In this document: one piece after another, positions 1 to 64,000 of the stretch
Numbering within the stretch: position 1 is the stretch's first letter
How the letters are laid out: each line of letters starts with the position of its first letter
Source of the DNA: Pseudobdellovibrionaceae bacterium
Lineage (GTDB): Bacteria > Bdellovibrionota > Bdellovibrionia > Bdellovibrionales > UBA1609
Assembly: GCA_947444305.1 (NCBI GenBank)
Contig: CANEZP010000002.1
Location: 62,001-126,000, forward strand
Direction: 5' to 3'
DNA: 64,000 nt
Notes under the pieces: model-generated
Databases searched by the model: none
What the model was told of the DNA's origin: nothing
Seen by the model: only the letters and a program-made list of their open reading frames with translations
Translations under genes and position numbers: made by a program

Positions 1-21
1 GCGCTTCCCTGGCATCAGCAA

Positions 22-579
22 TTGGTCATGCGTTTATATTTAGGCCCCTTTGTCGCAAGCTCAAGCGAGTTTAGCCGAAGCCGCCGCATCTACGAGACGT
101 ACAGTCAAAAAATCATCGACCTTGCCGGCGAAATTCCGTTCGAATTGCACACGGTGCCCGTCTTGGTGCCCGCGCAAGCCGGACTTCTCGATGACACTCG
201 CTATTGGTCGATCGCCCAGACTTTGGAGCATCTACTAAAATTGGATCAGCTCGCTAAGCAGATTATTATCAAGCTGGCGAGTGACCGGCCCGCGAACATT
301 CTCGTCACGCCTGCGCTCGTTGCGCCCGAAGGTAAGTCCGAGGCGCGCAAGATTTTTGAAGATTACCGCGCATTTGTACCGGTGATGCTTGATGAGATGG
401 ACGAACTGCTCCGGCACTCCGAATCCGAATTGACCGAAAATCATCCTTTGTTTGGGCCCTTCACCGCGCGGCAGTGGTATTGGTCCTTAGCCTCGCGGAC
501 GTCACTTCGCTACCGGCAACTGCAAAACATCCGCAAAGGTTTAAACATTAATCTATCGCCAAAATCTCCTGGCGTTTAG
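22..579 (+). CDS. DinB-fold (DUF1569-like) protein, start uncertain
   Basis: A soluble helical protein of up to about 185 residues. The segment near the C-terminus reading HPLFGPFTARQWYW resembles the conserved HPxFGxLT stretch of DUF1569/DinB-superfamily four-helix proteins, but the usual metal-binding His residues are not evident, so no enzymatic role can be claimed. The first possible starts are TTG at 22 and ATG at 28. No Shine-Dalgarno sequence precedes either, and the reading frame stays open to the first base of the window, so the gene may begin upstream. Its 3' end overlaps the convergent oxyR gene by 32 bases. Confidence 0.7.
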   Translation: MVMRLYLGPFVASSSEFSRSRRIYETYSQKIIDLAGEIPFELHTVPVLVPAQAGLLDDTRYWSIAQTLEHLLKLDQLAKQIIIKLASDRPANILVTPALVAPEGKSEARKIFEDYRAFVPVMLDEMDELLRHSESELTENHPLFGPFTARQWYWSLASRTSLRYRQLQNIRKGLNINLSPKSPGV

Positions 580-1498
580 CATCGTGCTCTTTCAAGTGCG
601 GGGGCAGCTTTTGCCCGATACTTTGCTCGAGCGAATTTAAAATATCCGATTTCCATTGGTCCCGCCGGTAAACTAAACTGACTTCCCGCGTGGGAACGGG
701 GTTTTCGAACGGACGCACAAAATCACGCTTCTCGGCTTCGCCGAGTCCCTCCACGAACAGCGCCGGTACTAGAGTGTACCCTTGCGATTTGCGGATAATG
801 TTCCGGAGCGTATCGATGTTGCCGCCTTCGAATTGCACATTGGGAAACACGCCTTCATTGCTGTTCAGCGCGCAATAACGAACGATCTGTTGCCGGAAGC
901 AATGTCCGTCGGCCAGCAGCCACATTTCGTGACCGCGCAGATCGTCTTCTTTGATCCGTTTGCGTGCGTTGAGCGGGTGTGATTTCGAGACGTAAAGATA
1001 AAATGGTTCGTAATAAAGCGGCTTTTCTTTTAATCCGCTTTCTTCAAGCGGCGTGGCCAGTATGCCGGCGTCGAGCTGATCTTCTTTAAGCATGGCGATG
1101 ATCGTTTCGGTTTTCAGCTCATCGACGATGAGCTGAATTTGCGGAAAAGACTTCGAGAACGACTCAATAAAAAGCGGCAGCAAGTAGGGAGCGATCGTCG
1201 GAATCACACCCAGGCGGATGTCGCCGCTCAGCTCGGCACTCTGTTGCCGGGATAGGTCCATTAGCTTGTGGTGCTCGAACAAAAGGACCTTGGCCTGGCT
1301 GATGAACTTTTGGCCCTTCGCGGTCGGTACGATAGGTTTTTTTAAGCGATCGAACAACGGGTAGCCGATCTCCTCTTCCACCTTTTGAATTTGCATGCTT
1401 AGCGTCGGTTGCGTCACGTGGCAGTCTTCGGCCGCCTTGCCGAAATGGCGATGCTTGTCGACGGCGACGATGTACTCAATCTGGGTTAGGGAAGGCAT
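548..1498 (-). CDS. oxyR: OxyR-type LysR peroxide sensor/activator
   Basis: LysR-family transcription factor of 316 residues. An N-terminal winged helix-turn-helix (about residues 1-60, including HFGKAAEDCHVTQPTLS) is followed by the periplasmic-binding-protein-like effector domain. The E. coli redox pair C199/C208 is matched here by C200 and C209 within DGHCFRQQIVRYC, with identical spacing, so this is a true OxyR rather than a generic LysR protein. Known role: hydrogen peroxide forms the disulfide and the protein then activates peroxide-defence genes. It is divergent from ahpC-ahpD, its expected target, across a 145-base region carrying a candidate OxyR half-site. Confidence 0.93.
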   Translation of the reverse strand: MPSLTQIEYIVAVDKHRHFGKAAEDCHVTQPTLSMQIQKVEEEIGYPLFDRLKKPIVPTAKGQKFISQAKVLLFEHHKLMDLSRQQSAELSGDIRLGVIPTIAPYLLPLFIESFSKSFPQIQLIVDELKTETIIAMLKEDQLDAGILATPLEESGLKEKPLYYEPFYLYVSKSHPLNARKRIKEDDLRGHEMWLLADGHCFRQQIVRYCALNSNEGVFPNVQFEGGNIDTLRNIIRKSQGYTLVPALFVEGLGEAEKRDFVRPFENPVPTREVSLVYRRDQWKSDILNSLEQSIGQKLPPHLKEHDAKRQEILAID

Positions 1499-1526
1499 TT
1501 TAAACTCCGCTTCTCAAATCTGAACG

Positions 1527-1563
1527 ATAGATTTATGCAATCACGTTATTTAATTAATCGATT
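1527..1563. promoter_or_regulatory. Candidate OxyR site in oxyR-ahpC gap
   Basis: The OxyR consensus is four ATAG/CTAT elements spaced by seven bases. Here ATAG (1527-1530), seven bases, then CAAT (1538-1541) matches the first dimer site in 7 of 8 positions. The second half, TTTA at 1549 and GATT at 1560, is weak. A -10-like TATAAA lies at 1569-1574, directly downstream, as expected for an OxyR-activated ahpC promoter. The site is inferred from pattern and context only. Confidence 0.4.
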
Positions 1564-1643
1564 TTACTTATAAAGACAAGAGGTCCAAATTGGTTGAAAG
1601 CAGACTAATGAAACCCCCACGGTTTTTATCAAGAGGAGTCAAA

Positions 1644-2177
1644 ATGTTAGGTGTAGGTAAACAGTTTCCGAATTTTAATCTTAAAGCGGTTGTTACGACG
1701 GATCCCAAAACGGCATTCACCGAAGTGAACAACGGCACGTACAAAGGCAAATGGTTGGTGGCTTTCTTTTACCCCAAGGATTTTACCTTCGTATGCCCGA
1801 CCGAAATCAAAGGCTTTGACGAGTTGTCCGGTCAGTTCAAAGATCGCGACGCGCAATTGCTGACCTTCAGCACCGATTCTGAGTTTGTGCATTTAGCTTG
1901 GCGCACGCACGAAGAGAATCTGAAGAATCTTTCTTTCCCCATGGTGTCGGACATCAAGCGTGAATTGACCCAGGCGCTCGGCATTTTAGACGAAGCCGAA
2001 GGCGTCGCCCAACGCGCGACTTTCATCGTCGATCCCGAAGGTGTAATCCGTTTCGTTTACGTGACCGATCTTAGCGTCGGCCGTAACCCGAAAGAAGTTT
2101 TGCGCGTACTCGACGGTTTGCAAACCGACGAACTTTGCCCCTGTAACTGGGAAAAAGGCCAAAAAACTTTAGGCTAG
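1644..2177 (+). CDS. ahpC: Alkyl hydroperoxide reductase AhpC (peroxiredoxin)
   Basis: Two-Cys peroxiredoxin of 177 residues that reduces hydrogen peroxide and organic hydroperoxides. The peroxidatic Cys51 sits in FVCPTE, and the C-terminal ELCPCNWEKG carries Cys165 and Cys167. This double-cysteine tail is the arrangement of mycobacterial-type AhpC, which is recycled by AhpD rather than AhpF. The ATG at 1644 was chosen because AAGAGGAG ends five bases before it; the TTG at 1590 has no ribosome binding site. The gene is followed after 11 bases by ahpD and is divergent from oxyR. Confidence 0.95.
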   Translation: MLGVGKQFPNFNLKAVVTTDPKTAFTEVNNGTYKGKWLVAFFYPKDFTFVCPTEIKGFDELSGQFKDRDAQLLTFSTDSEFVHLAWRTHEENLKNLSFPMVSDIKRELTQALGILDEAEGVAQRATFIVDPEGVIRFVYVTDLSVGRNPKEVLRVLDGLQTDELCPCNWEKGQKTLG

Positions 2178-2188
2178 TAGGAGTATTT

Positions 2189-2722
2189 ATGACGATTCAA
2201 GAACTGAAAGACAAAATTCCCGACTACGGCCGGGATATCCGTCTGAATCTCGAAAGCGTGTTGTCGCCCGAAGGTTCGCCGGGCCTTACGCCGAAGCAAA
2301 TTTGGAGCGTAGCGCTCGCTTCGTCTTACGCACTCGAAGACGCAACGCTCGTAAAGCTGATCTTGGCCCAAGGGGCAAGCGATCTTGACGACGCTACGGT
2401 TGAAGCTTCGAAAGCGGCCGCGGTAATCATGGGCATGAACAATGTGTACTACCGTGGTCAGCATCTGATGGAAGATGCCGAGCTCAAAAAGTTGCCCGCG
2501 CGTTTACGCATGAACGTGATCGGCAAGCCCGGGATCGAGAAGGTTGATTTTGAATTAATGTGCTTCGCCATCTCGGCGATCGGCGCGTGCGGTCAGTGTC
2601 TGACTTCGCATTTGCATGAATTGCGCAAGGCATCCGTGTCGAACGAAGGCATTCAGTCTTCCCTCAAGATCGCTTCGGTCTTACACGCGACCCAACGTGC
2701 TTTAAAAATCGCGGGGCTCTAA
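2189..2722 (+). CDS. ahpD: Alkylhydroperoxidase AhpD (AhpC reductant)
   Basis: A 177-residue all-helical carboxymuconolactone-decarboxylase-family protein. Glu122, Cys134, Cys137 and His141 have the same relative spacing as the catalytic set of Mycobacterium AhpD, with a CGQC redox motif. Known role: AhpD passes electrons from a lipoylated protein to oxidised AhpC, and it has weak peroxidase activity of its own. It is translated from an ATG preceded by TAGGAG and shares a transcript with ahpC. No AhpF is nearby, which fits an AhpC/AhpD pair. Confidence 0.94.
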   Translation: MTIQELKDKIPDYGRDIRLNLESVLSPEGSPGLTPKQIWSVALASSYALEDATLVKLILAQGASDLDDATVEASKAAAVIMGMNNVYYRGQHLMEDAELKKLPARLRMNVIGKPGIEKVDFELMCFAISAIGACGQCLTSHLHELRKASVSNEGIQSSLKIASVLHATQRALKIAGL

Positions 2723-2748
2723 AACTCGCCGCCGCTAGATTTCGTTTA

Positions 2749-2780
2749 GGGAGAGGCTTCGTGTCCTCTCCCTTTTTTTT
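2749..2780 (+). terminator. Rho-independent terminator of ahpCD
   Basis: A perfect 8-base-pair stem, GGGAGAGG/CCTCTCCC, with an 8-base loop is followed immediately by eight T. It ends the ahpC-ahpD transcript just before the 3' end of the convergent dehydrogenase gene. Confidence 0.9.
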
Positions 2781-2781
2781 G

Positions 2782-4374
2782 CTATTTGCCGCCGTTCTTG
2801 TTTCTGTTCAGAACCTGCACGAGCCGTCCGTTATCGGTCACGATGAGCAGCGAGCCGTCGGGGCCGGTGCCGACGTCGCGAAGGCGGCCGTATTTATCTT
2901 CGAATAGTTTTTCCTCGTTCAAGATACGGCCGGCGTTATCGGTCGTAAATCGCAGTAGCGTTGCGCCCGCGAGAGTCGTTACGAACAAATCATTCTTCCA
3001 CTGCGGGATTTGATCGCCCGTGTAAAAAGCGATGCCCGACGGAGCAACCGACGGCGTGTATTCGCGGAGCGCCGATTCCATACCCGCGCGGGTCTGGCGA
3101 TGGTGAATTACCGGCCAGCCGTAATTGGCGCCAGCCTTCAGAAGGTTCACTTCGTCGCCGCCGCCTGGGGCATCGTAACCGGTGGGCCCGTGTTCGGAAT
3201 CGAATAAAAGTTTAGACACCGGGTGGATCGCTAAGCCCTGCGAGTTGCGGTGCCCGTATGTGTAAATCGCTTTGCCCGCGAAAGGATTATCGGCGGGGAT
3301 GCGGCCGTCGTCGTGCACGCGCACGGTCTTACCGTGCAGTGAATCTAAGCTTTGCGCTTTTTCTTTTTGGTGACGCTCGCCGAAACTTGCGTAGAGGAAA
3401 CCGGCGTCGTCAAAAACTAAGCGGGATCCGAAGTGGGCGCCGTCGCTGCCCGAGGGACCGTTCAAGATAATCTGCCGCTCGGCGAGCGAGCCGTTGCGGT
3501 AGGTGTAGCGGTTGATCTGCGTGTTGTAACCGCCCGCGAGTCGAACCGTATAAGCGACGTAGATCCAGCCGTTTTGCAAGAACCGTGGATGAAAGGCTAG
3601 GTCGAGCAAACCACCCTGACCGGTCGCTTGAAGATCGGCGAAACCTTTTACGACGTGTTGTAATTTGAAAGCGGTGTCGTAGATCTTAATCTGGCCGTCT
3701 TGCTCGGTGATCCAGATTTGTCCGTCGGGCGAAGCGTTCACCGACCAGGGGTTGCTCAAATCCTCAACGACGACAGAATCTTCAAACGCGGCGGATGTCG
3801 GGGCGTTAAAGTCGGGAACTGTAAAGTCGGCGCGAATGTGCGGTGAAAGTTTTTGCTCGAGCAACGGTGCGCCCCGGCCGATGTACTCGGTGACCAAAGC
3901 CCACTGTTCATCGGTAAAACCACCCGAGCCCGAACGCGGCATGTACGCGCGTTGACGGAATTTGTTGAGTTCACGTTCGCCGTCGCCGCCGAATTTTTGG
4001 CTGAACACTTCCGCGAAGTCGCCGCTATTTACGCGCGCGGCGTAAAGCCCGAGCTTCTTGGGGCCCCACTGAAACGGGACGCGTCCGTTGACCGAAATGC
4101 AGCCGAGCGTCGCTTCGGCCGTTTCGAGAGATTTATTCGTGTTCCAGGGCAACAGGCAATCTTCCGCGACGTGGACGGTTTCGTTAAACCACGTGCGTAA
4201 CTTTGTTGCATCGAGACGGTGACAGCCCGCGCACTTCTGTGTCGAATTCGGTACGCGCGCGCCGATGATGGCCAAGGTTTGATCGGCGAGCGTTGAATCA
4301 TCGAGCGGCGATGCCGATGCCGTAAGCCCGAACAAAACAAAACAAACAACGCTTAAAGATTGAATTAATATCAT
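2782..4374 (-). CDS. Cytochrome c-PQQ sugar dehydrogenase fusion, secreted
   Basis: A 530-residue exported protein with a signal peptide of about 21 residues. The first part is a c-type cytochrome: CAGCH at 48-52 binds heme, and Met145 (AYMPRSG) is a likely distal ligand. Residues from about 200 onward form the six-bladed beta-propeller of the soluble glucose/aldose sugar dehydrogenase family (GSDH), with HFGSRLVFD, FGERH, GHRNSQGL, DSEHGP and GANYGWP. The inferred reaction is PQQ-dependent oxidation of a sugar in the periplasm, with electrons passed to the attached heme. The exact substrate cannot be read from sequence. The gene is monocistronic and convergent with ahpD. Confidence 0.88.
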   Translation of the reverse strand: MILIQSLSVVCFVLFGLTASASPLDDSTLADQTLAIIGARVPNSTQKCAGCHRLDATKLRTWFNETVHVAEDCLLPWNTNKSLETAEATLGCISVNGRVPFQWGPKKLGLYAARVNSGDFAEVFSQKFGGDGERELNKFRQRAYMPRSGSGGFTDEQWALVTEYIGRGAPLLEQKLSPHIRADFTVPDFNAPTSAAFEDSVVVEDLSNPWSVNASPDGQIWITEQDGQIKIYDTAFKLQHVVKGFADLQATGQGGLLDLAFHPRFLQNGWIYVAYTVRLAGGYNTQINRYTYRNGSLAERQIILNGPSGSDGAHFGSRLVFDDAGFLYASFGERHQKEKAQSLDSLHGKTVRVHDDGRIPADNPFAGKAIYTYGHRNSQGLAIHPVSKLLFDSEHGPTGYDAPGGGDEVNLLKAGANYGWPVIHHRQTRAGMESALREYTPSVAPSGIAFYTGDQIPQWKNDLFVTTLAGATLLRFTTDNAGRILNEEKLFEDKYGRLRDVGTGPDGSLLIVTDNGRLVQVLNRNKNGGK

Positions 4375-4490
4375 GACCCCCCCGAGTACTGATGTTCCTA
4401 TTTTTATAGCCTTCCTGCGTTCTAAGATTCAATTGGAGTTTTGAGGGGGCTTACATTATCGTCAGCTCGTCCACCACAAAGGGAGAACCA

Positions 4491-5297
4491 TTGATTCATC
4501 CGTTACTCGCGCTCACGGCGCTGCTGTTTTACGGGGTCGCGTTCGCGGCCACTCCGAAGATCAATACCGAACTCGAACAAAAATATTTTAGCGACGTCCG
4601 CTGTAAGAATGAAGTCTTCGAAGAGCTTAACGGAATGCTCGCGACGCGCGAATGGACTTTGCCGAGCGCCCGCGAAATGGACGGATCACGCCGCTTCCAC
4701 ACGCCGACGCAAATCACCGGCGTTTGGGTCGAAGCCCGCATCTTCATGAACGGCGAAGCCTTGCTCCGCCGCATCACCGCCAATTACGTAGAGACGCGGA
4801 CCTTCGATCTCGAGACTTGCGCGCTTAAACAAGCGGCGCGCAAGTCCCGGGAGCTCTTTGATTCGCCGGTCGCTTCGCAGCTCAAGTTTTCGGATCGCGA
4901 CGTGCGTGAGCTGTTAGATGAAAACCCAAAAGGTTTGATCTACATCTGGTCGCCCAATATGCCGTACTCCTACCAACAGCGTCTCAAAGGCAAAAGCGGC
5001 GTCGAGATTATCCGCGAGATCGGGCAGAAGCTCGGTCTAAAAGTCACGGTTGTGCTAGATCCCGCGGCGAGCGGGGGGTACGCGCGGCAATTGGTGTCGC
5101 AGCACTCCTACATGCGGCCCGAAAGTTTACGGTCGGTTCAATCGATCGAATTGTCTTTGCGCGCGATGCGCACGCACTATCCGGCGTTGATCGTTTACGC
5201 GAACGGCCGCTTAGCTCGTCATGGTTATCCGGGCCTGGGCACCGCCGAGGAATACACCAAATACATCCGTGGGGAACTCAATGAACTTCAGAAATAG
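4491..5297 (+). CDS. Secreted protein, possibly thioredoxin-like
   Basis: A 268-residue protein with a signal peptide ending around AFAATP. The function is not recognised. The C-terminal half (GLIYIWSPNMPYSYQQ, then a beta-strand pattern and PALIVYANGRLARHGYPG) has the look of a thioredoxin/TlpA fold without a CXXC motif; this is inference. A TTG start is used because GGGAG lies six bases upstream and the signal peptide begins there. It overlaps the next gene by 17 bases, so the two are probably co-transcribed and act together in the periplasm. Confidence 0.75.
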   Translation: MIHPLLALTALLFYGVAFAATPKINTELEQKYFSDVRCKNEVFEELNGMLATREWTLPSAREMDGSRRFHTPTQITGVWVEARIFMNGEALLRRITANYVETRTFDLETCALKQAARKSRELFDSPVASQLKFSDRDVRELLDENPKGLIYIWSPNMPYSYQQRLKGKSGVEIIREIGQKLGLKVTVVLDPAASGGYARQLVSQHSYMRPESLRSVQSIELSLRAMRTHYPALIVYANGRLARHGYPGLGTAEEYTKYIRGELNELQK

Positions 5298-6978
5298 TTT
5301 GCTCTTGGGTCTGATATTTTCGGCGGCGGCATCGGCGCAAGTTCAGGATCCGCTCTGCAAATTGAATCATCATCAGCCCCGTTACATCTCGTGGTTGCCC
5401 GAGTTCCCGAGCTACTTCGCGAAGGTGCATCCCGAGGGTAAGATGGCTTTCTTCATCGGTTCGGGTAACCGCCTCGTCAACCTGGAAGAGATCGTCGATT
5501 CGAAGCGCATTCAAAGTGTTCCCGGCTCGATCGACCCGGTGCCTTGCCCCGACGGTAAGCTTCTGACCGTACCCGGTTTATCTTTGTACGAAGTTTCGAC
5601 CGTACTTAAAGACGGCGAATCGGCCAAAGCTTTGCTGACCGACAACACGCACGAGGGTGTTTATCAATCATGCGGTGTGCTTTCGCGCTCCGGAAACTCG
5701 ACCGTATACCGGGTCGTGACCGACGCCAGCGGTGAAGTGGCTTACCGCGATTATAAAGTGACTTATTCTTCATCACCCACGCGGCCCGCGACGATCGCCC
5801 CGCAAGGACCCATGAAGCTGCGTTGCCCGCAGATGAATTTGAAAACGTTGATCGTTTCCAAAACGGGGAAGTATCTGTCGGCGTACTTACCCGACGTCGG
5901 TACGACGAAGATCTTCAATATCGAGGGTCGCTCGGGCGCTTGTAAAGAAGTTGCCGATATCGGTTACGCCACCGGCAAACTCGAATTCAATTACGACGAT
6001 ACGCAAGTCGTCTTTCACGTCGATTATCTTGCCTCGCAGGCGGGTGAGTATTTCAGCGGTGTCTCGAACGATTCGATGAAAGATATCTTCACGCTCGATA
6101 TCGCGCGGCTCGCCAGCGGAAAGCTAAAGATGACGAATCTTCGCCGTCTTAGCGTTTCGAACACCAAGGGTTCGGGAAGTTATTATCCCTCCTACGCGAA
6201 AAACGGCGACGTCGTGTTCATCAACGACAACGAAAATTTCTATTCGTTCCATGCCGTTAACCCCGCGCGCCTGCCGGCTTACGCGCCGGTGCTGCCGCCG
6301 CCCGACGGGTGGCCGGGATCCACCGTGCCCCCCGGGGTTCCCGCGGATTGGAGCTTAAAACTGCACGCCGCCTCGGTGGCGGGAAGCCTCTGGTCGAAAC
6401 GCTGCTCGGCCGACGACGAGGAAGTGTCGGCCGTCGAGGCCGCTTCGATCAAAATGGTGATGCCCACCTCGACGTGCTTGGAACTAATGAAAGAATATTG
6501 GAAGCCCGGCTTCGGTATAGAGCTCGGCAAACATGTTCGTTACTCGCGTGACAAACGTTTTGACCCCGCGATCGTTTCGCAATTCACGCTTGATGCTTTA
6601 AATCAATCTTGTCGCGACACCGTCGAGGTGAACGATCCACCTCCGGTAGAGTACGGGCGCAAGCTTGCCGGTCAAGTTGACGGCGCACGTTTGATTCAAC
6701 ATTACTGCGTGGGTTGTCACGTTTCGGGCGGGGCGCTGCGTTTGCCTGACGGCACCAACTTACCGAACTCCATGAACTTCCGTGATCTCAAGCCGTGGCA
6801 AATCGAAGCGGCGCTTGCGCGTTTAGAACTCAAAGCGGGTGAAGGGCGTATGCCTCCGTCGGGCTTCGAAGCGGCCGAGGGCACGCACGATCATAAACGA
6901 ATGGTGAAAGAGTACCTCGAATGCCGCCTCAAGCAGCTCACCCTGCCGGAAGACAAGCGCCCGTACTACTGCGATTAA
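5281..6978 (+). CDS. Periplasmic protein with C-terminal cytochrome c
   Basis: A 565-residue exported protein (signal peptide about residues 1-19). Residues about 25-350 look like a repeated beta-propeller-type fold. The C-terminal region is a monoheme cytochrome c: CVGCH at 476-480 binds heme, and Met524 in GRMPPSGF is a likely axial ligand. It is probably an electron-transfer or sensing protein of the periplasm. ATG 5281 begins a clean signal peptide and overlaps the preceding gene by 17 bases; an in-frame ATG at 5221 would bury that signal peptide. The substrate and partner are unknown. Confidence 0.8.
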   Translation: MNFRNSLLLGLIFSAAASAQVQDPLCKLNHHQPRYISWLPEFPSYFAKVHPEGKMAFFIGSGNRLVNLEEIVDSKRIQSVPGSIDPVPCPDGKLLTVPGLSLYEVSTVLKDGESAKALLTDNTHEGVYQSCGVLSRSGNSTVYRVVTDASGEVAYRDYKVTYSSSPTRPATIAPQGPMKLRCPQMNLKTLIVSKTGKYLSAYLPDVGTTKIFNIEGRSGACKEVADIGYATGKLEFNYDDTQVVFHVDYLASQAGEYFSGVSNDSMKDIFTLDIARLASGKLKMTNLRRLSVSNTKGSGSYYPSYAKNGDVVFINDNENFYSFHAVNPARLPAYAPVLPPPDGWPGSTVPPGVPADWSLKLHAASVAGSLWSKRCSADDEEVSAVEAASIKMVMPTSTCLELMKEYWKPGFGIELGKHVRYSRDKRFDPAIVSQFTLDALNQSCRDTVEVNDPPPVEYGRKLAGQVDGARLIQHYCVGCHVSGGALRLPDGTNLPNSMNFRDLKPWQIEAALARLELKAGEGRMPPSGFEAAEGTHDHKRMVKEYLECRLKQLTLPEDKRPYYCD

Positions 6979-6991
6979 CGGGCGGGGACGG

Positions 6992-7459
6992 TTAAGAAAA
7001 AAGCGACGAAATCGCCTCGATCGTTTGTTCGATTTTGCGCGAAGAAACCGGCGCGACGAAGATGGTGTCGTCGCCGGCGATTGTTCCTAAAATTCCTTCC
7101 GGGCGCGTTTGATCGAGTTGCCGGGCCACCAACGACGCCGAACCCGGCGTCGTATTGATGACGATCAAAGAACCATTGTGCTGAACATCCACCAATAATC
7201 CTGCGAAAGAGTTTCCGCTGATCATGGCGGGCGATGAAAGATCGTCCGGTAGCCGGTACACCGTGCGGCCCGCGGGGTCTTGCGCTTTCACCGCGCCGAG
7301 CTTCCGCAGGTCGCGAGATATCGTCGACTGAGTCACCTTAAACTTTTGATCGCTAAGCTCCTCGACCAATTCTTCTTGGGTCGAAAGTTTCCCGGCGATA
7401 AGAAGTTTGCGGAGCGTATTTAAACGCTCCCGCGGGTGATTTGAAGATTTAAATGACAT
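6992..7459 (-). CDS. argR: Arginine repressor ArgR
   Basis: A 155-residue ArgR/AhrC protein. The N-terminal winged helix (about 15-70, including TQEELVEELSDQKFKVTQST) binds ARG boxes. The C-terminal domain carries GTIAGDDTIFVAP, the GDD-type arginine-binding and trimer-interface motif. Known role: the arginine-bound hexamer represses arginine synthesis genes. It is the last gene of the leftward argC-J-B-F-R operon and overlaps the argF stop by 11 bases, so it should be autoregulated through the boxes ahead of argC. The Met at 7459 fits family length better than the upstream Met at 7510. Confidence 0.93.
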   Translation of the reverse strand: MSFKSSNHPRERLNTLRKLLIAGKLSTQEELVEELSDQKFKVTQSTISRDLRKLGAVKAQDPAGRTVYRLPDDLSSPAMISGNSFAGLLVDVQHNGSLIVINTTPGSASLVARQLDQTRPEGILGTIAGDDTIFVAPVSSRKIEQTIEAISSLFS

Positions 7460-8429
7460 GCGAATATTCCAATTCTTGAAGTTCGTTTTGTTTTCGCGCG
7501 GCCGCCGCACCGAACAAGCCGATCATCAATGCTTTTTGCGCGTGCAGCCGGTTCTCGGCTTGCTGGAAGAGCCGGCTCGCCGGGTGGTCGACCATATCTT
7601 GCGTGATCTCTTGCCCTTTGACCATGGGCAAACAGTGCATGACGATCGCATTGCCCGCCGCTTTCGCGAGCAGGGCGGCGTTAATTTGGTAGCCGTCGAA
7701 CACGCTCAACCGTTGCGCGTTGTCTTTCTCTTGGCCCATCGAAGTCCACACGTCGGTGTAGAGCACGTGCGCACCCTGCGCCGCGAGCGCCGGCGTTTTG
7801 AATTTGCGGATCTTCGCGCCGGCTTTGAGCGCGCGCAGGCGCGCCCGCGCGAGGATTGCGGCATCAGGTTGGAAGCCTTCGGGACAAGCGTAGTGCACGT
7901 CGACGCCTACGAACGGCGCGAGCAGCAACAGCGAATGCAAAACGTTATTGCCGTCGCCGATGTAGCAAAGCTTCACGCCTTCGAGTTTGCCGAAGCGTTG
8001 GTAGATGGTCAGCAAGTCGGCGAGCGCTTGGCAAGGGTGGTGCGAATCGCTAAGGCCGTTAATCACCGGGATCGTGGCCTTCAAGACCATGCGTTCGAGC
8101 ACCGAATGTTCAAACGTACGCATCATCACGCCGTGGATCATACCTTGAAGAACACGGATCGTGTCTTCGGGGTCCTCCGACTTCTTTTGACTGCCGAGCA
8201 ATTCGAAAACATGGCCGCCGAGTTCCTGCACGCCGACCGTAAAACTCACGCGCGTGCGCAGCGACGGCTTATCGAAAAGCAACGCGACCGTTTTGTTCTG
8301 CAAGAAGTCAAGCCGGCCGAAGTCTTCGCGGTTGAGACGAAGTTGTTCGGCCGTTTGGATCAGCTTGATGAGTTCGGATTGTGAAAGCTCCTCACCGGTG
8401 AGGAAGTGCATCGTTTTAAGCTGTAGCAT
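7449..8429 (-). CDS. argF: Ornithine carbamoyltransferase ArgF
   Basis: A 326-residue cytosolic enzyme joining carbamoyl phosphate and ornithine to citrulline. Visible motifs are SLRTR (carbamoyl-phosphate loop, Leu replacing the common Thr), HPCQALADL, YIGDGNNVLHSL, DVWTSMGQE (the ornithine-binding SMG loop) and MHCLPM, followed by AENRLHAQKAL. The SMG loop and the AENRLHAQKA tail argue for ornithine rather than N-acetylornithine or N-succinylornithine as substrate. The ATG at 8429 is preceded by GGCGGAGA and overlaps the argB stop region by 14 bases, indicating coupled translation. Confidence 0.93.
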   Translation of the reverse strand: MLQLKTMHFLTGEELSQSELIKLIQTAEQLRLNREDFGRLDFLQNKTVALLFDKPSLRTRVSFTVGVQELGGHVFELLGSQKKSEDPEDTIRVLQGMIHGVMMRTFEHSVLERMVLKATIPVINGLSDSHHPCQALADLLTIYQRFGKLEGVKLCYIGDGNNVLHSLLLLAPFVGVDVHYACPEGFQPDAAILARARLRALKAGAKIRKFKTPALAAQGAHVLYTDVWTSMGQEKDNAQRLSVFDGYQINAALLAKAAGNAIVMHCLPMVKGQEITQDMVDHPASRLFQQAENRLHAQKALMIGLFGAAAARKQNELQELEYSHVI

Positions 8430-9246
8430 AGATCTCCGCCATTCTTGACTTCGGCTCGACCTTTTCGGGAGCTTTGCAAAGGGTGCCGACGTCTTCAAAG
8501 TTGACCGCGTCCAAAGCGTGTTTGCCGTTGAGCACGCGCACGGTAAGTATCCCGTTTTTGCGCGCGTGCAAAATCGATTTTGCTTTGGTCATCATTCCGC
8601 CTTGGATCGTGCCGTCTATCATTAAGGCATCGAGATCTTCGGGCGTAACCGTTTTGATCAGCTCCTTCTTTTTATTAAGAATACCGTCTTGATCGGTCAG
8701 AAAAATAAGTTGCGAAACGTTGAGCGCGCCGGCCAAACGGGTCGCGGCCCAATCCGCGTTGATGTTGTAAGCCTCGCCCTTGGTGCCGACGCCGATCGGC
8801 GCCAGCACGGGAATGGGCGCCGAAGGCAACGCCATCAGCACTTCGATCCACGCGCAATTCACGGCTTCGATCTGCCCGACCTGCCCAAGTTGTTCATTGG
8901 ACTTCGTGCACATTAAAGTGTGATTGTCGGAACCCGAAAAGCCCATCGCCGGCAAACCCGCGGCGCCTAAGTAACGCACAAGTTTGCGGTTTACGTTTCC
9001 GCACAAAGTAGATTCGATGACGTCCATCATCGCGGGCGTAGTGACCCGCTGGCCGTCGACGAAGTTCCACGTTATTCCCGCGCGGGTCAGGGCCGCGTTG
9101 ATCGCGGGCCCGCCCCCGTGCACGACGGCGACCTTCATGCCGTTACGGCGATAAGCCTTGATGGCTTGGGTTACGGTTTCAAGAACGGAATCGTCAACCA
9201 GGGCGGCTCCGCCTACCTTAATCAAAATTCTTTTGTTCGTGTTCAT
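8416..9246 (-). CDS. argB: Acetylglutamate kinase ArgB
   Basis: A 276-residue amino-acid-kinase-family enzyme that phosphorylates N-acetylglutamate, the second step of arginine synthesis. The N-terminal KVGGAAL, the glycine loop VVHGGGPAI, the acetylglutamate-site segment VDGQRVTT, INADWAA and the C-terminal IQGGMMTKAKS match the family. The start ATG overlaps the argJ stop in an ATGA arrangement, so translation is coupled. Confidence 0.94.
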   Translation of the reverse strand: MNTNKRILIKVGGAALVDDSVLETVTQAIKAYRRNGMKVAVVHGGGPAINAALTRAGITWNFVDGQRVTTPAMMDVIESTLCGNVNRKLVRYLGAAGLPAMGFSGSDNHTLMCTKSNEQLGQVGQIEAVNCAWIEVLMALPSAPIPVLAPIGVGTKGEAYNINADWAATRLAGALNVSQLIFLTDQDGILNKKKELIKTVTPEDLDALMIDGTIQGGMMTKAKSILHARKNGILTVRVLNGKHALDAVNFEDVGTLCKAPEKVEPKSRMAEIYATA

Positions 9247-10442
9247 GAATACTCCGTATTGATGTCGACGTACTTTCGTGAAAGGTCGCAGCCCCATGCC
9301 ACGGCACTTCCAGCGCCGGACTTCAAATCTATTTCAATGTTTACCTTCATGGCCTTGAGCAATTTCTTAACGGCGGCGCGGTCAAAAGGGACCGGGCTAC
9401 CGTCGTCGAAAATCAATACGCCTTGAAGTTTCAAACTCATCTTGGCTAAACACTCAGCCGGCACTTGCTCGGCCCCGAGGCGCGACAAAATCCGGCCCCA
9501 GTTAGGGTCTTCACCGTGCACCGCCGTTTTAATAAGCGGGGACATGGTCACGCCACGCGCCGCCCTGCGCGCGAGATCGACCGCGGGCGCGCCGGTCAAA
9601 TTCACCTCGAGCAGTTTGGTCGCGCCTTCACCGTCGGCGGCGATGCTTTGCGCGAGCACTTGCGCGACTTCGATCAACGCTTTTTTAAAAACGGCGTAAT
9701 CTTTGTCGTTCGCGAGATCCACTTTCGATTCACCGCTCGCCATCAGGAACGCGCAGTCGTTAGTCGAGGAATCACCGTCGACGCTAATCATGTTGAAGCT
9801 AACTTCGTTCGCTTTGGTCAGCAGCTCCTGCGCTACGCCGGGCGTGAGTTTCAAGTCGGTCAAAAAGTAGCCGAGCATCGTCGCCATGTTCGGGTGAATC
9901 ATGCCCGAGCCTTTGCAAATTCCCGTGATGCGCACTTCGCCTTTCGAAAGCGTGACGGTTGTCGACACGGTTTTGGGCACGAGGTCGGTCGTCATGATCG
10001 CGAGCGCGAAGCTCTCGGCGACGTCTTGCGCGTTTTTAACCAAGCCGGGGATCGAGGGCACGATTTTTTCGACGTCCATCTGCGCGCCGATCACGCCGGT
10101 CGAAGCCGACAAAACTTGATCGGGATGCAAGCCGAGTTCTTTGGCCACGGCTTGCACCATGAGTAAATTATTGGCAACGCCTTGCGGACCGGTCGCGGCG
10201 TTGGCCTGACCGGAATTCGTGACGATCGCGCGGATGTTGGCCGCGGGGAGCAAATTTTTAGAATAGCGAACGGGTGCGCCCTTCGCTTCGTTAAGCGTGA
10301 AGACGCCGGCGGCGACGCAATCTTTTTCGCTGTAGATCAAGCCCACGTCGGGACGATAGCGGCGCACACCGCAGTTTACCCCGCTCGCTAGAAAGCCCAA
10401 CGGCAACGGCGTTCTCTGAATACCGGGACCAGGTGACATCAT
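9243..10442 (-). CDS. argJ: Glutamate N-acetyltransferase ArgJ
   Basis: A 399-residue ornithine/glutamate acetyltransferase that recycles the acetyl group from N-acetylornithine to glutamate. Family proteins self-cleave before a threonine nucleophile; here that is Ala187-Thr188 in HPNMATMLGYF. Other family signatures are TNSGQANAATG and SVDGDSSTND. Whether it also accepts acetyl-CoA (bifunctional form) cannot be decided from sequence. No argA lies in the window, which fits use of ArgJ for recycling. Two tandem ATG codons (10442 and 10439) are possible starts; AGGAAG inside the end of argC serves as ribosome binding site. Confidence 0.94.
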   Translation of the reverse strand: MMSPGPGIQRTPLPLGFLASGVNCGVRRYRPDVGLIYSEKDCVAAGVFTLNEAKGAPVRYSKNLLPAANIRAIVTNSGQANAATGPQGVANNLLMVQAVAKELGLHPDQVLSASTGVIGAQMDVEKIVPSIPGLVKNAQDVAESFALAIMTTDLVPKTVSTTVTLSKGEVRITGICKGSGMIHPNMATMLGYFLTDLKLTPGVAQELLTKANEVSFNMISVDGDSSTNDCAFLMASGESKVDLANDKDYAVFKKALIEVAQVLAQSIAADGEGATKLLEVNLTGAPAVDLARRAARGVTMSPLIKTAVHGEDPNWGRILSRLGAEQVPAECLAKMSLKLQGVLIFDDGSPVPFDRAAVKKLLKAMKVNIEIDLKSGAGSAVAWGCDLSRKYVDINTEYS

Positions 10443-10448
10443 GTTACC

Positions 10449-11459
10449 CTACACTTCCTGCACTAAGCTGTAGCCCGCGGGGAGATCGAGCAAACGATTG
10501 AGATTTTCAACCGCCTGGCTAGCCGCCCCTTTGAGCAAGTTATCGATGCACGAGAACACGTAAAGCTTGTTCCCTACGAGTTCATAACTGACGTGGGTGA
10601 ACGGAGTGTTCACCACGTTCGCCAAGCGAGCGTAGCGGCTCACGTCGCGACCGTGGCGGACCAATGGATAACCATCGAACGATTTCCGGTAAGCGTTTTC
10701 AATCTCGCCGATGTCCGTCGTCTTTGCGTTAGCGTAGACGCCGGCGATAATGCCACGTTTTGCCGCGAGCAGGCTCGTCGTGAAGTGCGGCTCGATTTCA
10801 ACGCCCGTAACGGTCGCGATTACCTCCTGGATCTCGGGCGTGTGTTGGTGCTTACCCACGCGGTAAGGCAAACACTCCTCCGTGACTTCGCTGAACAGTA
10901 AATTTTCAGACGCTTTCTTGCCCGCGCCGGTGGTGCCGGACTTCGCGTCGATGACCAGACCTTCGGTATGGATCAAATCGTTTTGCAGCAGCGGAATCAA
11001 CGCGAGGCTGACCGCGCTGGCGTAGCAGCCGGGATTGCTAATGAGTCGCGTTGCCGGTTTGATCGGGCCACAAAAGGGGAGTAAACCATAGTCGGCTTCA
11101 CGTGCATAATCGGGCGCGGTATGCATAAAGCCGTACCACTTTTGGTAATCGTTTTTTTTCAACCGGAACGCGCCGCTAAGGTCGATTACGGTTTTGCCTT
11201 GCTCGATAATTTGCGGCGCTAACTTTAGCGAGACCTCGGCGGGCGTGGCCAAGAACACGACGTCCGTCAGGTTTTGCATAAGTTCTTGATCGTTAAAACA
11301 TTGAACGGTCGCGGCTTTGGTGTCGAGTACTTGATCGCTCAATTTGAAGTCGCCGGTGGCAAACGCATTTTGCAGCTGCACGAAGGGGTGCTTAAGCAAC
11401 AGCTTGCAAAGCTCGATTCCGCTGTAACCACGCGCGCCGACGACGCTCACCGGGGTCAT
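10449..11459 (-). CDS. argC: N-acetyl-gamma-glutamyl-phosphate reductase ArgC
   Basis: A 336-residue NADPH-dependent reductase that makes N-acetylglutamate semialdehyde. Visible are the Rossmann glycine motif VGARGYSGIEL, the catalytic Cys in SNPGCYASAV and the segment GTTGAGKKASE. I place the start at ATG 11459 (MTPVSVVGARGYSG) because homologues begin just before the first strand, and because upstream Met codons at 11507 and 11534 fall in or beyond the operator/promoter region. It is the first gene of the argC-J-B-F-R operon. No good Shine-Dalgarno sequence is visible. Confidence 0.9.
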   Translation of the reverse strand: MTPVSVVGARGYSGIELCKLLLKHPFVQLQNAFATGDFKLSDQVLDTKAATVQCFNDQELMQNLTDVVFLATPAEVSLKLAPQIIEQGKTVIDLSGAFRLKKNDYQKWYGFMHTAPDYAREADYGLLPFCGPIKPATRLISNPGCYASAVSLALIPLLQNDLIHTEGLVIDAKSGTTGAGKKASENLLFSEVTEECLPYRVGKHQHTPEIQEVIATVTGVEIEPHFTTSLLAAKRGIIAGVYANAKTTDIGEIENAYRKSFDGYPLVRHGRDVSRYARLANVVNTPFTHVSYELVGNKLYVFSCIDNLLKGAASQAVENLNRLLDLPAGYSLVQEV

Positions 11460-11487
11460 TTGCGGGGACTTGTATTCAGTGTTAGCT

Positions 11488-11505
11488 GGCGAATAATTAT
11501 GCATC
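11488..11505. promoter_or_regulatory. ARG-box-like operator A
   Basis: CGAAT-AATT-ATGCA matches the ArgR consensus TGAAT-N4-ATTCA at 8 of 10 arm positions. It lies between the argC start and its inferred promoter, where bound ArgR would block transcription. Confidence 0.65.
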
Positions 11506-11508
11506 ATG

Positions 11509-11526
11509 TGTGCATAATTAAGCATA
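11509..11526. promoter_or_regulatory. ARG-box-like operator B
   Basis: TGCAT-AATT-AAGCA matches the ArgR consensus at 7 of 10 arm positions and sits three bases from box A, a common tandem arrangement. It overlaps the expected -10 position of the leftward argC promoter. Confidence 0.6.
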
Positions 11527-11536
11527 CTGGTCATTA

Positions 11537-11555
11537 TGTCAATAATAATTTGACT
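11537..11555. promoter_or_regulatory. Back-to-back -35 elements for argC and argG
   Basis: TTGACA on the minus strand (11537-11542) and TTGACT on the plus strand (11550-11555) form an inverted repeat 7 bases apart. They would be the -35 hexamers of two promoters firing outward to argC and argG. Neither has a strong -10; box B covers the -10 position on the left, and box C fills the -35/-10 spacer on the right. Confidence 0.5.
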
Positions 11556-11570
11556 GCATAATTATTCCCG
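11553..11570. promoter_or_regulatory. ARG-box-like operator C
   Basis: TGCAT-AATT-ATTCC matches the ArgR consensus at 8 of 10 arm positions. It lies between the proposed -35 and -10 of the rightward argG promoter, consistent with repression. Confidence 0.65.
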
Positions 11571-11611
11571 TGCATGAATCAAACAGAATCCTAAAAGAAT
11601 TGGGGGAATAA

Positions 11612-12838
11612 ATGAAAAACAAAGATGTTTTGAATAATCAAAAGGTCCTGCTCGTGTACAGCGGTGGTCTCGATACCTCGATTTGCATACCCTGGATGCG
11701 CGAAGAATTGGGATATAAAGAAGTCATCACGGTGACGGTTGACGTCGGCCAAGAGAAATCCGACATCGCGCAAGCCGAAGAAAAAGCAAAGGCGATGAAG
11801 ACCACGCACTTCACCGTCGACGCCAAAGAAGAGTTCATCGAAAAATATTGCTGGCCCGCGGTTCAGGCTAACGGCGATTACCAAGGTTATCCCATGTCGA
11901 CGTCGATCGCGCGCCCGCTCATCGCGGCTAAGGCGGTCGAGGTTGCCGAGAAGTTGGGCGTCAACGCCTTCGCGCACGGCTGCACCGGCAAGGGCAACGA
12001 TCAATATAGAATTGAATTCGGGATCCGTTCAAAGATGCCGAACGCCGTGATCCACGCGCCGATTCGTGAACACAACATGACCCGCTCGTGGGAAATCGAA
12101 TACGCGCAAAAAAAAGGCGTGCCCATCCAGCAGAGCTTAAACAAAATTTGGTCGATCGACGAGAATCTATGGGGCCGTTCGATCGAAGGTGGCCGTCTGG
12201 AGGAGCCCGACTTCGCGCCACCCGAAGAGATTTTTCAGTGGACCAAGTCCATCGACAATGCGGCCGCGAAAGCCGAGACGCTGACTATTCGCTTCAAAAA
12301 CGGCGTACCCGTCGCGCTCAACGACAAAGCGTCGTCGCCGGCTTCGCTCGTCATGCAATTGAACACGATGGCCGGTAACCACGGCATCGGCCGCATCGAC
12401 GTGATGGAAGACCGCATGATGGGTCTTAAAGTTCGCGAGAACTACGAGTGCCCCGCTTCGACGGTTTTCTTGAAAGCGCATAAGGCGCTCGAAAACTTAG
12501 TGCTCACGCGAGACGAGATTCGTTTCAAGGCGCTCGTCGACCAAGAGTGGTCGAAGCTCGCGTACGAAGGTTTGTGGTGGGATCCCTACAAAGATGATCT
12601 CGAAGCCTTCATCCAGAGCACGCAGAAGCGCGTGACGGGCGACGTTTCGCTCCGCTTGTACAAAGGTCAAGTCACGGTCACGGGCCGCACTTCGACTTGG
12701 GCGTTGTATTCGGAAGATTTGGCGTCGTTCGACACGACGACTTTCGACCAACGGGAAAGCACCGGCGCCGTGAAGAACTTTGGCCTGCAAGCGCGCATGT
12801 TTGGGCAACTGCTTAAAAAGCACCAGAAGGATTTGTAA
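11612..12838 (+). CDS. argG: Argininosuccinate synthase ArgG
   Basis: A 408-residue ATP-dependent ligase joining citrulline and aspartate. The N-terminal pyrophosphatase-type P-loop SGGLDTS is at residues 17-23, and GCTGKGNDQ and the segment around SIDENLWGRSIEGG are family signatures. The ATG follows TTGGGGGAAT. It starts the rightward arginine operon, with argH two bases after its stop, and faces argC across the shared operator region. Confidence 0.96.
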   Translation: MKNKDVLNNQKVLLVYSGGLDTSICIPWMREELGYKEVITVTVDVGQEKSDIAQAEEKAKAMKTTHFTVDAKEEFIEKYCWPAVQANGDYQGYPMSTSIARPLIAAKAVEVAEKLGVNAFAHGCTGKGNDQYRIEFGIRSKMPNAVIHAPIREHNMTRSWEIEYAQKKGVPIQQSLNKIWSIDENLWGRSIEGGRLEEPDFAPPEEIFQWTKSIDNAAAKAETLTIRFKNGVPVALNDKASSPASLVMQLNTMAGNHGIGRIDVMEDRMMGLKVRENYECPASTVFLKAHKALENLVLTRDEIRFKALVDQEWSKLAYEGLWWDPYKDDLEAFIQSTQKRVTGDVSLRLYKGQVTVTGRTSTWALYSEDLASFDTTTFDQRESTGAVKNFGLQARMFGQLLKKHQKDL

Positions 12839-12840
12839 TC

Positions 12841-14211
12841 ATGTCATTGTGGGGCGGCGTTTTTGAAAAAGAAACGGACGAAGCGGTCAAAGCTTTCTCC
12901 TCTTCCATTAACGTCGACTCACGGCTTTGGGCCGCGGACATCCGCGGCTCGATCGCCCACGCCAAGATGTTGGCCAAGCAAAATATCTTAAAGCCAGAAG
13001 ACGCCGCCGCGATCGAACGTGGCCTTTTAGAAATTGCCGAAGAAATAAAAGCGGGCACTTGGACATTCGATCCCAAAGCGGAAGACGTCCACGGCGAAAT
13101 TGAAGACCGCTTGTTCAAGAAAGTAGGAGACGCCGCGAAGCGAATGCACACGGCGCGCTCGCGCAACGATCAAGTCGGTACCAGCACGCGTTTATTCGCC
13201 GCCGGCGAAATCTCCGCGCTCTGCGCAGACCTTAAACAACTACAAGCCGAATTAACCACGCAAGCCGCGCAACATACGGCCACCGTGATGCCCGGCATGA
13301 CCCATTTACAGCACGCGCAACCGGTCAGCCTCGCGCACCACTTGCTCGCTTACTTTTGGATGTTTCAGCGTGACGTCGAACGGCTTGAGCAGCTTCTGCC
13401 GCGAGTTTTGTCGATGCCGCTCGGCTCGGCCGCCTTGGCGGGTACCGGATTTCCGATCGACCGTGAACAAACGAAAAATGAACTTGGTTTCGCCAAAGTA
13501 ACCGAGAATTCGCTGGATGCCGTTTCTGACCGGGACTACGTAATAGAATTTTTAAGCGATGCTTCGATGATCATGATGCATCTGTCACGATTTTGCGAAG
13601 AGCTGATCTTGTGGTCGACGCCCGAATTCGGTTTCGTGCAACTGGGCGACGAGGTCACGACCGGCTCTTCGATCATGCCGCAAAAAAAGAATCCCGACGT
13701 GGCCGAGTTGATTCGCGGGCGCGTGGGTAGGGTGTACGGCGCTTTGATGGGCGCGCTCACGATGATGAAAGGCCTGCCGCTTTCCTATAACCGTGACATG
13801 CAAGAGGATAAGATCCATTTGTTCGAAGGTTTAGATACCGTTCGCTCTTGCACCAGGCTCATGACGTTGATGATCGCCAAGGCGGATTGGAAGCCGGCGG
13901 CCATGGAAGCCTCGTTGTCGGGTGATTTTTCGAACGCCACCGACGTGGCGGATGATCTTGTCGAAAAAGGCTTACCGTTCCGCGAGGCGCACGAGGTGGT
14001 CGGTTTACTCGTCAAGTGGTGCATAAAGAACGGCCGCAAACTTGAAGAGCTTTCGGTCACTGAGCTGAAAGCGCAGCATCCGTTGCTCGACGAAAAAACT
14101 CGCGCGAAGCTTCCGCATAAGACCGTCATGGGCGCGCGCCGGTCTGCGGGCGGCACCGCGCCGGAGGCGGTACTCACTCAATTGTCGCAAGCAAAAAAAT
14201 TACTGCGGTGA
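12841..14211 (+). CDS. argH: Argininosuccinate lyase ArgH
   Basis: A 456-residue fumarase/aspartase-superfamily enzyme that splits argininosuccinate to arginine and fumarate, the last pathway step. The superfamily signature GSSIMPQKKNP is at 275-285, on the loop with the catalytic serine, and HTARSRNDQ and MTHLQHAQP are also present. It is translationally close to argG (2-base gap). The 3' end overlaps the convergent esterase lipoprotein gene by 12 bases. No argD or argA lies in the window, so the acetylornithine aminotransferase must be encoded elsewhere. Confidence 0.96.
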   Translation: MSLWGGVFEKETDEAVKAFSSSINVDSRLWAADIRGSIAHAKMLAKQNILKPEDAAAIERGLLEIAEEIKAGTWTFDPKAEDVHGEIEDRLFKKVGDAAKRMHTARSRNDQVGTSTRLFAAGEISALCADLKQLQAELTTQAAQHTATVMPGMTHLQHAQPVSLAHHLLAYFWMFQRDVERLEQLLPRVLSMPLGSAALAGTGFPIDREQTKNELGFAKVTENSLDAVSDRDYVIEFLSDASMIMMHLSRFCEELILWSTPEFGFVQLGDEVTTGSSIMPQKKNPDVAELIRGRVGRVYGALMGALTMMKGLPLSYNRDMQEDKIHLFEGLDTVRSCTRLMTLMIAKADWKPAAMEASLSGDFSNATDVADDLVEKGLPFREAHEVVGLLVKWCIKNGRKLEELSVTELKAQHPLLDEKTRAKLPHKTVMGARRSAGGTAPEAVLTQLSQAKKLLR

Positions 14212-15183
14212 GAGCGCGAATAAAAAATCGAGTACCGCGGCCGTAAAATCCAGATTGAAAATCGGGACGTGGGCGTTGTGGTATTTTTCGAAATGCGGCT
14301 TGATCGTCCACAGCGCGACCGGCTTGCCGCTGTTGCATTCACGCCAGGCTTCCATCGAAGTGTCATTGCCCGGGATGGCCGGCACAAAATCTTTGATAAA
14401 AGTATTCTGGGAATTAGCCGAGCAGCCGTTCCTGGCGAGCCACTGCCCGATGGTGGCTTTCCCGCCGGCGTACTGGGGTAAGCCGCCGTCGTACGCTAAG
14501 GTCGCGTCATCCACCGCGTGGATTTGTAAGAACGGAACCGGCTTCGGATCGCGGCACTTCGATGCGTCGGCGTAAGAGCCGCCCGCGAGCGAGGCGATGC
14601 CGGCGATCTGGTCGCCGATCTCGCACGCTAAACGATTAGCCATGAAGCCGCCATTCGAGTGACCGATGATGTAAACGCGGCGGGGATCGATGTTGTACTT
14701 CGTTTTAACGACGTCGATGAGTTTGGTTAAGTAACCGACGTCGTCGACGCCCGTACGCGCGAAGTCGCAGCAGAAGTCGGTCGCGTTCCAGAACGGATTG
14801 CCGCCTAAATCTTTACCGTCGGGCGCCATGGTGTTCTTTGGCGTGATCGTTCCGTCGGGGGTAAGCAAAACGAAGCCCCGGCTCGAAACGCGGTAACGCA
14901 TCGTCAGATATTGGTCTTCGCTGTCGGCCGTACCGCTAAAGCCGTGGAGCAAAATGACCAGGGGCCATTGTTCTTGCGTCGCGAACTGAAGCGGCAGATA
15001 AACCTTCGCCGCCGGGCGATTGAAACCTTCGGCACCCACCAAAATCGGGCCTTGAAACGGCTTCGAAAGATTAAACGGTACCGCGGGAATTTTCGAACCC
15101 TCGGCGCCCGAGGCGATCGAACGTTTGGGAGTAGCGGCGCAGGCGGCGAGGATAGATACGCTTAAAATCAGAAGTTTGCTCAT
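14200..15183 (-). CDS. LpqC/PHB-depolymerase-like esterase lipoprotein
   Basis: A 327-residue alpha/beta hydrolase anchored as a lipoprotein: the lipobox LAAC places the lipidated Cys at residue 15 when the start is ATG 15183. The nucleophile elbow GHSNGG and the preceding oxyanion segment ILLHGFSGT match the polyhydroxybutyrate depolymerase/feruloyl esterase (LpqC) family. The substrate, whether polyester, feruloyl or acetyl esters, cannot be told. An earlier in-frame ATG would spoil the lipoprotein signal. Confidence 0.87.
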   Translation of the reverse strand: MSKLLILSVSILAACAATPKRSIASGAEGSKIPAVPFNLSKPFQGPILVGAEGFNRPAAKVYLPLQFATQEQWPLVILLHGFSGTADSEDQYLTMRYRVSSRGFVLLTPDGTITPKNTMAPDGKDLGGNPFWNATDFCCDFARTGVDDVGYLTKLIDVVKTKYNIDPRRVYIIGHSNGGFMANRLACEIGDQIAGIASLAGGSYADASKCRDPKPVPFLQIHAVDDATLAYDGGLPQYAGGKATIGQWLARNGCSANSQNTFIKDFVPAIPGNDTSMEAWRECNSGKPVALWTIKPHFEKYHNAHVPIFNLDFTAAVLDFLFALSPQ

Positions 15184-15233
15184 AGCGATGTTATAGGGTG
15201 GCGCTTTGCGGCCCGTCACTAAAATTGCGCGGC

Positions 15234-16169
15234 TTAGAAAGCGGTGCGCATTTTGAACTGGATACCGCCTGAGTCATCAAGGTCGGCCGCCGTCGAACTG
15301 CGCGAGCTTAAAGATTGACCCACGTAAAACCGGCGATCGAATTGGTAAACGTACGCCAAAGATACGGAATGCATCGGCCCGAACCCCGCGCGTACGCCCA
15401 AAGCGGTTTCTTTTTTATCGAACATTAAACGTTCGTCATCTACGTCGGGCACGAGATTTTGGAATGAACGCGGTGCCCAGTTAAACGAAGCCATCGCCTG
15501 CCATGGTCCCGAGATCATGTAGCCTAGATCCGCACCCGAGCTAAACGGCGAGAGCGCGGCGTTGAGCAACCAAGGACGCGGCATCCACGAGATGAACGCG
15601 AAAGGCAGCCCCGCCATGATGCGAAAGCTTTCACGCTGGTAGGCGTAGGCAAAGCCCGGCAGCGGGACATTGTTAAAAAACGTGCGGTTGTTCGAATAGC
15701 TTAAGAAAAAAGACCAGGACGTGCGCTCCGAAGTTTTCCAATCCGAAAAATAATTGAGCGTGATCACGCGGCTATTCGCGCTATCGAAAAGGCGACGCCC
15801 CGTCGTACCGAACGAAGCCGTGAAGCCCCTCGTGCCGCTCTCGCGCGGGAAACTGGCGGCGAGCCCCATCTCCGCGCTGCCGAAATCTTTGGGAATATCG
15901 AGATTGCGGTCGGCGATGCGCAAAGTTTCACCGAGCGCGAGAGCCTGGCCACGCGCGGTTACGCTCCAAATACTTTTCTCGCTCTTAAAGACGGGGACGG
16001 CGCCTTGCAGCCGCGTCTCGGTCAGGCTCACGCCGTTGTCGGTGTTCGAATATTCCGCCGCGACGGAGGTTTTGCCCGAAGCGCCCATGAACGCCATGTC
16101 TTGCGCGAACACGCGAGGAGATAAAATAAACGGCAACATCATCGAGGAAAAAATAAACCATCGGATCAT
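15234..16169 (-). CDS. Outer-membrane beta-barrel protein
   Basis: A 311-residue exported protein with a signal peptide ending near RVFAQ. The mature part has alternating hydrophobic/polar strands rich in aromatic residues and ends in Phe (FKMRTAF), the usual signal for outer-membrane insertion by the Bam complex. No specific family is recognised. ATG 16169 gives a clean signal peptide. It is divergent from the ABC-F gene with 61 bases between starts. Confidence 0.78.
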   Translation of the reverse strand: MIRWFIFSSMMLPFILSPRVFAQDMAFMGASGKTSVAAEYSNTDNGVSLTETRLQGAVPVFKSEKSIWSVTARGQALALGETLRIADRNLDIPKDFGSAEMGLAASFPRESGTRGFTASFGTTGRRLFDSANSRVITLNYFSDWKTSERTSWSFFLSYSNNRTFFNNVPLPGFAYAYQRESFRIMAGLPFAFISWMPRPWLLNAALSPFSSGADLGYMISGPWQAMASFNWAPRSFQNLVPDVDDERLMFDKKETALGVRAGFGPMHSVSLAYVYQFDRRFYVGQSLSSRSSTAADLDDSGGIQFKMRTAF

Positions 16170-16230
16170 CTCTTCAAATGTGACGGCCCGGCCTTGCAAA
16201 AGCAAACTCAAATCCCTATGCTGGGCGCTT

Positions 16231-17856
16231 ATGATTAACGTCGCCAATATCACCAAGCACTACGGCAACAAAGTGCTCTATAAAAACGCGTCCTTTCAAT
16301 TAAATCCCGGCGAAAAAGCCGGTTTGGTCGGCCCCAACGGCGCCGGTAAAACCACGATCTTCCGGGTCATCACCGGTGAAGAAGGTTTGGACGAAGGTCA
16401 GATCGCGAAACCCGAACGCACCGTGATCGGTTATTTTTCGCAAAACATCGAAGAGATGTCGGGCCGCTCGGTTCTCGACGAAGTGAAAAGCGCCGCGGGT
16501 AAGTTGCCCGAGATTCAAAAAAAGTTGGCTACCTTCGAAGCGCAATTGGCCGAGCCGATGGACGACGATCTCATGATGAAAGTGCTCGAAGAATACGGCG
16601 AACTCCAGGCCGAGTTCGAGCGCCTCGGGGGGTACGATCTTGATGTCCGCGCGGCCGAAATCATCACGGGCCTGGGCATTCCGCCCGGTGATCATTTCCG
16701 TGATACCGGTACGTTCAGCGGTGGTTGGAAGATGCGGATCGCGCTGGCAAAAATTTTAATTTTAAATCCTGATGTTTTGCTGATGGATGAGCCGACCAAC
16801 CATTTGGACATCGAGTCGATCGTTTGGCTCGAGTCTTGGCTGATGAATTACAAAGGCGCTTTGCTCATGACGTCCCACGACCGGGATTTCATGAACCGGC
16901 TCGTTTCGCGCGTAATCGAAGTGGCGAACAAAACCATTACGGTCTACGGCGGCAATTATGATTTTTACGAACGCGAAAAAGAGATCCGCAAAGAGCAATT
17001 GATCGCGGCCGCGAAACGCCAAGACGATATGCTCGCCAAAGAAGAAGAATTCATCGCCCGCTTCGCCGCCCGCGCTTCGCACGCCGCGCAGGTGCAATCG
17101 CGCGTAAAGAAGTTAGATAAAATCGACCGCATCGAAATCCCCGCCGAGGAAAAGGCGATCAATTTTGAGTGGCCGGTTCCGCCCCGTGGCGGAGACGAAG
17201 TGGTCAAGCTCGACAATTTAACTAAAGTTTACCGGCGCGACGACGGCAGTGAAGTCAACGTATTCTCCGGCGCGAATGCCCTCGTGAAGCGTAACGATCG
17301 CGTGGCCGTCGTCGGCGTCAACGGGGCGGGGAAGTCGACTTTGCTCAAAGTGATTTGCGGTGAGACCGATGCCACCGCCGGCAAAGCCATCGTCGGCGCG
17401 AGCGTCGAGTACGGTTACTTCTCGCAAAACTCCTTGGACGTGCTCGATCCGCGCAACACCGTGCTTGAAGAAGTGCACTCGCGCATCCCGACGGCTTCGA
17501 TCGGGTACATACGCAGTCTCCTCGGCGCGTTTAAATTTTCGGGCGATGAGGCCGACAAAAAGATTTCGATTCTCTCCGGCGGCGAGAAAAGCCGCGTGGT
17601 CCTCGCGTGCATTCTTTCCAAGCCGGTCAACTTGTTGATCCTCGACGAGCCGACCAATCACTTGGACATCCAGTCGCGCGAAGTTTTGCTCGAAGCCGTC
17701 ATCGGTTTTCCGGGCACCGTCATGATCGTGTCCCACGATCGTCACTTCTTACGTAAGATGACGACCCGGGTGTTCCGCCTCGACAAGCACGAGCTCACGG
17801 TTTACGACGGCACCTGGGATTATTACCTCGAAAAGACCCACGCGCTGCCCGGTTAG
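16231..17856 (+). CDS. ABC-F family ATPase
   Basis: A 541-residue cytosolic protein with two ABC domains and no membrane segment. The Walker A motifs are GPNGAGKT and GVNGAGKS, the signatures FSGGWKMR and LSGGEKSR, and the Walker B motifs LLMDEPTNHLD and LILDEPTNHLD. The interdomain linker is short and charged. ABC-F proteins act on the ribosome. The layout resembles housekeeping Uup/YbiT/EttA types more than antibiotic-resistance types, which have long extended linkers, but the subfamily is uncertain. ATG 16231 begins just before MINVANITKHYG; the frame is open far upstream but without coding character. Confidence 0.92.
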   Translation: MINVANITKHYGNKVLYKNASFQLNPGEKAGLVGPNGAGKTTIFRVITGEEGLDEGQIAKPERTVIGYFSQNIEEMSGRSVLDEVKSAAGKLPEIQKKLATFEAQLAEPMDDDLMMKVLEEYGELQAEFERLGGYDLDVRAAEIITGLGIPPGDHFRDTGTFSGGWKMRIALAKILILNPDVLLMDEPTNHLDIESIVWLESWLMNYKGALLMTSHDRDFMNRLVSRVIEVANKTITVYGGNYDFYEREKEIRKEQLIAAAKRQDDMLAKEEEFIARFAARASHAAQVQSRVKKLDKIDRIEIPAEEKAINFEWPVPPRGGDEVVKLDNLTKVYRRDDGSEVNVFSGANALVKRNDRVAVVGVNGAGKSTLLKVICGETDATAGKAIVGASVEYGYFSQNSLDVLDPRNTVLEEVHSRIPTASIGYIRSLLGAFKFSGDEADKKISILSGGEKSRVVLACILSKPVNLLILDEPTNHLDIQSREVLLEAVIGFPGTVMIVSHDRHFLRKMTTRVFRLDKHELTVYDGTWDYYLEKTHALPG

Positions 17857-17979
17857 GTTGCCCGGAGCTCCGGCGGGACCACCCCCGGGGCCGCAATTTT
17901 GGGCTCCTCTATTTGAAATGCCTTCCGGGAGCGGTTTTATCGCTTCCTAGATGGCCTTGCCGTTGCATTTCTTAAGCTT

Positions 17980-18531
17980 ATGAAAAAACTCGGCATCCTA
18001 TTCGTTTTGATGTTCAGCACCTTAACCGTTTTTGCGGCCGAAGCTGAGCGTGGGAAAAACGAGGAAATCTGGCTGGACGAAGTCGATCTGTCTGACGGTA
18101 CCATCACCTACGCGCAGTTCCCGATTACCAAAGTGAGCGGCAACTCGCGCGGTCTGGTGAACGGTTCGTGCCGGCTCACTCTCCAAAAAATGTCCGGTAA
18201 ACTTGCGCTCACCGTGGCCTTCAATCATGAGGGTGGTCAAACCAGCGGGGCGATCGCCTCGATCTTAATGCCGACGGAGTCTTTGCCGCTTGGCCACAGG
18301 GTCGTCAGCGAAGATGAAACGGGAACGCGCAATCTCACTTACATTGACGGCGTGGCGATCCTTAACGATTCGGTCGACTTTGAGCGCTTAGGCAACATCA
18401 CTAACTTTAACATCACGACCGATCGCGAGCTTGAGACGATCCACAAGATCAAAGTCATTTTCTTTGAAGACGTGAAGAATCAAGGCCGCAACGAAACCGG
18501 CAGCGCCGAGTGCGCACCCGCCGGTTTCTAA
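17980..18531 (+). CDS. Secreted protein of unknown function
   Basis: A 183-residue exported protein with a signal peptide ending near TVFAAE. It is not recognised. The mature part is acidic and strand-rich with two cysteines (GSCRL and SAECAP) that could form a disulfide. It is followed by a convergent small secreted protein. Confidence 0.65.
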   Translation: MKKLGILFVLMFSTLTVFAAEAERGKNEEIWLDEVDLSDGTITYAQFPITKVSGNSRGLVNGSCRLTLQKMSGKLALTVAFNHEGGQTSGAIASILMPTESLPLGHRVVSEDETGTRNLTYIDGVAILNDSVDFERLGNITNFNITTDRELETIHKIKVIFFEDVKNQGRNETGSAECAPAGF

Positions 18532-18547
18532 ACGGAAAACCGGTTCG

Positions 18548-18958
18548 TTAATTAACTTGGGTTTTTACTTTGTACGTCGCCTTGCTCGTACAAACTTTCG
18601 AACCCACGTCGCCGCCGCAGCTCGCGCTGCCGCAGCCCATGCTCAAGATTTTATTTTCTTTGTTGTCGGTGCGAAATTCTTTTTTCCAGTCGTTACACGC
18701 TTTGGTCCACGCCGCTTTGGCTTCCTTATTGGTCGCGCCGCTGTCGCCCTCGACGTCGGCCGTGCCTTCCTGAATTTCCCATTTGTTTTCGTTTTTCGAA
18801 TCGGCTTTTTTACCTTTCGTGATCTCGATCGTCGTTGATTCGCTATTGTCGGGGCGAACGTCGCGGACGTCGACGGCTTGCGCATGGGCTAAGCCCACGT
18901 TCAGGGTCAGTGCCAGGCCTGCGAAGAACAACGTGAAAGCCGGAATACAACCGTTCAT
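18548..18958 (-). CDS. Small secreted cysteine-containing protein
   Basis: A 136-residue exported protein (signal peptide ending near AHAQ). The mature part is Lys/Glu/Asp-rich and then has clustered cysteines (MGCGSASCGG and SKVCTS plus one upstream), suggesting disulfides. No family is recognised. A strong ribosome binding site, AAGGAGG, precedes the ATG, so expression may be high. Confidence 0.68.
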   Translation of the reverse strand: MNGCIPAFTLFFAGLALTLNVGLAHAQAVDVRDVRPDNSESTTIEITKGKKADSKNENKWEIQEGTADVEGDSGATNKEAKAAWTKACNDWKKEFRTDNKENKILSMGCGSASCGGDVGSKVCTSKATYKVKTQVN

Positions 18959-19050
18959 AACTAAACCTCCTTGGGGTTAGCAAATAATATGGCCGGGGGC
19001 TGACGGATTCTCAAGCGTTAAACGCCCGTCTTTGTTATACCGTTCGGCTG

Positions 19051-20115
19051 ATGAAGGAATTCCGCAAAAACACGAAGGGTAGGGGTAGTGCCGGCAACAC
19101 GCTCAACCGCTTCGACAAAACACACACCGTCGCCGAACCGTACGAAGGCGAAGAATTCGCGGAAGAGCGACCGCTTCTACGCACGGAATTCCTTCGTGAT
19201 AGCTCGCGCTCGATCGTCAGCGAAAACAGTAGTCCCGACATTCCCTTTCGCTATTCGGTCAATGCCTACCGCGGTTGTGAACACGGCTGCGCTTATTGCT
19301 ACGCACGCCCTACGCACGAATATCTTGGGCACTCCGCCGGTCTTGATTTTGAATCTAAGATTTACGTTAAAGAAGAAGCTCCGCGGCTGCTGCGCGAGAA
19401 ACTCATGTCCCGCTCGTGGCAAGGCGAGTTGATCACCTTTAGCGGCAATACCGACTGCTACCAACCCATCGAACGGCAGATGAAACTCACCCGTCAGTGT
19501 TTGGAAGTGATGGTGCAGTTTAAAAATGCCTTCAGCATGATCACGAAGAACGCGCTCATCACCCGCGATATCGATTTGATTTCACAAAACGCGAAACTCG
19601 GTGCGGCCCTTTGCTTAATTTCGATCACCACTTTAGACGATGAGCTTTGCTCGGCTTTAGAACCGCGCACGTCGAGACCCGCGGCTCGCTTGCGTGCGAT
19701 CCGCCAGCTCACGGAAGCCGGGATCCCCGTCGGCGTGAACGTCGCGCCCTGCATCCCGGGGCTCACCGATCATGAGATGCCCGCGATATTAAAGGCCGCG
19801 GCCGAGGCCGGCGCAACCATGGCGAATTTCACGCCGATCCGCCTGCCGCTCGCGGTGACGCCACTGTTCACCGCGTGGCTAGAGCAGCACCGCCCCCTGC
19901 GTAAAGAAAAGGTTCTAGAAAATATACGCAATATCCGCGACGGCAAACTCAACAACGCCGAGTTCGGTTCCCGTATGCGCGGCACGGGCGCCATCGCCGA
20001 AAACATGCGCCAGATGTTCCGCATCACGACCAAAAAACTCGGCCTCAACGAACGAAAATTCTCTTTGGACACCGGCCACTTCTGCCGCCCGGGCGACCAA
20101 CTCAGTTTTTTCTGA
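19051..20115 (+). CDS. PA0069-family radical SAM protein
   Basis: A 354-residue radical SAM enzyme. The 4Fe-4S cluster motif is CEHGCAYC within YRGCEHGCAYCYARPTH, the signature of the PA0069/Rv2578c family related to spore photoproduct lyase. SGNTDCYQP and the TIM-barrel segment VNVAPCIPGLTD follow. The reaction is unknown for the family. The gene stands alone, and its stop codon abuts the first copy of a GC-rich tandem repeat. Confidence 0.88.
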   Translation: MKEFRKNTKGRGSAGNTLNRFDKTHTVAEPYEGEEFAEERPLLRTEFLRDSSRSIVSENSSPDIPFRYSVNAYRGCEHGCAYCYARPTHEYLGHSAGLDFESKIYVKEEAPRLLREKLMSRSWQGELITFSGNTDCYQPIERQMKLTRQCLEVMVQFKNAFSMITKNALITRDIDLISQNAKLGAALCLISITTLDDELCSALEPRTSRPAARLRAIRQLTEAGIPVGVNVAPCIPGLTDHEMPAILKAAAEAGATMANFTPIRLPLAVTPLFTAWLEQHRPLRKEKVLENIRNIRDGKLNNAEFGSRMRGTGAIAENMRQMFRITTKKLGLNERKFSLDTGHFCRPGDQLSFF

Positions 20116-20174
20116 AGGCGCCCCCCACTGCTGGAGGCGCCCCCCACTCCCAGAAGCGCCCCCCACTCCGAAGA
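20114..20174 (+). repeat. GC-rich 19-base tandem repeat, three units
   Basis: Three tandem units start at 20118, 20137 and 20156 with an exact 19-base period. Each begins GCGCCCCCCACT, and the last seven bases vary. The array begins at the stop codon of the radical SAM gene. An inverted related copy lies at 48161-48217, so this is a dispersed element. Confidence 0.85.
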
Positions 20175-20219
20175 ATTCGATGGCTTCGGAAACTTGCTTT
20201 GCTGCCAGATTTGGATAAA

Positions 20220-20231
20220 AGTGGCGCCACT
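20220..20231. promoter_or_regulatory. 12-base palindrome abutting a start codon
   Basis: AGTGGCGCCACT is a perfect palindrome ending at the base before the nuclease ATG, where a Shine-Dalgarno sequence would be expected. It could be an operator or a translation-controlling hairpin. No other start signal is visible. Confidence 0.35.
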
Positions 20232-21218
20232 ATGAAATACGCTATTCACTTGAGTTTAGTTTTCGCGGCCATGACTTCTTCACTCGCGCCCGTACCGGCC
20301 TTTGCCTGGGGGAAGCGGGGACATCAGGCGGTGTGCGAGACGGCGGCGCTGCTCGTGTCGACCGAGCCGAACGCCGCCTTCATGCGGAGCCGGGCCTTTG
20401 ACTTCGGCTATTATTGTAACGTGCCCGATTTTATCTGGAAGCGCGAAAAGACCTACGGTTTCGAACGCCCGCAGCACTTCATGGACATGGAGATTTTCGA
20501 AGCCGCGCTAAAGAAAAAACCCGAAGTAAAAAATCCCTACGAGCTGAGCCGTAAAGATTTTGAAACGCAATTTCCCGAAGTGAGCGAGAACGCGGGCCGG
20601 GCTTTTTGGCGCATGCGGGAATTGAACGACCAGTTGACGCCGATTACCGAACAGCTCCGCGCGCTGCCCGACGACAAAGTGAAAGAGAAACAAGCGCTGC
20701 AAGAAAAGTGGCTCGTCCTGATGGGCGTGATGGGGCATTACATCGGCGACCTCTCGCAACCGCTCCACGTCACCGAGAATCACGACGGCCAGATGACCGG
20801 TCAAAAAGGCATTCATTCTTTCTTCGAGGACGACGCGGTCGACGAGCTGTTTCCTAAGTTTCGTTTAGACGTACAGAACGAAGCGAACAAGCGGTGGCCG
20901 AAGTTCCACAAAGAAAACGAGCACAAATCATTGGCGGAGCTTATGCTGCAGCTTTCGGCGATTTCGTTCAAGGACATCAAGCCGATGCTCGACCTGGACA
21001 AAAAAACGAAACGTGATCCGGGTTTGAAGACCGCCGCGAAATACCAAAAGATGATCACGAAGAACTTAGTGGATGGTTCGTTAGTGCTAGCCGAAATCTA
21101 CCGGCGTCAGCTCGGCTTCAAATTCGACAACAGCCGTTTCTATTTTTTCGCGGGTGAGCCCGAGTACATCATGCCCGCGCCGGGGGCGCCCAAGCCGGCG
21201 GCTACGCCGAAAAACTAA
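20232..21218 (+). CDS. S1/P1-type nuclease, secreted
   Basis: A 328-residue exported zinc nuclease. After signal cleavage the mature protein would start at Trp (AWGKRGHQ), which in S1/P1 nucleases is itself a zinc ligand. HYIGDLSQPLHVTENHDG and GIHSFFEDDAVDE supply the conserved His/Asp ligands for the three-zinc site. Family role: cleavage of single-stranded DNA or RNA to 5'-nucleotides, here probably in the periplasm or outside the cell. In a predatory relative this could serve prey nucleic acid breakdown (inference). Confidence 0.87.
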   Translation: MKYAIHLSLVFAAMTSSLAPVPAFAWGKRGHQAVCETAALLVSTEPNAAFMRSRAFDFGYYCNVPDFIWKREKTYGFERPQHFMDMEIFEAALKKKPEVKNPYELSRKDFETQFPEVSENAGRAFWRMRELNDQLTPITEQLRALPDDKVKEKQALQEKWLVLMGVMGHYIGDLSQPLHVTENHDGQMTGQKGIHSFFEDDAVDELFPKFRLDVQNEANKRWPKFHKENEHKSLAELMLQLSAISFKDIKPMLDLDKKTKRDPGLKTAAKYQKMITKNLVDGSLVLAEIYRRQLGFKFDNSRFYFFAGEPEYIMPAPGAPKPAATPKN

Positions 21219-21230
21219 CGGGGAGAGATC

Positions 21231-22388
21231 ATGCCGATACATAAAAAGCTAATGCTCCTCGGTTCGGGGGAGCTGGGCAAAGAGTTTACCATTTCAGCCC
21301 AGCGTCTCGGTCTTGAAGTCATCGCCGTCGACCGCTACGCCGGCGCGCCCGCGATGCAAGTGGCCGATGCGTTCGAAATGATCGATATGCTCAACGGCGA
21401 CGATCTCGAACGCATCGTCGCGAAACATCAACCCGACATCATCGTGCCGGAAATCGAAGCGATCCGAACCGAAAAGTTGTTAGAGTTCGAGAAGCGTGGC
21501 ATGCAAGTCACGCCCTCGGCGCAAGCGGCGCACCTTACGATGAATCGCGACGCGATCCGCGACGTGGCCGCGACGAAGCTTAAATTAAAAACCGCGAAAT
21601 TTGCGTACGCGGGGTCGGAAGCCGAACTTGTCGAAGCGAGTGAGAAGATCGGATTTCCGAACGTGGTTAAGCCGGTCATGTCCTCGAGCGGGAAAGGGCA
21701 GTCGGTCGTGAAAGATAAAAAGGACGTAGCCGCCGCTTGGGCCTTTGCCGTCAAAGGCATGCGCGGGGATAAAGCTAAAGTGATCGTCGAGCAATTTATC
21801 CCGTTCGATTTCGAAATCACCCTGCTAACGATCAAACAGAAGAAAGGCCCGACGCTTTTTGTGCAGCCGATCGGGCACCGGCAAGAACGTGGCGATTACC
21901 AAGAATCATGGCTCCCCGCAAAGATGAAGAAGTCGGCGCTTCTTAAAGCGCAGAAGATGGCGAAGAAAGTGACCGATCATTTAGGCGGAGCCGGATTGTT
22001 CGGCGTTGAATTTTTCGTCGCGGGCAAGGAAGTTTATTTTTCCGAATTGTCGCCGCGGCCGCACGACACCGGTTTGGTCACGTTGGTTTCGCAGGATTTA
22101 TCGCAATTCGATTTGCATTTACGCGCGGTGCTAGGAGTACCGGTACCGGCCATCCAGTACTGGGGCCCTTCGGCTTCCGCGGTGATTTTGGCCGGGCACG
22201 ACGCCGAAGAATTTAAAATTACCGGCGTGAAAAAAGCGCTGGCCGAAAAGGGCGCAGAGGTTCGTTTGTTCGGGAAGCCCGCGGCCCGAAAATACCGGCG
22301 GATGGGCGTTGCGCTGGCCAGGGGCAAATCCACCGATGAAGCCCGCAAAAAGGCGAGCCGTGCCGCTAAAAAAATAAAGATTATCTAG
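21231..22388 (+). CDS. purT: Formate-dependent GAR transformylase PurT
   Basis: A 385-residue ATP-grasp enzyme converting glycinamide ribonucleotide, formate and ATP to formyl-GAR in purine synthesis. [68 protein letters not shown] and [14 protein letters not shown] match E. coli PurT throughout. The ATG follows GGGGAGAG. The gene is 12 bases after the nuclease gene, perhaps on the same transcript. Confidence 0.96.
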
Positions 22389-22403
22389 CGGTGTTCACCG
22401 CGT

Positions 22404-22772
22404 TTATTGCGTGTCGGCACCTTCGCGCTTGAGGTCGTGAAGACCGCCGGCGTTCACGGCTTTAAAGCCGAGCTTGGCAAGTTCGGTCACGACTTCTTCC
22501 GAGCGGCGGCCGCTGCGGCAGTACACGTAAATTTGTTTATCTTTTTGCAACGAAGCGGTGAACTTTTGCCACTCGGGCGTGCCTAGTCTCGAGCGTGGGA
22601 AGACCAAAGCTCCTTTAACCCGGCCTTGCGCGACTTCTTCGTTTTCACGAACATCGATCAAGACCGCTTCGCCTTCGTTAAACTGCGCGACGGCTTTCTT
22701 CGCGGATCCTTGATCTACGGCGGCGAACACGCAAAGTGAAAACAACCAGCCCACTAATAGTAAACGCATCAT
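22404..22772 (-). CDS. Periplasmic rhodanese-like protein
   Basis: A 122-residue single rhodanese domain behind a signal peptide (ending near VFAAVD). The active-site loop CRSGRRS has its Cys at residue 85. Family role: sulfur transfer or persulfide handling. Position and export suggest a periplasmic location, but the substrate is unknown. Confidence 0.85.
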   Translation of the reverse strand: MMRLLLVGWLFSLCVFAAVDQGSAKKAVAQFNEGEAVLIDVRENEEVAQGRVKGALVFPRSRLGTPEWQKFTASLQKDKQIYVYCRSGRRSEEVVTELAKLGFKAVNAGGLHDLKREGADTQ

Positions 22773-22801
22773 GACGAACCCCCAGCCTTGGGGTTAGCGC
22801 G

Positions 22802-23443
22802 TCAACGGAACGGGGGCAACTGGTAAATCTGATCGGCTAAGAATTCGCCGGCCGCATCGGCCAGGTGCAGCCCGTCGGGGAGTAAATCACGGAAGGTGAG
22901 GCGCTTCCCTTTCACTTCGAGGTAGCGGTCTTGCATCACTTTTCGGTGCAGATCGTCGAGTTTGAGCACGAAGCAATTCTTCTTAGCGACGCAACGTTCG
23001 CGAATCTCTTTGTTGAGCGCCGTGCGGCTGGCCTGGCGTGGGCCCAGCAAGGAAGGAATATCGCCGACGATCAGCGGAATTTTTCGTGCACCCGCCAACC
23101 GGATCAGACGATCGAGCGCTTGAACGCTAGGTTTGGTGTCGGGGTAAACCGAATCCCAAAACAGAAAATCCATCGCCAGAATGATCGATCTATCTTTGAC
23201 CAAATCGGGCGTTAGATTTTCGGCTTGCGCGCGGCCGGCCGAACCGGGGGTGGCGATGTTCACGATATTTTCTTTTGTGGTGTAGCGAAGGGCGAGGCGG
23301 TCACCGGGGCCGAGCGTGCCGTAACCCGCACTCACGCTGGCGCCGACGATCAACGGCTTTTTTAACAGTTCATGCGCGGCGCTGACGACCGGAGTGGCAA
23401 CTAATGTCATGCAGAGGATTCCCCGTAACCAATTGAAGAGCAT
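22802..23443 (-). CDS. SGNH-hydrolase-like exported protein
   Basis: A 213-residue protein with an N-terminal signal peptide (MLFNWLRGILCMTL to VVSA). The block I segment VGASVSAGYGTLGPGD and the C-terminal DGLHLADAAGEFLAD resemble SGNH/GDSL esterase blocks I and V, with GAS in place of GDS. It is probably an extracytoplasmic esterase or an inactive relative. ATG 23443 was chosen because it begins the signal peptide; the region upstream belongs to the BlaI control region. Confidence 0.7.
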   Translation of the reverse strand: MLFNWLRGILCMTLVATPVVSAAHELLKKPLIVGASVSAGYGTLGPGDRLALRYTTKENIVNIATPGSAGRAQAENLTPDLVKDRSIILAMDFLFWDSVYPDTKPSVQALDRLIRLAGARKIPLIVGDIPSLLGPRQASRTALNKEIRERCVAKKNCFVLKLDDLHRKVMQDRYLEVKGKRLTFRDLLPDGLHLADAAGEFLADQIYQLPPFR

Positions 23444-23514
23444 GCCGTAATATAAGTCGGCCCGGAATTTCTGTCGACGTCGGCGCAGGCCCGCGTACCG
23501 TCGCAGGTCTAGTT

Positions 23515-23532
23515 CAACTAACTTCTTAGTTG
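23515..23532. promoter_or_regulatory. BlaI-type operator 1
   Basis: CAACTAACTTCTTAGTTG has perfect 7-base arms around a 4-base centre and is one of two near-identical palindromes ahead of the blaI-like gene. The centre-to-centre distance to the second copy is 22 bases, two helical turns. Confidence 0.75.
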
Positions 23533-23536
23533 CTAT

Positions 23537-23554
23537 CAACTAAAAGCTTAGTTA
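23537..23554. promoter_or_regulatory. BlaI-type operator 2
   Basis: CAACTAAAAGCTTAGTTA shares the AACTAA-N4-TTAGTT arms with operator 1. Two phased operators just upstream of the repressor gene are typical of autoregulated BlaI/MecI operons. Confidence 0.75.
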
Positions 23555-23578
23555 CGGTAAATCCAACGGAGGACATTT

Positions 23579-23971
23579 ATGAAAAAGAACAAGCTACCCG
23601 AGAAACTACTCACCGACGTTGAACTCGAATTCATGACGGTCATCTGGAAACTGGGCGAGGCGACGGTCAACGACGTCCTCGAGAATCTGCACGGCGATCG
23701 CAAAGTCGCTTACACCTCCGTTTCAACGATCCTGCGGATCCTCGAGCAGAAGCGGGTGCTCGGCACGCGCAAAGAAGGGCGGGGGCACGTTTACCTTCCG
23801 CTCCTCAATAAACAAGATTACGAATCGCGAACGCTACAACATGTCGTCGATAAAGTTTTTGACGGCACGCCCGTCGCGCTCGTGCGCCAATTGCTCGGCT
23901 CGGTAAAAATGAAACCGGAAGAACTAAGTGAGCTCAAAACCTTGCTCAAACAATTGGAAAAGAACAAATGA
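23579..23971 (+). CDS. blaI: BlaI/MecI-family repressor
   Basis: A 130-residue winged-helix repressor. TDVELEFMTVIWKLGEATVNDV, AYTSVSTILRILEQKRVL and the coiled C-terminal dimerisation region match the penicillinase-repressor family. Known mechanism: the repressor is cleaved or inactivated when a BlaR1-type sensor is triggered. The ATG follows GGAGGAC and its stop overlaps the sensor gene by 4 bases. The gene symbol is by family only; no beta-lactamase lies next to it, so its targets may be cell-wall genes. Confidence 0.88.
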   Translation: MKKNKLPEKLLTDVELEFMTVIWKLGEATVNDVLENLHGDRKVAYTSVSTILRILEQKRVLGTRKEGRGHVYLPLLNKQDYESRTLQHVVDKVFDGTPVALVRQLLGSVKMKPEELSELKTLLKQLEKNK

Positions 23972-25551
23972 AGATCTTCAGCTTTTTACTGACGTTCAAC
24001 CTTGTCGCCGCCGCGGCGGTCACCTGCTTGATCCTTTTAGCGCCCCTCATGCGCAGAATCACCGCGGGTCGCCGGCTCACTATTCACTACGCGACGCTGG
24101 CCTTCGCGTTTATCGTGTCGACCGGCGTGACCCTGAAAGGCGGCGGCGAGATTTTCGAACCCGTCGTCAAAGTCTGGTCGGCCGCGGCGACTTCGGGCCC
24201 GGCCTTCGGGGCCTCCGCCGAACACGGAGCTCTGCAAGTGCACCGGCACGCACTGCCGGTGCCGGCGGACTACTTCTTTTTGTTTTCCGTCGGCCTCGCG
24301 GCCGGCGCGGGATTCGTCGGATTGTTCTACGTGCTTCGCGGCGCCCGGCAAATTTCGCGGATGCTTCGCCGTGCCCACGCTCTTCGCCGATTGGGCCGGG
24401 TGCGCGTGCTGATCAGCGACGAAGTGGACATCCCCTTTTCGTATCGCTCACCACGCTTCGCTTACGTCGTGGTCCCGCAATACCTGATTACGAATGCAAA
24501 CTCTTTGAGACTAACGATTGCGCACGAGCTGCAGCACCACCGACAGCGTGACACGCGCTGGGCCTACGCCCTTTTGCTTACGCGCGCGGTGTGCTTCATG
24601 AATCCCTTCGTGCATTTTTGGAATCATTGGATCGGGGAGTTACAAGAATTTGCCTGCGACGAAGCTTTGGTTGGCCGCCATGGTGCTTTGAAGCAGGACT
24701 ATGCCCGCTGCCTCATCGAGGTTGCGGAAACCGCCTGGGTTCACGGGAGCGTGCCTGCCGGCGCCACCGGTATGATCCTCCTGAACCGGGGCAATCTACT
24801 CAACAGGAGAATTCAAGTTATGTTCAAAGAGAAATCAAATACCGGAAAAGGAAAAGTTGCGGGCCTCACGGCCTTCGCGATGATCGCTTCGCTACTTACG
24901 GCGACGGCTTTCGCGACCAAGAATTTAGTGCAGGACCGCCGCGTGACCCTCGCGCAAGCGCAGCGGATGAATTCCGCGACGTCAAAAGAGTCGGCGTTTC
25001 CCGTCGTGGTGAACGATGAAGTTTTAAAATTCCTTAATCACTACATCGGCACGCCCGACGGCCGCGAGAAAATGCGCATTGCCCTCCGCCGGCTGGAGAG
25101 CTACCGGCCGATGGTCGAAGCGAAGATCGCGGACTACGATGTCCCAACCGAACTGCTGGCCATTCCGCTGATCGAATCGGGTTACCAAAATCTTCCCGAC
25201 CGCAACAAAGAAGGATACGGCGCGGGTCTTTGGATGTTCATCGCTTCGACGGCGAAGGCGTACGGGCTTAAGGTCGAAGGTCACGTCGATCAGCGTTTGG
25301 ACGAAGCGCTGCTCACCGACGCGGCCATGCGCTATTTGCTCGCGAATCGTCTGCGCTTTAAAGATTGGCCGCTCTCGGTATTGGCATACAACGCCGGCGA
25401 GTCGAGCATCCAGCAAGCCATCAACGAATCGGGCACCCGCGACGCGTGGTCGTTGGTGCGTGACTCGCGACTTTCAACGGAGTCGAAGAATTATTTGCCG
25501 AAGTTGATGGCCGCGATCCTCATCATGAGGAATCCGTCGAGCGTCGATTAG
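23968..25551 (+). CDS. BlaR1-like M56 peptidase fused to MltD-type lytic transglycosylase
   Basis: A 527-residue membrane protein. Residues 1-290 form an M56 peptidase unit: membrane segments near 5-25, 40-57 and 102-123, zinc motif HELQH at 186-190, and EFACDE at 227-232 as likely third-ligand region. A further membrane segment lies at about 297-317. Residues 345-527 are an MltD-like lytic transglycosylase with catalytic Glu403 in IPLIESGY, GYGAGLWMFIASTA and LAYNAGESS. In classical BlaR1 this C-terminal position holds the penicillin-binding sensor. The frame is uninterrupted and couples to blaI by ATGA. The inferred role is sensing or remodelling of peptidoglycan and relief of BlaI repression. 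Confidence 0.88.
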   Translation: MKIFSFLLTFNLVAAAAVTCLILLAPLMRRITAGRRLTIHYATLAFAFIVSTGVTLKGGGEIFEPVVKVWSAAATSGPAFGASAEHGALQVHRHALPVPADYFFLFSVGLAAGAGFVGLFYVLRGARQISRMLRRAHALRRLGRVRVLISDEVDIPFSYRSPRFAYVVVPQYLITNANSLRLTIAHELQHHRQRDTRWAYALLLTRAVCFMNPFVHFWNHWIGELQEFACDEALVGRHGALKQDYARCLIEVAETAWVHGSVPAGATGMILLNRGNLLNRRIQVMFKEKSNTGKGKVAGLTAFAMIASLLTATAFATKNLVQDRRVTLAQAQRMNSATSKESAFPVVVNDEVLKFLNHYIGTPDGREKMRIALRRLESYRPMVEAKIADYDVPTELLAIPLIESGYQNLPDRNKEGYGAGLWMFIASTAKAYGLKVEGHVDQRLDEALLTDAAMRYLLANRLRFKDWPLSVLAYNAGESSIQQAINESGTRDAWSLVRDSRLSTESKNYLPKLMAAILIMRNPSSVD

Positions 25552-25567
25552 TAACGGTTGCCCTACG

Positions 25568-25593
25568 GGAGGGGGAGGTGATATCCCCCTTCC
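25568..25593 (+). promoter_or_regulatory. Hairpin enclosing a strong Shine-Dalgarno sequence
   Basis: GGAGGGGGA pairs with TCCCCCTTCC across the loop GGTGATA. The near-perfect anti-SD match GGAGGTGAT lies inside the fold and ends about 15 bases before the ATG at 25598. It may restrain translation of the next gene, or act as a weak transcript barrier after the M56 gene. No T run follows. Confidence 0.4.
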
Positions 25594-25597
25594 TATT

Positions 25598-25957
25598 ATG
25601 CAAGTCACATTACCGACATGGATGGTTTGGATCGCGCAATGGATTGTTTCCGGTATGGCGATCGCTTTGACCGCCGCCGTCGTGCCGGGTTTCCGGATTC
25701 GCGGCTTCGGAACGGCTCTGATCGCGAGTCTCGTGATCGGACTTTTGAATATCTTCGTACGTCCCGTACTCGTTTTTCTAACTTTACCGTTAACGCTTCT
25801 GACAATCGGGCTCTTCTTGATCGTCGTGAACGCTATCGTGTTAAGAATCTGCGCGGCTTTCCTTGATGATTTCGAGATTTCGAATTGGTTCTCGGCCATT
25901 TTAGGCGCGATCGTCTTGGCCCTGGCCGACACTCTTCTGCACGCGCTCTTGATCTAA
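25598..25957 (+). CDS. Phage-holin-family-4-like small membrane protein
   Basis: A 119-residue protein with four membrane segments. GLLNIFVRPVLVFLTLPLT is typical of the Phage_holin_4_2/YvlD-like membrane family, which is common on bacterial chromosomes and is usually not a phage lysis protein. It sits 46 bases after the M56-transglycosylase gene and before ampG, so a link to envelope maintenance is plausible but unproven. Confidence 0.83.
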   Translation: MQVTLPTWMVWIAQWIVSGMAIALTAAVVPGFRIRGFGTALIASLVIGLLNIFVRPVLVFLTLPLTLLTIGLFLIVVNAIVLRICAAFLDDFEISNWFSAILGAIVLALADTLLHALLI

Positions 25958-26003
25958 TCCGTTCGGTCTTGCAAAGCCTCGCGACTTCGTTAGACTTTAG
26001 GGC

Positions 26004-27299
26004 ATGAGCAAACTCAAAGCGGTCCTTCGCAATCCCAATCTACTCGTGGTTTTCGTTATGGGCTTTTCCTCCGGTTTACCTTTTCTGATGGTAGGCGGAA
26101 CGTTGAAGACCTGGATGCGCGAGGCCGGTCTCGATTTATCGACCATCGGCTTTTTTTCGATGGTGGCGTTGCCGTATTCATTGAAATTCATGTGGGCGCC
26201 GTTCATGGACCGCTACGTGCCGCCGCTCGGCCGCCGGCGTGGTTGGCTTTTCATTAGTCAGACGGGTTTAATGCTTTCGATCTTCGCGCTCGCGCAGGTT
26301 GATCCGGTCAGCCAGTTGAATTTGCTCGGCATCATGGCCACCGTCGTCGCGTTCTTCGCGGCCAGCCAGGACATCGTGATCGATGCTTACCGCCGCGAAA
26401 TTTTACCGGAAGAGCAACTCGGGCTCGGCTCATCGCTTTACATTCCCGCGTTCCGCCTCGCGATGTTGCTCGTGGGCGCCGGCAGTTTTTCGTTCTCCAA
26501 GCGCATGTCTTGGCCCAGCGTTTATATGCTACTCGGAAGCCTAATGTTGATCGGCATCATCACAACGCTGCTCTGTAAAGAACCGAAAACCGAAGCGCCA
26601 CCTCCGCGCACGCTCGGCGAAAGTGTCTTCGGTCCGCTGAAAGAATTTTTCTCGCGTGATTCGGCTTTTCTGATTCTCGCGTTTATCTTGCTTTATAAAT
26701 TGGGCGAAGCGATGGCGACCGGCATGCTCAATCCGTTATACATCGATCTCAAAATCGACAAAGACGCGATCACGGTGGCCGCAAAGTTTGCGGGGTTCTG
26801 GGCCACGATGGCCGGCGGGATCGTCGGCGGATTGTTCATTCTGAAGTTAGGCATTCACACGGCGCTCTGGGTATTCGGAATTTTACAGAGTTTGGGCTTG
26901 CTGCTATTTTCTTACCTCGCGCATTTTGGTCAGGCGCTGATCGCATCGGACCCGTCCGCTACGACGGTGGATACCGCGACCATTTTGCCTTTGCTGACGG
27001 CTTCGATCGGGGTCGAAAATTTCACGGCCGGGATGGCGACTACGGCATTCGTGGCGTTCATGGCGACGCAAACGAACAAGCGCTTCACCGCTACCCAGTA
27101 CGCTCTGTTGACGAGTTTGATGGCATGGCCCAGTTCGCTGTTCGGCGTGCTCGCCGGCGTTCTGGCCGAGCATTTGGGTTGGGAAATGTTCTTCGTCGTG
27201 TGCACGATCCTGACCATTCCCGGTTTGGTCATTCTCATTTGGATGAGGAAATTGCAGGCGCCGGTAAACCTACCGGTGAATCCCGCGGTCCTGCCTTAG
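26004..27299 (+). CDS. ampG: AmpG-like muropeptide permease (MFS)
   Basis: A 431-residue transporter with about 12 membrane helices. FSSGLPFLMVGGTLKTWMRE, MVALPYSLKFMWAPFMDRY and LGRRRGW match AmpG, which imports anhydro-muropeptides released by lytic transglycosylases. It stands 46 bases after the holin-like gene and follows the BlaI/M56-transglycosylase operon, giving a coherent release-and-import context for peptidoglycan fragments. The assignment to AmpG rather than another MFS branch is good but not absolute. It overlaps the convergent arfB gene by 4 bases. Confidence 0.85.
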   Translation: MSKLKAVLRNPNLLVVFVMGFSSGLPFLMVGGTLKTWMREAGLDLSTIGFFSMVALPYSLKFMWAPFMDRYVPPLGRRRGWLFISQTGLMLSIFALAQVDPVSQLNLLGIMATVVAFFAASQDIVIDAYRREILPEEQLGLGSSLYIPAFRLAMLLVGAGSFSFSKRMSWPSVYMLLGSLMLIGIITTLLCKEPKTEAPPPRTLGESVFGPLKEFFSRDSAFLILAFILLYKLGEAMATGMLNPLYIDLKIDKDAITVAAKFAGFWATMAGGIVGGLFILKLGIHTALWVFGILQSLGLLLFSYLAHFGQALIASDPSATTVDTATILPLLTASIGVENFTAGMATTAFVAFMATQTNKRFTATQYALLTSLMAWPSSLFGVLAGVLAEHLGWEMFFVVCTILTIPGLVILIWMRKLQAPVNLPVNPAVLP

Positions 27300-27700
27300 T
27301 CGCGAACCTTGCCGCGTAATTTTTTAGTTTCCCCACGGCGTGATTTCGCGTCTTTGCGGCGAAGCGTGCTCGAGTACGTAGGCTTGGTTGCGCGTCTTTT
27401 TTTCGGCACGTGCAAGGCGGCGGCGACGTGCGCGGCAAGTTTTTCGAGGCAGCGGGCCTTGTTACGTTCGAGGTCGCGGTATTCATCGCTTCTCAACATC
27501 AGGATGCCTTCGCCGTTGATCATGTTGATTAGCTTAACACGAACGCGGGCTTTCTGTTCGCCGTTCAATAAAACCGAATGTTCAAAATCCCAGGACAATT
27601 GGGCGGCCGACGAAACTTTGTTTACGTTCTGGCCCCCGGGGCCACGGCTGCGCACGGCTTTGAAAACAACTTCACGGCGAAAATGGTCTGGCGTCATCAT
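27296..27700 (-). CDS. arfB: Ribosome rescue hydrolase ArfB
   Basis: A 134-residue peptidyl-tRNA hydrolase of the release-factor family. The GGQ motif lies in SRGPGGQNVNKVSS, and the basic C-terminal tail (KKRRATKPT to KKLRGK) is the part that enters the empty mRNA channel. Family role: freeing stalled ribosomes on truncated mRNA. Tandem ATG codons at 27700 and 27697 follow AAGAGG. It is divergent from rsgA. Confidence 0.9.
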   Translation of the reverse strand: MMTPDHFRREVVFKAVRSRGPGGQNVNKVSSAAQLSWDFEHSVLLNGEQKARVRVKLINMINGEGILMLRSDEYRDLERNKARCLEKLAAHVAAALHVPKKRRATKPTYSSTLRRKDAKSRRGETKKLRGKVRD

Positions 27701-27743
27701 AAAACCTCTTCCACATAATCTAGCATCTGTTAAAGTCCGGCGC

Positions 27744-28673
27744 ATGTCTTTCGATAAGGGCCTGGTCATCGGCCAGGAGAAAAAAATGTTTCGCGTGCAG
27801 ATCGGTGACCAAGTGGTTAACGCTTCGGTGCGTGGACGTTTATTTCACGAAGCCAAAAGCGTACTTGAATTACCCGCGGTCGGCGATCACGTACGGGGAG
27901 TGCTGAGCGGGGACTCGGCCGTGATCGAGGAAGTTTTGCCGCGGCGAAGTTTTTTGGCGCGCCAAGCGGCGGGGGGACGAGTGCCCCAGGCGCTGGCGGC
28001 CAATGTTGATTTTGTTTTGATCGCATCATCGCTGAACCAAGATCTCAATTATAAACGCCTCGACCGCTACCTCACGCTCTCTTTTGATTCGGGCGCGCAG
28101 CCCGTGGTGGTGTTAACCAAAAGCGATTTGAATCCCGCGTGGCCGGCCATCAAAGAGGAATGCGAACGGCACGCTCCCGGCGTTCTCGTCGTCGTGGTGA
28201 GCACGCAAGCCGATCAATCGTGGGCGCAACTCACGCCGATGGTTTCCGCCGACAAAGTCGCGGTGCTCTTGGGTTCGAGCGGCGTGGGTAAATCAACCCT
28301 GACGAATCACTTGTTGGGCACCGAGCAAGCCTACACCGGCGGGATCCGGCTGGATGACGACAAAGGCCGGCACACGACGACTTCGCGATCGATGTGGCGC
28401 ACGCAAACCGGCGGTTGGATTATCGACACGCCCGGCATGCGCGAGCTGCAATTGCTCGATAACGACGATGGTCTGGCGCGTACCTTCGAAGACGTTGAAG
28501 AATTGTTCGGCCGGTGTAAGTTCGGAAACTGCGGCCACGGCAATGAGCCGGGATGCGCCGTTAAGGCCGCGCTCAATGACGGATCGCTTCCGGTTGAGCG
28601 CTGGGAGAGCTACGGTAAACTGCAGCGAGAGATCGCATTACAGAAGAAAAAGAAGGCCTCACGGCGGCGTTAA
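27744..28673 (+). CDS. rsgA: Ribosome small-subunit GTPase RsgA
   Basis: A 309-residue circularly permuted GTPase that checks late 30S assembly. The motif order is G4 TKSD, G1 GSSGVGKST, then G3 DTPG, after an N-terminal OB fold. The C-terminal zinc knuckle is CKFGNCGHGNEPGC. ATG 27744 begins at MSFDKGLV; the longer open frame upstream runs antisense to arfB and is not coding. fabH begins 16 bases downstream. Confidence 0.93.
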   Translation: MSFDKGLVIGQEKKMFRVQIGDQVVNASVRGRLFHEAKSVLELPAVGDHVRGVLSGDSAVIEEVLPRRSFLARQAAGGRVPQALAANVDFVLIASSLNQDLNYKRLDRYLTLSFDSGAQPVVVLTKSDLNPAWPAIKEECERHAPGVLVVVVSTQADQSWAQLTPMVSADKVAVLLGSSGVGKSTLTNHLLGTEQAYTGGIRLDDDKGRHTTTSRSMWRTQTGGWIIDTPGMRELQLLDNDDGLARTFEDVEELFGRCKFGNCGHGNEPGCAVKAALNDGSLPVERWESYGKLQREIALQKKKKASRRR

Positions 28674-28689
28674 TGGTATAGTGCCGGGC

Positions 28690-29685
28690 ATGCCAATCGT
28701 CGCAAAGATTTCGGGTAGTGGCTCCTATTTGCCGGAGCGGGTGCTCACCAATTCTGATTTAGAAAAAATGGTCGAGACCTCTGACGCTTGGATACGCGAA
28801 CGTACCGGTATCGCGCGCCGGCACATCGCTCGTGCCGACGAAACCACCACCGATCTCGCGCTGCAGGCCTCACGCCTCGCGCTCAAGCGCGCCGGTTTAG
28901 AAGCTAAAGACATCGATGCTATTCTGTTCGCGACGGTGACGCCCGATCAAGTGATGCCAAGCGCGGCGTGCACTTTACAAGCGAAGCTCGGGTGCGGTCC
29001 GATTATGGCTTTCGATCTCTCGGCCGCCTGTTCAGGATTTGTTTACTCGCTTAACGTGGCCGATTCACTCATACGCTCGGGTCAGTTTAAAAATATTCTC
29101 GTCGTCGGGGCCGAATCCCTTTCGCGGATCGTGAATTGGAAAGACCGTGAAACTTGCATCTTGTTCGGTGACGGCGCCGGCGCCGTTATTTTAAGCGCGA
29201 CCGAAACGCCGGACAAAAACTCTTCGCAATTCTTAAGCTTCTCGATGCGCGCCAACGGTACGCTTGGCCACCTGCTTTCGCTAGAAACGGGACGCCCGCA
29301 AGACCAGATGAAAATGGATTCTGAGCTCATTCGTTTACCGTTCGTGCAAATGCGCGGGCGTGAGATATTTAAGTCCGCGGTTCGCGCGATGGCCGATAGC
29401 TGCGAAATCGTTTTGAAAGCGAATGAAATGACGGCAGAAGATGTGGATTGGGTGATTCCCCACCAGGCGAATATCCGAATCATCCAGGCCGTGGGCGAAC
29501 ACTTGAGCGTTGACCCGAAAAAAATCATTATCAATATCGAAGACACCGGCAATACTTCGTCGGCGACGATTCCGGTCGCGTTCGACCAGGCGGTAAGTGA
29601 TGGCCGCATTCAGCGCGGCCACACCGTTTTGTTCACCGCTTTCGGCGGTGGGCTCACTTACGGAGCCACTCTTTTTAAATACTAG
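28690..29685 (+). CDS. fabH: 3-oxoacyl-ACP synthase III FabH
   Basis: A 331-residue condensing enzyme starting fatty acid synthesis from acyl-CoA and malonyl-ACP. The catalytic triad is visible: Cys114 in LSAACSGFVY, His258 in IPHQAN and Asn288 in GNTSSATIP. It is not beside other fab genes here. It follows rsgA by 16 bases and overlaps the convergent HPF-like gene by 4. Confidence 0.94.
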   Translation: MPIVAKISGSGSYLPERVLTNSDLEKMVETSDAWIRERTGIARRHIARADETTTDLALQASRLALKRAGLEAKDIDAILFATVTPDQVMPSAACTLQAKLGCGPIMAFDLSAACSGFVYSLNVADSLIRSGQFKNILVVGAESLSRIVNWKDRETCILFGDGAGAVILSATETPDKNSSQFLSFSMRANGTLGHLLSLETGRPQDQMKMDSELIRLPFVQMRGREIFKSAVRAMADSCEIVLKANEMTAEDVDWVIPHQANIRIIQAVGEHLSVDPKKIIINIEDTGNTSSATIPVAFDQAVSDGRIQRGHTVLFTAFGGGLTYGATLFKY

Positions 29686-30068
29686 TGTGCTTTGTGTTCC
29701 TTGCGGATCTTGGTGAAATCATCCAATTGGCGCGTGATCTTTTGAAACGCATCCTTAATCGCCGTTTGAATTTCTGAGTGACTATCGTCGGGCTCATTGT
29801 CGCGGCCGACGGCGAGCCGTTTACCGGGAACGTCGAGTTGAATGTGAACGTGAAACAATTTCGGCCCGTGATTGTGAGGAATACGGACGATCACGCGGCA
29901 ATCGGTGATGCGGTCATAACGCTGGCTCAGCTTAGCCAGGTACGTTTCGATGCGCTCGACCGTCGCGGGAGACGTCTCGCTATCGGCAAACGATATATCG
30001 TAAGGGAAGCCGATGGTCGGGGTTTCCGGAACTTCGGAAATCGCTTCTGCGGTCGTAGTTTCTTTCAC
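29682..30068 (-). CDS. HPF/RaiA-family ribosome-associated protein
   Basis: A 128-residue protein. ISFADSETSPATVERIETYLAKL, CRVIVRIP, FHVHIQLDVPGKRLAVGR and the closing helix AIKDAFQKITRQLDDF match the S30AE/hibernation-promoting fold with its beta-alpha-beta3-alpha order. The length fits a short HPF or RaiA form, but the N-terminal extension of about 20 residues is unusual. Its role is probably ribosome protection in stationary or stressed cells. Confidence 0.8.
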   Translation of the reverse strand: MKETTTAEAISEVPETPTIGFPYDISFADSETSPATVERIETYLAKLSQRYDRITDCRVIVRIPHNHGPKLFHVHIQLDVPGKRLAVGRDNEPDDSHSEIQTAIKDAFQKITRQLDDFTKIRKEHKAH

Positions 30069-30154
30069 TGAGAACCTCCTGTTAGACGCTATAAACGAGC
30101 AAAGAATGGACCATGACTCGGGTGGTTAGACGTTGGTCTGTACTCGACCACATT

Positions 30155-30169
30155 TGGTATTGAATACCA
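30155..30169. promoter_or_regulatory. Palindrome upstream of the DNase I-fold gene
   Basis: TGGTAT-TGA-ATACCA is a perfect inverted repeat in the 143-base divergent gap, 43 bases before the TTG at 30212. It could be an operator for either flanking gene. Confidence 0.35.
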
Positions 30170-30211
30170 TTGGGCTTTTTCCGATACGTAAAATGAAAAC
30201 AAGGAGTTGGC

Positions 30212-31360
30212 TTGCGTTCGTTGTTGCCTCTTTTAGCTATAACCGCACTTTCGTTGTACGCACTCTTTGCGTTCGCGGGTGAAGTTGCGCCCGATGCGCT
30301 GGGCTGCGTGATCGACGACATCACCGGGAACTACCGCTGCGAAACGGGCCCGCTGGCCGGCCGTGAATTCATTTCGCAACAAGAGGCCGAAGCCACCCTG
30401 AAACTTGAGCAAGAGAAAAAGTCTAAGGATAAAGAGGACGAGGCTTTTGCGGCGACCTACTCCGTACCGCTAAAATTAATTTCTTGGAATCTATCGACCG
30501 TCGGGACTAAACGTTTTGAGTATGATCGCATCGCGGGCGTTCTCGGCGAGGCGGACTTCGTGATTTTGCAGGATGTGGAATTCACGGCAAGCGGAGAGAC
30601 CTCTTTGACCGTCATCGCGGAGATGATGTCTCGCCAGCTGAACCAACGGATCTGCAAAGCGTGGTTTAAGAATAATTCCGGTGGCCGTGGTCGCCATGCT
30701 TTTTTGTGGAAGGATAAGGTCGTCAGCTACGTGGGCAAGAACGGCGCGGTCGAAGATCGTTGCCCCGACGCGCCGGTCGTCATCCGCGTCGACGGTAAGA
30801 AAATTGATCCCAATGAACCGTTGATGGCGACTTTCTTTTTAAAAACCCGCCGGCAAATGTTTAATGCCGTGTCGGTACAAATGGATCAAAAGCCGCGCAA
30901 GACCGAACTCCTCTCCATCTTTACCAAGCTTGCCAAGTTGCCGTGGCCGGCCGTCGTCGCCGGGAGCTTCAAGACCGGCGCGGGAGACAAAGCTCTTCAA
31001 GAAACCGCCAAACCCCACTTCAAGCCGGCGATCACACGCTCGGGTTCGGGCACCGCAAACATCTGGGTTAAAAATCTCAACGTCATCCGTGCCGAAGCCG
31101 TCGACCTCGAGGATCGCTTCCGGGAGTTGAGCGCGAAAGATGTCGCCGCGATGGTCGCCAAAAATCCACCGCTCCTGAGCGAGCTTTCGTTTTCTGCGCA
31201 AGAGGCGGACGCTTTACGTACCCAGGTTGTTAAACGTAAGAAAGCCGCCGCGAAGTTAGCGAAAAGCGAACGCCGGTTAAGAGAAAAATCGGCGATCGCC
31301 GAGAAGCCCGCACAAAAAATATTGCCTATTCACGATGATCTCGAAGGTGAAGCCGAGTAG
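30212..31360 (+). CDS. Exported degenerate DNase I-fold (EEP) protein
   Basis: A 382-residue protein with a signal peptide ending near FAFAGE. ISWNLSTVG, LGEADFVILQDVE, HAFLWKDKVV and VVAGSFKTG follow the order of endonuclease/exonuclease/phosphatase (DNase I) blocks. The catalytic Glu position reads Asp (LQDV) and the GDFN block reads GSFK, losing the key Asp, so it may be inactive or altered. The C-terminus is a Lys/Arg/Glu-rich tail. The TTG start is supported by AAGGAG five bases upstream. Confidence 0.75.
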   Translation: MRSLLPLLAITALSLYALFAFAGEVAPDALGCVIDDITGNYRCETGPLAGREFISQQEAEATLKLEQEKKSKDKEDEAFAATYSVPLKLISWNLSTVGTKRFEYDRIAGVLGEADFVILQDVEFTASGETSLTVIAEMMSRQLNQRICKAWFKNNSGGRGRHAFLWKDKVVSYVGKNGAVEDRCPDAPVVIRVDGKKIDPNEPLMATFFLKTRRQMFNAVSVQMDQKPRKTELLSIFTKLAKLPWPAVVAGSFKTGAGDKALQETAKPHFKPAITRSGSGTANIWVKNLNVIRAEAVDLEDRFRELSAKDVAAMVAKNPPLLSELSFSAQEADALRTQVVKRKKAAAKLAKSERRLREKSAIAEKPAQKILPIHDDLEGEAE

Positions 31361-31408
31361 ACCGGACCCTGGACTTTCGAAGCCGATTTAAATCTTTTAT
31401 CCTAAATC

Positions 31409-32083
31409 ATGTTCAAAACTTTTGCCTTTCTCCCGCTCCTGGTGCTGTTCTCCGGCCGTTCATCGGCTTTGATCAACGGCGCCGAAGTTGCGTTTCCCGA
31501 AGTCGTGCGACTCGAGGACAACGGCAAAAAAGTTTGCACCGGCACGATCATCGGGCCGCGCACCGTCGTCTCCGCCGCACATTGCGTGACGGGCAACTCT
31601 CCTTTTTTTATGCACAACGGCCGCAAGTATCCCGTGCGCTTCATCGCGAGTGACGGCGAGAAGCAAGGTCATGATATTGCGCTGGCGGTGACCGACCAGC
31701 CGATCCGCGGCGCGATTTTCGCGCGGTTCGGCCAGGGTATTAAACATGGCGTAAAAATTTTGATGGCGGGCTTCGGTTGTACGAAGAAGGGCGGCAAGCC
31801 GGGCGTTCTCCACGCGGGCGAAAATAAGATTATCGGCATGGACGACGATCATTTGCTCGCGGCGAGCCCAAACGGCAGTGTTTTATGCGAAGGGGACTCG
31901 GGCGGCCCGGCGTTCATGACCGATGGGGTGAAGCGATTTTTGGTGGGAGTCAGCTCGCTCAGCGATATTTCTAAGATCAACATCAATGTGCGACTCGATT
32001 CTCAATTGAGCCACGCTTTTCTAAAAACCGCGGCCCGGCTGAACAGCCTTGAGATCTGCGGCGTCAGCAAAGTTTGCAACTAA
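31409..32083 (+). CDS. Secreted trypsin-fold serine protease
   Basis: A 224-residue S1-family protease with a signal peptide (ending near SSA). The catalytic triad is His58 (SAAHC), Asp89 (GHDIAL) and Ser164 (EGDSGGP). The position equivalent to trypsin Asp189 is Val in SVLCEGDSGG, so Lys/Arg specificity is not expected. The short length lacks some surface loops. It is 48 bases after the DNase I-fold gene. Confidence 0.88.
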   Translation: MFKTFAFLPLLVLFSGRSSALINGAEVAFPEVVRLEDNGKKVCTGTIIGPRTVVSAAHCVTGNSPFFMHNGRKYPVRFIASDGEKQGHDIALAVTDQPIRGAIFARFGQGIKHGVKILMAGFGCTKKGGKPGVLHAGENKIIGMDDDHLLAASPNGSVLCEGDSGGPAFMTDGVKRFLVGVSSLSDISKININVRLDSQLSHAFLKTAARLNSLEICGVSKVCN

Positions 32084-32163
32084 CGCTGATCTAAACCGAC
32101 CAGGCACGGCCGTTGCTCAAGACCGTAGCGTGATCCTCAAATTCTCAGCGTAAGTGATGTAAA

Positions 32164-32679
32164 ATGACGGCGAAGAAAAATCACCGGTTCTCGAGTTTAG
32201 GCATTCCTGAAATAATTGCCTTTTGTTTAGCTTTTATTGTCGTGGCCGCCGGCTCCGCCTCGGCTCAAGCGGAGCCGCAAGGCGAGATTTCCGACATCGG
32301 CACACTCGAGACCTTAGCCGTCGCCGGGCCAGCCGAGGCCGAACCATTGAACCTCGGCGCGAAGAGATTACTGCCGCTGCAGTTCGAAGGCATGCCGAGG
32401 GCTTCGTACTTTACCGTTAATCCCGAACTGAAGACGCTATTGATTAGCCGGGGGTTCATCGCCGAGCACAATCTTTGGGAATACCGGTTTGAGCGCGAGA
32501 TCAGATTACCGCAAGCCAACGGCGGCGTCGTTGCCGGGGACCTCGTCCGCTTTTACGTTCTCGTGGTGGGCTCGAAGGCGCTCGCCGACGTCGAAGCGGT
32601 TATCTGTGACGAATGCGAGGAAACCGTAGGCAAGAACCTATTGGATCAGCTTCATAATCCCGAGGCCAATTCGAATTAG
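32164..32679 (+). CDS. Exported or membrane-anchored protein of unknown function
   Basis: A 171-residue protein with a long N-terminal hydrophobic segment (about 14-35, ending SASAQAEP) that may be cleaved. The mature part has alternating strands and a late CDEC pair that could bind metal or form a disulfide. Not recognised. It overlaps the convergent ABA-sandwich gene by 4 bases. Confidence 0.62.
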   Translation: MTAKKNHRFSSLGIPEIIAFCLAFIVVAAGSASAQAEPQGEISDIGTLETLAVAGPAEAEPLNLGAKRLLPLQFEGMPRASYFTVNPELKTLLISRGFIAEHNLWEYRFEREIRLPQANGGVVAGDLVRFYVLVVGSKALADVEAVICDECEETVGKNLLDQLHNPEANSN

Positions 32680-33122
32680 TGGCGATTATCGACCGGCTTG
32701 GGGCCGTTCGCGGCGTCCTGTGCGCCTGCGGCCGTAACCATCGTGGCCTGCGTGAGCGGCCGGCGTTTCGCGATCGCGCGTAGGGCCGCTTCGCAAATCG
32801 CGAAGGGCAGATTGTCGCCGACCGAAGCGCCGCAGCCTTCGAAATTTTTCTCTTCCAAAACTTTGAGCATTTGCTCGGGAGCAGCCCAGCCTTCAACGTC
32901 GGGCGGGCCGGCGAAGGCAAACCAGTTTCCGTTTTCGATCGCGAGCACCGAAATGTGCATCTTCTCGGCGACCTTCCAGGCCCATTCGATATCGCGCGTG
33001 TAATTGCGCAGGGGACGTTCGCCGGTCTTGGGATTCTCGAGCAAAACTTTACCGCGGGCCCAAACCTTGTGGCCGAAAACTTCTATCGCAATCTGCGTAT
33101 CAATCTCACGTCCCGGGCGCAT
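32676..33122 (-). CDS. Phage ABA-sandwich-like (BC1872-type) protein
   Basis: A 148-residue cytosolic protein. The opening REIDTQIAIEVFGHKV and the later RDIEWAWKVAEKM, with the C-terminal AICEAALRAI, follow the pattern of the small ABA-sandwich fold found in phages and bacteria. Function is unknown for the family. A strong site, GCGGAGG, precedes the ATG. No other phage-like gene is nearby. Confidence 0.65.
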   Translation of the reverse strand: MRPGREIDTQIAIEVFGHKVWARGKVLLENPKTGERPLRNYTRDIEWAWKVAEKMHISVLAIENGNWFAFAGPPDVEGWAAPEQMLKVLEEKNFEGCGASVGDNLPFAICEAALRAIAKRRPLTQATMVTAAGAQDAANGPKPVDNRH

Positions 33123-33196
33123 ACGGACCTCCGCTAATTAAGCCGAGTTTAGGCAAAAGCGGTAGGCGAAGTCAAAAGCTTGTCGGCGTGATTTAA

Positions 33197-34147
33197 TCAG
33201 CGCGCGTAAAGGTTGACCAGACGTGCGAGGTCTTCCGGTGAAAGCCCGGAGGCCGAAGGTTCAATCTTCGCGCCCGTTAGCGATTCGATCGTGAGATCGC
33301 CGCGAATCCGGGCGAATTCGGTAGGCTGGTAGATCATGACCGACTGAAAATCGAACGGGCGATTTTTTTGCGGTACGGCCATCGCCGCCGGCGCGGCCTC
33401 GAACTGACTTTGTTTATCCTCTTCAATTTTGTCCCAGTTCACGCGTACGAACTGATCGCGGTCGGGACGCGAGTGTTCGTGGATAAAGCCCAGGGCGTGC
33501 ATTATCTCGTGCGTGATTTCTTTGTCGTAACAGCGGTCGTCCAAGTAAATCGGCTGGTGGCCGCCGATCATGCCTACGTACGACAAACATAAATTAGATT
33601 GCCCCGGCGAAAACACGAGCGAATCTTTTTGGTTGGTGAACGGGACGAAGCGCACCGGCGTGTATTCGTTAAAGTAGGCCAGCACGCGCTGCACGCGCTC
33701 CGGATTTACGAAGCGCGGATCAAACGAGTAAGCGACTTCAGCGCCGACCCAAGGCTTTACTTTCGGCGCTTCGATAAAACCTTCGGGCGGGAAATTTTCT
33801 TGGGTTGGCCGGCCGAGCAATTGATCGCCGAACGAAACGACCAAGCCATCGACGAGCACGAACGGGATAGAATTCAGCGGCGGCTTTTGGCGGCCGCCGG
33901 CCGGTGGTGGCGTAGCCGGCATCACCCTGCCCAAAGCACTATCGCGAGAAGCGGGTGCGGGGGCGGGCCGCCCGGCCGGCGCGGTCATTGGCCGGGAAGG
34001 TAGAGCTCGCGCGGGCGCTTGCGTCGGTGCGGCCGCGGGCACTTCGTTGGCGACGAGCGGCTCGATGACCGGGCCGGGTTTAGAAAACTCCCGCCAGATC
34101 AGAATAATCAAAACAAGAACGGCGATGATGAGCGCGGGCTTTTTCAT
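33197..34147 (-). CDS. Membrane-anchored astacin-like metalloprotease (M12A)
   Basis: A 316-residue protein. An N-terminal membrane anchor (about 4-18) and a Pro/Ala-rich linker (about 24-90) precede the catalytic domain. The zinc site HEIMHALGFIHE (213-224) is the astacin motif with ligands His213, His217 and His223, and SVMIYQPTEFA gives the Met-turn. It is probably an envelope or secreted protease. Its start overlaps the end of the TetR-family gene by 4 bases, so the two are co-expressed. Confidence 0.87.
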   Translation of the reverse strand: MKKPALIIAVLVLIILIWREFSKPGPVIEPLVANEVPAAAPTQAPARALPSRPMTAPAGRPAPAPASRDSALGRVMPATPPPAGGRQKPPLNSIPFVLVDGLVVSFGDQLLGRPTQENFPPEGFIEAPKVKPWVGAEVAYSFDPRFVNPERVQRVLAYFNEYTPVRFVPFTNQKDSLVFSPGQSNLCLSYVGMIGGHQPIYLDDRCYDKEITHEIMHALGFIHEHSRPDRDQFVRVNWDKIEEDKQSQFEAAPAAMAVPQKNRPFDFQSVMIYQPTEFARIRGDLTIESLTGAKIEPSASGLSPEDLARLVNLYAR

Positions 34148-34656
34148 TTCGGAAACTTCATCGCCGCGAGCACGCGGTCGAGTACGGGTTCGCGCAGATC
34201 GGGCACAAGCACCAGGCCGAAGAAAATAGTGTAGACCGCTTCTTCATCGTCTTTGCTAATCTGGGGGAATTGGCTTTTCACTTTTTCACGGAAACGTTTT
34301 TCGAGTTGCTTCAAGCCCGTTTGCACGGCCGACGGTTGGTGACGCCAATGAAAAAAGAATTGGGCGACGTGCGGTGCTTGTTTGAAGCGGGCGCGCGTGG
34401 CGAGGATCGATTCTTTCATGCGGCCTGACTTCCACATCGAAATGCGTTCACTACTTAGACCAAAAAATTCGTCGCCGATCGTTTTCAAAGCTTCGTTTAG
34501 AATCGCTTCCTTAGATTTTCCGAAATAGTAATACACGAGGGTACGTTGGACACCACTCATGCGTGAAAGTTCGGCCATTTTCCAGCGCAAGTGTCCACGC
34601 AAAATTTCGAGCCGAACCACGGCGTCTAAAATTTGAATGTAATTGGCGTCTTTCAT
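34144..34656 (-). CDS. TetR-family regulator
   Basis: A 170-residue regulator. The N-terminal helix-turn-helix reads WKMAELSRMSGVQRTLVYYYF with the TetR-typical YYYFGKSKEAIL. The C-terminal ligand domain is not assignable. It is translationally coupled to the astacin-like protease and divergent from bglX. A 25-base palindrome in the gap is a candidate binding site. Confidence 0.85.
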   Translation of the reverse strand: MKDANYIQILDAVVRLEILRGHLRWKMAELSRMSGVQRTLVYYYFGKSKEAILNEALKTIGDEFFGLSSERISMWKSGRMKESILATRARFKQAPHVAQFFFHWRHQPSAVQTGLKQLEKRFREKVKSQFPQISKDDEEAVYTIFFGLVLVPDLREPVLDRVLAAMKFPK

Positions 34657-34700
34657 GTAAAAGGAAGTTTAGAATCGCGGCGGGCCGCGAGGCAAGAAAA

Positions 34701-34770
34701 GAACCCCCGGAACGAATCCCGGGGGTTAGATGCGCTCCCCTGTGTACCCCAAGAGCCGTCGCCGGCTCTT
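34701..34770. other. Two strong hairpins in the tetR-bglX gap
   Basis: The first is AACCCCCGG/CCGGGGGTT (34702-34710 and 34719-34727, 8-base loop). On the minus strand it is followed by CTTTTCTT, so it could end a leftward transcript. The second is AAGAGCCG/CGGCTCTT (34751-34758 and 34763-34770, loop TCGC). They lie upstream of both flanking genes, where no known transcript should end. Confidence 0.5.
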
Positions 34771-34825
34771 CCCTAAGACAAGAACAGTTATATCGAATGA
34801 AATGCGAAATTGCTCGTCCCGTCGT

Positions 34826-34850
34826 TGACAGAATCGCCGGGATTTTGTCA
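34826..34850. promoter_or_regulatory. 25-base palindrome, candidate TetR operator for bglX
   Basis: The arms TGACAGAATC and GATTTTGTCA surround GCCGG; 10 of 12 base pairs of the palindrome match. It begins within a TTGACA hexamer and lies 64 bases before the bglX ATG and 170 bases from the divergent regulator gene. Confidence 0.5.
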
Positions 34851-34913
34851 GGGTTAATCGGTGCGTGGGTAAGCGCAGAGTGTCTAGGTTCATTTTAAAC
34901 AGGGGATCACATC

Positions 34914-37247
34914 ATGATTATCAGTCTATTGTCCGTGGCCATGGCCGGAACGGTCTTTGCCGCGCCCGCGCGCAAGCTCACGCCCGCCGAGGACACCGCT
35001 CGCCGCGATAAATTCATCAACGCGCTGATCGCAAAAATGACGCCCGAGGAAAAAGCCGGCCAGATGAACCAGTACACCGCCGATATGGCCGTCACCGGGG
35101 CTTCGCTCAATTCGAACTACAAAGAAGAATTAAAAAAGGGCCGCGTCGGCTCGATTCTTAACGCCGTTGGGCCAACGGCGATCCGTGAGTTGCAAAAAAT
35201 GGCGGTCGAGGGAACACGTCTAAAAATCCCGCTGATCTTCGGTTACGACGTAGTGCACGGCCACCGCACGATTTTCCCCATCCCGCTCGGTGAAGCGGCG
35301 AGCTGGAATTTGGATATTATCGAAAAATCGGCACGCGTGGCCGGCCGTGAAGCCGCCGCCGACGGTCTGCAGTGGACGTTCGCGCCGATGGTCGATATTT
35401 CACGCGACCCACGCTGGGGCCGCGTGAGCGAAGGCGCTGGTGAAGACACTTGGTTAGGTTCGAAAATCGCGGTCGCGCGAGTCAAAGGTTTCCAAGGCGA
35501 TAAGCCGGGATCGACGGATTCGGTCTACGCGTGCGTGAAGCACGTTGCCGCTTACGGCGCGCCGATGGGCGGGCGTGATTACAACACGGTCGATATGTCC
35601 CAGCGTGAATTGTTCGAAACTTATTTGCCGCCGTACGAAGCCGCCATCAAAGCCGGCGCGCGGACGGCGATGACTTCGTTCAACGAAATCGACGGTGTGC
35701 CCTCGACGGGAAATGATTGGTTGCTCAACAAATTGTTGCGCAAAGATTGGAAGTTCAAAGGCTTCGTCGTGACCGATTACACCGCCGTCAAAGAAATGGT
35801 CCCGCACGGTTTTGCGGAAGACGATAAGGACGCCGCCCGCATCGGTATCAACGCGGGTGCCGATATCGATATGCAATCAGGCGCTTACGTCAATTATCTC
35901 CCGGCCCTGCTCAAGGAAGGCAAAGTGAAGATGGCGACGGTCGACGCTTCGGTCCGCCGCATCCTCGAAGCCAAGTGGGAACTCGGCCTTTTCGAAGATC
36001 CTTACCGCTTCAGTGATGAAGAACGCGCGAGAAAAATATTACTCGCGCCCGAACATCTAGAAATCGCGCGAGACGTCGCCCGCCGCTCGATCGTGCTTTT
36101 GAAAAATGACAATCAAGTGTTGCCCTTGAAGCGCACCGGCACCATCGCGCTGATCGGCCCCCACGCCGACAACAAGCGTGATCAGATCGGCAATTGGTCT
36201 TCACGCGGCGACGGCCGCGACGTAGTGAGCTTGCTCGAAGGTATGAAGGCCGGCGCGAAAGGAAAAGTAAATATCTTGCACACGCAAGGTGCGAACTTAA
36301 TCGAAGCGGGCGGACTGCGTGATTTCTTAAACACGCACGCCGGCAATATCGATTTGAGTCCCTCGACGCCGAAGGCTCTGGCCGACGAAGCCGTGCGTAT
36401 CGCGAACAAAGCCGATGTCGTCGTCATGGCGCTCGGCGAAGCGCAAGGCATGAGCGGTGAGGCTGCGAGCGTATCGCGCATCCGTATACCCGCGCACCAA
36501 GTGGATCTTCTTAAACGTATTAAGGCCGAAACGAAAAAACCGATCGTCCTGGTTCTGTTCAACGGCCGGCCGCTCGCGCTCGAAACGGAAAATAATTTGG
36601 TCGACGCGATGGTGGAAACTTGGTTCTCGGGTACGCAGGCGGGTAATGCCATCGCCGACGTGCTCTACGGTGATTACAATCCATCGGGCAAGTTGCCGAT
36701 TACGTTCCCGCGCAACGAGGGTCAGATTCCGATTTTCTACAGCGTCAAGAACACCGGCCGTCCCGATGACGGCAAAGAAAAATACCGCACGAAGTATCTG
36801 GACGTCGCGAACACGCCGCTGTTCCCGTTCGGCTTCGGCTTGAGTTACACCAACTTTGATATTTCTGAGCCGCGCCTAAGCTCGACCGCGATTTCGCCGA
36901 ACCAGAAGTTAGACGTCGAAGTTACGGTTAAGAATGTCGGCGATTACGACGGCGAAGAAACCGTGCAGCTCTACATTCGCGACATGGTGGGCTCCGTCAC
37001 GCGCCCCGTGAAGCAATTGCGTGGATTCAAAAAAGTCTTCTTGAAGAAGGGCGAGTCGCGCGACGTTGCGATGTCGTTGAATATCGAAGATCTGAAGTTC
37101 TACGACCGTGACATGAAATGGACCTTTGAACCCGGCGCGTTCAAGGTCATGGTCGGCGCCGACTCAGCCAACGTAAAATCGGCCGACTTTCAATTGTATA
37201 AAGGCAAGGTCCCAAAGGGCGCGGGCAGCTTAGCAAAACGCGACTAA
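34914..37247 (+). CDS. bglX: Periplasmic GH3 beta-glucosidase BglX
   Basis: A 777-residue glycoside hydrolase family 3 enzyme with a short signal peptide (ending VFAAPA). The catalytic nucleophile is probably Asp288 in GFVVTDYTAVKE; DPRWGRVSEGAGED and KHVAAYG are family motifs. The second alpha/beta domain and a C-terminal fibronectin-III-like domain (about 665-765) complete the BglX layout. It should release glucose from beta-linked oligosaccharides. AGGGGA precedes the ATG, and the upstream palindrome suggests TetR-type control. Confidence 0.93.
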   Translation: MIISLLSVAMAGTVFAAPARKLTPAEDTARRDKFINALIAKMTPEEKAGQMNQYTADMAVTGASLNSNYKEELKKGRVGSILNAVGPTAIRELQKMAVEGTRLKIPLIFGYDVVHGHRTIFPIPLGEAASWNLDIIEKSARVAGREAAADGLQWTFAPMVDISRDPRWGRVSEGAGEDTWLGSKIAVARVKGFQGDKPGSTDSVYACVKHVAAYGAPMGGRDYNTVDMSQRELFETYLPPYEAAIKAGARTAMTSFNEIDGVPSTGNDWLLNKLLRKDWKFKGFVVTDYTAVKEMVPHGFAEDDKDAARIGINAGADIDMQSGAYVNYLPALLKEGKVKMATVDASVRRILEAKWELGLFEDPYRFSDEERARKILLAPEHLEIARDVARRSIVLLKNDNQVLPLKRTGTIALIGPHADNKRDQIGNWSSRGDGRDVVSLLEGMKAGAKGKVNILHTQGANLIEAGGLRDFLNTHAGNIDLSPSTPKALADEAVRIANKADVVVMALGEAQGMSGEAASVSRIRIPAHQVDLLKRIKAETKKPIVLVLFNGRPLALETENNLVDAMVETWFSGTQAGNAIADVLYGDYNPSGKLPITFPRNEGQIPIFYSVKNTGRPDDGKEKYRTKYLDVANTPLFPFGFGLSYTNFDISEPRLSSTAISPNQKLDVEVTVKNVGDYDGEETVQLYIRDMVGSVTRPVKQLRGFKKVFLKKGESRDVAMSLNIEDLKFYDRDMKWTFEPGAFKVMVGADSANVKSADFQLYKGKVPKGAGSLAKRD

Positions 37248-37257
37248 GTTTGCCCGA

Positions 37258-38256
37258 TTAAAGAATTCCCGCGTGATCGTAGACTAGGCGAAGCGTTTCG
37301 CTCGCCTTGGCCCGGGCCGCTTCGGCCCCTTGTTTCATTAAGCTAGCCAAATGATCGCGGTTGGCCATCAGCTCACGGTGCTTCGCCTGCACAGGCTTCA
37401 ACGTCTCGATGACGACTTCGGCTAAGCCAACTTTTAAGTGCCCGTACATCTTGCCCTCAAAATCTTTTTCGATCTCGGCGTATGACTTGCCGGTGAGCAC
37501 CGAATAGATGGTCATGAGGTTCGCGATGCCCGCGCTATTTTCGTCGTACTTAACGACGGTGCCCGAATCGGTGACCGCGCGTTTTAATTTCTTCTCTAAG
37601 ACTTTGGGGTCATCGAGGATCGATATCATTCCGTTTTTATCAGGATCGGACTTCGACATTTTTTTGGTCGGGTCGGCGAGCGACATGATCTTGGCGCCCT
37701 TCGGAGCGATCAGCGGCGCCGGCTCTTTAAAAACATCACCGAAGCGGTTGTTAAAATATTTCACCATATCGCGGCACAGTTCGATGTGTTGTTTTTGATC
37801 TTGCCCCACCGGCACGAAGTCGGCGCGGTAGAGCAAAATATCGGCGGCCATCAAAACCGGGTACATCAATAAACCCGCGTTGATTTGTTTTTTGTTTTCC
37901 GACTTATCTTTAAATTGGGTCATGCGCTCGAGCTGACCTATTGGCGTGATGTTCGTCAAAACCCAGTTGAGCTCGGCGTGTTCCGGCACCATCGACTGCA
38001 CGAACAGCGCACATTTCGCCGGATCTAATCCTAAGGCGATGTACTGCGCGTAAAAACTCAACGTTCGTTCGCGCAGTTCTTTTGGATCTTGGTGATCGGT
38101 AAGCGAATGCAGGTTAGCGACCATGAAGTACGCGTCGTAGTCTTCGGTCATCTTCGTCCACTGGCTAACCGCGCCGATGTAGTTGCCGAGCGTGAGATCG
38201 CCGCTGGTCGTGGAGCCCGAGAGGACCGTCCCTTTTTTTGCCTGATTATTTTTCAT
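37258..38256 (-). CDS. trpS: Tryptophanyl-tRNA synthetase TrpS
   Basis: A 332-residue class I aminoacyl-tRNA synthetase. The HIGH-region is TTSGDLTLGNYIGA, with Asp-Leu-Thr where many enzymes have xLHLGN, and KKMSKSDP is the KMSKS loop. ATG 38256 begins MKNNQAKKG and fits family length; the longer frame adds an unlikely N-terminus. It is convergent with bglX. Confidence 0.93.
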   Translation of the reverse strand: MKNNQAKKGTVLSGSTTSGDLTLGNYIGAVSQWTKMTEDYDAYFMVANLHSLTDHQDPKELRERTLSFYAQYIALGLDPAKCALFVQSMVPEHAELNWVLTNITPIGQLERMTQFKDKSENKKQINAGLLMYPVLMAADILLYRADFVPVGQDQKQHIELCRDMVKYFNNRFGDVFKEPAPLIAPKGAKIMSLADPTKKMSKSDPDKNGMISILDDPKVLEKKLKRAVTDSGTVVKYDENSAGIANLMTIYSVLTGKSYAEIEKDFEGKMYGHLKVGLAEVVIETLKPVQAKHRELMANRDHLASLMKQGAEAARAKASETLRLVYDHAGIL

Positions 38257-38392
38257 GCCGTCAACATAACAATGATTGGCACGGAAATCGAGAATCATAT
38301 TGGTGCGCCGGTGACCCATTGTGAATGACATGTGAAAACACGCTCAATGCCGACCTAAGGACTGCCGAAAAGAAAGAAAGCGAAAGGGCAGG

Positions 38393-39469
38393 ATGCGCTT
38401 CGTAGTTTTCGGCAGTCTCATTATGAGTTTCACCCTCGCGGGATGCGCGGGACCGATGACGCCCTTCGGGGCGCTGAACGGACTGGGGCGCCGCGCGCAA
38501 ACGCTTTTCTCGCATATTCTGCCCGTGACTTCCGACGGCCCTATTCTTCACTTTTCACCGCGCAGCCAAGTTCTTCACACCGCAATGCCGATGAGTATCA
38601 TCATTGAAGATGCCACGGGCGTGCCCGAGGATTTTGAATTTACGCTGACCTACAACGGTGAGGACGTTACCGCTCAGTTTTTATCGAAGGTCGAACGCGC
38701 CTACCTCGATCCTCTTCACCGCCAACTAAAATTAACCTCGCGCTCGCTTCGTTTACTGCCCGGCCGGGACAACGTGATTCTCGCGGGCTATCGCCGCCAC
38801 GCCGGCGGTGAACTCGTGATCCGCGACTACGCACCGCCCACTTGCTCGGCGTTCGAGGCGGGGCGAAGTCTCGCCAGTCTTCCCGAATTTCAACCGGGCC
38901 CGGGCGTGCTCGATTCAATCAATCGTTATTCTTCGGGCAAGAATCTAAACCCATTTTTGGTGGCGGGCTTGATTGCACAAGAATCATCGTTTGATCCGCG
39001 CGCGTTGAGTAAGAGTAAGGCGCTGGGCTTAACGCAAATCACTTCGCTCGGTGAGGGTGAGGTCGTCAAACGGGGCGGTGATTGGCCGCGCTTGCCCGAG
39101 GTCGCCGACATGTCGCTGCTCGAACTGCGGCTCGCGATCCTCGGCGGTAAAATCCACGCGGGCAACGAATGGCGGCTTAATCCGGACTTATCGGTTCGTG
39201 GCGGCGTAGAGTATCTCGATTATATTTCTTCGTACTGGCAAAAGCCCGACAAGCGGGAACTCGTCGACAAATACTTGGGTGCCACGGACGAAGCTTTCAG
39301 CGGGCTGATCCTCGCCAGTTATAATTCAGGGCCCGCGCGCGTGAGCGAGGCGCTCGACCGTAAAGGCGCCGATTGGATCAAAGATGACGAGTTGAACGAA
39401 GCACGGCGCTACGTCGGGCGCGTAAGCAGCTACTGCGACTATTTCGGGCGGGGTTCCAATGCGCCATAG
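38393..39469 (+). CDS. Lytic transglycosylase lipoprotein (SLT fold)
   Basis: A 358-residue lipoprotein: the lipobox LAGC places the lipidated Cys at 18. A strand-rich middle region of about 130 residues precedes the SLT-type catalytic domain, with catalytic Glu in LIAQESSFDPRA, then SKALGLTQIT and ILASYNSGPARV. Family role: cleavage of peptidoglycan to anhydro-muropeptides at the outer membrane face. It overlaps the PilZ gene by 11 bases. Confidence 0.9.
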   Translation: MRFVVFGSLIMSFTLAGCAGPMTPFGALNGLGRRAQTLFSHILPVTSDGPILHFSPRSQVLHTAMPMSIIIEDATGVPEDFEFTLTYNGEDVTAQFLSKVERAYLDPLHRQLKLTSRSLRLLPGRDNVILAGYRRHAGGELVIRDYAPPTCSAFEAGRSLASLPEFQPGPGVLDSINRYSSGKNLNPFLVAGLIAQESSFDPRALSKSKALGLTQITSLGEGEVVKRGGDWPRLPEVADMSLLELRLAILGGKIHAGNEWRLNPDLSVRGGVEYLDYISSYWQKPDKRELVDKYLGATDEAFSGLILASYNSGPARVSEALDRKGADWIKDDELNEARRYVGRVSSYCDYFGRGSNAP

Positions 39470-40172
39470 ACCATTCACGCTTATAATTATAGCGGCCACG
39501 CTCGTTGCGATCGCGCTTTCGTTACCTTTGCAAATCATGGTTTTATACGGCCACGGCTTCGGTGAATGGCCGCAAGTTTTAGATAAATTAACGTGGCTGA
39601 ATTGGCTGACCCTCGGTGGTTGCGTCGCGACGGGGCTCCTCGTTTACAGAGCATCGGGATTGGCTCGTTACGCCATCCCGGCCGTCACCGGCGTCGTTGC
39701 GCTCAATAATTTTTTCGTCGGATACTTTGCTACCGATTTCTCCTTCTTGTCGGCGTCGTTGGGGACGCTGTCGTTCGGGGCCTTAACCGTGCCGCTTTAC
39801 TTCGGTTCTTCGCGCGAGTTCTTTCTGCATCCCGAACGGCGATGGTGGCGCGCGAAGGTGCGCGTGACAAAAAATATCCCCGTTTTTGTAGGCGGAACGC
39901 ATACGAAGATCAGCGGCGAAACCTTCGACATCTCCGAGTCGGGAATCTTCGTTCCGCTCAGCAGCGACATGCTACCGCTCGAAGGTGAGGTGAGTCTTTG
40001 CCTGACCCTCGGTGCGCACCGGCAGCTTCTTTGTTCCGCGCGTGTCGTTCGTCGCGGCCCAGCCAAGGGTTCGTATCCCGCCGGCGTCGGGTTGCAATTC
40101 ACCGGCCTGACTTGGAGTCAGCGCCGTGAACTGAAAGATTACCTGGCACGTCAACTAGAACCCGGCCTTTAA
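39459..40172 (+). CDS. Membrane PilZ-domain protein
   Basis: A 237-residue protein with three or four N-terminal membrane helices (to about residue 115), then a PilZ domain. The Arg-rich strand RRWWRAKVRV and the DISESG motif (D-x-S-x-x-G) are the two c-di-GMP-binding elements. Overlap with the transglycosylase gene suggests c-di-GMP input to a membrane or wall process; this is inference. Confidence 0.85.
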   Translation: MRHRPFTLIIIAATLVAIALSLPLQIMVLYGHGFGEWPQVLDKLTWLNWLTLGGCVATGLLVYRASGLARYAIPAVTGVVALNNFFVGYFATDFSFLSASLGTLSFGALTVPLYFGSSREFFLHPERRWWRAKVRVTKNIPVFVGGTHTKISGETFDISESGIFVPLSSDMLPLEGEVSLCLTLGAHRQLLCSARVVRRGPAKGSYPAGVGLQFTGLTWSQRRELKDYLARQLEPGL

Positions 40173-40211
40173 GTTTGACGCTCCATCCGGGCTCTATTAA
40201 GACTTTTCCAC

Positions 40212-41282
40212 ATGAATTTAATCGAACGCCGTTTGACGACCAGCCCAAAAGTTTTGCCTGACGTAAGCCAACTCGGTTTCGGTCAGCACTTCTCGGATCA
40301 TTGGTTTTATAGCAAGTACACCAAGGGCAAAGGCTGGCACGAATCGGCGATCGCGCCGTACGGTCCCATTCCGCTTGATCCCGCGGCCAGCGTGCTCCAC
40401 TACGGGCAGGCCTTGTTCGAAGGCATGAAAGCTTTCGTACAACCAAACGGCAAAATTTCTTTGTTTCGTCCCGACTTTAATATTCGCCGCATGCAAATGG
40501 GTGCCGAACGTCTTTGCCTCGAACCGCCACCGGCCGATCTCTTCATCGAAGGTTTGGAAGAGTTGATCGCGGTCGAAACGCGCTGGGTTCCTAAAGAAGA
40601 CAACTGCGCTCTGTACATTCGCCCCACGCTCATCGGAACCGAACCGTTTCTCGGCGTGCGCCCTTCGCGCGAAGTTTTGTTTTACATAATACTTTCTCCG
40701 GTCGGAACGTACTACTCGAAGGGCACCGCGCCCGTTCGCATATGGGTTGAAGATGTCGCCTTGCGTGCGGCACCCGGCGGATTAGGCGCGACCAAAGCCG
40801 CCGCCAATTACGCGGCCGGTTTGCAGGCCGCCGTCGGCGCTAAAGACAAAGGCTACGATCAGGTATTGTGGCTCGATGTTGAGCGCGAAGGCATCGAAGA
40901 AGTCGGCACCATGAACGTGTTCTTCGTCTTAAAGGATGAAGTCGTCACGCCCGCCTTGAACGGTAGCATTCTCGCCGGCTGCGTGCGTGATTCGGTCATT
41001 CAGATTTTGAAACACGAAGGCATGAAAGTTTCCGAACGAAGGATCACCATTCACGAATTGATCGAACACCAAAAGTCGGGAAATTTGTTGGAAGCCTTCG
41101 GCACGGGCACCGCGGCCGTTATTTCGCCGATCGGTGAAATTGCCTACAAAGGTTCGCCCTATTATATTTCAAAAGGTGAAACCGGTTCGGTCAGCCGTAG
41201 CCTGCTCAAAACCATTTCGGAAATTCAGCGCGGCCTCGCGCCGGACATTTTCGGGTGGATGCGCCCGGTAAATCCTAGGTAA
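40212..41282 (+). CDS. ilvE: Branched-chain aminotransferase IlvE
   Basis: A 356-residue fold-type IV PLP enzyme. ALFEGMKAF, FRPDFNIRRM, the PLP-lysine region GGLGATKAAANYA (Lys195) and EEVGTMNVFFV match the larger branched-chain aminotransferase group that includes eukaryotic BCAT. It transfers amino groups between glutamate and Leu/Ile/Val keto acids. It is a single gene, with a strong hairpin 26 bases after its stop. Confidence 0.94.
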   Translation: MNLIERRLTTSPKVLPDVSQLGFGQHFSDHWFYSKYTKGKGWHESAIAPYGPIPLDPAASVLHYGQALFEGMKAFVQPNGKISLFRPDFNIRRMQMGAERLCLEPPPADLFIEGLEELIAVETRWVPKEDNCALYIRPTLIGTEPFLGVRPSREVLFYIILSPVGTYYSKGTAPVRIWVEDVALRAAPGGLGATKAAANYAAGLQAAVGAKDKGYDQVLWLDVEREGIEEVGTMNVFFVLKDEVVTPALNGSILAGCVRDSVIQILKHEGMKVSERRITIHELIEHQKSGNLLEAFGTGTAAVISPIGEIAYKGSPYYISKGETGSVSRSLLKTISEIQRGLAPDIFGWMRPVNPR

Positions 41283-41304
41283 GTACAAAATCTAAAGCCG
41301 GAAT

Positions 41305-41338
41305 AAAAAATCGGGGAATGTTCATTCCCCGATTTAAA
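41305..41338 (-). terminator. Terminator between ilvE and the convergent gene
   Basis: A 13-base-pair stem, AAATCGGGGAATG/CATTCCCCGATTT, is followed on the minus strand by TTTATTCC after a T run. It is a good terminator for the leftward gene and perhaps a weaker one for ilvE. Confidence 0.82.
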
Positions 41339-41361
41339 GTACCGCACCGTGGGGGCGTGAA

Positions 41362-41856
41362 CTATTGCGCGACGACGATTTCGGCGAGCTCGAGATGAAC
41401 GCGGACCATCTCGCAGGCCTGCGCTTGACCTTGAGGGGTCGTGCAACCTTTGAACACGAAATCTAGGTTGGCGACTTGATCGGGCTTTTGCACCGACATC
41501 GTGTGCTCGATTGAAGCGGGCGCGAAGGTGTAGGCACTTTGGCGAACGGCGAAGGTTTGATCCTGACGCTCGAGCGTCATCCACAATGTTTCACCCTGGT
41601 AAAGATCTAACGTCCCGTTGCTGGTGAGCACTACGCGATCGATTGTAAACAAAGTGAGTATATCGCGCGAGATTTCCGGATACTGGACGCGAATTTCTTC
41701 AGAAGCCTTTTGGCTGTTTTCGGAAGTGATTACGCGCTCACCAACCGACGAGCTGACTAAGGTATCACCGCTTGGAACGAGCGGAGTTGCCGTGTCGGCC
41801 GATGCCATGCTGAGAGCGAAAAACGGACTTAACGTGAACGCGAGTAGTGCTTTCAT
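41362..41856 (-). CDS. Secreted protein of unknown function
   Basis: A 164-residue exported protein (signal peptide ending near MASADT). It is strand-rich, with two cysteines near the end (KGCTTPQG and QACEMV) that may be paired. No family is recognised. A clear terminator follows it. Confidence 0.65.
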   Translation of the reverse strand: MKALLAFTLSPFFALSMASADTATPLVPSGDTLVSSSVGERVITSENSQKASEEIRVQYPEISRDILTLFTIDRVVLTSNGTLDLYQGETLWMTLERQDQTFAVRQSAYTFAPASIEHTMSVQKPDQVANLDFVFKGCTTPQGQAQACEMVRVHLELAEIVVAQ

Positions 41857-41982
41857 AAATGATGTCCCTCCATGTTTGGACTAAGTTGCTGACGGGTTAA
41901 CGTTGAGCAAGTCGCGTGCCGCGGGCAGCATCAAATAAGAATGATTTGTAGGTGAGATAAGAAAATTTGGGAGTAGAAAACG

Positions 41983-42028
41983 GGGCGCGTGAGGCAGCTT
42001 GCCTCCGTTCTGTCAGAACCTCGCGCCC
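41983..42028. other. Compact three-way-junction fold downstream of slyD
   Basis: An outer 7-base-pair stem, GGGCGCG/CGCGCCC (41983-41989 and 42022-42028), encloses two hairpins: GAGGCA/TGCCTC (41991-42005) and GTTCT/AGAAC (42007-42019). On the minus strand it is followed by CGTTTTCT, so it may serve as the slyD terminator. Confidence 0.5.
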
Positions 42029-42053
42029 GGGTGCTTATATAAATCGCAGGACT

Positions 42054-42539
42054 TTAGCCGTGGTGGTGGCCGCCCGGGCCGTGGACGTGACCGTGCTCGA
42101 GCTCTTCTTCGGTAGCTTTACGAACGTCGGTGATTTCGATTTCAAAGTTCAGAGTTTTGCCGGCCATTTCGGAATTGCCGTCAACCGTGACCTCGTCGCC
42201 TTTGATGCCCGTGATCGTCAAGATCATCGGACCGCCTTGCGAGTTCACTTGAAATTGCATCCCGACTTTTAGCGTGGGCGCGCCTTGGAACTGCGCTTTG
42301 GGAATCGTTTGGACCAAACGCTCATCGCGCTCGCCGTAACCTTTTTCGGGCGGCAGCGAAACTTTGAATTTATCGCCGGTGGCTTTGCCCATCAAAGCTT
42401 CTTCAAGTCCGGGCACGATGTTTCCCGCGCCTTGCAAGAAAGTCAGCGGCGCGCGGCCGGCGCTTGAGTCGACGGTCTCACCTTTGTCGTCCGTAAGGGT
42501 GTAGTGCATGCTGACGACGGTTTCATTAGCGATATTCAT
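42054..42539 (-). CDS. slyD: SlyD-type FKBP peptidyl-prolyl isomerase
   Basis: A 161-residue FKBP with the inserted chaperone (IF) domain (about 70-125). GETVDSSAGRAPLTFLQG, NIVPGLEEALMG and PPEKGYGERD match SlyD. The His-rich tail HGHVHGPGGHHH is a shortened metal-binding end like that of E. coli SlyD, suggesting nickel or zinc handling. GAGAGG precedes the ATG. Confidence 0.92.
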   Translation of the reverse strand: MNIANETVVSMHYTLTDDKGETVDSSAGRAPLTFLQGAGNIVPGLEEALMGKATGDKFKVSLPPEKGYGERDERLVQTIPKAQFQGAPTLKVGMQFQVNSQGGPMILTITGIKGDEVTVDGNSEMAGKTLNFEIEITDVRKATEEELEHGHVHGPGGHHHG

Positions 42540-42614
42540 GGGGACCTCTCAATCCAATAATGGGAAGCGTTAAAGGGGGCCAACTTCGCATTAATTATTT
42601 ACGGAAGCAACGGT

Positions 42615-43052
42615 CTATTTGCCCGTGAGGCGCGCTTTGAAGGTGGGGTAGTCGTTATAGAGGGGCGCGATCTCGGCTTTGAACTTATCTTGCGCGATGA
42701 GTGCGAGAATTTCACGGTGGCACCGTTCACCCAAAGCGCACTGGCAGATAAAGTAGACGTCTTGTTTGCGGCTAATGTCGGTGATCCGGCGGAGCGATTC
42801 GATAGCGCCGGGCTCGAGCGTGAAGCGCGCCTCGTAATCGGTCCGTTTGAAAGCCTCTTCGTGACCGACGGTTTCTTCGAGATCTTTCCATTCACGGAAC
42901 AGCTCGCGATCGGGCGCGAGATGGGTCCGGTACTCGTCCATCAGGTTTTTCTTCAGACCACGCGGGAAGAACGCCATCGCGACGACGATGTAGCCTTGCG
43001 CGCGCGTAAGTTCGCCCGAGCGGAGCTGCTCGAGCGAGCCTTGCTTCAGCAT
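42615..43052 (-). CDS. DUF488-family protein
   Basis: A 145-residue cytosolic protein. The C-terminal segment CQCALGERCHREIL is the Cys/His motif of the DUF488 family, and the FPRGLKK and TDYEARFTL regions also fit. Function is unknown. It overlaps the 3' end of recQ by 7 bases, so it is probably expressed with recQ. Confidence 0.78.
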   Translation of the reverse strand: MLKQGSLEQLRSGELTRAQGYIVVAMAFFPRGLKKNLMDEYRTHLAPDRELFREWKDLEETVGHEEAFKRTDYEARFTLEPGAIESLRRITDISRKQDVYFICQCALGERCHREILALIAQDKFKAEIAPLYNDYPTFKARLTGK

Positions 43053-44593
43053 TGCCCTAGTTCCTTCAGCAGATCGCCGCCGAAGAGTTCAATTTTGGCG
43101 GGACCAAGCCCGTAGACTTTTTCAAGCTCTTCGAGCGACGCGGGATTACGGCTCGCAAGATCGCGTAAGGTCTTATCGCTGAAGATGATGAACGCGGGTA
43201 CGTCGCGCTCTTTCGCGAAACGCTTGCGCCAGTCGCGCAAGACGAGCGCGCGCGCTTCGGCCTCGGGGCTGTCGATCTGCATCGCGGGTTCGCGCGAAGA
43301 TTTTGGTTTGCGCAGGCGGGTCTTCCCCGCGGCGGCGGGACGGGCGGATTCGGCGGGCCTAATGATCTTCATTTGAGAGACCGGCGCGCAAATATCACAA
43401 TGTCCACAGTGATCGATGCGATCGGTGTCACGGAAATATGTCAGGATACCTTCGTGGCGACACTCGGCACTTTCGACGAATTGGGTGATCGCTTCGAGCG
43501 AGCGCCAGCGTTGGTTGATGATCGAGGCTTCGGCTTTTGCGCTCGTGATGAAGTAAGAATGAAGACCGCGGTCTTTTTTTGCGTAAAGCAGAAGACAAGT
43601 CGAAGGTTTGCCGTCACGGCCGGCGCGCCCCATCTCTTGGTAAAGAGATTCGATGTTCGCGGGCATCTGTACGTGCACGACTAAGCGCACGTCGGGGTAA
43701 TCGATACCCATGCCGAAAGCATTGGTCGCGACCATGATCCGAATTTCGCGGCGGTCTAATTTCTCTTGCACGAGTTTACGCTCGTTCGCGCCGAGGCCGG
43801 CGTGGTAATAGCCGACACGCTCAAATTCCGAACTGAGCGCGGAAGCAAGATCCTCGCAACCGTTGCGGGTTCCGCTATAAATTAAGATACGGCCTTCGGG
43901 ATTCTTGCGGATCGCTTCGCGCAGCAGTCCCAGCTTGATTCCTTCGTCGGCGCAAATCTCAACCTGGTAAAATAAATTAGGCCGGTAAAAACCGTAGACG
44001 TGACGTTCGGGCTTTTGGATCTTCAGCTGCTTTTCGATATCGCTGAGCACGCGCGGAGTTGCCGTCGCCGTGAGCGCCAAGATCGGAACTTCGGGTTTGA
44101 TCTCACGAAGCAAAGCCAATTTGCCGTAATCCTCGCGGAAGTCGTGACCCCACTGCGAAACGCAGTGGGCTTCATCAATCGCGAACAACACGACCTTTTG
44201 CGATTTTAACCATTCGGCGAAGTTCGCCGTTCGTGCGCGCTCGGGGCTAAGGTAAAGGATGAACGATCCGCCCTTGTTCAATTCACGGAACACTTCGCGC
44301 TTTTCGTCCTGCGTTTGTCCGGAATGCAGACATCCGGCCGGCAAACCTTGCGCACGTAAAAGCCGGACCTGGTCCTTCATCAGCGCGATGAGCGGTGAGA
44401 TCACGATCACTAAACCGTTGAAGTGCATGGCCGGTAATTGGTAGCACAACGATTTGCCGCCGCCCGTGGGCATGACGGCCAGCGTGTCGTGCTTCTTAAG
44501 AATAGACTCGAGGATGGGCAATTGGCCCTTACGGAATTCGGACAGTCCGAACCGAGTCTTAAGAATGTCGTGCAGCGGCAGATTTTGTTCCAT
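43046..44593 (-). CDS. recQ: ATP-dependent DNA helicase RecQ (short form)
   Basis: A 515-residue superfamily 2 helicase. Walker A is MPTGGGKSLCYQL, the DEAH box IDEAHCVSQWGHDFREDY, and helicase C-domain motifs include GRAGRDGKPS. The zinc cysteines are in AECRHEG and CGHCDIC. After the zinc region a short linker leads straight to a C-terminal HRDC-like domain (about 445-510), so the RQC winged helix seen in E. coli RecQ (609 residues) seems absent. Role: unwinding in recombination and repair. Confidence 0.92.
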   Translation of the reverse strand: MEQNLPLHDILKTRFGLSEFRKGQLPILESILKKHDTLAVMPTGGGKSLCYQLPAMHFNGLVIVISPLIALMKDQVRLLRAQGLPAGCLHSGQTQDEKREVFRELNKGGSFILYLSPERARTANFAEWLKSQKVVLFAIDEAHCVSQWGHDFREDYGKLALLREIKPEVPILALTATATPRVLSDIEKQLKIQKPERHVYGFYRPNLFYQVEICADEGIKLGLLREAIRKNPEGRILIYSGTRNGCEDLASALSSEFERVGYYHAGLGANERKLVQEKLDRREIRIMVATNAFGMGIDYPDVRLVVHVQMPANIESLYQEMGRAGRDGKPSTCLLLYAKKDRGLHSYFITSAKAEASIINQRWRSLEAITQFVESAECRHEGILTYFRDTDRIDHCGHCDICAPVSQMKIIRPAESARPAAAGKTRLRKPKSSREPAMQIDSPEAEARALVLRDWRKRFAKERDVPAFIIFSDKTLRDLASRNPASLEELEKVYGLGPAKIELFGGDLLKELGQC

Positions 44594-44677
44594 GATGCTC
44601 CCGGGATTAGAAGGCTTGGACCGGCGAAAAGCAAGTCCCTACGGTGGAACATTGCCTTCAAAATCCCTGCCGGATAT

Positions 44678-45493
44678 CTACCGGATTTGGGCGGTCGCGG
44701 TCGGGGTCGTGATCATCGTTGTTACGTTAATCCAGTCCGAAACCGAATTCACCTTTGCGTACACGCCGAACTTGCCGGGCTGCGCGCAACCTTCACCCCA
44801 GCTCACCACGCCGATGAGTTTACGCACGCCGGTCACCGGGTCCGCGGTCGTCAAGGGGCCACCGCTGTCGCCGTAGCATGAATCTTTGCCGCCCGCGGGT
44901 AAGCCCGCGCAAATCATGCGGTCCGTGATTAGGCCGGCGTAAGCTTTGTCACAAACATCTTTCGTGACGAGCGGAACTTCGACTTTCTGCAAGAGATCCG
45001 CCGAGCGCAGGGTTTGGAGCGACTGGCTCATCTCGCCCCAGCCCGCAACCATCGACATCATCTCGGCGGCGGGGCCGACGGGCACGGCGATCTCTTCGCC
45101 GTTCACCTCGATGGGCGGGTAGATGCTGTCCTGGTCGAGCTCGATCAGCGCGAAGTCGTAGTCGGTGGTTTGTTCATCGTAGAGCGGGTGACGAACGATA
45201 CGTTTTGGCCCACGCACCTCGGCCCCGGAAGTATTGTTCTGATCAATCAACCCGAGATAAACTTTATTTATATATCCACCTTCAACGCAGTGGGCGGCCG
45301 TCAGCACCCAGTTTTTACGAATCAACGACCCGCCACAGAAGTGACCCATGCCGCCCGCCTGAAGTGAAACGATGAAAGGGAACTCGCCCGCCGCCGCGTC
45401 ACTGCCGCCGACGATCATCGGTCGTAGGCCGGCCGAAGCATTAAAGGTGACGGTAGACAGAATCGTAAGCGCAAACTTCGTGAGCGTCTTCAT
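44678..45493 (-). CDS. Secreted trypsin-like serine protease
   Basis: A 271-residue S1-family protease with a signal peptide (to about ASAG). The activation-type N-terminus IVGG is at 27-30. The triad is His68 (TAAHC), Asp113 (DYDFALI) and Ser210 (GDSGGP). Asp204 in KDSCYGDSGG equals trypsin Asp189, predicting cleavage after Lys or Arg. ATG 45493 follows GGGGGAA. This contrasts with the other S1 protease in the window, which lacks that Asp. Confidence 0.92.
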   Translation of the reverse strand: MKTLTKFALTILSTVTFNASAGLRPMIVGGSDAAAGEFPFIVSLQAGGMGHFCGGSLIRKNWVLTAAHCVEGGYINKVYLGLIDQNNTSGAEVRGPKRIVRHPLYDEQTTDYDFALIELDQDSIYPPIEVNGEEIAVPVGPAAEMMSMVAGWGEMSQSLQTLRSADLLQKVEVPLVTKDVCDKAYAGLITDRMICAGLPAGGKDSCYGDSGGPLTTADPVTGVRKLIGVVSWGEGCAQPGKFGVYAKVNSVSDWINVTTMITTPTATAQIR

Positions 45494-45576
45494 GGAGTTC
45501 CCCCGTGGTGCAAACATTTTTCGTGTACTTATGTTTTATCCGGCGGGCTGGTTTTCCACACCGGCACCCCGAGAGA

Positions 45577-45594
45577 ACTGGACGTAAATCCAGT
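45577..45594. promoter_or_regulatory. Inverted repeat in the protease-TRL divergent gap
   Basis: ACTGGA-CGTAAA-TCCAGT is a perfect 6-base-arm inverted repeat, 84 bases from the protease start. It is a possible operator; the support is only the symmetry. Confidence 0.25.
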
Positions 45595-45712
45595 GGGCGC
45601 AAGTCGTTGGGTGGTCGGGATTTTTCAGTCTTGTTCGGTGTAATGCTTGGAATGCCGTTAAATATTTGAGAGCCTTATATCGTCAACGTTAACATTAACA
45701 CGAGGATACAAC

Positions 45713-46060
45713 GTGATTAAGTCAGCTGTGCGAGTAAGCGTTTTAGGTTTGGTTGCAACTTACGTTATGGGTTGCGCTTCGGCGATGTCACCCGTTACCG
45801 GTGCTTGGTACACCGACGTAAAAGGCCCGATGGGCGTTACGGATGCTTACGGCGGCACCGCCACCGGTGAAGCTTGCGCTTCGACCATTCTTGGTTTGAT
45901 CGCGACGGGCGATGCCTCGATCGACACCGCGAAGAAAAACGGCGGCGTGGCTCAAGTCACCGCGGTTGATCACCACTCAACTTCATTCCTCGGCATTACC
46001 GCTAAATTCTGCACGGTTGTTTACGGTAAAAAAGGCGCTTCGGGCTCCGCTAAAATGTAG
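45713..46060 (+). CDS. TRL-like small lipoprotein
   Basis: A 115-residue lipoprotein: VMGC gives the lipidated Cys at 21. The mature part (WYTDVKGP, GTATGEACASTILGLIATGDASIDTAKKNGG, VDHHSTSFLGI, CTVVYGK) matches the TRL-like family of small envelope lipoproteins of unknown role. A GTG start is used; GAGG lies seven bases upstream. A T-rich terminator follows. Confidence 0.85.
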   Translation: MIKSAVRVSVLGLVATYVMGCASAMSPVTGAWYTDVKGPMGVTDAYGGTATGEACASTILGLIATGDASIDTAKKNGGVAQVTAVDHHSTSFLGITAKFCTVVYGKKGASGSAKM

Positions 46061-46072
46061 TGTGTTTTTAGC

Positions 46073-46120
46073 CGCGCTTACCGTTCGGTGGGCGCGCGCT
46101 TGATTTTCTTTCTTCTTTTC
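46073..46120 (+). terminator. Probable terminator of the TRL-like gene
   Basis: CGCGCTTACCG pairs with CGGTGGGCGCG (two G-U pairs) around a short loop, and a T-rich stretch (TTTTCTTTCTTCTTTT) begins a few bases later. Confidence 0.55.
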
Positions 46121-46499
46121 TCCATCTAAAAATTCAACGACTCCAACTTAAGACGCTGCTTCGCAGCCCTTGCTCTATCGTATCGAATGAGCAAGACGGT
46201 ACGTTTAGGGGCCGGGCGACATCTTAGCTTACTCGATAACTCGGTGTTTAAATTCTGGAAAAGAGACGGTGCGTAATTTTAGGCTTCGAGGCGCAGATCT
46301 TCTTTTGCGGAGATGATCCGTCCTTGTGAGTGCGGTCTTTCCGCCTTCCGGGCGGAAAGAATTAAAAATATTAATAATTTATTATTTTAGGTTTTAGGAA
46401 AGGCCATATAAACACGTCCAATTTACAACGCAGAGTTTCCTGTCTGGACAGGAAAAGGTGCGTCACTCATTCACGTGAACCGATCCGCACGTGAACCGA
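46121..46499. other. Structured gene-free gap between convergent genes
   Basis: No coding region is visible. The stretch holds at least four perfect hairpins: GCTGC/GCAGC (46155-46167), CTTGCTC/GAGCAAG (46169-46195), CTTTCCGCC/GGCGGAAAG (46337-46359) and TTTCCTGTC/GACAGGAAA (46436-46455). An A/T-rich block lies at about 46361-46400, and CACGTGAACCGATC is repeated directly at 46472 and 46488. The flanking genes converge, so no promoter is needed here. A small RNA is possible. Confidence 0.45.
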
Positions 46500-47249
46500 T
46501 CAGCTCAGCAGCAAGCGCAGAATCAACAACGATGAGACGATCAACAACGCGAAGCGGGCGAAGACCGTCGCGTTTTTCATCGCATAGCTCGCGCCCGTGG
46601 CGGCGCCGGCGGCCATGCCCAAGGCGACCGTTAGGCCGGTGGGCCACACGACTTGTCCCGCGGACGCAAAGGTGACGAGCGCGACCGAGGCGGAAGTGAA
46701 GTTTGCGATTTTGGCCGTCGCCATCGAGGTGAGTAGCGGCATGCGCGCCAGCACGAACAGCGACAAGAACATTAACGTTCCTCCGCCTGGCCCGGCGATC
46801 CCGTCGTAGAATCCGCAGCCCAGCCCCGCCACGTACAGACCGCGCAAGTTAGGCCGCGAGTGATCACCGCGCATGGATTGTTTAATCCACATTTCACGGC
46901 GGAAGACGATCCACAACACGACCGGTGCCATCGCGGCGATCAACCATTTGTACACCTCGGGCGAAACGAAACGCGAACACCACGCGCCCACTACTGCGCC
47001 GAGGCCGACCATGAAAGCGAACGTCCAATTTCCTTTCAACGTGACATGACCGCCGCGGCGATAAACGTACAAAGCGACCGCCGTCGACACGCAGCCGACG
47101 ATCTTGTTTGTCCCGATGGCGACCGCGCCGGGTTCGAGCATGATCGAGAAAACGGGGACGGTGATGAGGCCTCCGCCACCCGCGATCGAATCGACGAAGC
47201 CCGCGAATACCCCGAGCAACACCAAGAAGATCGTGGTGAGCGTATCCAC
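46500..47249 (-). CDS. TSUP (TauE/SafE-type) membrane permease
   Basis: A 249-residue protein with seven or eight membrane helices. The duplicated family signature appears as GFVDSIAGGGGLITVP and GFYDGIAGPGGGT. TSUP proteins move sulfite, sulfonates, sulfoacetate or other organosulfur anions; the substrate cannot be read here. It ends within the second copy of a 14-base direct repeat, 4 bases downstream of the HIT gene. Confidence 0.9.
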   Translation of the reverse strand: MDTLTTIFLVLLGVFAGFVDSIAGGGGLITVPVFSIMLEPGAVAIGTNKIVGCVSTAVALYVYRRGGHVTLKGNWTFAFMVGLGAVVGAWCSRFVSPEVYKWLIAAMAPVVLWIVFRREMWIKQSMRGDHSRPNLRGLYVAGLGCGFYDGIAGPGGGTLMFLSLFVLARMPLLTSMATAKIANFTSASVALVTFASAGQVVWPTGLTVALGMAAGAATGASYAMKNATVFARFALLIVSSLLILRLLLS

Positions 47250-47253
47250 CGAT

Positions 47254-47697
47254 TTAAACGTACTTTTTTAAATATTCGCGGACCTGAAGAATCCACTCGC
47301 CGTCAAACTCCGGCGAGAAAACGCGGCCCGCGGACCAATCGTAGGCCTGACGCGGAGTTTGCACGCCGAGGCCCTGCGCCTCATCGGCAAAGCGCGGCAC
47401 GATGTGCGTGTGCAAGGCAGGATCTTGATTGCCCCAGGTTTCGTAATTGATGCGGATCGCGCCGCGCACTTTCAGCAAAGCGTCACCGACGCGCCCCATG
47501 TCGATCGCGTATTGCGCACGTGCTTCTTCGCTCAAGGCGTTGAAGTCGGCCGCGACGGGATCGGCCATGAGGACGCAGTAGCCTTGCAGCGGCTGCGTGT
47601 CACCGGCGATGACCCACCCGGACTTTAATTTAATAATCGCCGAGGGCAGCTGGCCCGCTTCGCAACTTCGAATTTTTTTATGAATCCCGGTGGGCAT
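47254..47697 (-). CDS. HIT-domain nucleotide hydrolase-like protein
   Basis: A 147-residue HIT protein. The motif ALHTHIVPRF holds the first two histidines of HxHxHxx, including the middle nucleophile; the third is Val. QPLQGYCVLMADP matches the N-terminal HIT region. It is probably a hydrolase of dinucleoside polyphosphates or AMP conjugates. No clear ribosome binding site precedes ATG 47697, which overlaps a possible upstream start of the divergent gene. Confidence 0.8.
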   Translation of the reverse strand: MPTGIHKKIRSCEAGQLPSAIIKLKSGWVIAGDTQPLQGYCVLMADPVAADFNALSEEARAQYAIDMGRVGDALLKVRGAIRINYETWGNQDPALHTHIVPRFADEAQGLGVQTPRQAYDWSAGRVFSPEFDGEWILQVREYLKKYV

Positions 47698-47727
47698 GCG
47701 GGATTTTTACTGGCAAACTCCCTGGCT

Positions 47728-48162
47728 GTGAAGAAAAAGTTTTGGTCCGACGGAATCAAATTTCAATGTCAGGGTTCAGGAAATTGCTGCGTCAGCCGCG
47801 GCGGCTACGGTTACGTCTACGTAACCAAGAGTGACCGCAAGGCGATGGCCAAGCAACTCGGCTTAACCACGCTCAGCTTCACCGCGAAATACTGCGATCA
47901 AGAAGCGGGAATTTGGAAACTAAAGAACGGGCCTACCGACGATTGCGTCTTTTTAGAAAACAAACGATGCGGCGTTTACCAGGGCCGGCCCACTCAGTGC
48001 CGCACGTGGCCCTTTTGGCCCGAAGTACTTAACGCCAAAACATGGACGGGCGAAGTCGCCGCCTTTTGCCCCGGCGTGGGCAAGGGCAAAGTATGGACCG
48101 CCCGCGAAGTCGAAGAACAACTCAACGATCAAATCAAAAGCGAAGACGCTTACGGTTCCTGA
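47728..48162 (+). CDS. YkgJ-family cysteine-cluster protein
   Basis: A 144-residue protein. IKFQCQGSGNCCVSRGGYG, DDCVFLENKRCGVYQGRPTQCRTWPFWP and FCPGVG carry the eight or so cysteines of the YkgJ/CxxCxxCC zinc- or iron-binding family, whose function is unknown. I prefer the GTG at 47728 because homologues begin close to the first Cys. An ATG at 47680 is also open but overlaps the HIT start. The stop codon abuts a dispersed repeat. Confidence 0.82.
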   Translation: MKKKFWSDGIKFQCQGSGNCCVSRGGYGYVYVTKSDRKAMAKQLGLTTLSFTAKYCDQEAGIWKLKNGPTDDCVFLENKRCGVYQGRPTQCRTWPFWPEVLNAKTWTGEVAAFCPGVGKGKVWTAREVEEQLNDQIKSEDAYGS

Positions 48163-48217
48163 AGGCGCTCCCCACTCCTGGGAGTGGGGAGTACTTCCAG
48201 CAGTGGGGGGCGCCCCC
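48161..48217. repeat. Inverted copy of the GC-rich dispersed repeat
   Basis: The reverse complement starts GGCGCCCCCCACTGCTGGA and continues with CCCCACTCCCAG, nearly the same as 20117-20153. It contains a perfect 11-base-pair hairpin, CTCCCCACTCC/GGAGTGGGGAG (48168-48191). Like the first copy, it begins at the stop codon of the preceding gene. Confidence 0.85.
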
Positions 48218-48237
48218 GGAAAACGCGGGAGGCAATC

Positions 48238-51200
48238 ATGAGTCAGGGATATTTCCGTTTTCCGGCCGTTCACGGCAATAAGGTGGCGTTCACGAGTGAG
48301 GATGATCTTTGGGAGGTGCCGCTCACCGGCGGAGTCGCGCGAAGACTCACTTCGGGGCGCGGAACTTTTTCGCGACCGTCTTATTCGCCCGACGGTAAGT
48401 GGCTGGCGTTTTCTTCGGCCGAGGAAGGACACCTCGAAATTTTCGTGATGCCCGCCGCGGGCGGGGAGATTAAGCGACTCACTTACCTCGGCGCGCAGTC
48501 GGCGGTTGCGGGTTGGCAAGATGAGCGAACCATTTTATTCGCGTCGACCGCGTTCGAAGCGCAACGCGCGCCGGGATCTTGCCGCATCACGATCGACGGC
48601 GGTATGCCGGAAGCATTGAATCTCGGGCCCGCGATGAACCTGGCTTTGAATCCCAAGGGCGGCGTGGTTCTCGAACGCAATTCGCTACGCTCAGATCCCG
48701 CGCACTGGAAACGTTACCGCGGCGGCACGGCCGGCAAATTGTGGTACGCCGAAACGCTGGATTCCGAATTCCGCCCGCTCATTCAATTGAACGGAAATCT
48801 CGCGCGCCCCATGTGGGTCGGCGACAGGGTTTATTTTGTTTCGGATCACGAGGGTCTCGCCAATCTTTATTCGTGCGACAAGAACGGCGAGGGTCTTACG
48901 CGCGAGACGACGCACAAAGAATTCTACGTGCGCAATCCATCCTCCGACGGCAAAACGATCGTGTACCACGCCGGCGCGAAACTTTATTCGTTCGATCCCG
49001 CAACCAAAAAAGGCGGAGAAATCCCGGTCGAATACTTAAGCCAACGCACGCAGCGCCAACGCCGTTACGTCAGCAGCACTAAAAATCTTGAATCCGCGGC
49101 GCTTTGTCCCGAAGGTGAAGTCAGCGTGCTGACCGTGCGCGGACAATTGCATTTCATGCGCAACTGGGACGGTCCGGTCGGCACCCGCCGCGAAACCGGC
49201 ACGCGTTTTCGCCTTGGGCAATTTCTAGCCGACGGCAAACGTATCGCCGCCGTGACCGATAAAGAGAACGGCGATGAAAGTCTCGAGATCTTCGACACCG
49301 GCGATTTTTCGCACCGGCAGATGGAAAATAAAGAGTGGGGTCGCTTCACCGAGATGACCGTTTCGCCTAAGGGCGCGATGGTTGCCTTCGCCAATCACCG
49401 GAGTGAACTTTGGCTCGCCGATGCCGATGAAAAAACAAGTATGCGCATCGCACGCAATCAGCATAAACCGATTTCTCAATTTAACTTTTCGCCCGACGGC
49501 AGGTGGCTAGCGTTTTCCGAAAGTCTAGCCTGGAACCGCAGCCGCATTTGCATTGCCGACACCAAAACCGGCGAGGTTAAACCGGTCACGGTACCGCTGT
49601 TCGAAGACTATTGCCCGAGCTTCGATCCGGCCGGCAAACATTTGTACTTCCTCGCGCAGCGCGAACTGAATCCCGTGTACGACGGTCTGCAGTTTGAGTT
49701 GTCGTTCCCGAAGAGCATCATCGCGTGTGTACTCACGCTCGAAAAATCCACGGTTTCACCTTTTCTCGAAACCGCCGGCGACGGTGCCGGCGAAAAGGAC
49801 AAAGACAAAGAAAAGGAAAAGGATAAGGACAAAAAGGATCTTGAAGTCCGCATCGACTTCGACCAGATCGAGGAACGAGTTCTTTCGTTCCCGATCGCCG
49901 AAGGTAAGTTCACTAAAATTGCCGGCCTCAAAGGCAAAGTGATGTTGCTAAACCATCCGGTCGAAGGCGCGGCCGGGCACGAGTGGATGGGCAAAACTCC
50001 GCCGGCGAAAGCGGAAATTACCGTTTACGATTTCAAAACCCAAAAAGCAGATTCGTATTTAAAAGGCGTGACCGACTTCACGCTGTCGCACGACACCTCG
50101 AAGGTTATGGTCCGCATCGGGCAAAAACTTCGAGTGTTGAAGACCGCCGACAAGCCCGACGAAGGCAAAGAGCCGTCTTCGCGCAAAAGCGGTTGGCTTG
50201 ATCTCGACCGCGTGAAGACGCTAATCGAACCGGCGGGCGAATACCGGCAAATGATTCACGAAGTGTGGCGCTTGCAGCGCGATCATTTTTGGCGCGAAGA
50301 TATGTCGAAGATCAATTGGCCCGCGGTTTTGAAACGCTACCTCCCGTTGGTCGATCTCGTGAACACGCGCTCGGAATTCGGCGATCTCGTGTGGGAGCTA
50401 CAAGGCGAGCTCGGCACTTCGCACGCCTACGACATGGGCGGCGATTACCGCCGTGAGCCGAGTTATCCCGTCGGCATGCTCGGTGCGGACTTTGCCTACG
50501 ACGAAAAACACGACGGCTACCGCATCGAGAAAATCCTGCGCGGGGATTCGTGGAAGCTAAGTGAGGCCAGCCCCTTGCGCGCGCCCGGCGTTTTGCTCGA
50601 GCCCGGTGACGTGATCGTCGCGGTCAACGGTGTTCGCGTTAGCCGGCAAATCACGCCTTACCAATTACTCATGCACCAAGCGGGCAGCGAAGTGCGATTG
50701 ACCGCCGTCACCAAAACCGGTGAGACGCGGCAGCTCCGCGTACGCACGCTCGCGGCCGAGACTCCCGCACGTTACCGTGATTGGACCGAACGGAACCGCG
50801 AATACGTGAAGAAAGCGTCGGGCGGCCGGGTCGGCTACATTCACATTCCCGACATGGGGCCACGTGGTTTTGCGGAATTTCACCGCCACTTCTTGCGCGA
50901 TTATGATCAAGACGCCTTGATCGTCGACGTTCGCTACAACGGCGGCGGTCACGTCTCGTCTTTGCTGCTCGAAAAATTAATGCGCAAACGTTTCGGCGTG
51001 GATCAATCGCGTTGGTACGGCGCCTACCCGTTCCCCGGCGAATCTCCGGCGGGACCGATGGTTGCGTTGACGAACGAATACGCCGGATCCGACGGCGATA
51101 TCTTCTCGCACTCGTTCAAACTGAAAAAAGCGGGACCGCTGATCGGTAAGCGCACCTGGGGCGGCGTGATCGGGATTAACCCCACGCACCGTTTGGTCGA

Positions 51201-51435
51201 CGGCGGCGTGACCACCCAGCCCGAGTATTCATTTTGGTTTGCCGACGTGGGCTTCCAGGTCGAAAACTACGGTACCGATCCCGACATCGACGTCGATATC
51301 GCGCCCCACAATTACCGGCGCAACGAAGATCCGCAATTAGACCGCGCGCTCCTGGAAGTGACGAAGCTGCTCAAAGCATCGCCACCGTTCCGCCCGGTGA
51401 TTTCCGAATTTCCGAATTTAGGATTTGAGATCTAG
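48238..51435 (+). CDS. Tricorn-type protease (S41)
   Basis: A 1065-residue protein without signal peptide. Two beta-propellers (about 1-310 and 310-660) precede a PDZ domain (about 770-850) and the S41 core. By analogy with Thermoplasma tricorn, the catalytic residues are Ser728-His729 in ELGTSHAYD, Ser951-Asp952 in NEYAGSDGD and Glu in FQVENYGTDPD. A simple Lys/Asp/Glu repeat near residue 520-535 is a linker. Tricorn trims oligopeptides made by other proteases. The ATG follows GCGGGAGG. Confidence 0.93.
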   Translation: MSQGYFRFPAVHGNKVAFTSEDDLWEVPLTGGVARRLTSGRGTFSRPSYSPDGKWLAFSSAEEGHLEIFVMPAAGGEIKRLTYLGAQSAVAGWQDERTILFASTAFEAQRAPGSCRITIDGGMPEALNLGPAMNLALNPKGGVVLERNSLRSDPAHWKRYRGGTAGKLWYAETLDSEFRPLIQLNGNLARPMWVGDRVYFVSDHEGLANLYSCDKNGEGLTRETTHKEFYVRNPSSDGKTIVYHAGAKLYSFDPATKKGGEIPVEYLSQRTQRQRRYVSSTKNLESAALCPEGEVSVLTVRGQLHFMRNWDGPVGTRRETGTRFRLGQFLADGKRIAAVTDKENGDESLEIFDTGDFSHRQMENKEWGRFTEMTVSPKGAMVAFANHRSELWLADADEKTSMRIARNQHKPISQFNFSPDGRWLAFSESLAWNRSRICIADTKTGEVKPVTVPLFEDYCPSFDPAGKHLYFLAQRELNPVYDGLQFELSFPKSIIACVLTLEKSTVSPFLETAGDGAGEKDKDKEKEKDKDKKDLEVRIDFDQIEERVLSFPIAEGKFTKIAGLKGKVMLLNHPVEGAAGHEWMGKTPPAKAEITVYDFKTQKADSYLKGVTDFTLSHDTSKVMVRIGQKLRVLKTADKPDEGKEPSSRKSGWLDLDRVKTLIEPAGEYRQMIHEVWRLQRDHFWREDMSKINWPAVLKRYLPLVDLVNTRSEFGDLVWELQGELGTSHAYDMGGDYRREPSYPVGMLGADFAYDEKHDGYRIEKILRGDSWKLSEASPLRAPGVLLEPGDVIVAVNGVRVSRQITPYQLLMHQAGSEVRLTAVTKTGETRQLRVRTLAAETPARYRDWTERNREYVKKASGGRVGYIHIPDMGPRGFAEFHRHFLRDYDQDALIVDVRYNGGGHVSSLLLEKLMRKRFGVDQSRWYGAYPFPGESPAGPMVALTNEYAGSDGDIFSHSFKLKKAGPLIGKRTWGGVIGINPTHRLVDGGVTTQPEYSFWFADVGFQVENYGTDPDIDVDIAPHNYRRNEDPQLDRALLEVTKLLKASPPFRPVISEFPNLGFEI

Positions 51436-52034
51436 AAACCGACGTTGATCACGGGCGAGACGTAAAACAAGCCCGTGCGGTGGAAGTTAGCTAAGCCGAT
51501 TTGGATGCCGTGCAGGCTATCGGTGTCGTTCACTAAACCGATTTGGAATCCGTAGACCGAGCGGGCGCGGTTGTATAAACCAATTTGCGCGCCGCGAATG
51601 GTGGTGTGCGCGGCCACGTTCCCGAGCACCGCCACTTGAAAGCCGTTCACGCTGCTTTCGCCGCCGATGACGTTCAAGCCGCCGGCGATTTGCACACCGG
51701 TCACCGTCGTTTTTTCTTTGCTGTAGTTGACGCCGCCCGCGGCTTCGAGACCCACGATTGTAGTCATGCCGTAGTGAATGTTTGTACCGCCCGCGACGGC
51801 GAGACCGACGAAGCGTTGGTCCGTCACGTTACCGAGTAAACCAAAATCGAATCCGTAAACATCGCGGTGGTGACCGTAAAGTACGCTTACGCGTAAGCCC
51901 GTGACGCCAAAATCCGAGGGCGGAAATTGCACCGGCGGGATAATTGCCAGCGCGACGGGCGAAACCGCGGCGTGGGCAACGTTGATGAAGAGGGCGGAGA
52001 GTGAAATGATGAAGGTCAGAATAGTTTTTTGCAT
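51432..52034 (-). CDS. Secreted GxQxG-repeat surface protein
   Basis: A 200-residue exported protein (signal peptide ending VAHAA). The mature part is a series of short repeats of the form G-(V/F/I)-Q-x-(A/G)-x-x-x-N, for example GVQIAGGLN, GFQVAVLGN, GAQIGLYN, GFQIGLVN and GIQIGLAN, ending in Phe. This resembles the LA_2272-type surface-repeat family and suggests a stacked-strand or barrel-like outer-membrane protein. It overlaps the tricorn gene by 4 bases. Confidence 0.75.
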   Translation of the reverse strand: MQKTILTFIISLSALFINVAHAAVSPVALAIIPPVQFPPSDFGVTGLRVSVLYGHHRDVYGFDFGLLGNVTDQRFVGLAVAGGTNIHYGMTTIVGLEAAGGVNYSKEKTTVTGVQIAGGLNVIGGESSVNGFQVAVLGNVAAHTTIRGAQIGLYNRARSVYGFQIGLVNDTDSLHGIQIGLANFHRTGLFYVSPVINVGF

Positions 52035-52123
52035 ACTCTATTGTAGAATCAATCCTTCAAAATTCAAAGTTAGGCCGGGCCCTTAGATCCCACGGCGAAG
52101 GTCTAGAAAGTGGCGGTTTCCTT

Positions 52124-54229
52124 TTGAAAACCAATTTGGTAAACAAAGATGTGATCCAGATGTTGCCCAGGCCCATCGCGGCATTATGTTTGATCTTCGC
52201 CGTAGGCATGATTTCGCTTTGGATCTTTATTCCCGAAGACCTGCTTCCGTACATATCGTTCGTCATGAAGCAAAACACCGCGGTCGGTATCGCTTTCGCC
52301 TCGTTATCGTTAATTCTACTGGCCGACGAAAAAGCCTCGGCGGCCGCTTACCGTTTGGGCCGGCTTTTTGCCGTGCTCACGGCGGCGGTCGGTGCCGCAA
52401 CCCTTTTCGAATACGCCGTAACTGATTTAAAAATCGATCAATTATCACGTCTTGATTACGTCACGCCCGAAAACAATTTATACCCCGGACGAATGGCGCC
52501 GAACGCGGCGTTGTTGATCCTGCTCTTCGGCACAGCCATGTACGGGCGCGATTATTCTTCGCGCGGCGGCACCTATCTTTCGGACCACATTCTGTTGATC
52601 ACGGGCGTTCTCGCGGGCTCGGCGGTTATCGGCTACGTTTATCAATTTAGCGCTCTTTTCCGCGTGTCGAGTTACCTCCGCATTTCGGAATACACGGCCT
52701 CCATCTTTTTATTACTGACGATTTCGGCGGCCCTTTCGAGACCGTCTCACAAACCGATAAAGGTATTCTTAAGCAAGGGGCCCGCGGGCGTGATGGCCCG
52801 GCGGCTCTTGCCGGCCGCAATCGTTTTCCCGGCCGTGGCGTGCTGGCTCACTTCACGACTGCGCGAATCGGAAATTATAAACCGGCCGACGGGTTATGCG
52901 TTGCTGGCGATCGCGTTGATTTTGGTGTTCTCGGCCTTGATTTGGTCGAGCGTGCGCAGGCTCGATAAAAGTGAAAAGCAACGGCAAGAATTCTTTGAGG
53001 CCGAAAAACGAACTCTAGCGACGATCAACCGGGTCGGGCAAAATCTTTTGGCCGAGCTCAATATGGAAAAACTGGTGAAGGGCGTGACGGACGCGGCCAC
53101 GACGCTCACCGGGGCGCAGTTCGGCGCCTTCTTCTACAACATGACCGATGCCGACGGTTCGACGATGCTGTTGAACACGGTCTCCGGCGTAGCTCCGGAT
53201 AAATTTGCGTCGTTTGGCAATCCACGCTCGACCGCGGTATTTAATCCCACCTTCATGAATCATGGCACCGTTCGGTCATCCGATATTACGAAGGACGGGC
53301 GCTACGGCCAAAACGATCCGCAAAAAGGCATTCCGGACGGGCATCCGCCCGTGAAGAGTTACCTAGCCGTCTCGGTCGTTTCTCGCGCCGGTGAAGTCAT
53401 CGGCGGGCTTTTTTTTGGGCACGAACAGGCCGGCGTGTTTACGGAGCAATCCGAAAAAATTGTCGAAGGCCTTGCGGCACAGACCGCGATCGCCATGGAC
53501 AACGCAAGATTATACCAGCAGCTGCACGACTCGGTACGTGCCCGCGATGAGTTTTTATCGATCGCCAGCCACGAACTCAAAACGCCGTTAACGACCTTAA
53601 AGCTTCAGTCGCAAACACGCGAGCGCATGATCAATAAGGGTATGAACGAACGTTTCACGATGCCCGGCGTACTTAAGATGGTGAAGACGGACTCCCAACA
53701 GATCGACCGTCTGGCGCGGCTCGTGGACGACATGCTGGACATCGGCCGCATTAACACGGGCAAACTCACTTTGAATTTCGAAACCTTCGATCTCAATGAA
53801 CTCGCACAAGAAGTGAGTGAACGCTTCGCCGCCGAATTCCAAGCGGCGGGGGCCGAGCTTTTGTTCGCGAATAATGAGAGGGTGCCGGTCACGGCGGATC
53901 GGCATCGTATGGAGCAGGTCATGGTGAATCTGCTCACGAATGCTTTGAAGTACGGAGGCAAGAAGCCCGTCGAAGTCGCGGTAAAATGCGAGCGCGCTAA
54001 GGCCGTTTTCGAAGTCCGCGATCACGGTATGGGCATCGCGAAAGAGAACCAGCAACGCATCTTCGAAAGATTCGAACGCGCGGTCACCGCCAGTGAAATC
54101 AGCGGCCTTGGATTAGGATTATTCATCGTTCGTCAGATTCTTAATCTTCACCAAGGACATATCGACGTCCACAGTGAAGCGGGGCGGGGCGCAACCTTCT
54201 CGGTTCGGCTCCCGCTGGCGGAATCTTAG
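52124..54229 (+). CDS. Membrane GAF histidine kinase, orphan
   Basis: A 701-residue sensor kinase. About eight membrane helices fill residues 14-285 (MASE-like), followed by a GAF domain (about 310-470). The HisKA H-box is SIASHELKTPLT, then the N-box NLLTNALKYG, G1 DHGMGI and G2 GLGLGLFI of the ATPase domain. No response regulator gene is adjacent. The start could be TTG 52124 or ATG 52160; neither has a clear ribosome binding site. Confidence 0.9.
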   Translation: MKTNLVNKDVIQMLPRPIAALCLIFAVGMISLWIFIPEDLLPYISFVMKQNTAVGIAFASLSLILLADEKASAAAYRLGRLFAVLTAAVGAATLFEYAVTDLKIDQLSRLDYVTPENNLYPGRMAPNAALLILLFGTAMYGRDYSSRGGTYLSDHILLITGVLAGSAVIGYVYQFSALFRVSSYLRISEYTASIFLLLTISAALSRPSHKPIKVFLSKGPAGVMARRLLPAAIVFPAVACWLTSRLRESEIINRPTGYALLAIALILVFSALIWSSVRRLDKSEKQRQEFFEAEKRTLATINRVGQNLLAELNMEKLVKGVTDAATTLTGAQFGAFFYNMTDADGSTMLLNTVSGVAPDKFASFGNPRSTAVFNPTFMNHGTVRSSDITKDGRYGQNDPQKGIPDGHPPVKSYLAVSVVSRAGEVIGGLFFGHEQAGVFTEQSEKIVEGLAAQTAIAMDNARLYQQLHDSVRARDEFLSIASHELKTPLTTLKLQSQTRERMINKGMNERFTMPGVLKMVKTDSQQIDRLARLVDDMLDIGRINTGKLTLNFETFDLNELAQEVSERFAAEFQAAGAELLFANNERVPVTADRHRMEQVMVNLLTNALKYGGKKPVEVAVKCERAKAVFEVRDHGMGIAKENQQRIFERFERAVTASEISGLGLGLFIVRQILNLHQGHIDVHSEAGRGATFSVRLPLAES

Positions 54230-54396
54230 TAGCCGGCGGGCGGCGGCGGCGCGGCCACCGGGGGTGCCGCGGGATCAATCTCAAGCGTCGCATCGGCCGG
54301 CGGCTTCGGCGCGAAGATGCGCGGGTAAAGGATGGTGATCGCTCCGAACACGACGAGCATAACGATCGCGACTTTGACGGCCAATTTATGATTCAA
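54226..54396 (-). CDS. Small single-pass membrane protein with Pro-rich tail
   Basis: A 56-residue protein. A TTG start overlaps the stop of the DUF2007 gene (TTGA), and AAGGAG stands seven bases upstream. Residues 5-23 form one membrane helix, followed by an Ala/Pro-rich tail ending PPPPAGY. The strong ribosome binding site and the coupling support a real gene. Its stop overlaps that of the convergent kinase. Function is unknown; it may partner the membrane protein encoded upstream. Confidence 0.6.
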   Translation of the reverse strand: MNHKLAVKVAIVMLVVFGAITILYPRIFAPKPPADATLEIDPAAPPVAAPPPPAGY

Positions 54397-54851
54397 AATT
54401 CCGCTCCTTCAGGCATTCCCATCATCGAACCGATATCGCCGACCATGGTGAATGCATATTTGATTATAAAATAAGTGGGGATGTTGAGCGCCACTATCAA
54501 CAATACCTTTAACAGATCGTTTGTTTCTTTATGCGAATTTTCCCAATATTTATACGCGTGGTGCAGCGAGATATAATTGAACACGACGGGCACCAGTAAC
54601 GGGGCCCCGAGCGCGAACATAATACCCTTTTTGAAATGATTGGGGCGGGTCGCGGGTTTGACCAAAAGCATGTCCTTGGTCAGCGTCTCCTCGACGATGT
54701 TCTTCGCGGTATCGAAGTCTTTTTCGCCGACCAAGACCGTGAAATTGCCCAGCGCATCGGCCAAGAGCTCGGCGCGGATACCGTGGCTAATCAGGAGCGA
54801 CCTGGCTAACTGAGCTTCGGAGTGATGGGCAAAGACACTTAACTTTTTCAC
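54393..54851 (-). CDS. DUF2007-domain membrane protein
   Basis: A 152-residue protein. The N-terminal 60 residues (SEAQLARSLLISHGIRAELL, VLVGEKDFDTAKNIVEE) match the small DUF2007 ferredoxin-like signal-transducing domain. Two membrane helices follow (about 77-95 and 113-137). It is coupled to the 56-residue membrane protein. The role is unknown. Confidence 0.78.
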   Translation of the reverse strand: MKKLSVFAHHSEAQLARSLLISHGIRAELLADALGNFTVLVGEKDFDTAKNIVEETLTKDMLLVKPATRPNHFKKGIMFALGAPLLVPVVFNYISLHHAYKYWENSHKETNDLLKVLLIVALNIPTYFIIKYAFTMVGDIGSMMGMPEGAEF

Positions 54852-54903
54852 GCTTTACTCCCGGTCCGGCGGATTGCGTTCCGCCAAGTATACCGCTACA
54901 AAA

Positions 54904-55179
54904 GTGGGGGTGAGCAATTTAAAAGAATATTTCGAATCCTTGATCAAAAAAGTAGAAGCGTCCGAGCTTAGCAATCAGGGCAAAGACAAAGACGGCTTTT
55001 TCAAACCCACGCGTGAGCTGGTGATCCGTCACTTAAATCTTTTGCGGGATTTGCATCCGAAGCCGCTGGCCAAACCCATGGTGAAAGACTCCTGGAAGTT
55101 CGTGGTCGAAAACGTGCCGCCCGAAATGCTGGTCATGGACGAGGATCAAAAAGCGGCGTTAAAGAAACTTTTAGCCTAG
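54904..55179 (+). CDS. Small soluble protein of unknown function
   Basis: About 91 residues, helical and Lys/Glu-rich (NLKEYFESLIKKVEAS, TRELVIRHLNLLRDLHPKPLAKP, DEDQKAALKKLLA). Not recognised. The start is uncertain: GTG 54904, GTG 54910 or TTG 54874 are in frame, and none has a clear ribosome binding site. It overlaps the convergent SDR gene by 4 bases. Confidence 0.6.
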   Translation: MGVSNLKEYFESLIKKVEASELSNQGKDKDGFFKPTRELVIRHLNLLRDLHPKPLAKPMVKDSWKFVVENVPPEMLVMDEDQKAALKKLLA

Positions 55180-56096
55180 CGCCGTTTGTGTGAATACAAG
55201 CGTCCCCACCGGCGCGCCTTCGGCAAAAGCTGGAAAAGCACGGGTAGCAGAATCCGGCGTGGAATAAACCTGCGCAAATAATAAAACACGTAAGCGTCGA
55301 GCGTCGAAGGGATCCACAACGGCGGATTCTCGGTCTTGATTACGCGAAGGATCGAGCGCGCGATGCCGCCCGAATCCGAAAGGCTTAAACGCATGAAGCG
55401 CTCCACGAACGGCGCCATGTTCAAATAGTAATCTCCGTACGTTTCACTCTCCTGCCGCGCGGATTTCGATTTCTCCGTGTAGTAAACCCGCGTGAAGGCC
55501 TTCGAGCGCACGAAGCCGGGCTGGATCAAACTGACGTTGATGCCGAGCGGTTTCGCCTCGTACCACAGCGCCTCGCTTAATCCTTCGAGTGCGTATTTCG
55601 AAGCGGTGTAAGAAGCCATCGTCGGCATGGCGAGCATTCCGCTTACCGAAGACACGTTAATGATTTTACCGCGCCCGATCTCCCGCATGTGGGGCATGAC
55701 CAAACGGATTAGCGCTACGGGCCCGAGGTAATTCGTGGCCATCTGAACGTACTCATCTTTTTCGGTCATGTGTTCAACGACCGCGCGGTAGCTAATCCCG
55801 GCGTTGTTGACCAGAATGTTCACGCCTCCCCACGCCGCCGAGATCTCTTTGATCAAAGCTTCGCGCGGTTCGGGTAGGGTGACGTCGAGGGCGCGAATCC
55901 AAAAGCGGTCACTCTCCTGAAAACGTTCCCGCAACGGGCCGACGTTCCGGGCCGTGATGATCACGCGGTACTGATTTCGTTTGTAAAGCATTTGCGCGAG
56001 CGCCAGGCCGATGCCCGAGCTGCAACCCGTAATCAAAATTACCGGCTGAAAAGAAGAGGGTGTGCGACGCCGGACCCAGTACCATAGGTGAAACAT
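55176..56096 (-). CDS. Short-chain dehydrogenase/reductase
   Basis: A 306-residue classical SDR. The nucleotide-binding TGCSSGIG, NNAG, the catalytic Ser in NVSSVSG and YTASKYALEG (the YxxxK pair) are all visible. The C-terminus is extended and basic with hydrophobic stretches, which may associate with membrane. It lies 3 bases after the YheT-like hydrolase gene. The substrate is unknown. Confidence 0.88.
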   Translation of the reverse strand: MFHLWYWVRRRTPSSFQPVILITGCSSGIGLALAQMLYKRNQYRVIITARNVGPLRERFQESDRFWIRALDVTLPEPREALIKEISAAWGGVNILVNNAGISYRAVVEHMTEKDEYVQMATNYLGPVALIRLVMPHMREIGRGKIINVSSVSGMLAMPTMASYTASKYALEGLSEALWYEAKPLGINVSLIQPGFVRSKAFTRVYYTEKSKSARQESETYGDYYLNMAPFVERFMRLSLSDSGGIARSILRVIKTENPPLWIPSTLDAYVFYYLRRFIPRRILLPVLFQLLPKARRWGRLYSHKRR

Positions 56097-56099
56097 GCT

Positions 56100-57011
56100 T
56101 TATTCAACCAGAAATTTAAGCGCAAGTCTTTCGGAAACGAACCGGCCTTTTTCCAGGAAGCCGACGTGCCCGCCACGCTCGGGAACTTCGAGCCGGACGA
56201 ACGGGTGCTCGCGCAATTCCGCCACGGGAAAACAGCCCGGCCCGAGGAATGGATCGTTCTTAGCGTTGACGATCAGGGTAGGAATTCGGATGTCTCGCAA
56301 AAAAGGTTTAGCGCTGGCTTTGGCGTAATAATCATCGGCGCTTTTGAAGCCGTGTAGGGGCGCCGTAAACCGGCCGTCCCAAGTGTGAAAATCCCAAATC
56401 CGGTTCGCGCCGGCGATGTCTATGCCGAGCTTGGCGAGTTCCGGTTTTTTCAGTTCTAACTTTTTGTTGAGCGTATGCACAAACTTGCGCGTGTAGATCG
56501 CGCCCATGCCGCCGGTCATGCGCTCGGTCGAAGATTTTAAATCCAAAGGCACCGAGAACGTGACGGCTTTTTTAATCCGCGGATCGAGCGCGCCGCCTTT
56601 TTCACCCAGGTATTTGAGCGTGATGTTGCCGCCCATGCTAAAGCCGATCAGGAAAATTTCTTTATACTTCTTCGTTCGCAACACGTGTTCGATGACCGCG
56701 CCGAGATCATCCGACGCGCCCGAATGATAGAAGCGCATGGTGCGGTTCATCTCGCCGCCGCACGTGCGGCAATTCCAAGCGAGTGCATCGTAACCTTCGG
56801 CGCGGAACAAGGGCAGCATGCCTTGGATGTACTTCGATCGCGATGAACCTTCGAGCCCGTGCGAAAATATCACGAGCCGGTCCGAATTCTCCGCCGCCCA
56901 ATCCAGATCTAGAAAATCACCGTCACCGGTTTCGATACGTTCGCGCACGTAGGCAACGGCTTTCACCCGGCGAAAGAAGTGCGGTATCAATGTTTGCCAG
57001 TGTCCAATCAT
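56100..57011 (-). CDS. YheT-like alpha/beta hydrolase
   Basis: A 303-residue hydrolase. FSHGLEGSSRSKYI, WNCRTCGGEMNR, the nucleophile elbow GFSMGGN, the acid in NAKNDPF and the His in GGHVGF match the YheT/ABHD1-3 family, which contains esterases and phospholipase-like enzymes. It overlaps the preceding anchored-protein gene by 4 bases, and SDR follows, so the three are probably one operon. Confidence 0.88.
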   Translation of the reverse strand: MIGHWQTLIPHFFRRVKAVAYVRERIETGDGDFLDLDWAAENSDRLVIFSHGLEGSSRSKYIQGMLPLFRAEGYDALAWNCRTCGGEMNRTMRFYHSGASDDLGAVIEHVLRTKKYKEIFLIGFSMGGNITLKYLGEKGGALDPRIKKAVTFSVPLDLKSSTERMTGGMGAIYTRKFVHTLNKKLELKKPELAKLGIDIAGANRIWDFHTWDGRFTAPLHGFKSADDYYAKASAKPFLRDIRIPTLIVNAKNDPFLGPGCFPVAELREHPFVRLEVPERGGHVGFLEKGRFVSERLALKFLVE

Positions 57012-57601
57012 GGTCTAAGATCCTCCGGCAAGGCTTCGCGCAAGGAATCGGGACGCGGCCAACTTGGGTGAGTTTCTTTCAACAACACGATCTTTGTTGC
57101 CGGCTTGTTCCCCCGGATCATCCACCCGGTTAATAAGACCGAAGCTTGCGGGTAGGCCTGGAGAATGCGGCCCGGCTCACGTTTAAGATAAATAAAAGTA
57201 GTTTTCTGCATCTTGATCACTATCGAGTTCTCGTCGTTCTTGAAGCGGAAGTGTTCTAATTCGCCGCTCTCCAAAGTTTTGGTATAGCCTGTGTTTTGTA
57301 AAGTCATTCTCATAGTGCCGCCGGCGAACTCAAGGCTCATCCGCCGTGGTTCCGGGGTTTGCGGGCCCAGGTAGCCTTTATACATAATCGTGGCTTCGGT
57401 GCGCGGGGCGGGACTCACCTGTAGATTCGCGAGGAGTTCACGCACGCTGACCGGTGGGGCCACGGGTGTCGGCGAAACGGGCTGAGTGTTCGCCGCGCCG
57501 GGCGCCGGAGGTCCCGGTGATCTCGCGAGCCGGCCGTCCAACACGAACCACGCGAGCACGGCAATCACCGCGAAGAGAGCGGCGGTTATCCTAAACTTCA
57601 T
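57008..57601 (-). CDS. Membrane-anchored periplasmic protein, unknown
   Basis: A 197-residue protein with an N-terminal membrane anchor (about 5-22), a Pro-rich linker and a strand-rich domain (SLEFAGGTMRMTL, HFRFKNDENSIVIKMQKTTFIYL). This pattern recalls lipid- or carrier-binding periplasmic domains, but no family is recognised. ATG 57601 begins the anchor. It is divergent from dinB and starts the operon with the YheT and SDR genes. Confidence 0.65.
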   Translation of the reverse strand: MKFRITAALFAVIAVLAWFVLDGRLARSPGPPAPGAANTQPVSPTPVAPPVSVRELLANLQVSPAPRTEATIMYKGYLGPQTPEPRRMSLEFAGGTMRMTLQNTGYTKTLESGELEHFRFKNDENSIVIKMQKTTFIYLKREPGRILQAYPQASVLLTGWMIRGNKPATKIVLLKETHPSWPRPDSLREALPEDLRP

Positions 57602-57673
57602 TTTTCCGGTACCAAAGGCCCGTCTGCATATTTCATGGTGACGCGATCGGCCGGGGAAGGCAAGAATGCGGGC

Positions 57674-58747
57674 GTGAGAAAGATCATTCATGTCGACATG
57701 GACTGCTTCTACGCGGCCGTTGAAATGAAATACCGGCCCGAGCTGAAGGGCAAACCGATCGGGGTCGGCGGCCCGGCCAATTCGCGCAGCGTTTTAACGA
57801 CGGCGAGTTACGAGGCCCGGCGCTACGGCGTGAAGTCCGCGATGTCTTCAAGCCAAGCGTTGCGCCTGTGTCCCCAGCTTATTTTGGTTCCGACTAATTT
57901 CTCCCTTTACCGAAAAGAGAGCCAGGCCGTTCGCAACATCTTCGAACGTTTCACGCCGTTGGTTGAACCACTTTCTCTCGACGAAGCTTACCTCGACGTC
58001 AGTGACATCAAAGAATTTAACGGCAGCGCCACGCTCATCGCGAAAGAAATCCGCGCGCTGATCGAAAAAGAAACGGGGTTGACCGCTTCGGCCGGCATCG
58101 CACCCAACAAATTTTTAGCGAAGATCGCCAGCGACTGGAATAAACCGAACGGGCAGTTCACCCTACGGCCGGAAGACGTCGCCGCTTTTATGCCGACCCT
58201 TAAAGTCGAAAAGATCCACGGCGTAGGCAAAGTCACGGCGAAGAAGATGCATTCGCTCGGGTACTTCACCTGCGCCGACTTACAAAAAAAATCCGTGGCC
58301 GAATTGGCGCAGCATTTCGGTTCGTGGGCGCAAGGTCTTTACAATAGCGCACGCGGCATCGATAACCGGCGCGTCGAACCGCACGGTGAGCGCAAGTCCT
58401 TAACGGTTGAAGAAACCTACCACGACGATCTGCAAACGCTAGCCGACTGCTACGCTAAACTACCCGAGCTCTACCAAGACTGGGAAACGCGCATGCTCCG
58501 CGCCAACGAACGCGAAAAGATTCGCGGACATGTCGTAAAGTTGAAGTTTCACGATTTCAAACAAACCACCCACGAGAAATCCTCGCGCGGTTGGCCGCTC
58601 ATCGCCGACTTTGAAGCGCTTATCGAAAAAGCGTGGGAGCGAAGATCCGAACCCGTCCGTCTGATCGGAATAGGCGTACGCATGGCCGGCGATGAATCCA
58701 GAGAGAAGAGAAAGGATTCCACCGGCCAGCTGACGTTTGATCTTTAA
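57674..58747 (+). CDS. dinB: DNA polymerase IV DinB
   Basis: A 357-residue Y-family polymerase for translesion synthesis. With the GTG start at 57674 the N-terminus MRKIIHVDMDCFYAAVE aligns exactly with E. coli DinB. The metal ligands are Asp8 and the SLDEAYLD pair, and Tyr13 is the steric gate (Phe in E. coli). The little-finger domain occupies about 240-350. The end overlaps the convergent esterase gene by 4 bases. No clear SOS box was seen. Confidence 0.94.
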   Translation: MRKIIHVDMDCFYAAVEMKYRPELKGKPIGVGGPANSRSVLTTASYEARRYGVKSAMSSSQALRLCPQLILVPTNFSLYRKESQAVRNIFERFTPLVEPLSLDEAYLDVSDIKEFNGSATLIAKEIRALIEKETGLTASAGIAPNKFLAKIASDWNKPNGQFTLRPEDVAAFMPTLKVEKIHGVGKVTAKKMHSLGYFTCADLQKKSVAELAQHFGSWAQGLYNSARGIDNRRVEPHGERKSLTVEETYHDDLQTLADCYAKLPELYQDWETRMLRANEREKIRGHVVKLKFHDFKQTTHEKSSRGWPLIADFEALIEKAWERRSEPVRLIGIGVRMAGDESREKRKDSTGQLTFDL

Positions 58748-59544
58748 TTCTGTTTTTGCAAAAACTTGATCCCGGCGTCGACGGCCGCTTGGCTGAAATA
58801 ATAAGTCGTGATGTGACCGAAGAAGCCGACTTCCATCGTTTCGACCGGAACCTTCTTGTCTTCGAGAATCTTGCGCATCAAGCGCATTTGATCGATGCCT
58901 ACCAGCCAGTCGTCTTTACCGTGATACATGAACACGGGCGGCGATTCTTTCACCGCGTACGTAATGGGCGAGGCTTCACGCCATAATTTGGGATCCTGAT
59001 CGCGATTCTTGCCTAAGAACTTTTTGATCAAGGGCGAGTTCGGGTACTGCGACAAATCGGTGGGTGCGGCGCCCGCCACGATGCCTTTCACGCCCGAACC
59101 GGCGGGCAAGCCGACCATCAACGCCAAATGCGCGCCGGCCGAATAACCCCAGAGATAAAGTTTCTCGGGGTCGGCGTTGAATTCAGCGGGATGGGCACGC
59201 ACGTAATTTACGGCCAGGCGAACATCGTCGACCGCCGCGGGATAAGGATTCCGTGGTGCTAACCGGTAAGTGATGTTGAGCGCGACGAAGCCTTGCGCCG
59301 CGAGGTCTTTGCAGATGGCCGACATGTCACCGCTGCGGCTGCGCCACCCGCCGCCGTGAATAACGAGCACGACGGGGTGCGGGCCTTTGCCGTTGTCGGG
59401 CCGGTAAACGTTGATCATTAGCTCGGACCGCTGCTTATCGAACACAACATCCTTACGAACTTCGTAGGAATACTTTTTTGGCAGAGACGAGCAACCGGTC
59501 AAATAGGACAAAGCGAAGATTCCCATGGCCATTCGTCCCGTCAC
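58744..59544 (-). CDS. Alpha/beta hydrolase lipoprotein (BD-FAE/HSL-like)
   Basis: A 266-residue esterase-like lipoprotein. The lipobox LTGC is at residues 15-18. The oxyanion motif HGGGW, nucleophile GYSAGAH, acid in GKDDWLV and His in FFGHITT are in order. A GTG start overlaps the previous stop as GTGA, and ATG 59532 is an alternative. It is the last gene of the lipid-modification operon and may act on acyl esters at the envelope. Confidence 0.85.
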   Translation of the reverse strand: MTGRMAMGIFALSYLTGCSSLPKKYSYEVRKDVVFDKQRSELMINVYRPDNGKGPHPVVLVIHGGGWRSRSGDMSAICKDLAAQGFVALNITYRLAPRNPYPAAVDDVRLAVNYVRAHPAEFNADPEKLYLWGYSAGAHLALMVGLPAGSGVKGIVAGAAPTDLSQYPNSPLIKKFLGKNRDQDPKLWREASPITYAVKESPPVFMYHGKDDWLVGIDQMRLMRKILEDKKVPVETMEVGFFGHITTYYFSQAAVDAGIKFLQKQN

Positions 59545-60266
59545 GGTTTGCCCGTTTCGAGCACGTATTCAATCTCGGCGTCGAAGGGTTCCCAGCTGTT
59601 TTTGATTTTATTCCGTAACGGCGTTCGGCCTTTGTAGTGCGCGAGCCGCATCGTCTTGGTATCCACGCCCAATAGGATCGGTGAGATAATTACTTTCAGA
59701 AAAATACTCGACGGGGCCATGCGGATGTTCAAGCGATCGCTTCCCGGGGTGGGCGCGGTCTTTTGGAAATCGAAGCCCACGCTGCGGCCGAGTTCGAAGG
59801 CGCCGAATTGGGCTTCGACTTTTTCGCCGGCGAGTAATTTCTTTTGGTGCGCCAGCAAGAACAGTTGAAAGCCCGGGCCGGTCAAGAAGACGGGTGGTGT
59901 CTTCTCGCTCTTTTCGGAATCCAGCTTCTCTTTGCCGTCTTTAGTTTTAAATGTGCGGTAGATCGTGCGGCCGTCTTCGGCCCTGAGCTGATAGCGTTCC
60001 TGGATTTGTTTTTGTTCGACATCTTGCTCGATGATCACGCCGTCCTTAAACATGGCGGACTCGGTCATCACGATGTCACCTTTTTGGTCTTTGATCACCG
60101 CTTTCGCGCGGCGAACGCCACCCTCGGTGGTGGTCTCGGTCCGTTGCACGTAAGCCGGTTCACCCTTAATACTCGTGCCGTCGGGGAAGATGCGCCCGAT
60201 GACGACTTCCGTCTCGGCGGCCGCGGCGTTAAAAGCCAGCAAGGCCGCGAAGACCAATAACCTCAC
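59541..60266 (-). CDS. Exported protein of the Cfa operon, unknown
   Basis: A 241-residue protein with a signal peptide (MRLLVFAALLAFNAAAAE). The mature part is a strand-rich domain with repeated charged segments. No family is recognised, but its place between a methyltransferase and an esterase lipoprotein suggests a lipid-binding role in the periplasm. A GTG start overlaps the upstream stop by 4 bases. Confidence 0.7.
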   Translation of the reverse strand: MRLLVFAALLAFNAAAAETEVVIGRIFPDGTSIKGEPAYVQRTETTTEGGVRRAKAVIKDQKGDIVMTESAMFKDGVIIEQDVEQKQIQERYQLRAEDGRTIYRTFKTKDGKEKLDSEKSEKTPPVFLTGPGFQLFLLAHQKKLLAGEKVEAQFGAFELGRSVGFDFQKTAPTPGSDRLNIRMAPSSIFLKVIISPILLGVDTKTMRLAHYKGRTPLRNKIKNSWEPFDAEIEYVLETGKP

Positions 60267-61315
60267 TGCGCCGCCTTTTTCTCGAACAGATAATGCGTAA
60301 CGCCCCATTCGCCGCCGTTGTCGAAACCGAAAAGTTCCGCGACGGAGAGGAAAAAAATGCGCCAGCGATGGATCCAACGATCGACTTCTTTTTCGCCGTA
60401 GACGGGGGCCAACACTTCGCGGATCTGCGCGCGGTGGCGGTCCATGTTCGCGAGCCAAGCGTTGGAGGTTTTTTCGTAATGGGTACCTTGCCAATCCCAC
60501 TGCGTGAGAAGGCTAAAATCCTTTTGAAAATGCGTGAACAGGTCACGCGCGGGCATTTGGCCGCCGGTAAAGAAATAGCGGCCCATCCAGTTGTGTTCGC
60601 CGTCGGTCTCGAAGGCGTACGGAAATTCACGGTGCGTAAAGATGTGGATAAACATTTTCGCACCGGGCTTCAGCCATTTTTGAATCGTACCGAAAAACTT
60701 TTCGTAATTGCGCAAATGTTCGAGCATCTCGACGCTGACGATGCGATCGTACTCGCCGCGGCCGTCACCCAAATCGGTTGCCTTGCCTAAATCCAGGGTC
60801 AAGACTTCGAGATTGTTTAAGCCACGCTCTTTCGCGGTCCGCATGATGTATTCGCGCTGCGAGTTGGAGTTAGAAACGGCCGTAATTTTAGCATTGGGAA
60901 AGCGGGCGGCCATGAACAAACTGAGCGAGCCCCAGCCGCAGCCTAGTTCTAAAATCTTTTGTCCGTCGCGAAGATCGGCGTGGGCGACCGTTTCCTCGAG
61001 TGCAAGTTTCTCGGCTTGCTCGAGCGTTTCGACGCCCGGGCCCCAGTAGGCGCAGCTGTATTTCTGGTAAGGTCCTAGAACGAGCTGGAAGAACTTTGCG
61101 GGAATCTCGTAATGTTGGGCATTCGCATCGTCGGTCGCAACTGCGACGGGCGAGCGACGCAGTTCTTCGGCAAACTTCGCCTGCGCCTGATTCGCGTTAA
61201 TTTCCGAACCACGCAGCGACTTCAGCCTGGAAGCGCAAAGCCTGCGAATACCCCAGCGTAGGGGAGAGTCCGGGATCATTCCTCTTTCCATCATACCGAT
61301 GACCGTACCTAACAT
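60263..61315 (-). CDS. CNMT-like SAM methyltransferase (Cfa superfamily)
   Basis: A 350-residue class I methyltransferase. YSCAYWGPGVETLEQAE, ILELGCGWGSLSLF, ITAVSNSNSQREYI, VSVEMLEHLRNYEKF and GRYFFTGGQMPA match the branch that includes plant coclaurine N-methyltransferase and bacterial Cfa paralogues. The substrate is probably a lipid or fatty acyl intermediate given the operon, but this is inference. ATG 61315 follows TAGGGAG, 11 bases after the cfa stop. Confidence 0.87.
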   Translation of the reverse strand: MLGTVIGMMERGMIPDSPLRWGIRRLCASRLKSLRGSEINANQAQAKFAEELRRSPVAVATDDANAQHYEIPAKFFQLVLGPYQKYSCAYWGPGVETLEQAEKLALEETVAHADLRDGQKILELGCGWGSLSLFMAARFPNAKITAVSNSNSQREYIMRTAKERGLNNLEVLTLDLGKATDLGDGRGEYDRIVSVEMLEHLRNYEKFFGTIQKWLKPGAKMFIHIFTHREFPYAFETDGEHNWMGRYFFTGGQMPARDLFTHFQKDFSLLTQWDWQGTHYEKTSNAWLANMDRHRAQIREVLAPVYGEKEVDRWIHRWRIFFLSVAELFGFDNGGEWGVTHYLFEKKAAQ

Positions 61316-61326
61316 GTGCGTGCTCC

Positions 61327-62502
61327 CTATAATGATTGAACGTGGTAGTGACCGACGTTGATACGTCCGGCGCGGAATGCACCTTCGCAGTAAGCTAAAT
61401 AAAAATCCCACAGGCGGATGAACTTTTCGTCTAAGCCCATCGCGAGCACTTCCGTGCGGCGTTTGGTGAAATTATCGCGCCAAACTTTGAGCGTATGCGC
61501 GTACGAGGGGCCGAATTCATAAATTTCGTTTAAACGCATGTTCTGCTGGGCGCTCTGTTGGAGGAAAGCTTTGTTGGTTAAAAGCATACCGCCGGGAAAG
61601 ATGTACTGCTGAATGAAATCGGTCTGCTTGCGATAGCTATTAAAAAAATCTTCCTTGATGGTGATCCCTTGGATCATGGCCTCTCCGTTGGCCTTTAACG
61701 ACGAAGACACTTTGCCGAAATAATTTCTCCAATATTTTTGCCCGACGGCCTCGATCATTTCGATCGATACGACTTTGTCGAATTTGCCGGCGATATCACG
61801 GTAATCCATTTCCTGAAGCGAAACGTTGCCGGTCATGCCGCGATCGCTGACGAGCTGGCGGTTGTGCCTTGCTTGCTCGGGCGAGTTCATCACCGCGGTC
61901 ACTTTACAGCCGGTGCGTTCGACCGCGTGGCTAAAGAAGCCGCCCCAGCCGCAACCGATTTCCAAAACGTGATCGCCGGATTTGATGTTCAATTGATCGA
62001 TCAAACGATCGTATTTTGCGATCTGCGCGCTGGTCAGACTTTGCTTCTCATCTTCGAAGATACCGGAGGAATACGTCATCGTGGGATCGAGCCAAAGACG
62101 GAAGAACTCGTTGCCCAGATCGTAGTGGGCCATGATGTTCTTCTTCGCACCTTTGCGGCTGTTCATCGAAAGCAAGTGACGGATTTGCGAAATCAAAGTC
62201 CCGCGGAGCGTGCCGTGAAGGGCCCTGCTCAAAGCTTGATCGTTGTTGCAAGCCCACTGTACGAGCGCGACCGTATCGTTCACTTCGATATCGCCGTCGA
62301 TGATGGCTTCGGCCAATCCTAAGTCACCGCGGCTTACGAGTTGTGCGAAGACCGCCCAATTCTTCACGGTCACTTTAATCGTCGGTTCGCCCTCGCCGAA
62401 GCATTCAACCTTGCCGTCGGGCATCGTGAGCTGGACCGTTCCTCCATGCGCATTCTTCAAGATCTGCAAGAAAAAGCGTGAAGCAAAAGTAGGCTTACTC
62501 AT
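61327..62502 (-). CDS. cfa: Cyclopropane-fatty-acyl-phospholipid synthase
   Basis: A 391-residue enzyme. The N-terminal Cfa domain (about 1-110) precedes the SAM-binding core with LEIGCGWGGFFSHA and VSIEMIEAVGQKYW. YCEGAFRAGRINVGHYHV is the typical C-terminus. It adds a methylene (or methyl) to unsaturated acyl chains of membrane lipids. Its start overlaps the DUF1365 stop by 4 bases. Confidence 0.92.
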   Translation of the reverse strand: MSKPTFASRFFLQILKNAHGGTVQLTMPDGKVECFGEGEPTIKVTVKNWAVFAQLVSRGDLGLAEAIIDGDIEVNDTVALVQWACNNDQALSRALHGTLRGTLISQIRHLLSMNSRKGAKKNIMAHYDLGNEFFRLWLDPTMTYSSGIFEDEKQSLTSAQIAKYDRLIDQLNIKSGDHVLEIGCGWGGFFSHAVERTGCKVTAVMNSPEQARHNRQLVSDRGMTGNVSLQEMDYRDIAGKFDKVVSIEMIEAVGQKYWRNYFGKVSSSLKANGEAMIQGITIKEDFFNSYRKQTDFIQQYIFPGGMLLTNKAFLQQSAQQNMRLNEIYEFGPSYAHTLKVWRDNFTKRRTEVLAMGLDEKFIRLWDFYLAYCEGAFRAGRINVGHYHVQSL

Positions 62503-63245
62503 CGGGTCAACTCCTCGCGCGGGGGCGATGGTTTAGAAACATAAGGAACTTTGCGAATCCATAATATCAGAGCTTGATAGTGAATGCGGAAGACTACAAG
62601 CGGAGTCATCCATCCGTAACGCGACAGCATAATCCAAAGTGATTTAGTCTGGGCCGGGGCGAGTTCGCCTTTGATCCAGGTGATGAGGCGCATCTCTTTA
62701 CCGGTGCCCCGGTAATTGACGTCGATGCTTGAATTCGAATCGCTAAATTGAAAGCGAAACTCATAAGTGCCGGTCGTCGGTTGAAACGGCGAAACGTGAA
62801 ACACCTTCTCGGCGGTATGCCATACGCCTTCGAGCGCGCCGTCGGGGTGAATCCAGTAAAAGTGGCGCTCGCCGAAAGTATTGTTTACTTCGCAAAGCAT
62901 GGCTTCGGGTTTACCCGCGCGCTTCAGAATCCAGAAGTTGACCGGATTGAAACCGTATCCGAACATTCGCGGCATCGTTTGCAGCCAGATTTCTTCGGCG
63001 TCGTAATCCAAACGGCTTTTCAAAAAATCGCGGATACTTTGCGCCAAGGGGCGGTCTTCACCGGCGAGGTAGTCGCGCGGGCGCAGCGAAAGTACGCGAC
63101 CGAATTGCTTGTTCAACAGCGAACGCAAAGCTTGTTCTTCGTCGACGTTGAAATGCAAAAAAAATGTGCCGTACGTAAACTTAGTTTCCGTTTCGGTGCG
63201 ACGAGAATGAAAAACGTGGCCTTCGCCGATCTTCAGCGCGCTCAT
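62499..63245 (-). CDS. DUF1365-family protein
   Basis: A 248-residue protein. GEGHVFHSRR, RPRDYLAG, MFGYGFNPVNFW and EVNNTFGERHFYW are the conserved DUF1365 segments. The family regularly sits between an FAD-dependent oxidase and cfa, as here, and in some bacteria belongs to singlet-oxygen stress operons. ATG 63245 overlaps the upstream stop as ATGA. The biochemical role is unknown. Confidence 0.9.
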   Translation of the reverse strand: MSALKIGEGHVFHSRRTETETKFTYGTFFLHFNVDEEQALRSLLNKQFGRVLSLRPRDYLAGEDRPLAQSIRDFLKSRLDYDAEEIWLQTMPRMFGYGFNPVNFWILKRAGKPEAMLCEVNNTFGERHFYWIHPDGALEGVWHTAEKVFHVSPFQPTTGTYEFRFQFSDSNSSIDVNYRGTGKEMRLITWIKGELAPAQTKSLWIMLSRYGWMTPLVVFRIHYQALILWIRKVPYVSKPSPPREELTR

Positions 63246-64000
63246 GTCGTCTTCCAAGGCGTGGCGACGTTCAGATGCTCGGCTACGCGCACGGCGCTCA
63301 GCAAGCCGTCTTCGTGAAATCCGTAACGGGTCCAGGCGCCGGCATAATAAATTCCGCCTTGGCCTTGCACATCGGCCAGGCGCGCTTGCGCACGGATGGC
63401 GCATTGGTCGAACCGGGGATGATCGTAGGTAAACTCGCGATCGACGTTCTCGACATTCCCGTGCGGATTCAACGTCAGGTAAAATTCACGCTTCGTCGGC
63501 AACGGCTGGAGGCGGTTCAGGTGATAAGTGAGCGAAACCTTTTCGCTGCGCTGGTCTTCGTTGGCAAAAACATTCCACGCGGCCCAGCAGCGCTTTTCCA
63601 TCGGCATCAAGCTACGGTCCCGGTGCAAGACGGCGCGGTTCGGTTCGACTTCGAAAGCTTTGAGAACTTCCAACTCGGCGGCGTTGGCATTTTGCAAAAT
63701 CTTGCGGGTAACGGGCGCGTGCGTGGCGAAGATGACTTTGTCGAAGGAAGCGGATTCCTGTTTCGTACGGACCGTCACTTTATCGCCGGCGCGCTCAACC
63801 GCGAGGACCGGGGTCTCGAGGTGGATATTTTTGAGTTGAGCCGCGATCCGCTTTACGTACTCGATTGATCCACCGTTTACCGTGCGCCATTTTGGGCGAT
63901 CGTTCACCTGGACGAGTTTGTGATTGATCAAAAAATGTAAGAAGGTCGCCGCCGGAAATTCAAGCATACCTTTTTCGGGGGTGGACCAAATCGCCGCGGC
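63242..64000 (-). CDS. FAD-dependent amine-oxidase-like protein, partial
   Basis: The 5' part lies beyond the window edge; 252 residues of the C-terminal part are visible. WRTVNGGSIEYVKRI, FATHAPVTRKIL, NRAVLHRDRSLMP and YYAGAWTRYGFHEDGLLSA match the NAD(P)/FAD-binding flavin amine oxidase-like partners of DUF1365 and Cfa. It probably oxidises an acyl intermediate. First visible gene of the six-gene operon. Confidence 0.88.
   Translation of the reverse strand, partial: AAAIWSTPEKGMLEFPAATFLHFLINHKLVQVNDRPKWRTVNGGSIEYVKRIAAQLKNIHLETPVLAVERAGDKVTVRTKQESASFDKVIFATHAPVTRKILQNANAAELEVLKAFEVEPNRAVLHRDRSLMPMEKRCWAAWNVFANEDQRSEKVSLTYHLNRLQPLPTKREFYLTLNPHGNVENVDREFTYDHPRFDQCAIRAQARLADVQGQGGIYYAGAWTRYGFHEDGLLSAVRVAEHLNVATPWKTT

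Follow-up and report, generated by a model that had tools for sequence, protein, structure and literature searches.

A BlaI-coupled M56 protease with a predicted outside lytic transglycosylase domain: a candidate wall-sensing module found in several bacterial phyla

Introduction

BlaR1 and MecR1 are the classic penicillin sensors. Changes in Asp210, Tyr261 or Asp246 of BlaR1 abolish induction, the Arg293/Arg294 double mutant is severely impaired, and the loop EL1 (residues 56-96) occupies the sensor site, from which it is pushed out by ligand (PMC9834060). A wall dipeptide binds the BlaI/MecI repressors of B. licheniformis and S. aureus and destabilizes their operator complex, with an affinity in the millimolar range (PMC3305447).

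Here we describe a locus in which a BlaI gene is coupled to an M56 protease whose C-terminal domain is an MltD-type lytic transglycosylase (SLT) domain. The window analysed is a stretch of 64,000 nucleotides from a Pseudobdellovibrionaceae bacterium (assembly GCA_947444305.1, contig CANEZP010000002.1, positions 62,001 to 126,000), and coordinates are counted from its first nucleotide. The open-access literature, the only literature searched, contains no description of an M56-SLT fusion that we could find.

Results

A two-gene operon behind paired operators

All elements of the locus (23516-25551) lie where a preliminary description of this DNA had placed them:

23516-23531, no strand assigned: predicted BlaI operator 1, AACTAACTTCTTAGTT (sequence; genome uniqueness; related promoters)
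23538-23553, no strand assigned: predicted BlaI operator 2, AACTAAAAGCTTAGTT (sequence; genome uniqueness; related promoters)
23579-23971, plus strand: blaI, BlaI/MecI family repressor, 130 aa (PF03965; PDB MecI/BlaI matches)
23968-25551, plus strand: m56-slt, 527 aa, BlaR1-type M56 protease plus MltD-type lytic transglycosylase (Pfam, profile, fold)

Both operators are 16 bp palindromes of the form AACTAA-N4-TTAGTT, set 22 bp apart from start to start, that is, about two helical turns and on the same face of the DNA. The repressor belongs to PF03965 (Penicillinase_R, E = 5.6e-31), has a winged-helix fold and matches the MecI and BlaI structures in the PDB. The m56-slt start codon overlaps the blaI stop codon (ATGA); this 4-base overlap is common to 42 of 55 related operons, and a BlaI gene lies upstream of the fusion in 55/55 operons where this can be measured. 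The sequence and the Pfam matches thus confirm the BlaI gene with two phased operator palindromes and its ATGA coupling to an M56 peptidase (PF05569) with HELQH at residues 186-190, both proposed in the preliminary description.

A sigma-70 scan of the operon's strand finds no site at the operators. A divergent minus-strand gene (22802-23539, 245 aa, no Pfam match) has a longest frame that begins at 23539 and so overlaps them; it could be under BlaI control too, if its promoter sits at the operators.

A BlaR1-type protease joined to an MltD-type domain

The features of the 527-residue protein are as follows:

23983-24759, plus strand: M56 (BlaR1 peptidase) domain, aa 6-264 (PF05569, E = 9.6e-19; BlaR1 8exp profile match)
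24139-24273, plus strand: outside loop joining helices 2 and 3 (aa 58-102), positioned like BlaR1 EL1 (relatives' alignment; model)
24523-24537, plus strand: HELQH zinc motif, aa 186-190 (H186, E187 and H190 invariant, 50/50)
24646-24660, plus strand: EFACD (EXXXD gluzincin motif), aa 227-231 (E227 and D231 invariant, 50/50)
24856-24918, plus strand: fourth membrane helix, about aa 297-317 (family hydropathy peak at 307; model helix 295-317)
25132-25452, plus strand: SLT domain of the MltD lytic transglycosylase type, aa 389-495 (PF01464, E = 3.5e-14; MltD 8rhe; Foldseek)
25174-25176, plus strand: codon of the catalytic Glu403 (invariant in 50/50 fusions and 26/26 stand-alone relatives)

Pfam finds only the M56 and SLT domains in the window protein and no PF00905 penicillin-binding domain; LysM repeats, sought after the SLT domain, give no match. 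The nearest NCBIfam models are MltD and BlaR1, each scoring far under its cut-off. Run against the PDB, a profile built from 50 fusions matches S. aureus BlaR1 (8exp) over profile positions 18-322 (1.2e-21) and P. aeruginosa MltD (8rhe) over profile positions 374-529 (7e-34). In Foldseek, the window protein's AlphaFold model (mean pLDDT 88, pTM 0.80) retrieves MltD at rank 1 (8e-6) and BlaR1 at rank 7 (4.4e-5).

Averaging hydropathy over 50 sequences gives four peaks, centred at 19, 48, 114 and 307, and positive charge in the 50 fusions is found in the loop connecting helices 1 and 2, following helix 3 and preceding helix 4. Together with the model, these patterns predict the topology of BlaR1: an N-terminus outside, four helices, the protease inside and the C-terminal domain outside. 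The charge and hydropathy pattern would therefore place the protease in the cytoplasm and the SLT domain on the outer side, matching the BlaR1 arrangement. The preliminary description had anticipated a further helix followed by an extracytoplasmic MltD-type C-terminus with Glu403. Pfam, the profile, hydropathy and charge, the model and Foldseek all support this as a prediction: the SLT fold is present and the C-terminal domain is placed outside.

The only segment of the model with pLDDT below 50 is residues 61-96. For the Myxococcus xanthus homologue the model is less confident (pLDDT 77.6), and there, too, the EL1-like loop has low confidence. At the EL1 place the loop is 38-52 residues long in the 50 relatives, with F63/P65 retained in 34 of them.

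His201, Glu202, His205 and Asp210 of BlaR1 correspond to H186, E187, H190 and D195 of the window protein, and Glu242, Asp246, Tyr261 and Arg294 to E227, D231, Y245 and R281; every one is invariant in 50/50 fusions. R280 (BlaR1 Arg293), conserved in 45/50, is the lone exception among the signalling residues checked. In the SLT domain the groove Gln of the AGxWQF motif is present in 26/26 stand-alone relatives and 27/50 fusions; the position is Met in 21/50 fusions, including the window protein (Met423), and Gly or Ser in 2/50. Replacement of this Gln may alter catalysis, as would suit a sensor. On the side of the repressor, the MecI cleavage site Asn101-Phe102 aligns with Gln104-Leu105 of the window BlaI; the Leu is invariant in 54/54 BlaI sequences, and the P1 residue is variable.

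Distribution and exchange of the outside domain

Some 60 distinct M56-SLT fusions occur in Bdellovibrionota, Myxococcota, Acidobacteriota, Thermodesulfobacteriota and Pseudomonadota; many of these relatives come from metagenome bins. Within Myxococcota they are found in Myxococcus (including Myxococcus xanthus AM003), Corallococcus, Archangium and Hyalangium, and within Acidobacteriota in Sulfidibacter, including the complete Sulfidibacter corallicola chromosome, and Holophagae. The survey of fusions and BlaI partners that had been proposed for this locus thus reveals a conserved multi-phylum family, more than a single case. When 144 genomes of the class were searched with the fusion profile, 23 of them, from six families, had both domains, either in a single reading frame or in two neighbouring ones; the fusion is absent from all three same-genus genomes examined. 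Among myxobacteria both the M56 and the SLT domain are under purifying selection (dN/dS 0.11-0.49). Plasmid carriage was considered and set aside: no plasmid record matches the protein over 80% of its length.

BlaI-coupled M56 proteins also carry other outside domains. A penicillin-binding transpeptidase domain (PF00905) occupies this place in Bacteriovorax, in Legionella and in two genomes that belong to the same order as the window (loci L087, L119, L059 and L063), and M56, SLT and M23 endopeptidase domains occur in one protein at L056:1105-3024 and L095:3986-5527. A quick tree of the M56 region, with several weak forks, shows strong clustering of the outside-domain types, which require 4 changes vs 21.8 with shuffled labels. 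Since PF00905, SLT, SLT plus M23 or no outside domain is found on one BlaI-coupled chassis, the outside domain is, to judge from these architectures, exchangeable among wall enzymes.

The pairs that lack an outside domain are Alphaproteobacterial (BlaI-M56 pairs of 367-401 aa; L127, L128, L136, L138, L139, L142 and L143), and they are mostly without ACTA-N6-TAGT operators. L095 is labelled a Bacteroides metagenome bin and lacks the start of M56; mis-binning is possible. At L057:701-2346 (= L086:3980-5625) M56 and SLT lie in adjacent frames behind BlaI, through either a natural split or a frameshift. The record 'Comamonas sp. KCTC 72670' (L108, BNCN01000020.1; genome 9.0 Mb) is nested among the Myxococcus sequences in the M56 tree, and its name is probably wrong.

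A possible two-residue code linking BlaI to its operators

At least two perfect ACTA-N6-TAGT sites are present in 49 of 52 distinct SLT-type promoters, and a shuffled control gives 0.16 near-sites per region. The paired sites are 21-23 bp apart in nearly all related promoters. The S. aureus mec operator TACTACATATGTAGTA also fits ACTA-N6-TAGT. The outer operator bases are A and T in 82 of 100 SLT-type sites, and the operators of PBP-type operons read TACTA...TAGTA. The recognition helix differs in parallel: Ser49/Arg53 is found in 63/63 distinct SLT-type BlaI proteins, the window BlaI being of this type, and Ala49/Lys53 in 13/13 of the PBP type. Among all BlaI positions these two, four residues apart on the recognition helix, separate the types perfectly.

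This covariation of residues 49 and 53 with the outer operator base suggests that BlaI is tied to these palindromes, in line with the pairing claimed in the preliminary description, and that the SLT and PBP circuits are insulated from each other. Two metagenome bins carry one operon of each type (L078 with L091, L077 with L092). The switch at residues 49 and 53 may perhaps have happened only once, so that the correlation, suggestive as it is, falls short of proof.

Targets of BlaI

In the 4.17 Mb genome of the window the exact N4 palindrome is confined to the two module sites, and a scan with spacers of N2-6 returns these and one N3 site only. Allowing one mismatch adds six sites, for a total of 8 vs 17 with a reversed-pattern control. 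In 18 further genomes there are seven exact sites outside modules, in four genomes, vs 39 for the control pattern. A single BlaI gene and a single M56 gene score above the family cut-offs in the window's genome. Outside close Myxococcus relatives, no gene family recurs as a neighbour of the module. Because exact operators occur almost only at the module in these 19 genomes, the module's main target is probably the module itself, and a wider BlaI regulon was rejected on the same ground; looser operators could escape such a scan.

The genome scan proposed for listing BlaI targets therefore recovers the module sites and, in the window's own genome, no other exact N4 site. Of the earlier interpretation, the architecture and the topology are supported, the BlaI-operator pairing is supported indirectly by the covariation, and signalling of wall state may be a function of the protein; what has changed, besides the multi-phylum spread, is the output, which is likely to be the protein itself, without a separate regulon.

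In Sulfidibacter corallicola a second operator pair (L189:6641-6679) lies about 26 kb from the module with no BlaI gene after it; it accounts for two of the seven exact sites outside modules. The 49 bp around this pair are 82% alike to the module promoter; it is either a relic or a second target.

Genes downstream of the module

Directly downstream (window 25598-27299) are a PF04020 (holin-like) gene and a gene for the muropeptide permease AmpG (TIGR00901, 457 bits vs a cut-off of 350). The same two genes are close together, in varying order and strand, in same-genus genomes that have no module, and G026 and G028 share genes upstream of the module's place too. As these module-free genomes retain the flanking genes, the module looks to have been gained or lost at a pre-existing locus. 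AmpG was accordingly rejected as a component of the system, its adjacency being unconserved. A second input through AmpG is possible, since the wall dipeptide weakens BlaI-DNA binding (PMC3305447).

Discussion

The operon with its operators, the folds, the topology, the intact active sites, their conservation and the rarity of the exact operator elsewhere can be read from sequence or model. We consider it probable on balance, with real room for doubt, that they make up a self-contained module which senses the wall and regulates itself, operating in the manner of BlaR1/BlaI but with a lytic transglycosylase for its outside part. BlaI dimers on two same-face operators would repress the blaI-m56-slt operon, leaving few M56-SLT molecules in the inner membrane with their MltD-like domains facing the periplasm. 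There the SLT domain would engage glycan, most likely strands that lack cross-links or are abnormal in some other way, and a resulting movement would reach the cytoplasmic zinc protease. We infer that the activated protease cuts BlaI, as BlaR1 does. Loss of BlaI would yield more M56-SLT, so that sensor and effector would be one protein, a wall-cutting enzyme made on demand, provided that the domain retains transglycosylase activity.

Several observations lead us to this sensor module. All 50 fusions keep the catalytic residues of BlaR1, all but one of the signalling residues checked and the transglycosylase Glu; profile and fold match both BlaR1 and MltD, and an outside SLT domain is predicted from charge and hydropathy; BlaI is upstream in every measurable operon, the operator pairs are conserved and BlaI residues 49 and 53 track operator type; exact operators are nearly confined to the module, which has no conserved neighbour gene; and both halves are under purifying selection, on a chassis that elsewhere bears other wall enzymes. 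Against it stand Met423 in place of the groove Gln, since catalysis may be altered, the chance that looser operators lie elsewhere in the genomes, and the low confidence of the EL1-like loop in both models.

The strongest competitor, which we nevertheless hold to be rather unlikely, is that the M56 domain is constitutively active or self-activated, that SLT is an effector only and that the BlaI loop, needing no ligand, merely steadies the level of a hydrolase. The near-restriction of exact operators to the module would make its own product the main output, the autocleavage of BlaR1 is spontaneous (PMC9834060), and some BlaI-coupled M56 proteins of Alphaproteobacteria lack an outside domain altogether. 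Sister operons, however, put a penicillin-binding domain, the sensor of BlaR1, on the same chassis, the length of the loop at the EL1 place is conserved, and about half of the fusions lack the groove Gln of the stand-alone enzymes, which suits a sensor better than a pure effector. It is a good deal less probable that the signal is cytoplasmic, with SLT freeing anhydro-muropeptides, AmpG importing them, a derived dipeptide releasing BlaI and M56 merely helping. The adjacent AmpG gene and the effect of the wall dipeptide on the BlaI/MecI-operator complex would suit such a route, but AmpG is not a conserved neighbour and is found near PF04020 in genomes without the module, the protease active site is invariant, and the published dipeptide affinity is only millimolar (PMC3305447).

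BlaI and M56 typify bla/mec systems, and the locus might be an ordinary beta-lactam resistance switch in which the gene under BlaI control, for a beta-lactamase or the like, lies elsewhere and SLT is accessory. We regard this as very improbable, because the window protein has no penicillin-binding domain, its genome has no exact operator elsewhere and PBP-type sister operons have another operator. That the fusion is an artefact of mis-assembly, or a chance joining of two genes, is scarcely credible: many relatives do come from metagenome bins, and the domains of L057/L086 do lie in adjacent frames, yet the roughly 60 distinct fusions span several phyla and include the isolate Myxococcus xanthus AM003 and the complete Sulfidibacter corallicola chromosome, and both halves show purifying selection.

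A wider reading offers itself, which we put forward tentatively and as somewhat less than an even prospect. BlaI-M56 would be a modular chassis for wall surveillance that exchanges its outside wall enzymes (transpeptidase, transglycosylase, or transglycosylase plus M23 endopeptidase), each insulated by its own operator code; penicillin sensing by BlaR1 would be one specialization, and in the SLT form the sensor would double as the sole regulated output. A multi-phylum family with the same protease, repressor and operators and with a wall-cutting domain suggests that the switch watches the wall generally. Such a family also provides a wall hydrolase that may govern, across the membrane, how much of itself is made. 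The pairing of BlaI residues 49 and 53 with the outer base of the operator is, in addition, a compact candidate code of protein-DNA specificity, open to checking by ordinary binding assays. The interest of the module rests on its wide spread, its conservation and its testability in a tractable laboratory organism, since Myxococcus xanthus carries it.

Comparison with known systems

With the BlaR1/MecR1-BlaI/MecI systems of S. aureus and B. licheniformis the locus shares the coupling of a BlaI gene to an M56 protease that has the HEXXH and EXXXD motifs, the equivalents of Asp210, Asp246, Tyr261 and Arg294, a predicted topology of four helices and an outside C-terminal domain, and paired palindromic ACTA-N6-TAGT operators. 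It differs in that the outside domain is an MltD-type transglycosylase and no penicillin-binding domain of the class D beta-lactamase-like kind, that exact operators are found almost only at its own promoter and none was found at a resistance gene, and that the outer operator base is A/T instead of T/A, with Ser49/Arg53 in BlaI. The M56-transpeptidase operons L087, L119, L059 and L063, from Bacteriovorax, Legionella and the two genomes of the same order as the window, have the same BlaI-M56 chassis, two-gene layout and operators about 22 bp apart, but a PF00905 outside domain, TACTA...TAGTA operators and Ala49/Lys53. MltD of P. aeruginosa (8rhe/8rhf), a family 1 lytic transglycosylase, has the same SLT fold and catalytic Glu; unlike MltD, the window protein is fused to an inner-membrane M56 protease, has no LysM that we could find and carries Met for the groove Gln. 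The M56-SLT-M23 proteins (L056, L095) share M56 and SLT, and L056 also has an adjacent BlaI gene; they differ in an extra C-terminal M23 endopeptidase and, for L095, in lacking the N-terminal part of M56. The system of the window is thus BlaR1/BlaI-like in its working, yet it is no BlaR1, because the penicillin-binding domain was looked for and is absent.

Follow-up and report, generated by a model that had tools for sequence, protein, structure and literature searches.

BlaR1-type receptors are known beta-lactam sensors, and the locus described here raises the question of what such a receptor might respond to, and what it controls, when a lytic transglycosylase domain takes the place of its sensor and a gene for a muropeptide importer lies downstream. 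Within the window, by which we mean the whole 64,000 nt stretch of DNA that was analysed, we studied the portion from blaI to ampG (23579-27299), where four genes lie on the forward strand. The first, blaI (23579..23971), encodes a BlaI/MecI/CopY-family repressor (PF03965 Penicillinase_R, E-value 5.6e-31; 107.7 bits against a Pfam cut-off of 22.6) and was the sole PF03965 gene found in a search of its own genome. The start of m56-slt (23968..25551) overlaps the end of blaI by 4 bp, and its product matches PF05569 (9.6e-19) and PF01464 (3.5e-14) within one protein. After intergenic gaps of 46 bases each (25552-25597 and 25958-26003) follow a gene for a PF04020 'holin-like' membrane protein (25598..25957; 2.5e-29) and ampG (26004..27299), whose product is AmpG, a muropeptide permease, by family model (TIGR00901, 457.2 bits, above the 350-bit NCBIfam cut-off; MFS_1, 2.3e-25). 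The ORF calls and the Pfam and NCBIfam matches bear out the four genes, their names, common strand and 46-base spacing as given in a preliminary description of the locus, which had gone on to propose that sensor, enzyme and importer form one feedback circuit. Scans for sigma-70 promoters and for terminators returned counts close to chance expectation. PADLOC gave a single weak match, to CARF on BlaI (E 4e-4), which we read as a common winged-helix part and set aside.

The m56-slt product joins a BlaR1-type M56 membrane protease to a periplasmic MltD-type lytic transglycosylase domain, M56 and SLT being the only domains found in it by Pfam. An AF2 model of the fusion (pLDDT 85.9) matches BlaR1 over residues 3-277 (8exs; Z 18.4, rmsd 3.9, 238 aligned) and P. 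aeruginosa MltD over residues 337-527 (8rhe/8rhf/8rhi; Z 21.6), and the C-terminal part aligns with MltD PRK10783 (NCBIfam). EL1 (residues 60-98), the signalling loop in BlaR1, is of low confidence in the model, and no EL1 plug in the transglycosylase groove can be read from it. As in BlaR1/BlaI and MecR1/MecI of S. aureus and B. licheniformis, a BlaI-family repressor stands beside an M56 gluzincin receptor, and the fusion has in common with BlaR1/MecR1 the HExxH motif, the third Glu, the Asp, the Arg and the C-terminal extracytoplasmic position of the sensor. Its HELQH zinc motif (H186, E187, H190; 24523..24537) aligns with the BlaR1 HExxH, and the third zinc ligand E227 and gluzincin Asp D231 (24646..24660) align with BlaR1 E242/D246; the complete gluzincin site, together with the Arg and signalling residues, is kept in 57/57 fusions.

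Where BlaR1/MecR1 carry a penicillin-binding domain, however, the periplasmic domain of the fusion is a lytic transglycosylase. An ordinary beta-lactam resistance regulator, in which BlaR1/BlaI would act over a beta-lactamase, is suggested by the presence of the BlaI and M56 families but is scarcely credible here: the transpeptidase/beta-lactamase sensor domain is absent and SLT stands in its stead, so that domain content contradicts this explanation, and there is no operator-linked second operon. Unlike the BlaR1/MecR1 systems, no beta-lactamase or mecA target was found for the module, and its regulon is apparently its own operon.

This last point rests on the predicted BlaI operator. Upstream of blaI lie two tandem copies of the unit ACTAA-N4-TTAGT, dyad 1 (23515..23532; CAACTAA-CTTC-TTAGTTG, with no mismatches to the dyad) and, 22 bp from it, dyad 2 (23537..23554; CAACTAA-AAGC-TTAGTTA, one mismatch). 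We initially read the inner palindrome TTAGTTG-N4-CAACTAA as the operator, but genome G008, whose dyads are about 31 bp apart, identifies the outer dyad as the unit. All 39 of the named loci with enough upstream DNA have such a pair before blaI, at a spacing of 22-23 bp, and dyad matches in the control windows landed at the same place before blaI. Within the window's genome, no copy other than dyads 1 and 2 has one mismatch or fewer. The tandem operator (up to three mismatches) occurs in 16 of 21 fusion genomes and is the sole copy in 14 of them, the window's genome included; in another genome, G015, a second tandem copy precedes a second blaI. Five further two-mismatch sites in the window's own genome were considered as a wider BlaI regulon and rejected, being fewer than those of the reversed-pattern control (20 at up to two mismatches). 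Since no other strong operator was found in the genome, BlaI seems to control its own operon only; the search was aimed at strong copies and would miss targets whose operator is single or weaker. Such an arrangement has a documented counterpart in the BlaI_1845 operon of Clostridium thermocellum, where four half-sites likewise form two inverted-repeat pairs before the repressor's own operon and BlaI operators of this two-dyad kind serve tiny, self-only regulons (PMC8457756). That operon differs in encoding an ordinary BlaR1 and in its half-site sequence, and no transglycosylase fusion is mentioned in the portions of that report drawn on here (PMC8457756).

At the level of sequence, then, blaI-m56-slt comprises a BlaI repressor, an M56 gluzincin with an intact zinc site, an SLT domain in the sensor position of BlaR1 and a two-dyad operator. 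We consider it reasonably probable that the pair is a stand-alone two-gene regulatory module, working as a receptor for the state of the wall, through BlaI cleavage and by self-induction. Repression of the operon would come from BlaI dimers bound at the two dyads, with four protomers in all. The transglycosylase domain would engage altered glycan strands, whether at gaps, uncrosslinked or anhydro-ended, and perhaps those of the prey wall; the signal would pass the membrane, and the M56 domain would cleave BlaI and derepress the operon. Direct cleavage of BlaI by BlaR1 is described (PMC9834060). As no other strong operator was found in the genome, induction would chiefly yield the receptor-enzyme itself, sensor and output at once. 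The SLT domain might also be released by signal peptidase at a conserved AxA-like site, A314-F315-A316 (24907..24915), which follows the last transmembrane helix. Ala at 316 with Ala, Val, Ser or Thr at 314 is found in 42/58 fusions, and the other 16 lack AxA in that register; the match is at the level of the consensus, and the site is a candidate for cleavage.

The same one-operon regulon would also suit an anchored enzyme under homeostatic control, with constitutive cutting of BlaI by M56 setting the enzyme level and no ligand sensed, and spontaneous autocleavage of BlaR1 is on record (PMC9834060). We regard this as distinctly unlikely, given the conserved membrane half and an extra domain placed as in BlaR1; other M56 proteins, moreover, carry transpeptidase or M23 wall domains at the same position.

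How far the SLT domain (PF01464, aa 389-495; 25132..25452) is still an enzyme bears on what the receptor does. It has in common with P. aeruginosa MltD the SLT fold and the catalytic Glu, E403 (25174..25176), which aligns with the MltD ES motif and is kept in 58/58 fusions, and the motif Tyr is retained in 54/55. It differs from MltD in being anchored by the M56 receptor, in having no LysM that Pfam could find and in carrying Met at position 423 (25234..25236) of the GLWQ motif, which is Gln in ordinary MltD. Across the 58 fusions this position is Gln in 28, Met in 25, as in the window, and another residue in 5, whereas all 21 free enzymes have Gln, and at least 11 changes between Gln and Met are placed on the tree. 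Met for Gln may weaken or abolish catalysis. It is therefore conceivable, though in our view unlikely, that the SLT domain serves as a glycan-binding sensor of weak or lost catalytic activity and that the module merely reports wall state, in parallel with the slow-turnover sensor of BlaR1 (PMC7593790); the replacement of the Gln in 30/58 fusions against 0/21 free enzymes speaks for this, and the retention of the Glu and Tyr against it. Most probably the protein is a BlaR1-like receptor that responds to peptidoglycan and mainly induces itself.

Do the two downstream genes belong to this receptor's circuit? In AmpG-AmpR-AmpC signalling, AmpG imports the anhydro-muropeptides made by transglycosylases (PMC3660660). 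The preliminary description accordingly suggested a feedback circuit, which may be spelt out as one co-regulated loop of the sensor, the transglycosylase and the importer AmpG, together with the holin-like protein, in which imported anhydro-muropeptides would feed back on BlaI; it named gene order in relatives and BlaI operators elsewhere among the places to look. The common strand and 46-bp gaps accord with such a loop, read-through from m56-slt into the two genes is possible in the window's genome, and BlaI of B. licheniformis can be released by a peptidoglycan-derived dipeptide (PMC3305447). Gene order, however, was not conserved. Of the 49 named fusion loci, only one had AmpG nearby, at a distance of about 5 kb and on the opposite strand, and none of the remaining fusion loci of the order that were examined did; the PF04020 gene was near none of the 49, and no recurrent neighbour of the fusion was found at the named loci outside close kin. 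An AmpG match was absent from 4 of 9 fusion-bearing genomes, all four of them incomplete. Conversely, three same-genus genomes carry the PF04020 gene and ampG close together without blaI/m56-slt, and in other orders and orientations.

The second place to look gave a similar answer: no other strong operator copy was present in the window's genome, no second operon was operator-linked, and no BlaI operator was found near the holin-like gene or ampG. The sequence TAGACT (25991..25996) probably serves as the -10 box of a leaderless promoter belonging to ampG itself: a TAnnnT box precedes the ampG ATG by 5-7 nt in all 4 same-genus genomes, as against 6/46 control ORFs. The non-conserved neighbourhood, the separate occurrence of the holin-like and AmpG genes and this likely promoter together leave the importer circuit unsupported, and we regard it as very unlikely. 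These findings cover most of what the preliminary description had itself named as refuting the link. A co-operon with AmpG and the holin-like gene as a conserved feature was rejected, the neighbourhood of the fusion not being kept in relatives. Of the circuit first proposed, the sensor-enzyme pair stands, widely conserved and with operators of its own, and is more interesting than had been stated, while membership of the holin-like protein and AmpG falls away. Unlike AmpG-AmpR-AmpC signalling, blaI/m56-slt is tied to AmpG by neither neighbourhood nor operator. We judge the two downstream genes to be neighbours with an independent history, outside the module. 'Holin' is itself a Pfam label: the PF04020 family occurs in 4/14 named control genomes and so is no sign of phage, and the gene is chromosomal, in the same locus region in genus-mates, and does not form part of a phage lysis cassette.

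The module itself is more widespread. The fusion with blaI directly upstream was found in 21/140 genomes of the order Bdellovibrionales, and an SLT fusion at 49 of 59 named loci from Bdellovibrionota, Myxococcota and Gammaproteobacteria. We found no description of an M56-SLT fusion in the open PMC literature, a result that concerns that scope alone and is no proof of absence. As a tentative generalisation, the M56 fold could be a general chassis for the use of peptidoglycan enzymes as sensors, with a periplasmic slot open to a transpeptidase, as in BlaR1-like proteins, to a lytic transglycosylase, to an M23 endopeptidase or to SLT and M23 together; several of these classes would share the tandem BlaI operator. 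The SLT class would then be sensor and effector together, converting wall damage into an anchored, possibly signal-peptidase-released wall-cutter by way of a positive loop that is confined to one operon and depends on neither beta-lactams nor AmpG. If so, a BlaR1-like signalling architecture would read the state of peptidoglycan itself, and Gram-negatives of predator-rich lineages (Bdellovibrionota, Myxococcota) would have a wall-damage signalling route besides AmpG-AmpR.

A Pfam scan of the M56 proteins from loci L120, L121, L124 and L125 detected no further sensor domain. One locus counted among the 49, L160 from a Bacteroides-labelled MAG, may reflect faulty binning or assembly: its M56 is truncated, and no blaI was found upstream of it. 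Longer operons are possible at 19 of the 49 named fusion loci, where the following ORF shares the strand of the fusion.

The preliminary description placed four same-strand genes here, and both their positions and spacing and their family names hold, with matching open reading frames: blaI (23579-23971, +) encodes a BlaI repressor (PF03965), m56-slt (23968-25551, +) a fusion of a BlaR1-type M56 protease with an MltD-type SLT domain, 25598-25957 (+) a holin-like PF04020 membrane protein, and ampG (26004-27299, +) an AmpG-family permease that scores above the TIGR00901 cut-off. Searches of this genome (4.17 Mb, 97% complete) turned up no PF03965 gene besides blaI, no M56 protein over the cut-off besides the fusion and no PF04020 gene besides the holin-like one. 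The gap before the latter contains, at 25574-25592 (GGGGGAGGTGATATCCCCC), a strong Shine-Dalgarno sequence inside a possible hairpin.

A protein search recovered full or partial fusions in 9 of 58 relatives, this genome included. M56 profile matches were present in 33 of 140 genomes of the order Bdellovibrionales, and reading the ORFs of 30 loci assigned the SLT fusion to 21 of the 140, counting G019 and G058, where a contig end truncates the fusion, and G123 (two ORFs) and leaving aside G127, an M56 genome whose contig ends before the SLT domain would appear. In all 21, blaI lies directly upstream, the junction being a 4-bp overlap (16 genomes), a 1-bp overlap (three), a 7-bp gap (one) or an ambiguous start (one). 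In G123 (L133, 7773-9418) the M56 and SLT halves are two adjacent ORFs, the result either of a frameshift or of a genuine split. Named genomes, a set that overlaps the order set to judge by several contigs of equal length in the two, yielded 59 M56 loci. Of these, 49 have an SLT domain, from Bdellovibrionota, Myxococcota (Corallococcus, Hyalangium), Gammaproteobacteria (Steroidobacter agaridevorans, a Lysobacteraceae MAG), a Desulfobacteraceae MAG and a MAG labelled Bacteroides, this last one doubtful.

The pair also has a predicted operator of its own. Two inverted repeats, CAACTAA-CTTC-TTAGTTG and, 22 bp away, CAACTAA-AAGC-TTAGTTA, lie upstream of blaI, and each of the nine fusion loci read at the outset had related half-sites, those of G008 forming dyads about 31 bp apart and those of G019 being degenerate. 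Paired dyads (at most one mismatch each, 22-23 bp apart) were found at 39 of 39 named fusion loci with blaI and enough upstream DNA; the other 10 of the 49 either had no blaI in the locus (seven, six of which start at a contig end) or were cut upstream (three). When 9800 windows of 310 bp were drawn at random from these loci, 248 contained such a pair, all covering the same operator as far as positions show. Across whole genomes, with three mismatches allowed at most, the tandem pattern was matched in 16 of the 21 fusion genomes, in single copy in 14 including this one; G015 has a second copy just before a second blaI, and G019 a second with three mismatches. The five unmatched genomes are G130, cut by a contig end, G008, G129 and G125, with dyad spacings of 31, 23 and 21 bp, and G128.

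Operators elsewhere, for which a search had been proposed, did not emerge: this genome has no further single dyad with 0 or 1 mismatch, and its five further dyads with two mismatches are fewer than those of a reversed-pattern control (20). Since no other strong dyad is present, the predicted BlaI regulon is most likely its own operon alone. Two inverted-repeat pairs and a one-operon regulon are likewise described for BlaI_1845 of Clostridium thermocellum in a DAP-seq report (PMC8457756). The gene divergent from blaI (22802-23539, -) encodes a secreted protein without a Pfam match. We take its product, by eye, to be SGNH-like. Its probable ATG (23443) is closely preceded by a promoter-like TCGACA-17-TATATT, some 38 bp away from the BlaI operator, which makes BlaI control of this gene possible.

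The preliminary description had gone further and suggested that sensor, enzyme and importer may form one feedback circuit. The conserved pair and its operator bear out the sensor-enzyme part, but the importer and holin are neighbours of the module. An AmpG homologue was near the fusion at one of the 49 named loci (L173), about 5 kb off on the other strand, and the holin at none; neither was seen at 24 order loci with longer flanks (L036-L044, L126-L140; some not SLT fusions), absences that apply within the contig DNA covered, the contigs often being short. AmpG homologues occur in 32 of 58 relatives, and none was found in four of the nine fusion genomes (G012, G015, G019, G021, all 80-89% complete). 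Gene order is not kept either. Three members of the same genus have no blaI/m56-slt, yet hold holin and AmpG close together, as holin, AmpG, ArfB (G001, matching the window), as AmpG, one gene, holin (G002) or convergently (G003). Homologues of the window genes upstream of the pair, by eye presumably S1/P1-type nuclease, PurT-like and ABC-F-like, share this stretch in G002 and G003. Because these genomes keep holin and AmpG without it, the blaI-m56-slt pair, between PurT and holin/AmpG, has the look of an accessory insertion, or of a remnant that the other genus members have lost. A TAnnnT box 5-7 nt 5' of the ampG ATG, present in 4 of 4 genus members vs 6 of 46 long window ORFs (a small sample, with no general pattern in more distant AmpG genes of the same table), points to a predicted leaderless promoter of its own.

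Rough ORF calls put the ORF that follows the fusion on the opposite strand at 27 named loci, on the same strand at 19 and off the contig at three, and outside Corallococcus kin no neighbour family recurs among the 49, bar common dehydrogenase and transporter types. At L036 (236-7512, G053) the genes divergent from the pair, which we read by eye as lexA, imuA, imuB and dnaE2, were not seen to recur in the other fusion loci.

Together, blaI and m56-slt form a conserved, self-contained and apparently self-regulating module. By analogy with BlaR1, it is somewhat probable that peptidoglycan state would activate M56, that active M56 would lead to BlaI being cut, and that this would cause more receptor-enzyme to be made. 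Alternatively, a cytoplasmic wall fragment could possibly act on BlaI, as described for B. licheniformis (PMC3305447); this would not require the adjacent ampG.

Among 58 distinct fusions (of 70 collected, rows with identical last 150 residues dropped), all 57 that cover the region conserve H186, E187, H190, E227, D231 and R281, and all 58 conserve the catalytic Glu E403. The zinc-site residues align with HExxH, E242 and D246 of BlaR1; R281 would correspond to Arg294 by its place in the alignment. In an AF2 model (pLDDT 85.9, 35 sequences), residues 3-277 matched S. aureus BlaR1 (Z 18.4, rmsd 3.9, 238 residues) and residues 337-527 matched P. aeruginosa MltD (Z 21.6, rmsd 2.3, 182 residues). 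Position 423 is Gln in 28 fusions, Met in 25 and another residue in five, and the tree requires at least 11 switches between Q and M; all 21 free-standing SLT proteins from relatives have Gln here. The catalytic acid is constrained and this motif residue is not, a pattern that fits a slow-turnover or binding role of the SLT domain. Behind the final transmembrane helix, A316 with A/V/S/T at 314 (42 of 58 fusions) forms a putative site like that of signal peptidase; in staphylococci, signal peptidase sheds the BlaR1 sensor at the equivalent linker (PMC9834060).

Other M56 proteins carry other domains in place of SLT: a transpeptidase domain at L138 and L139 (BlaI upstream) and at L044 (contig cut, gene upstream unseen), and, with BlaI upstream, M23 (L192), TonB_C (L193, L194) or ankyrin repeats (L197, L198); some with BlaI upstream have no recognised extra domain. 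L160 (6986-8527), from a MAG labelled Bacteroides sp. SM23_62, has a truncated M56, SLT plus M23 in one frame; no blaI was found upstream of the truncated M56, and it may be an assembly artefact. Paired dyads of the same kind precede blaI at L193, L194 and L192, the last (6530-8029) from a SAR324 MAG with an M56 plus M23 peptidase protein. The M56 plus penicillin-binding transpeptidase protein of L044 (1905-3476) belongs to G015, a genome that carries an SLT fusion as well and thus receptors of both types.
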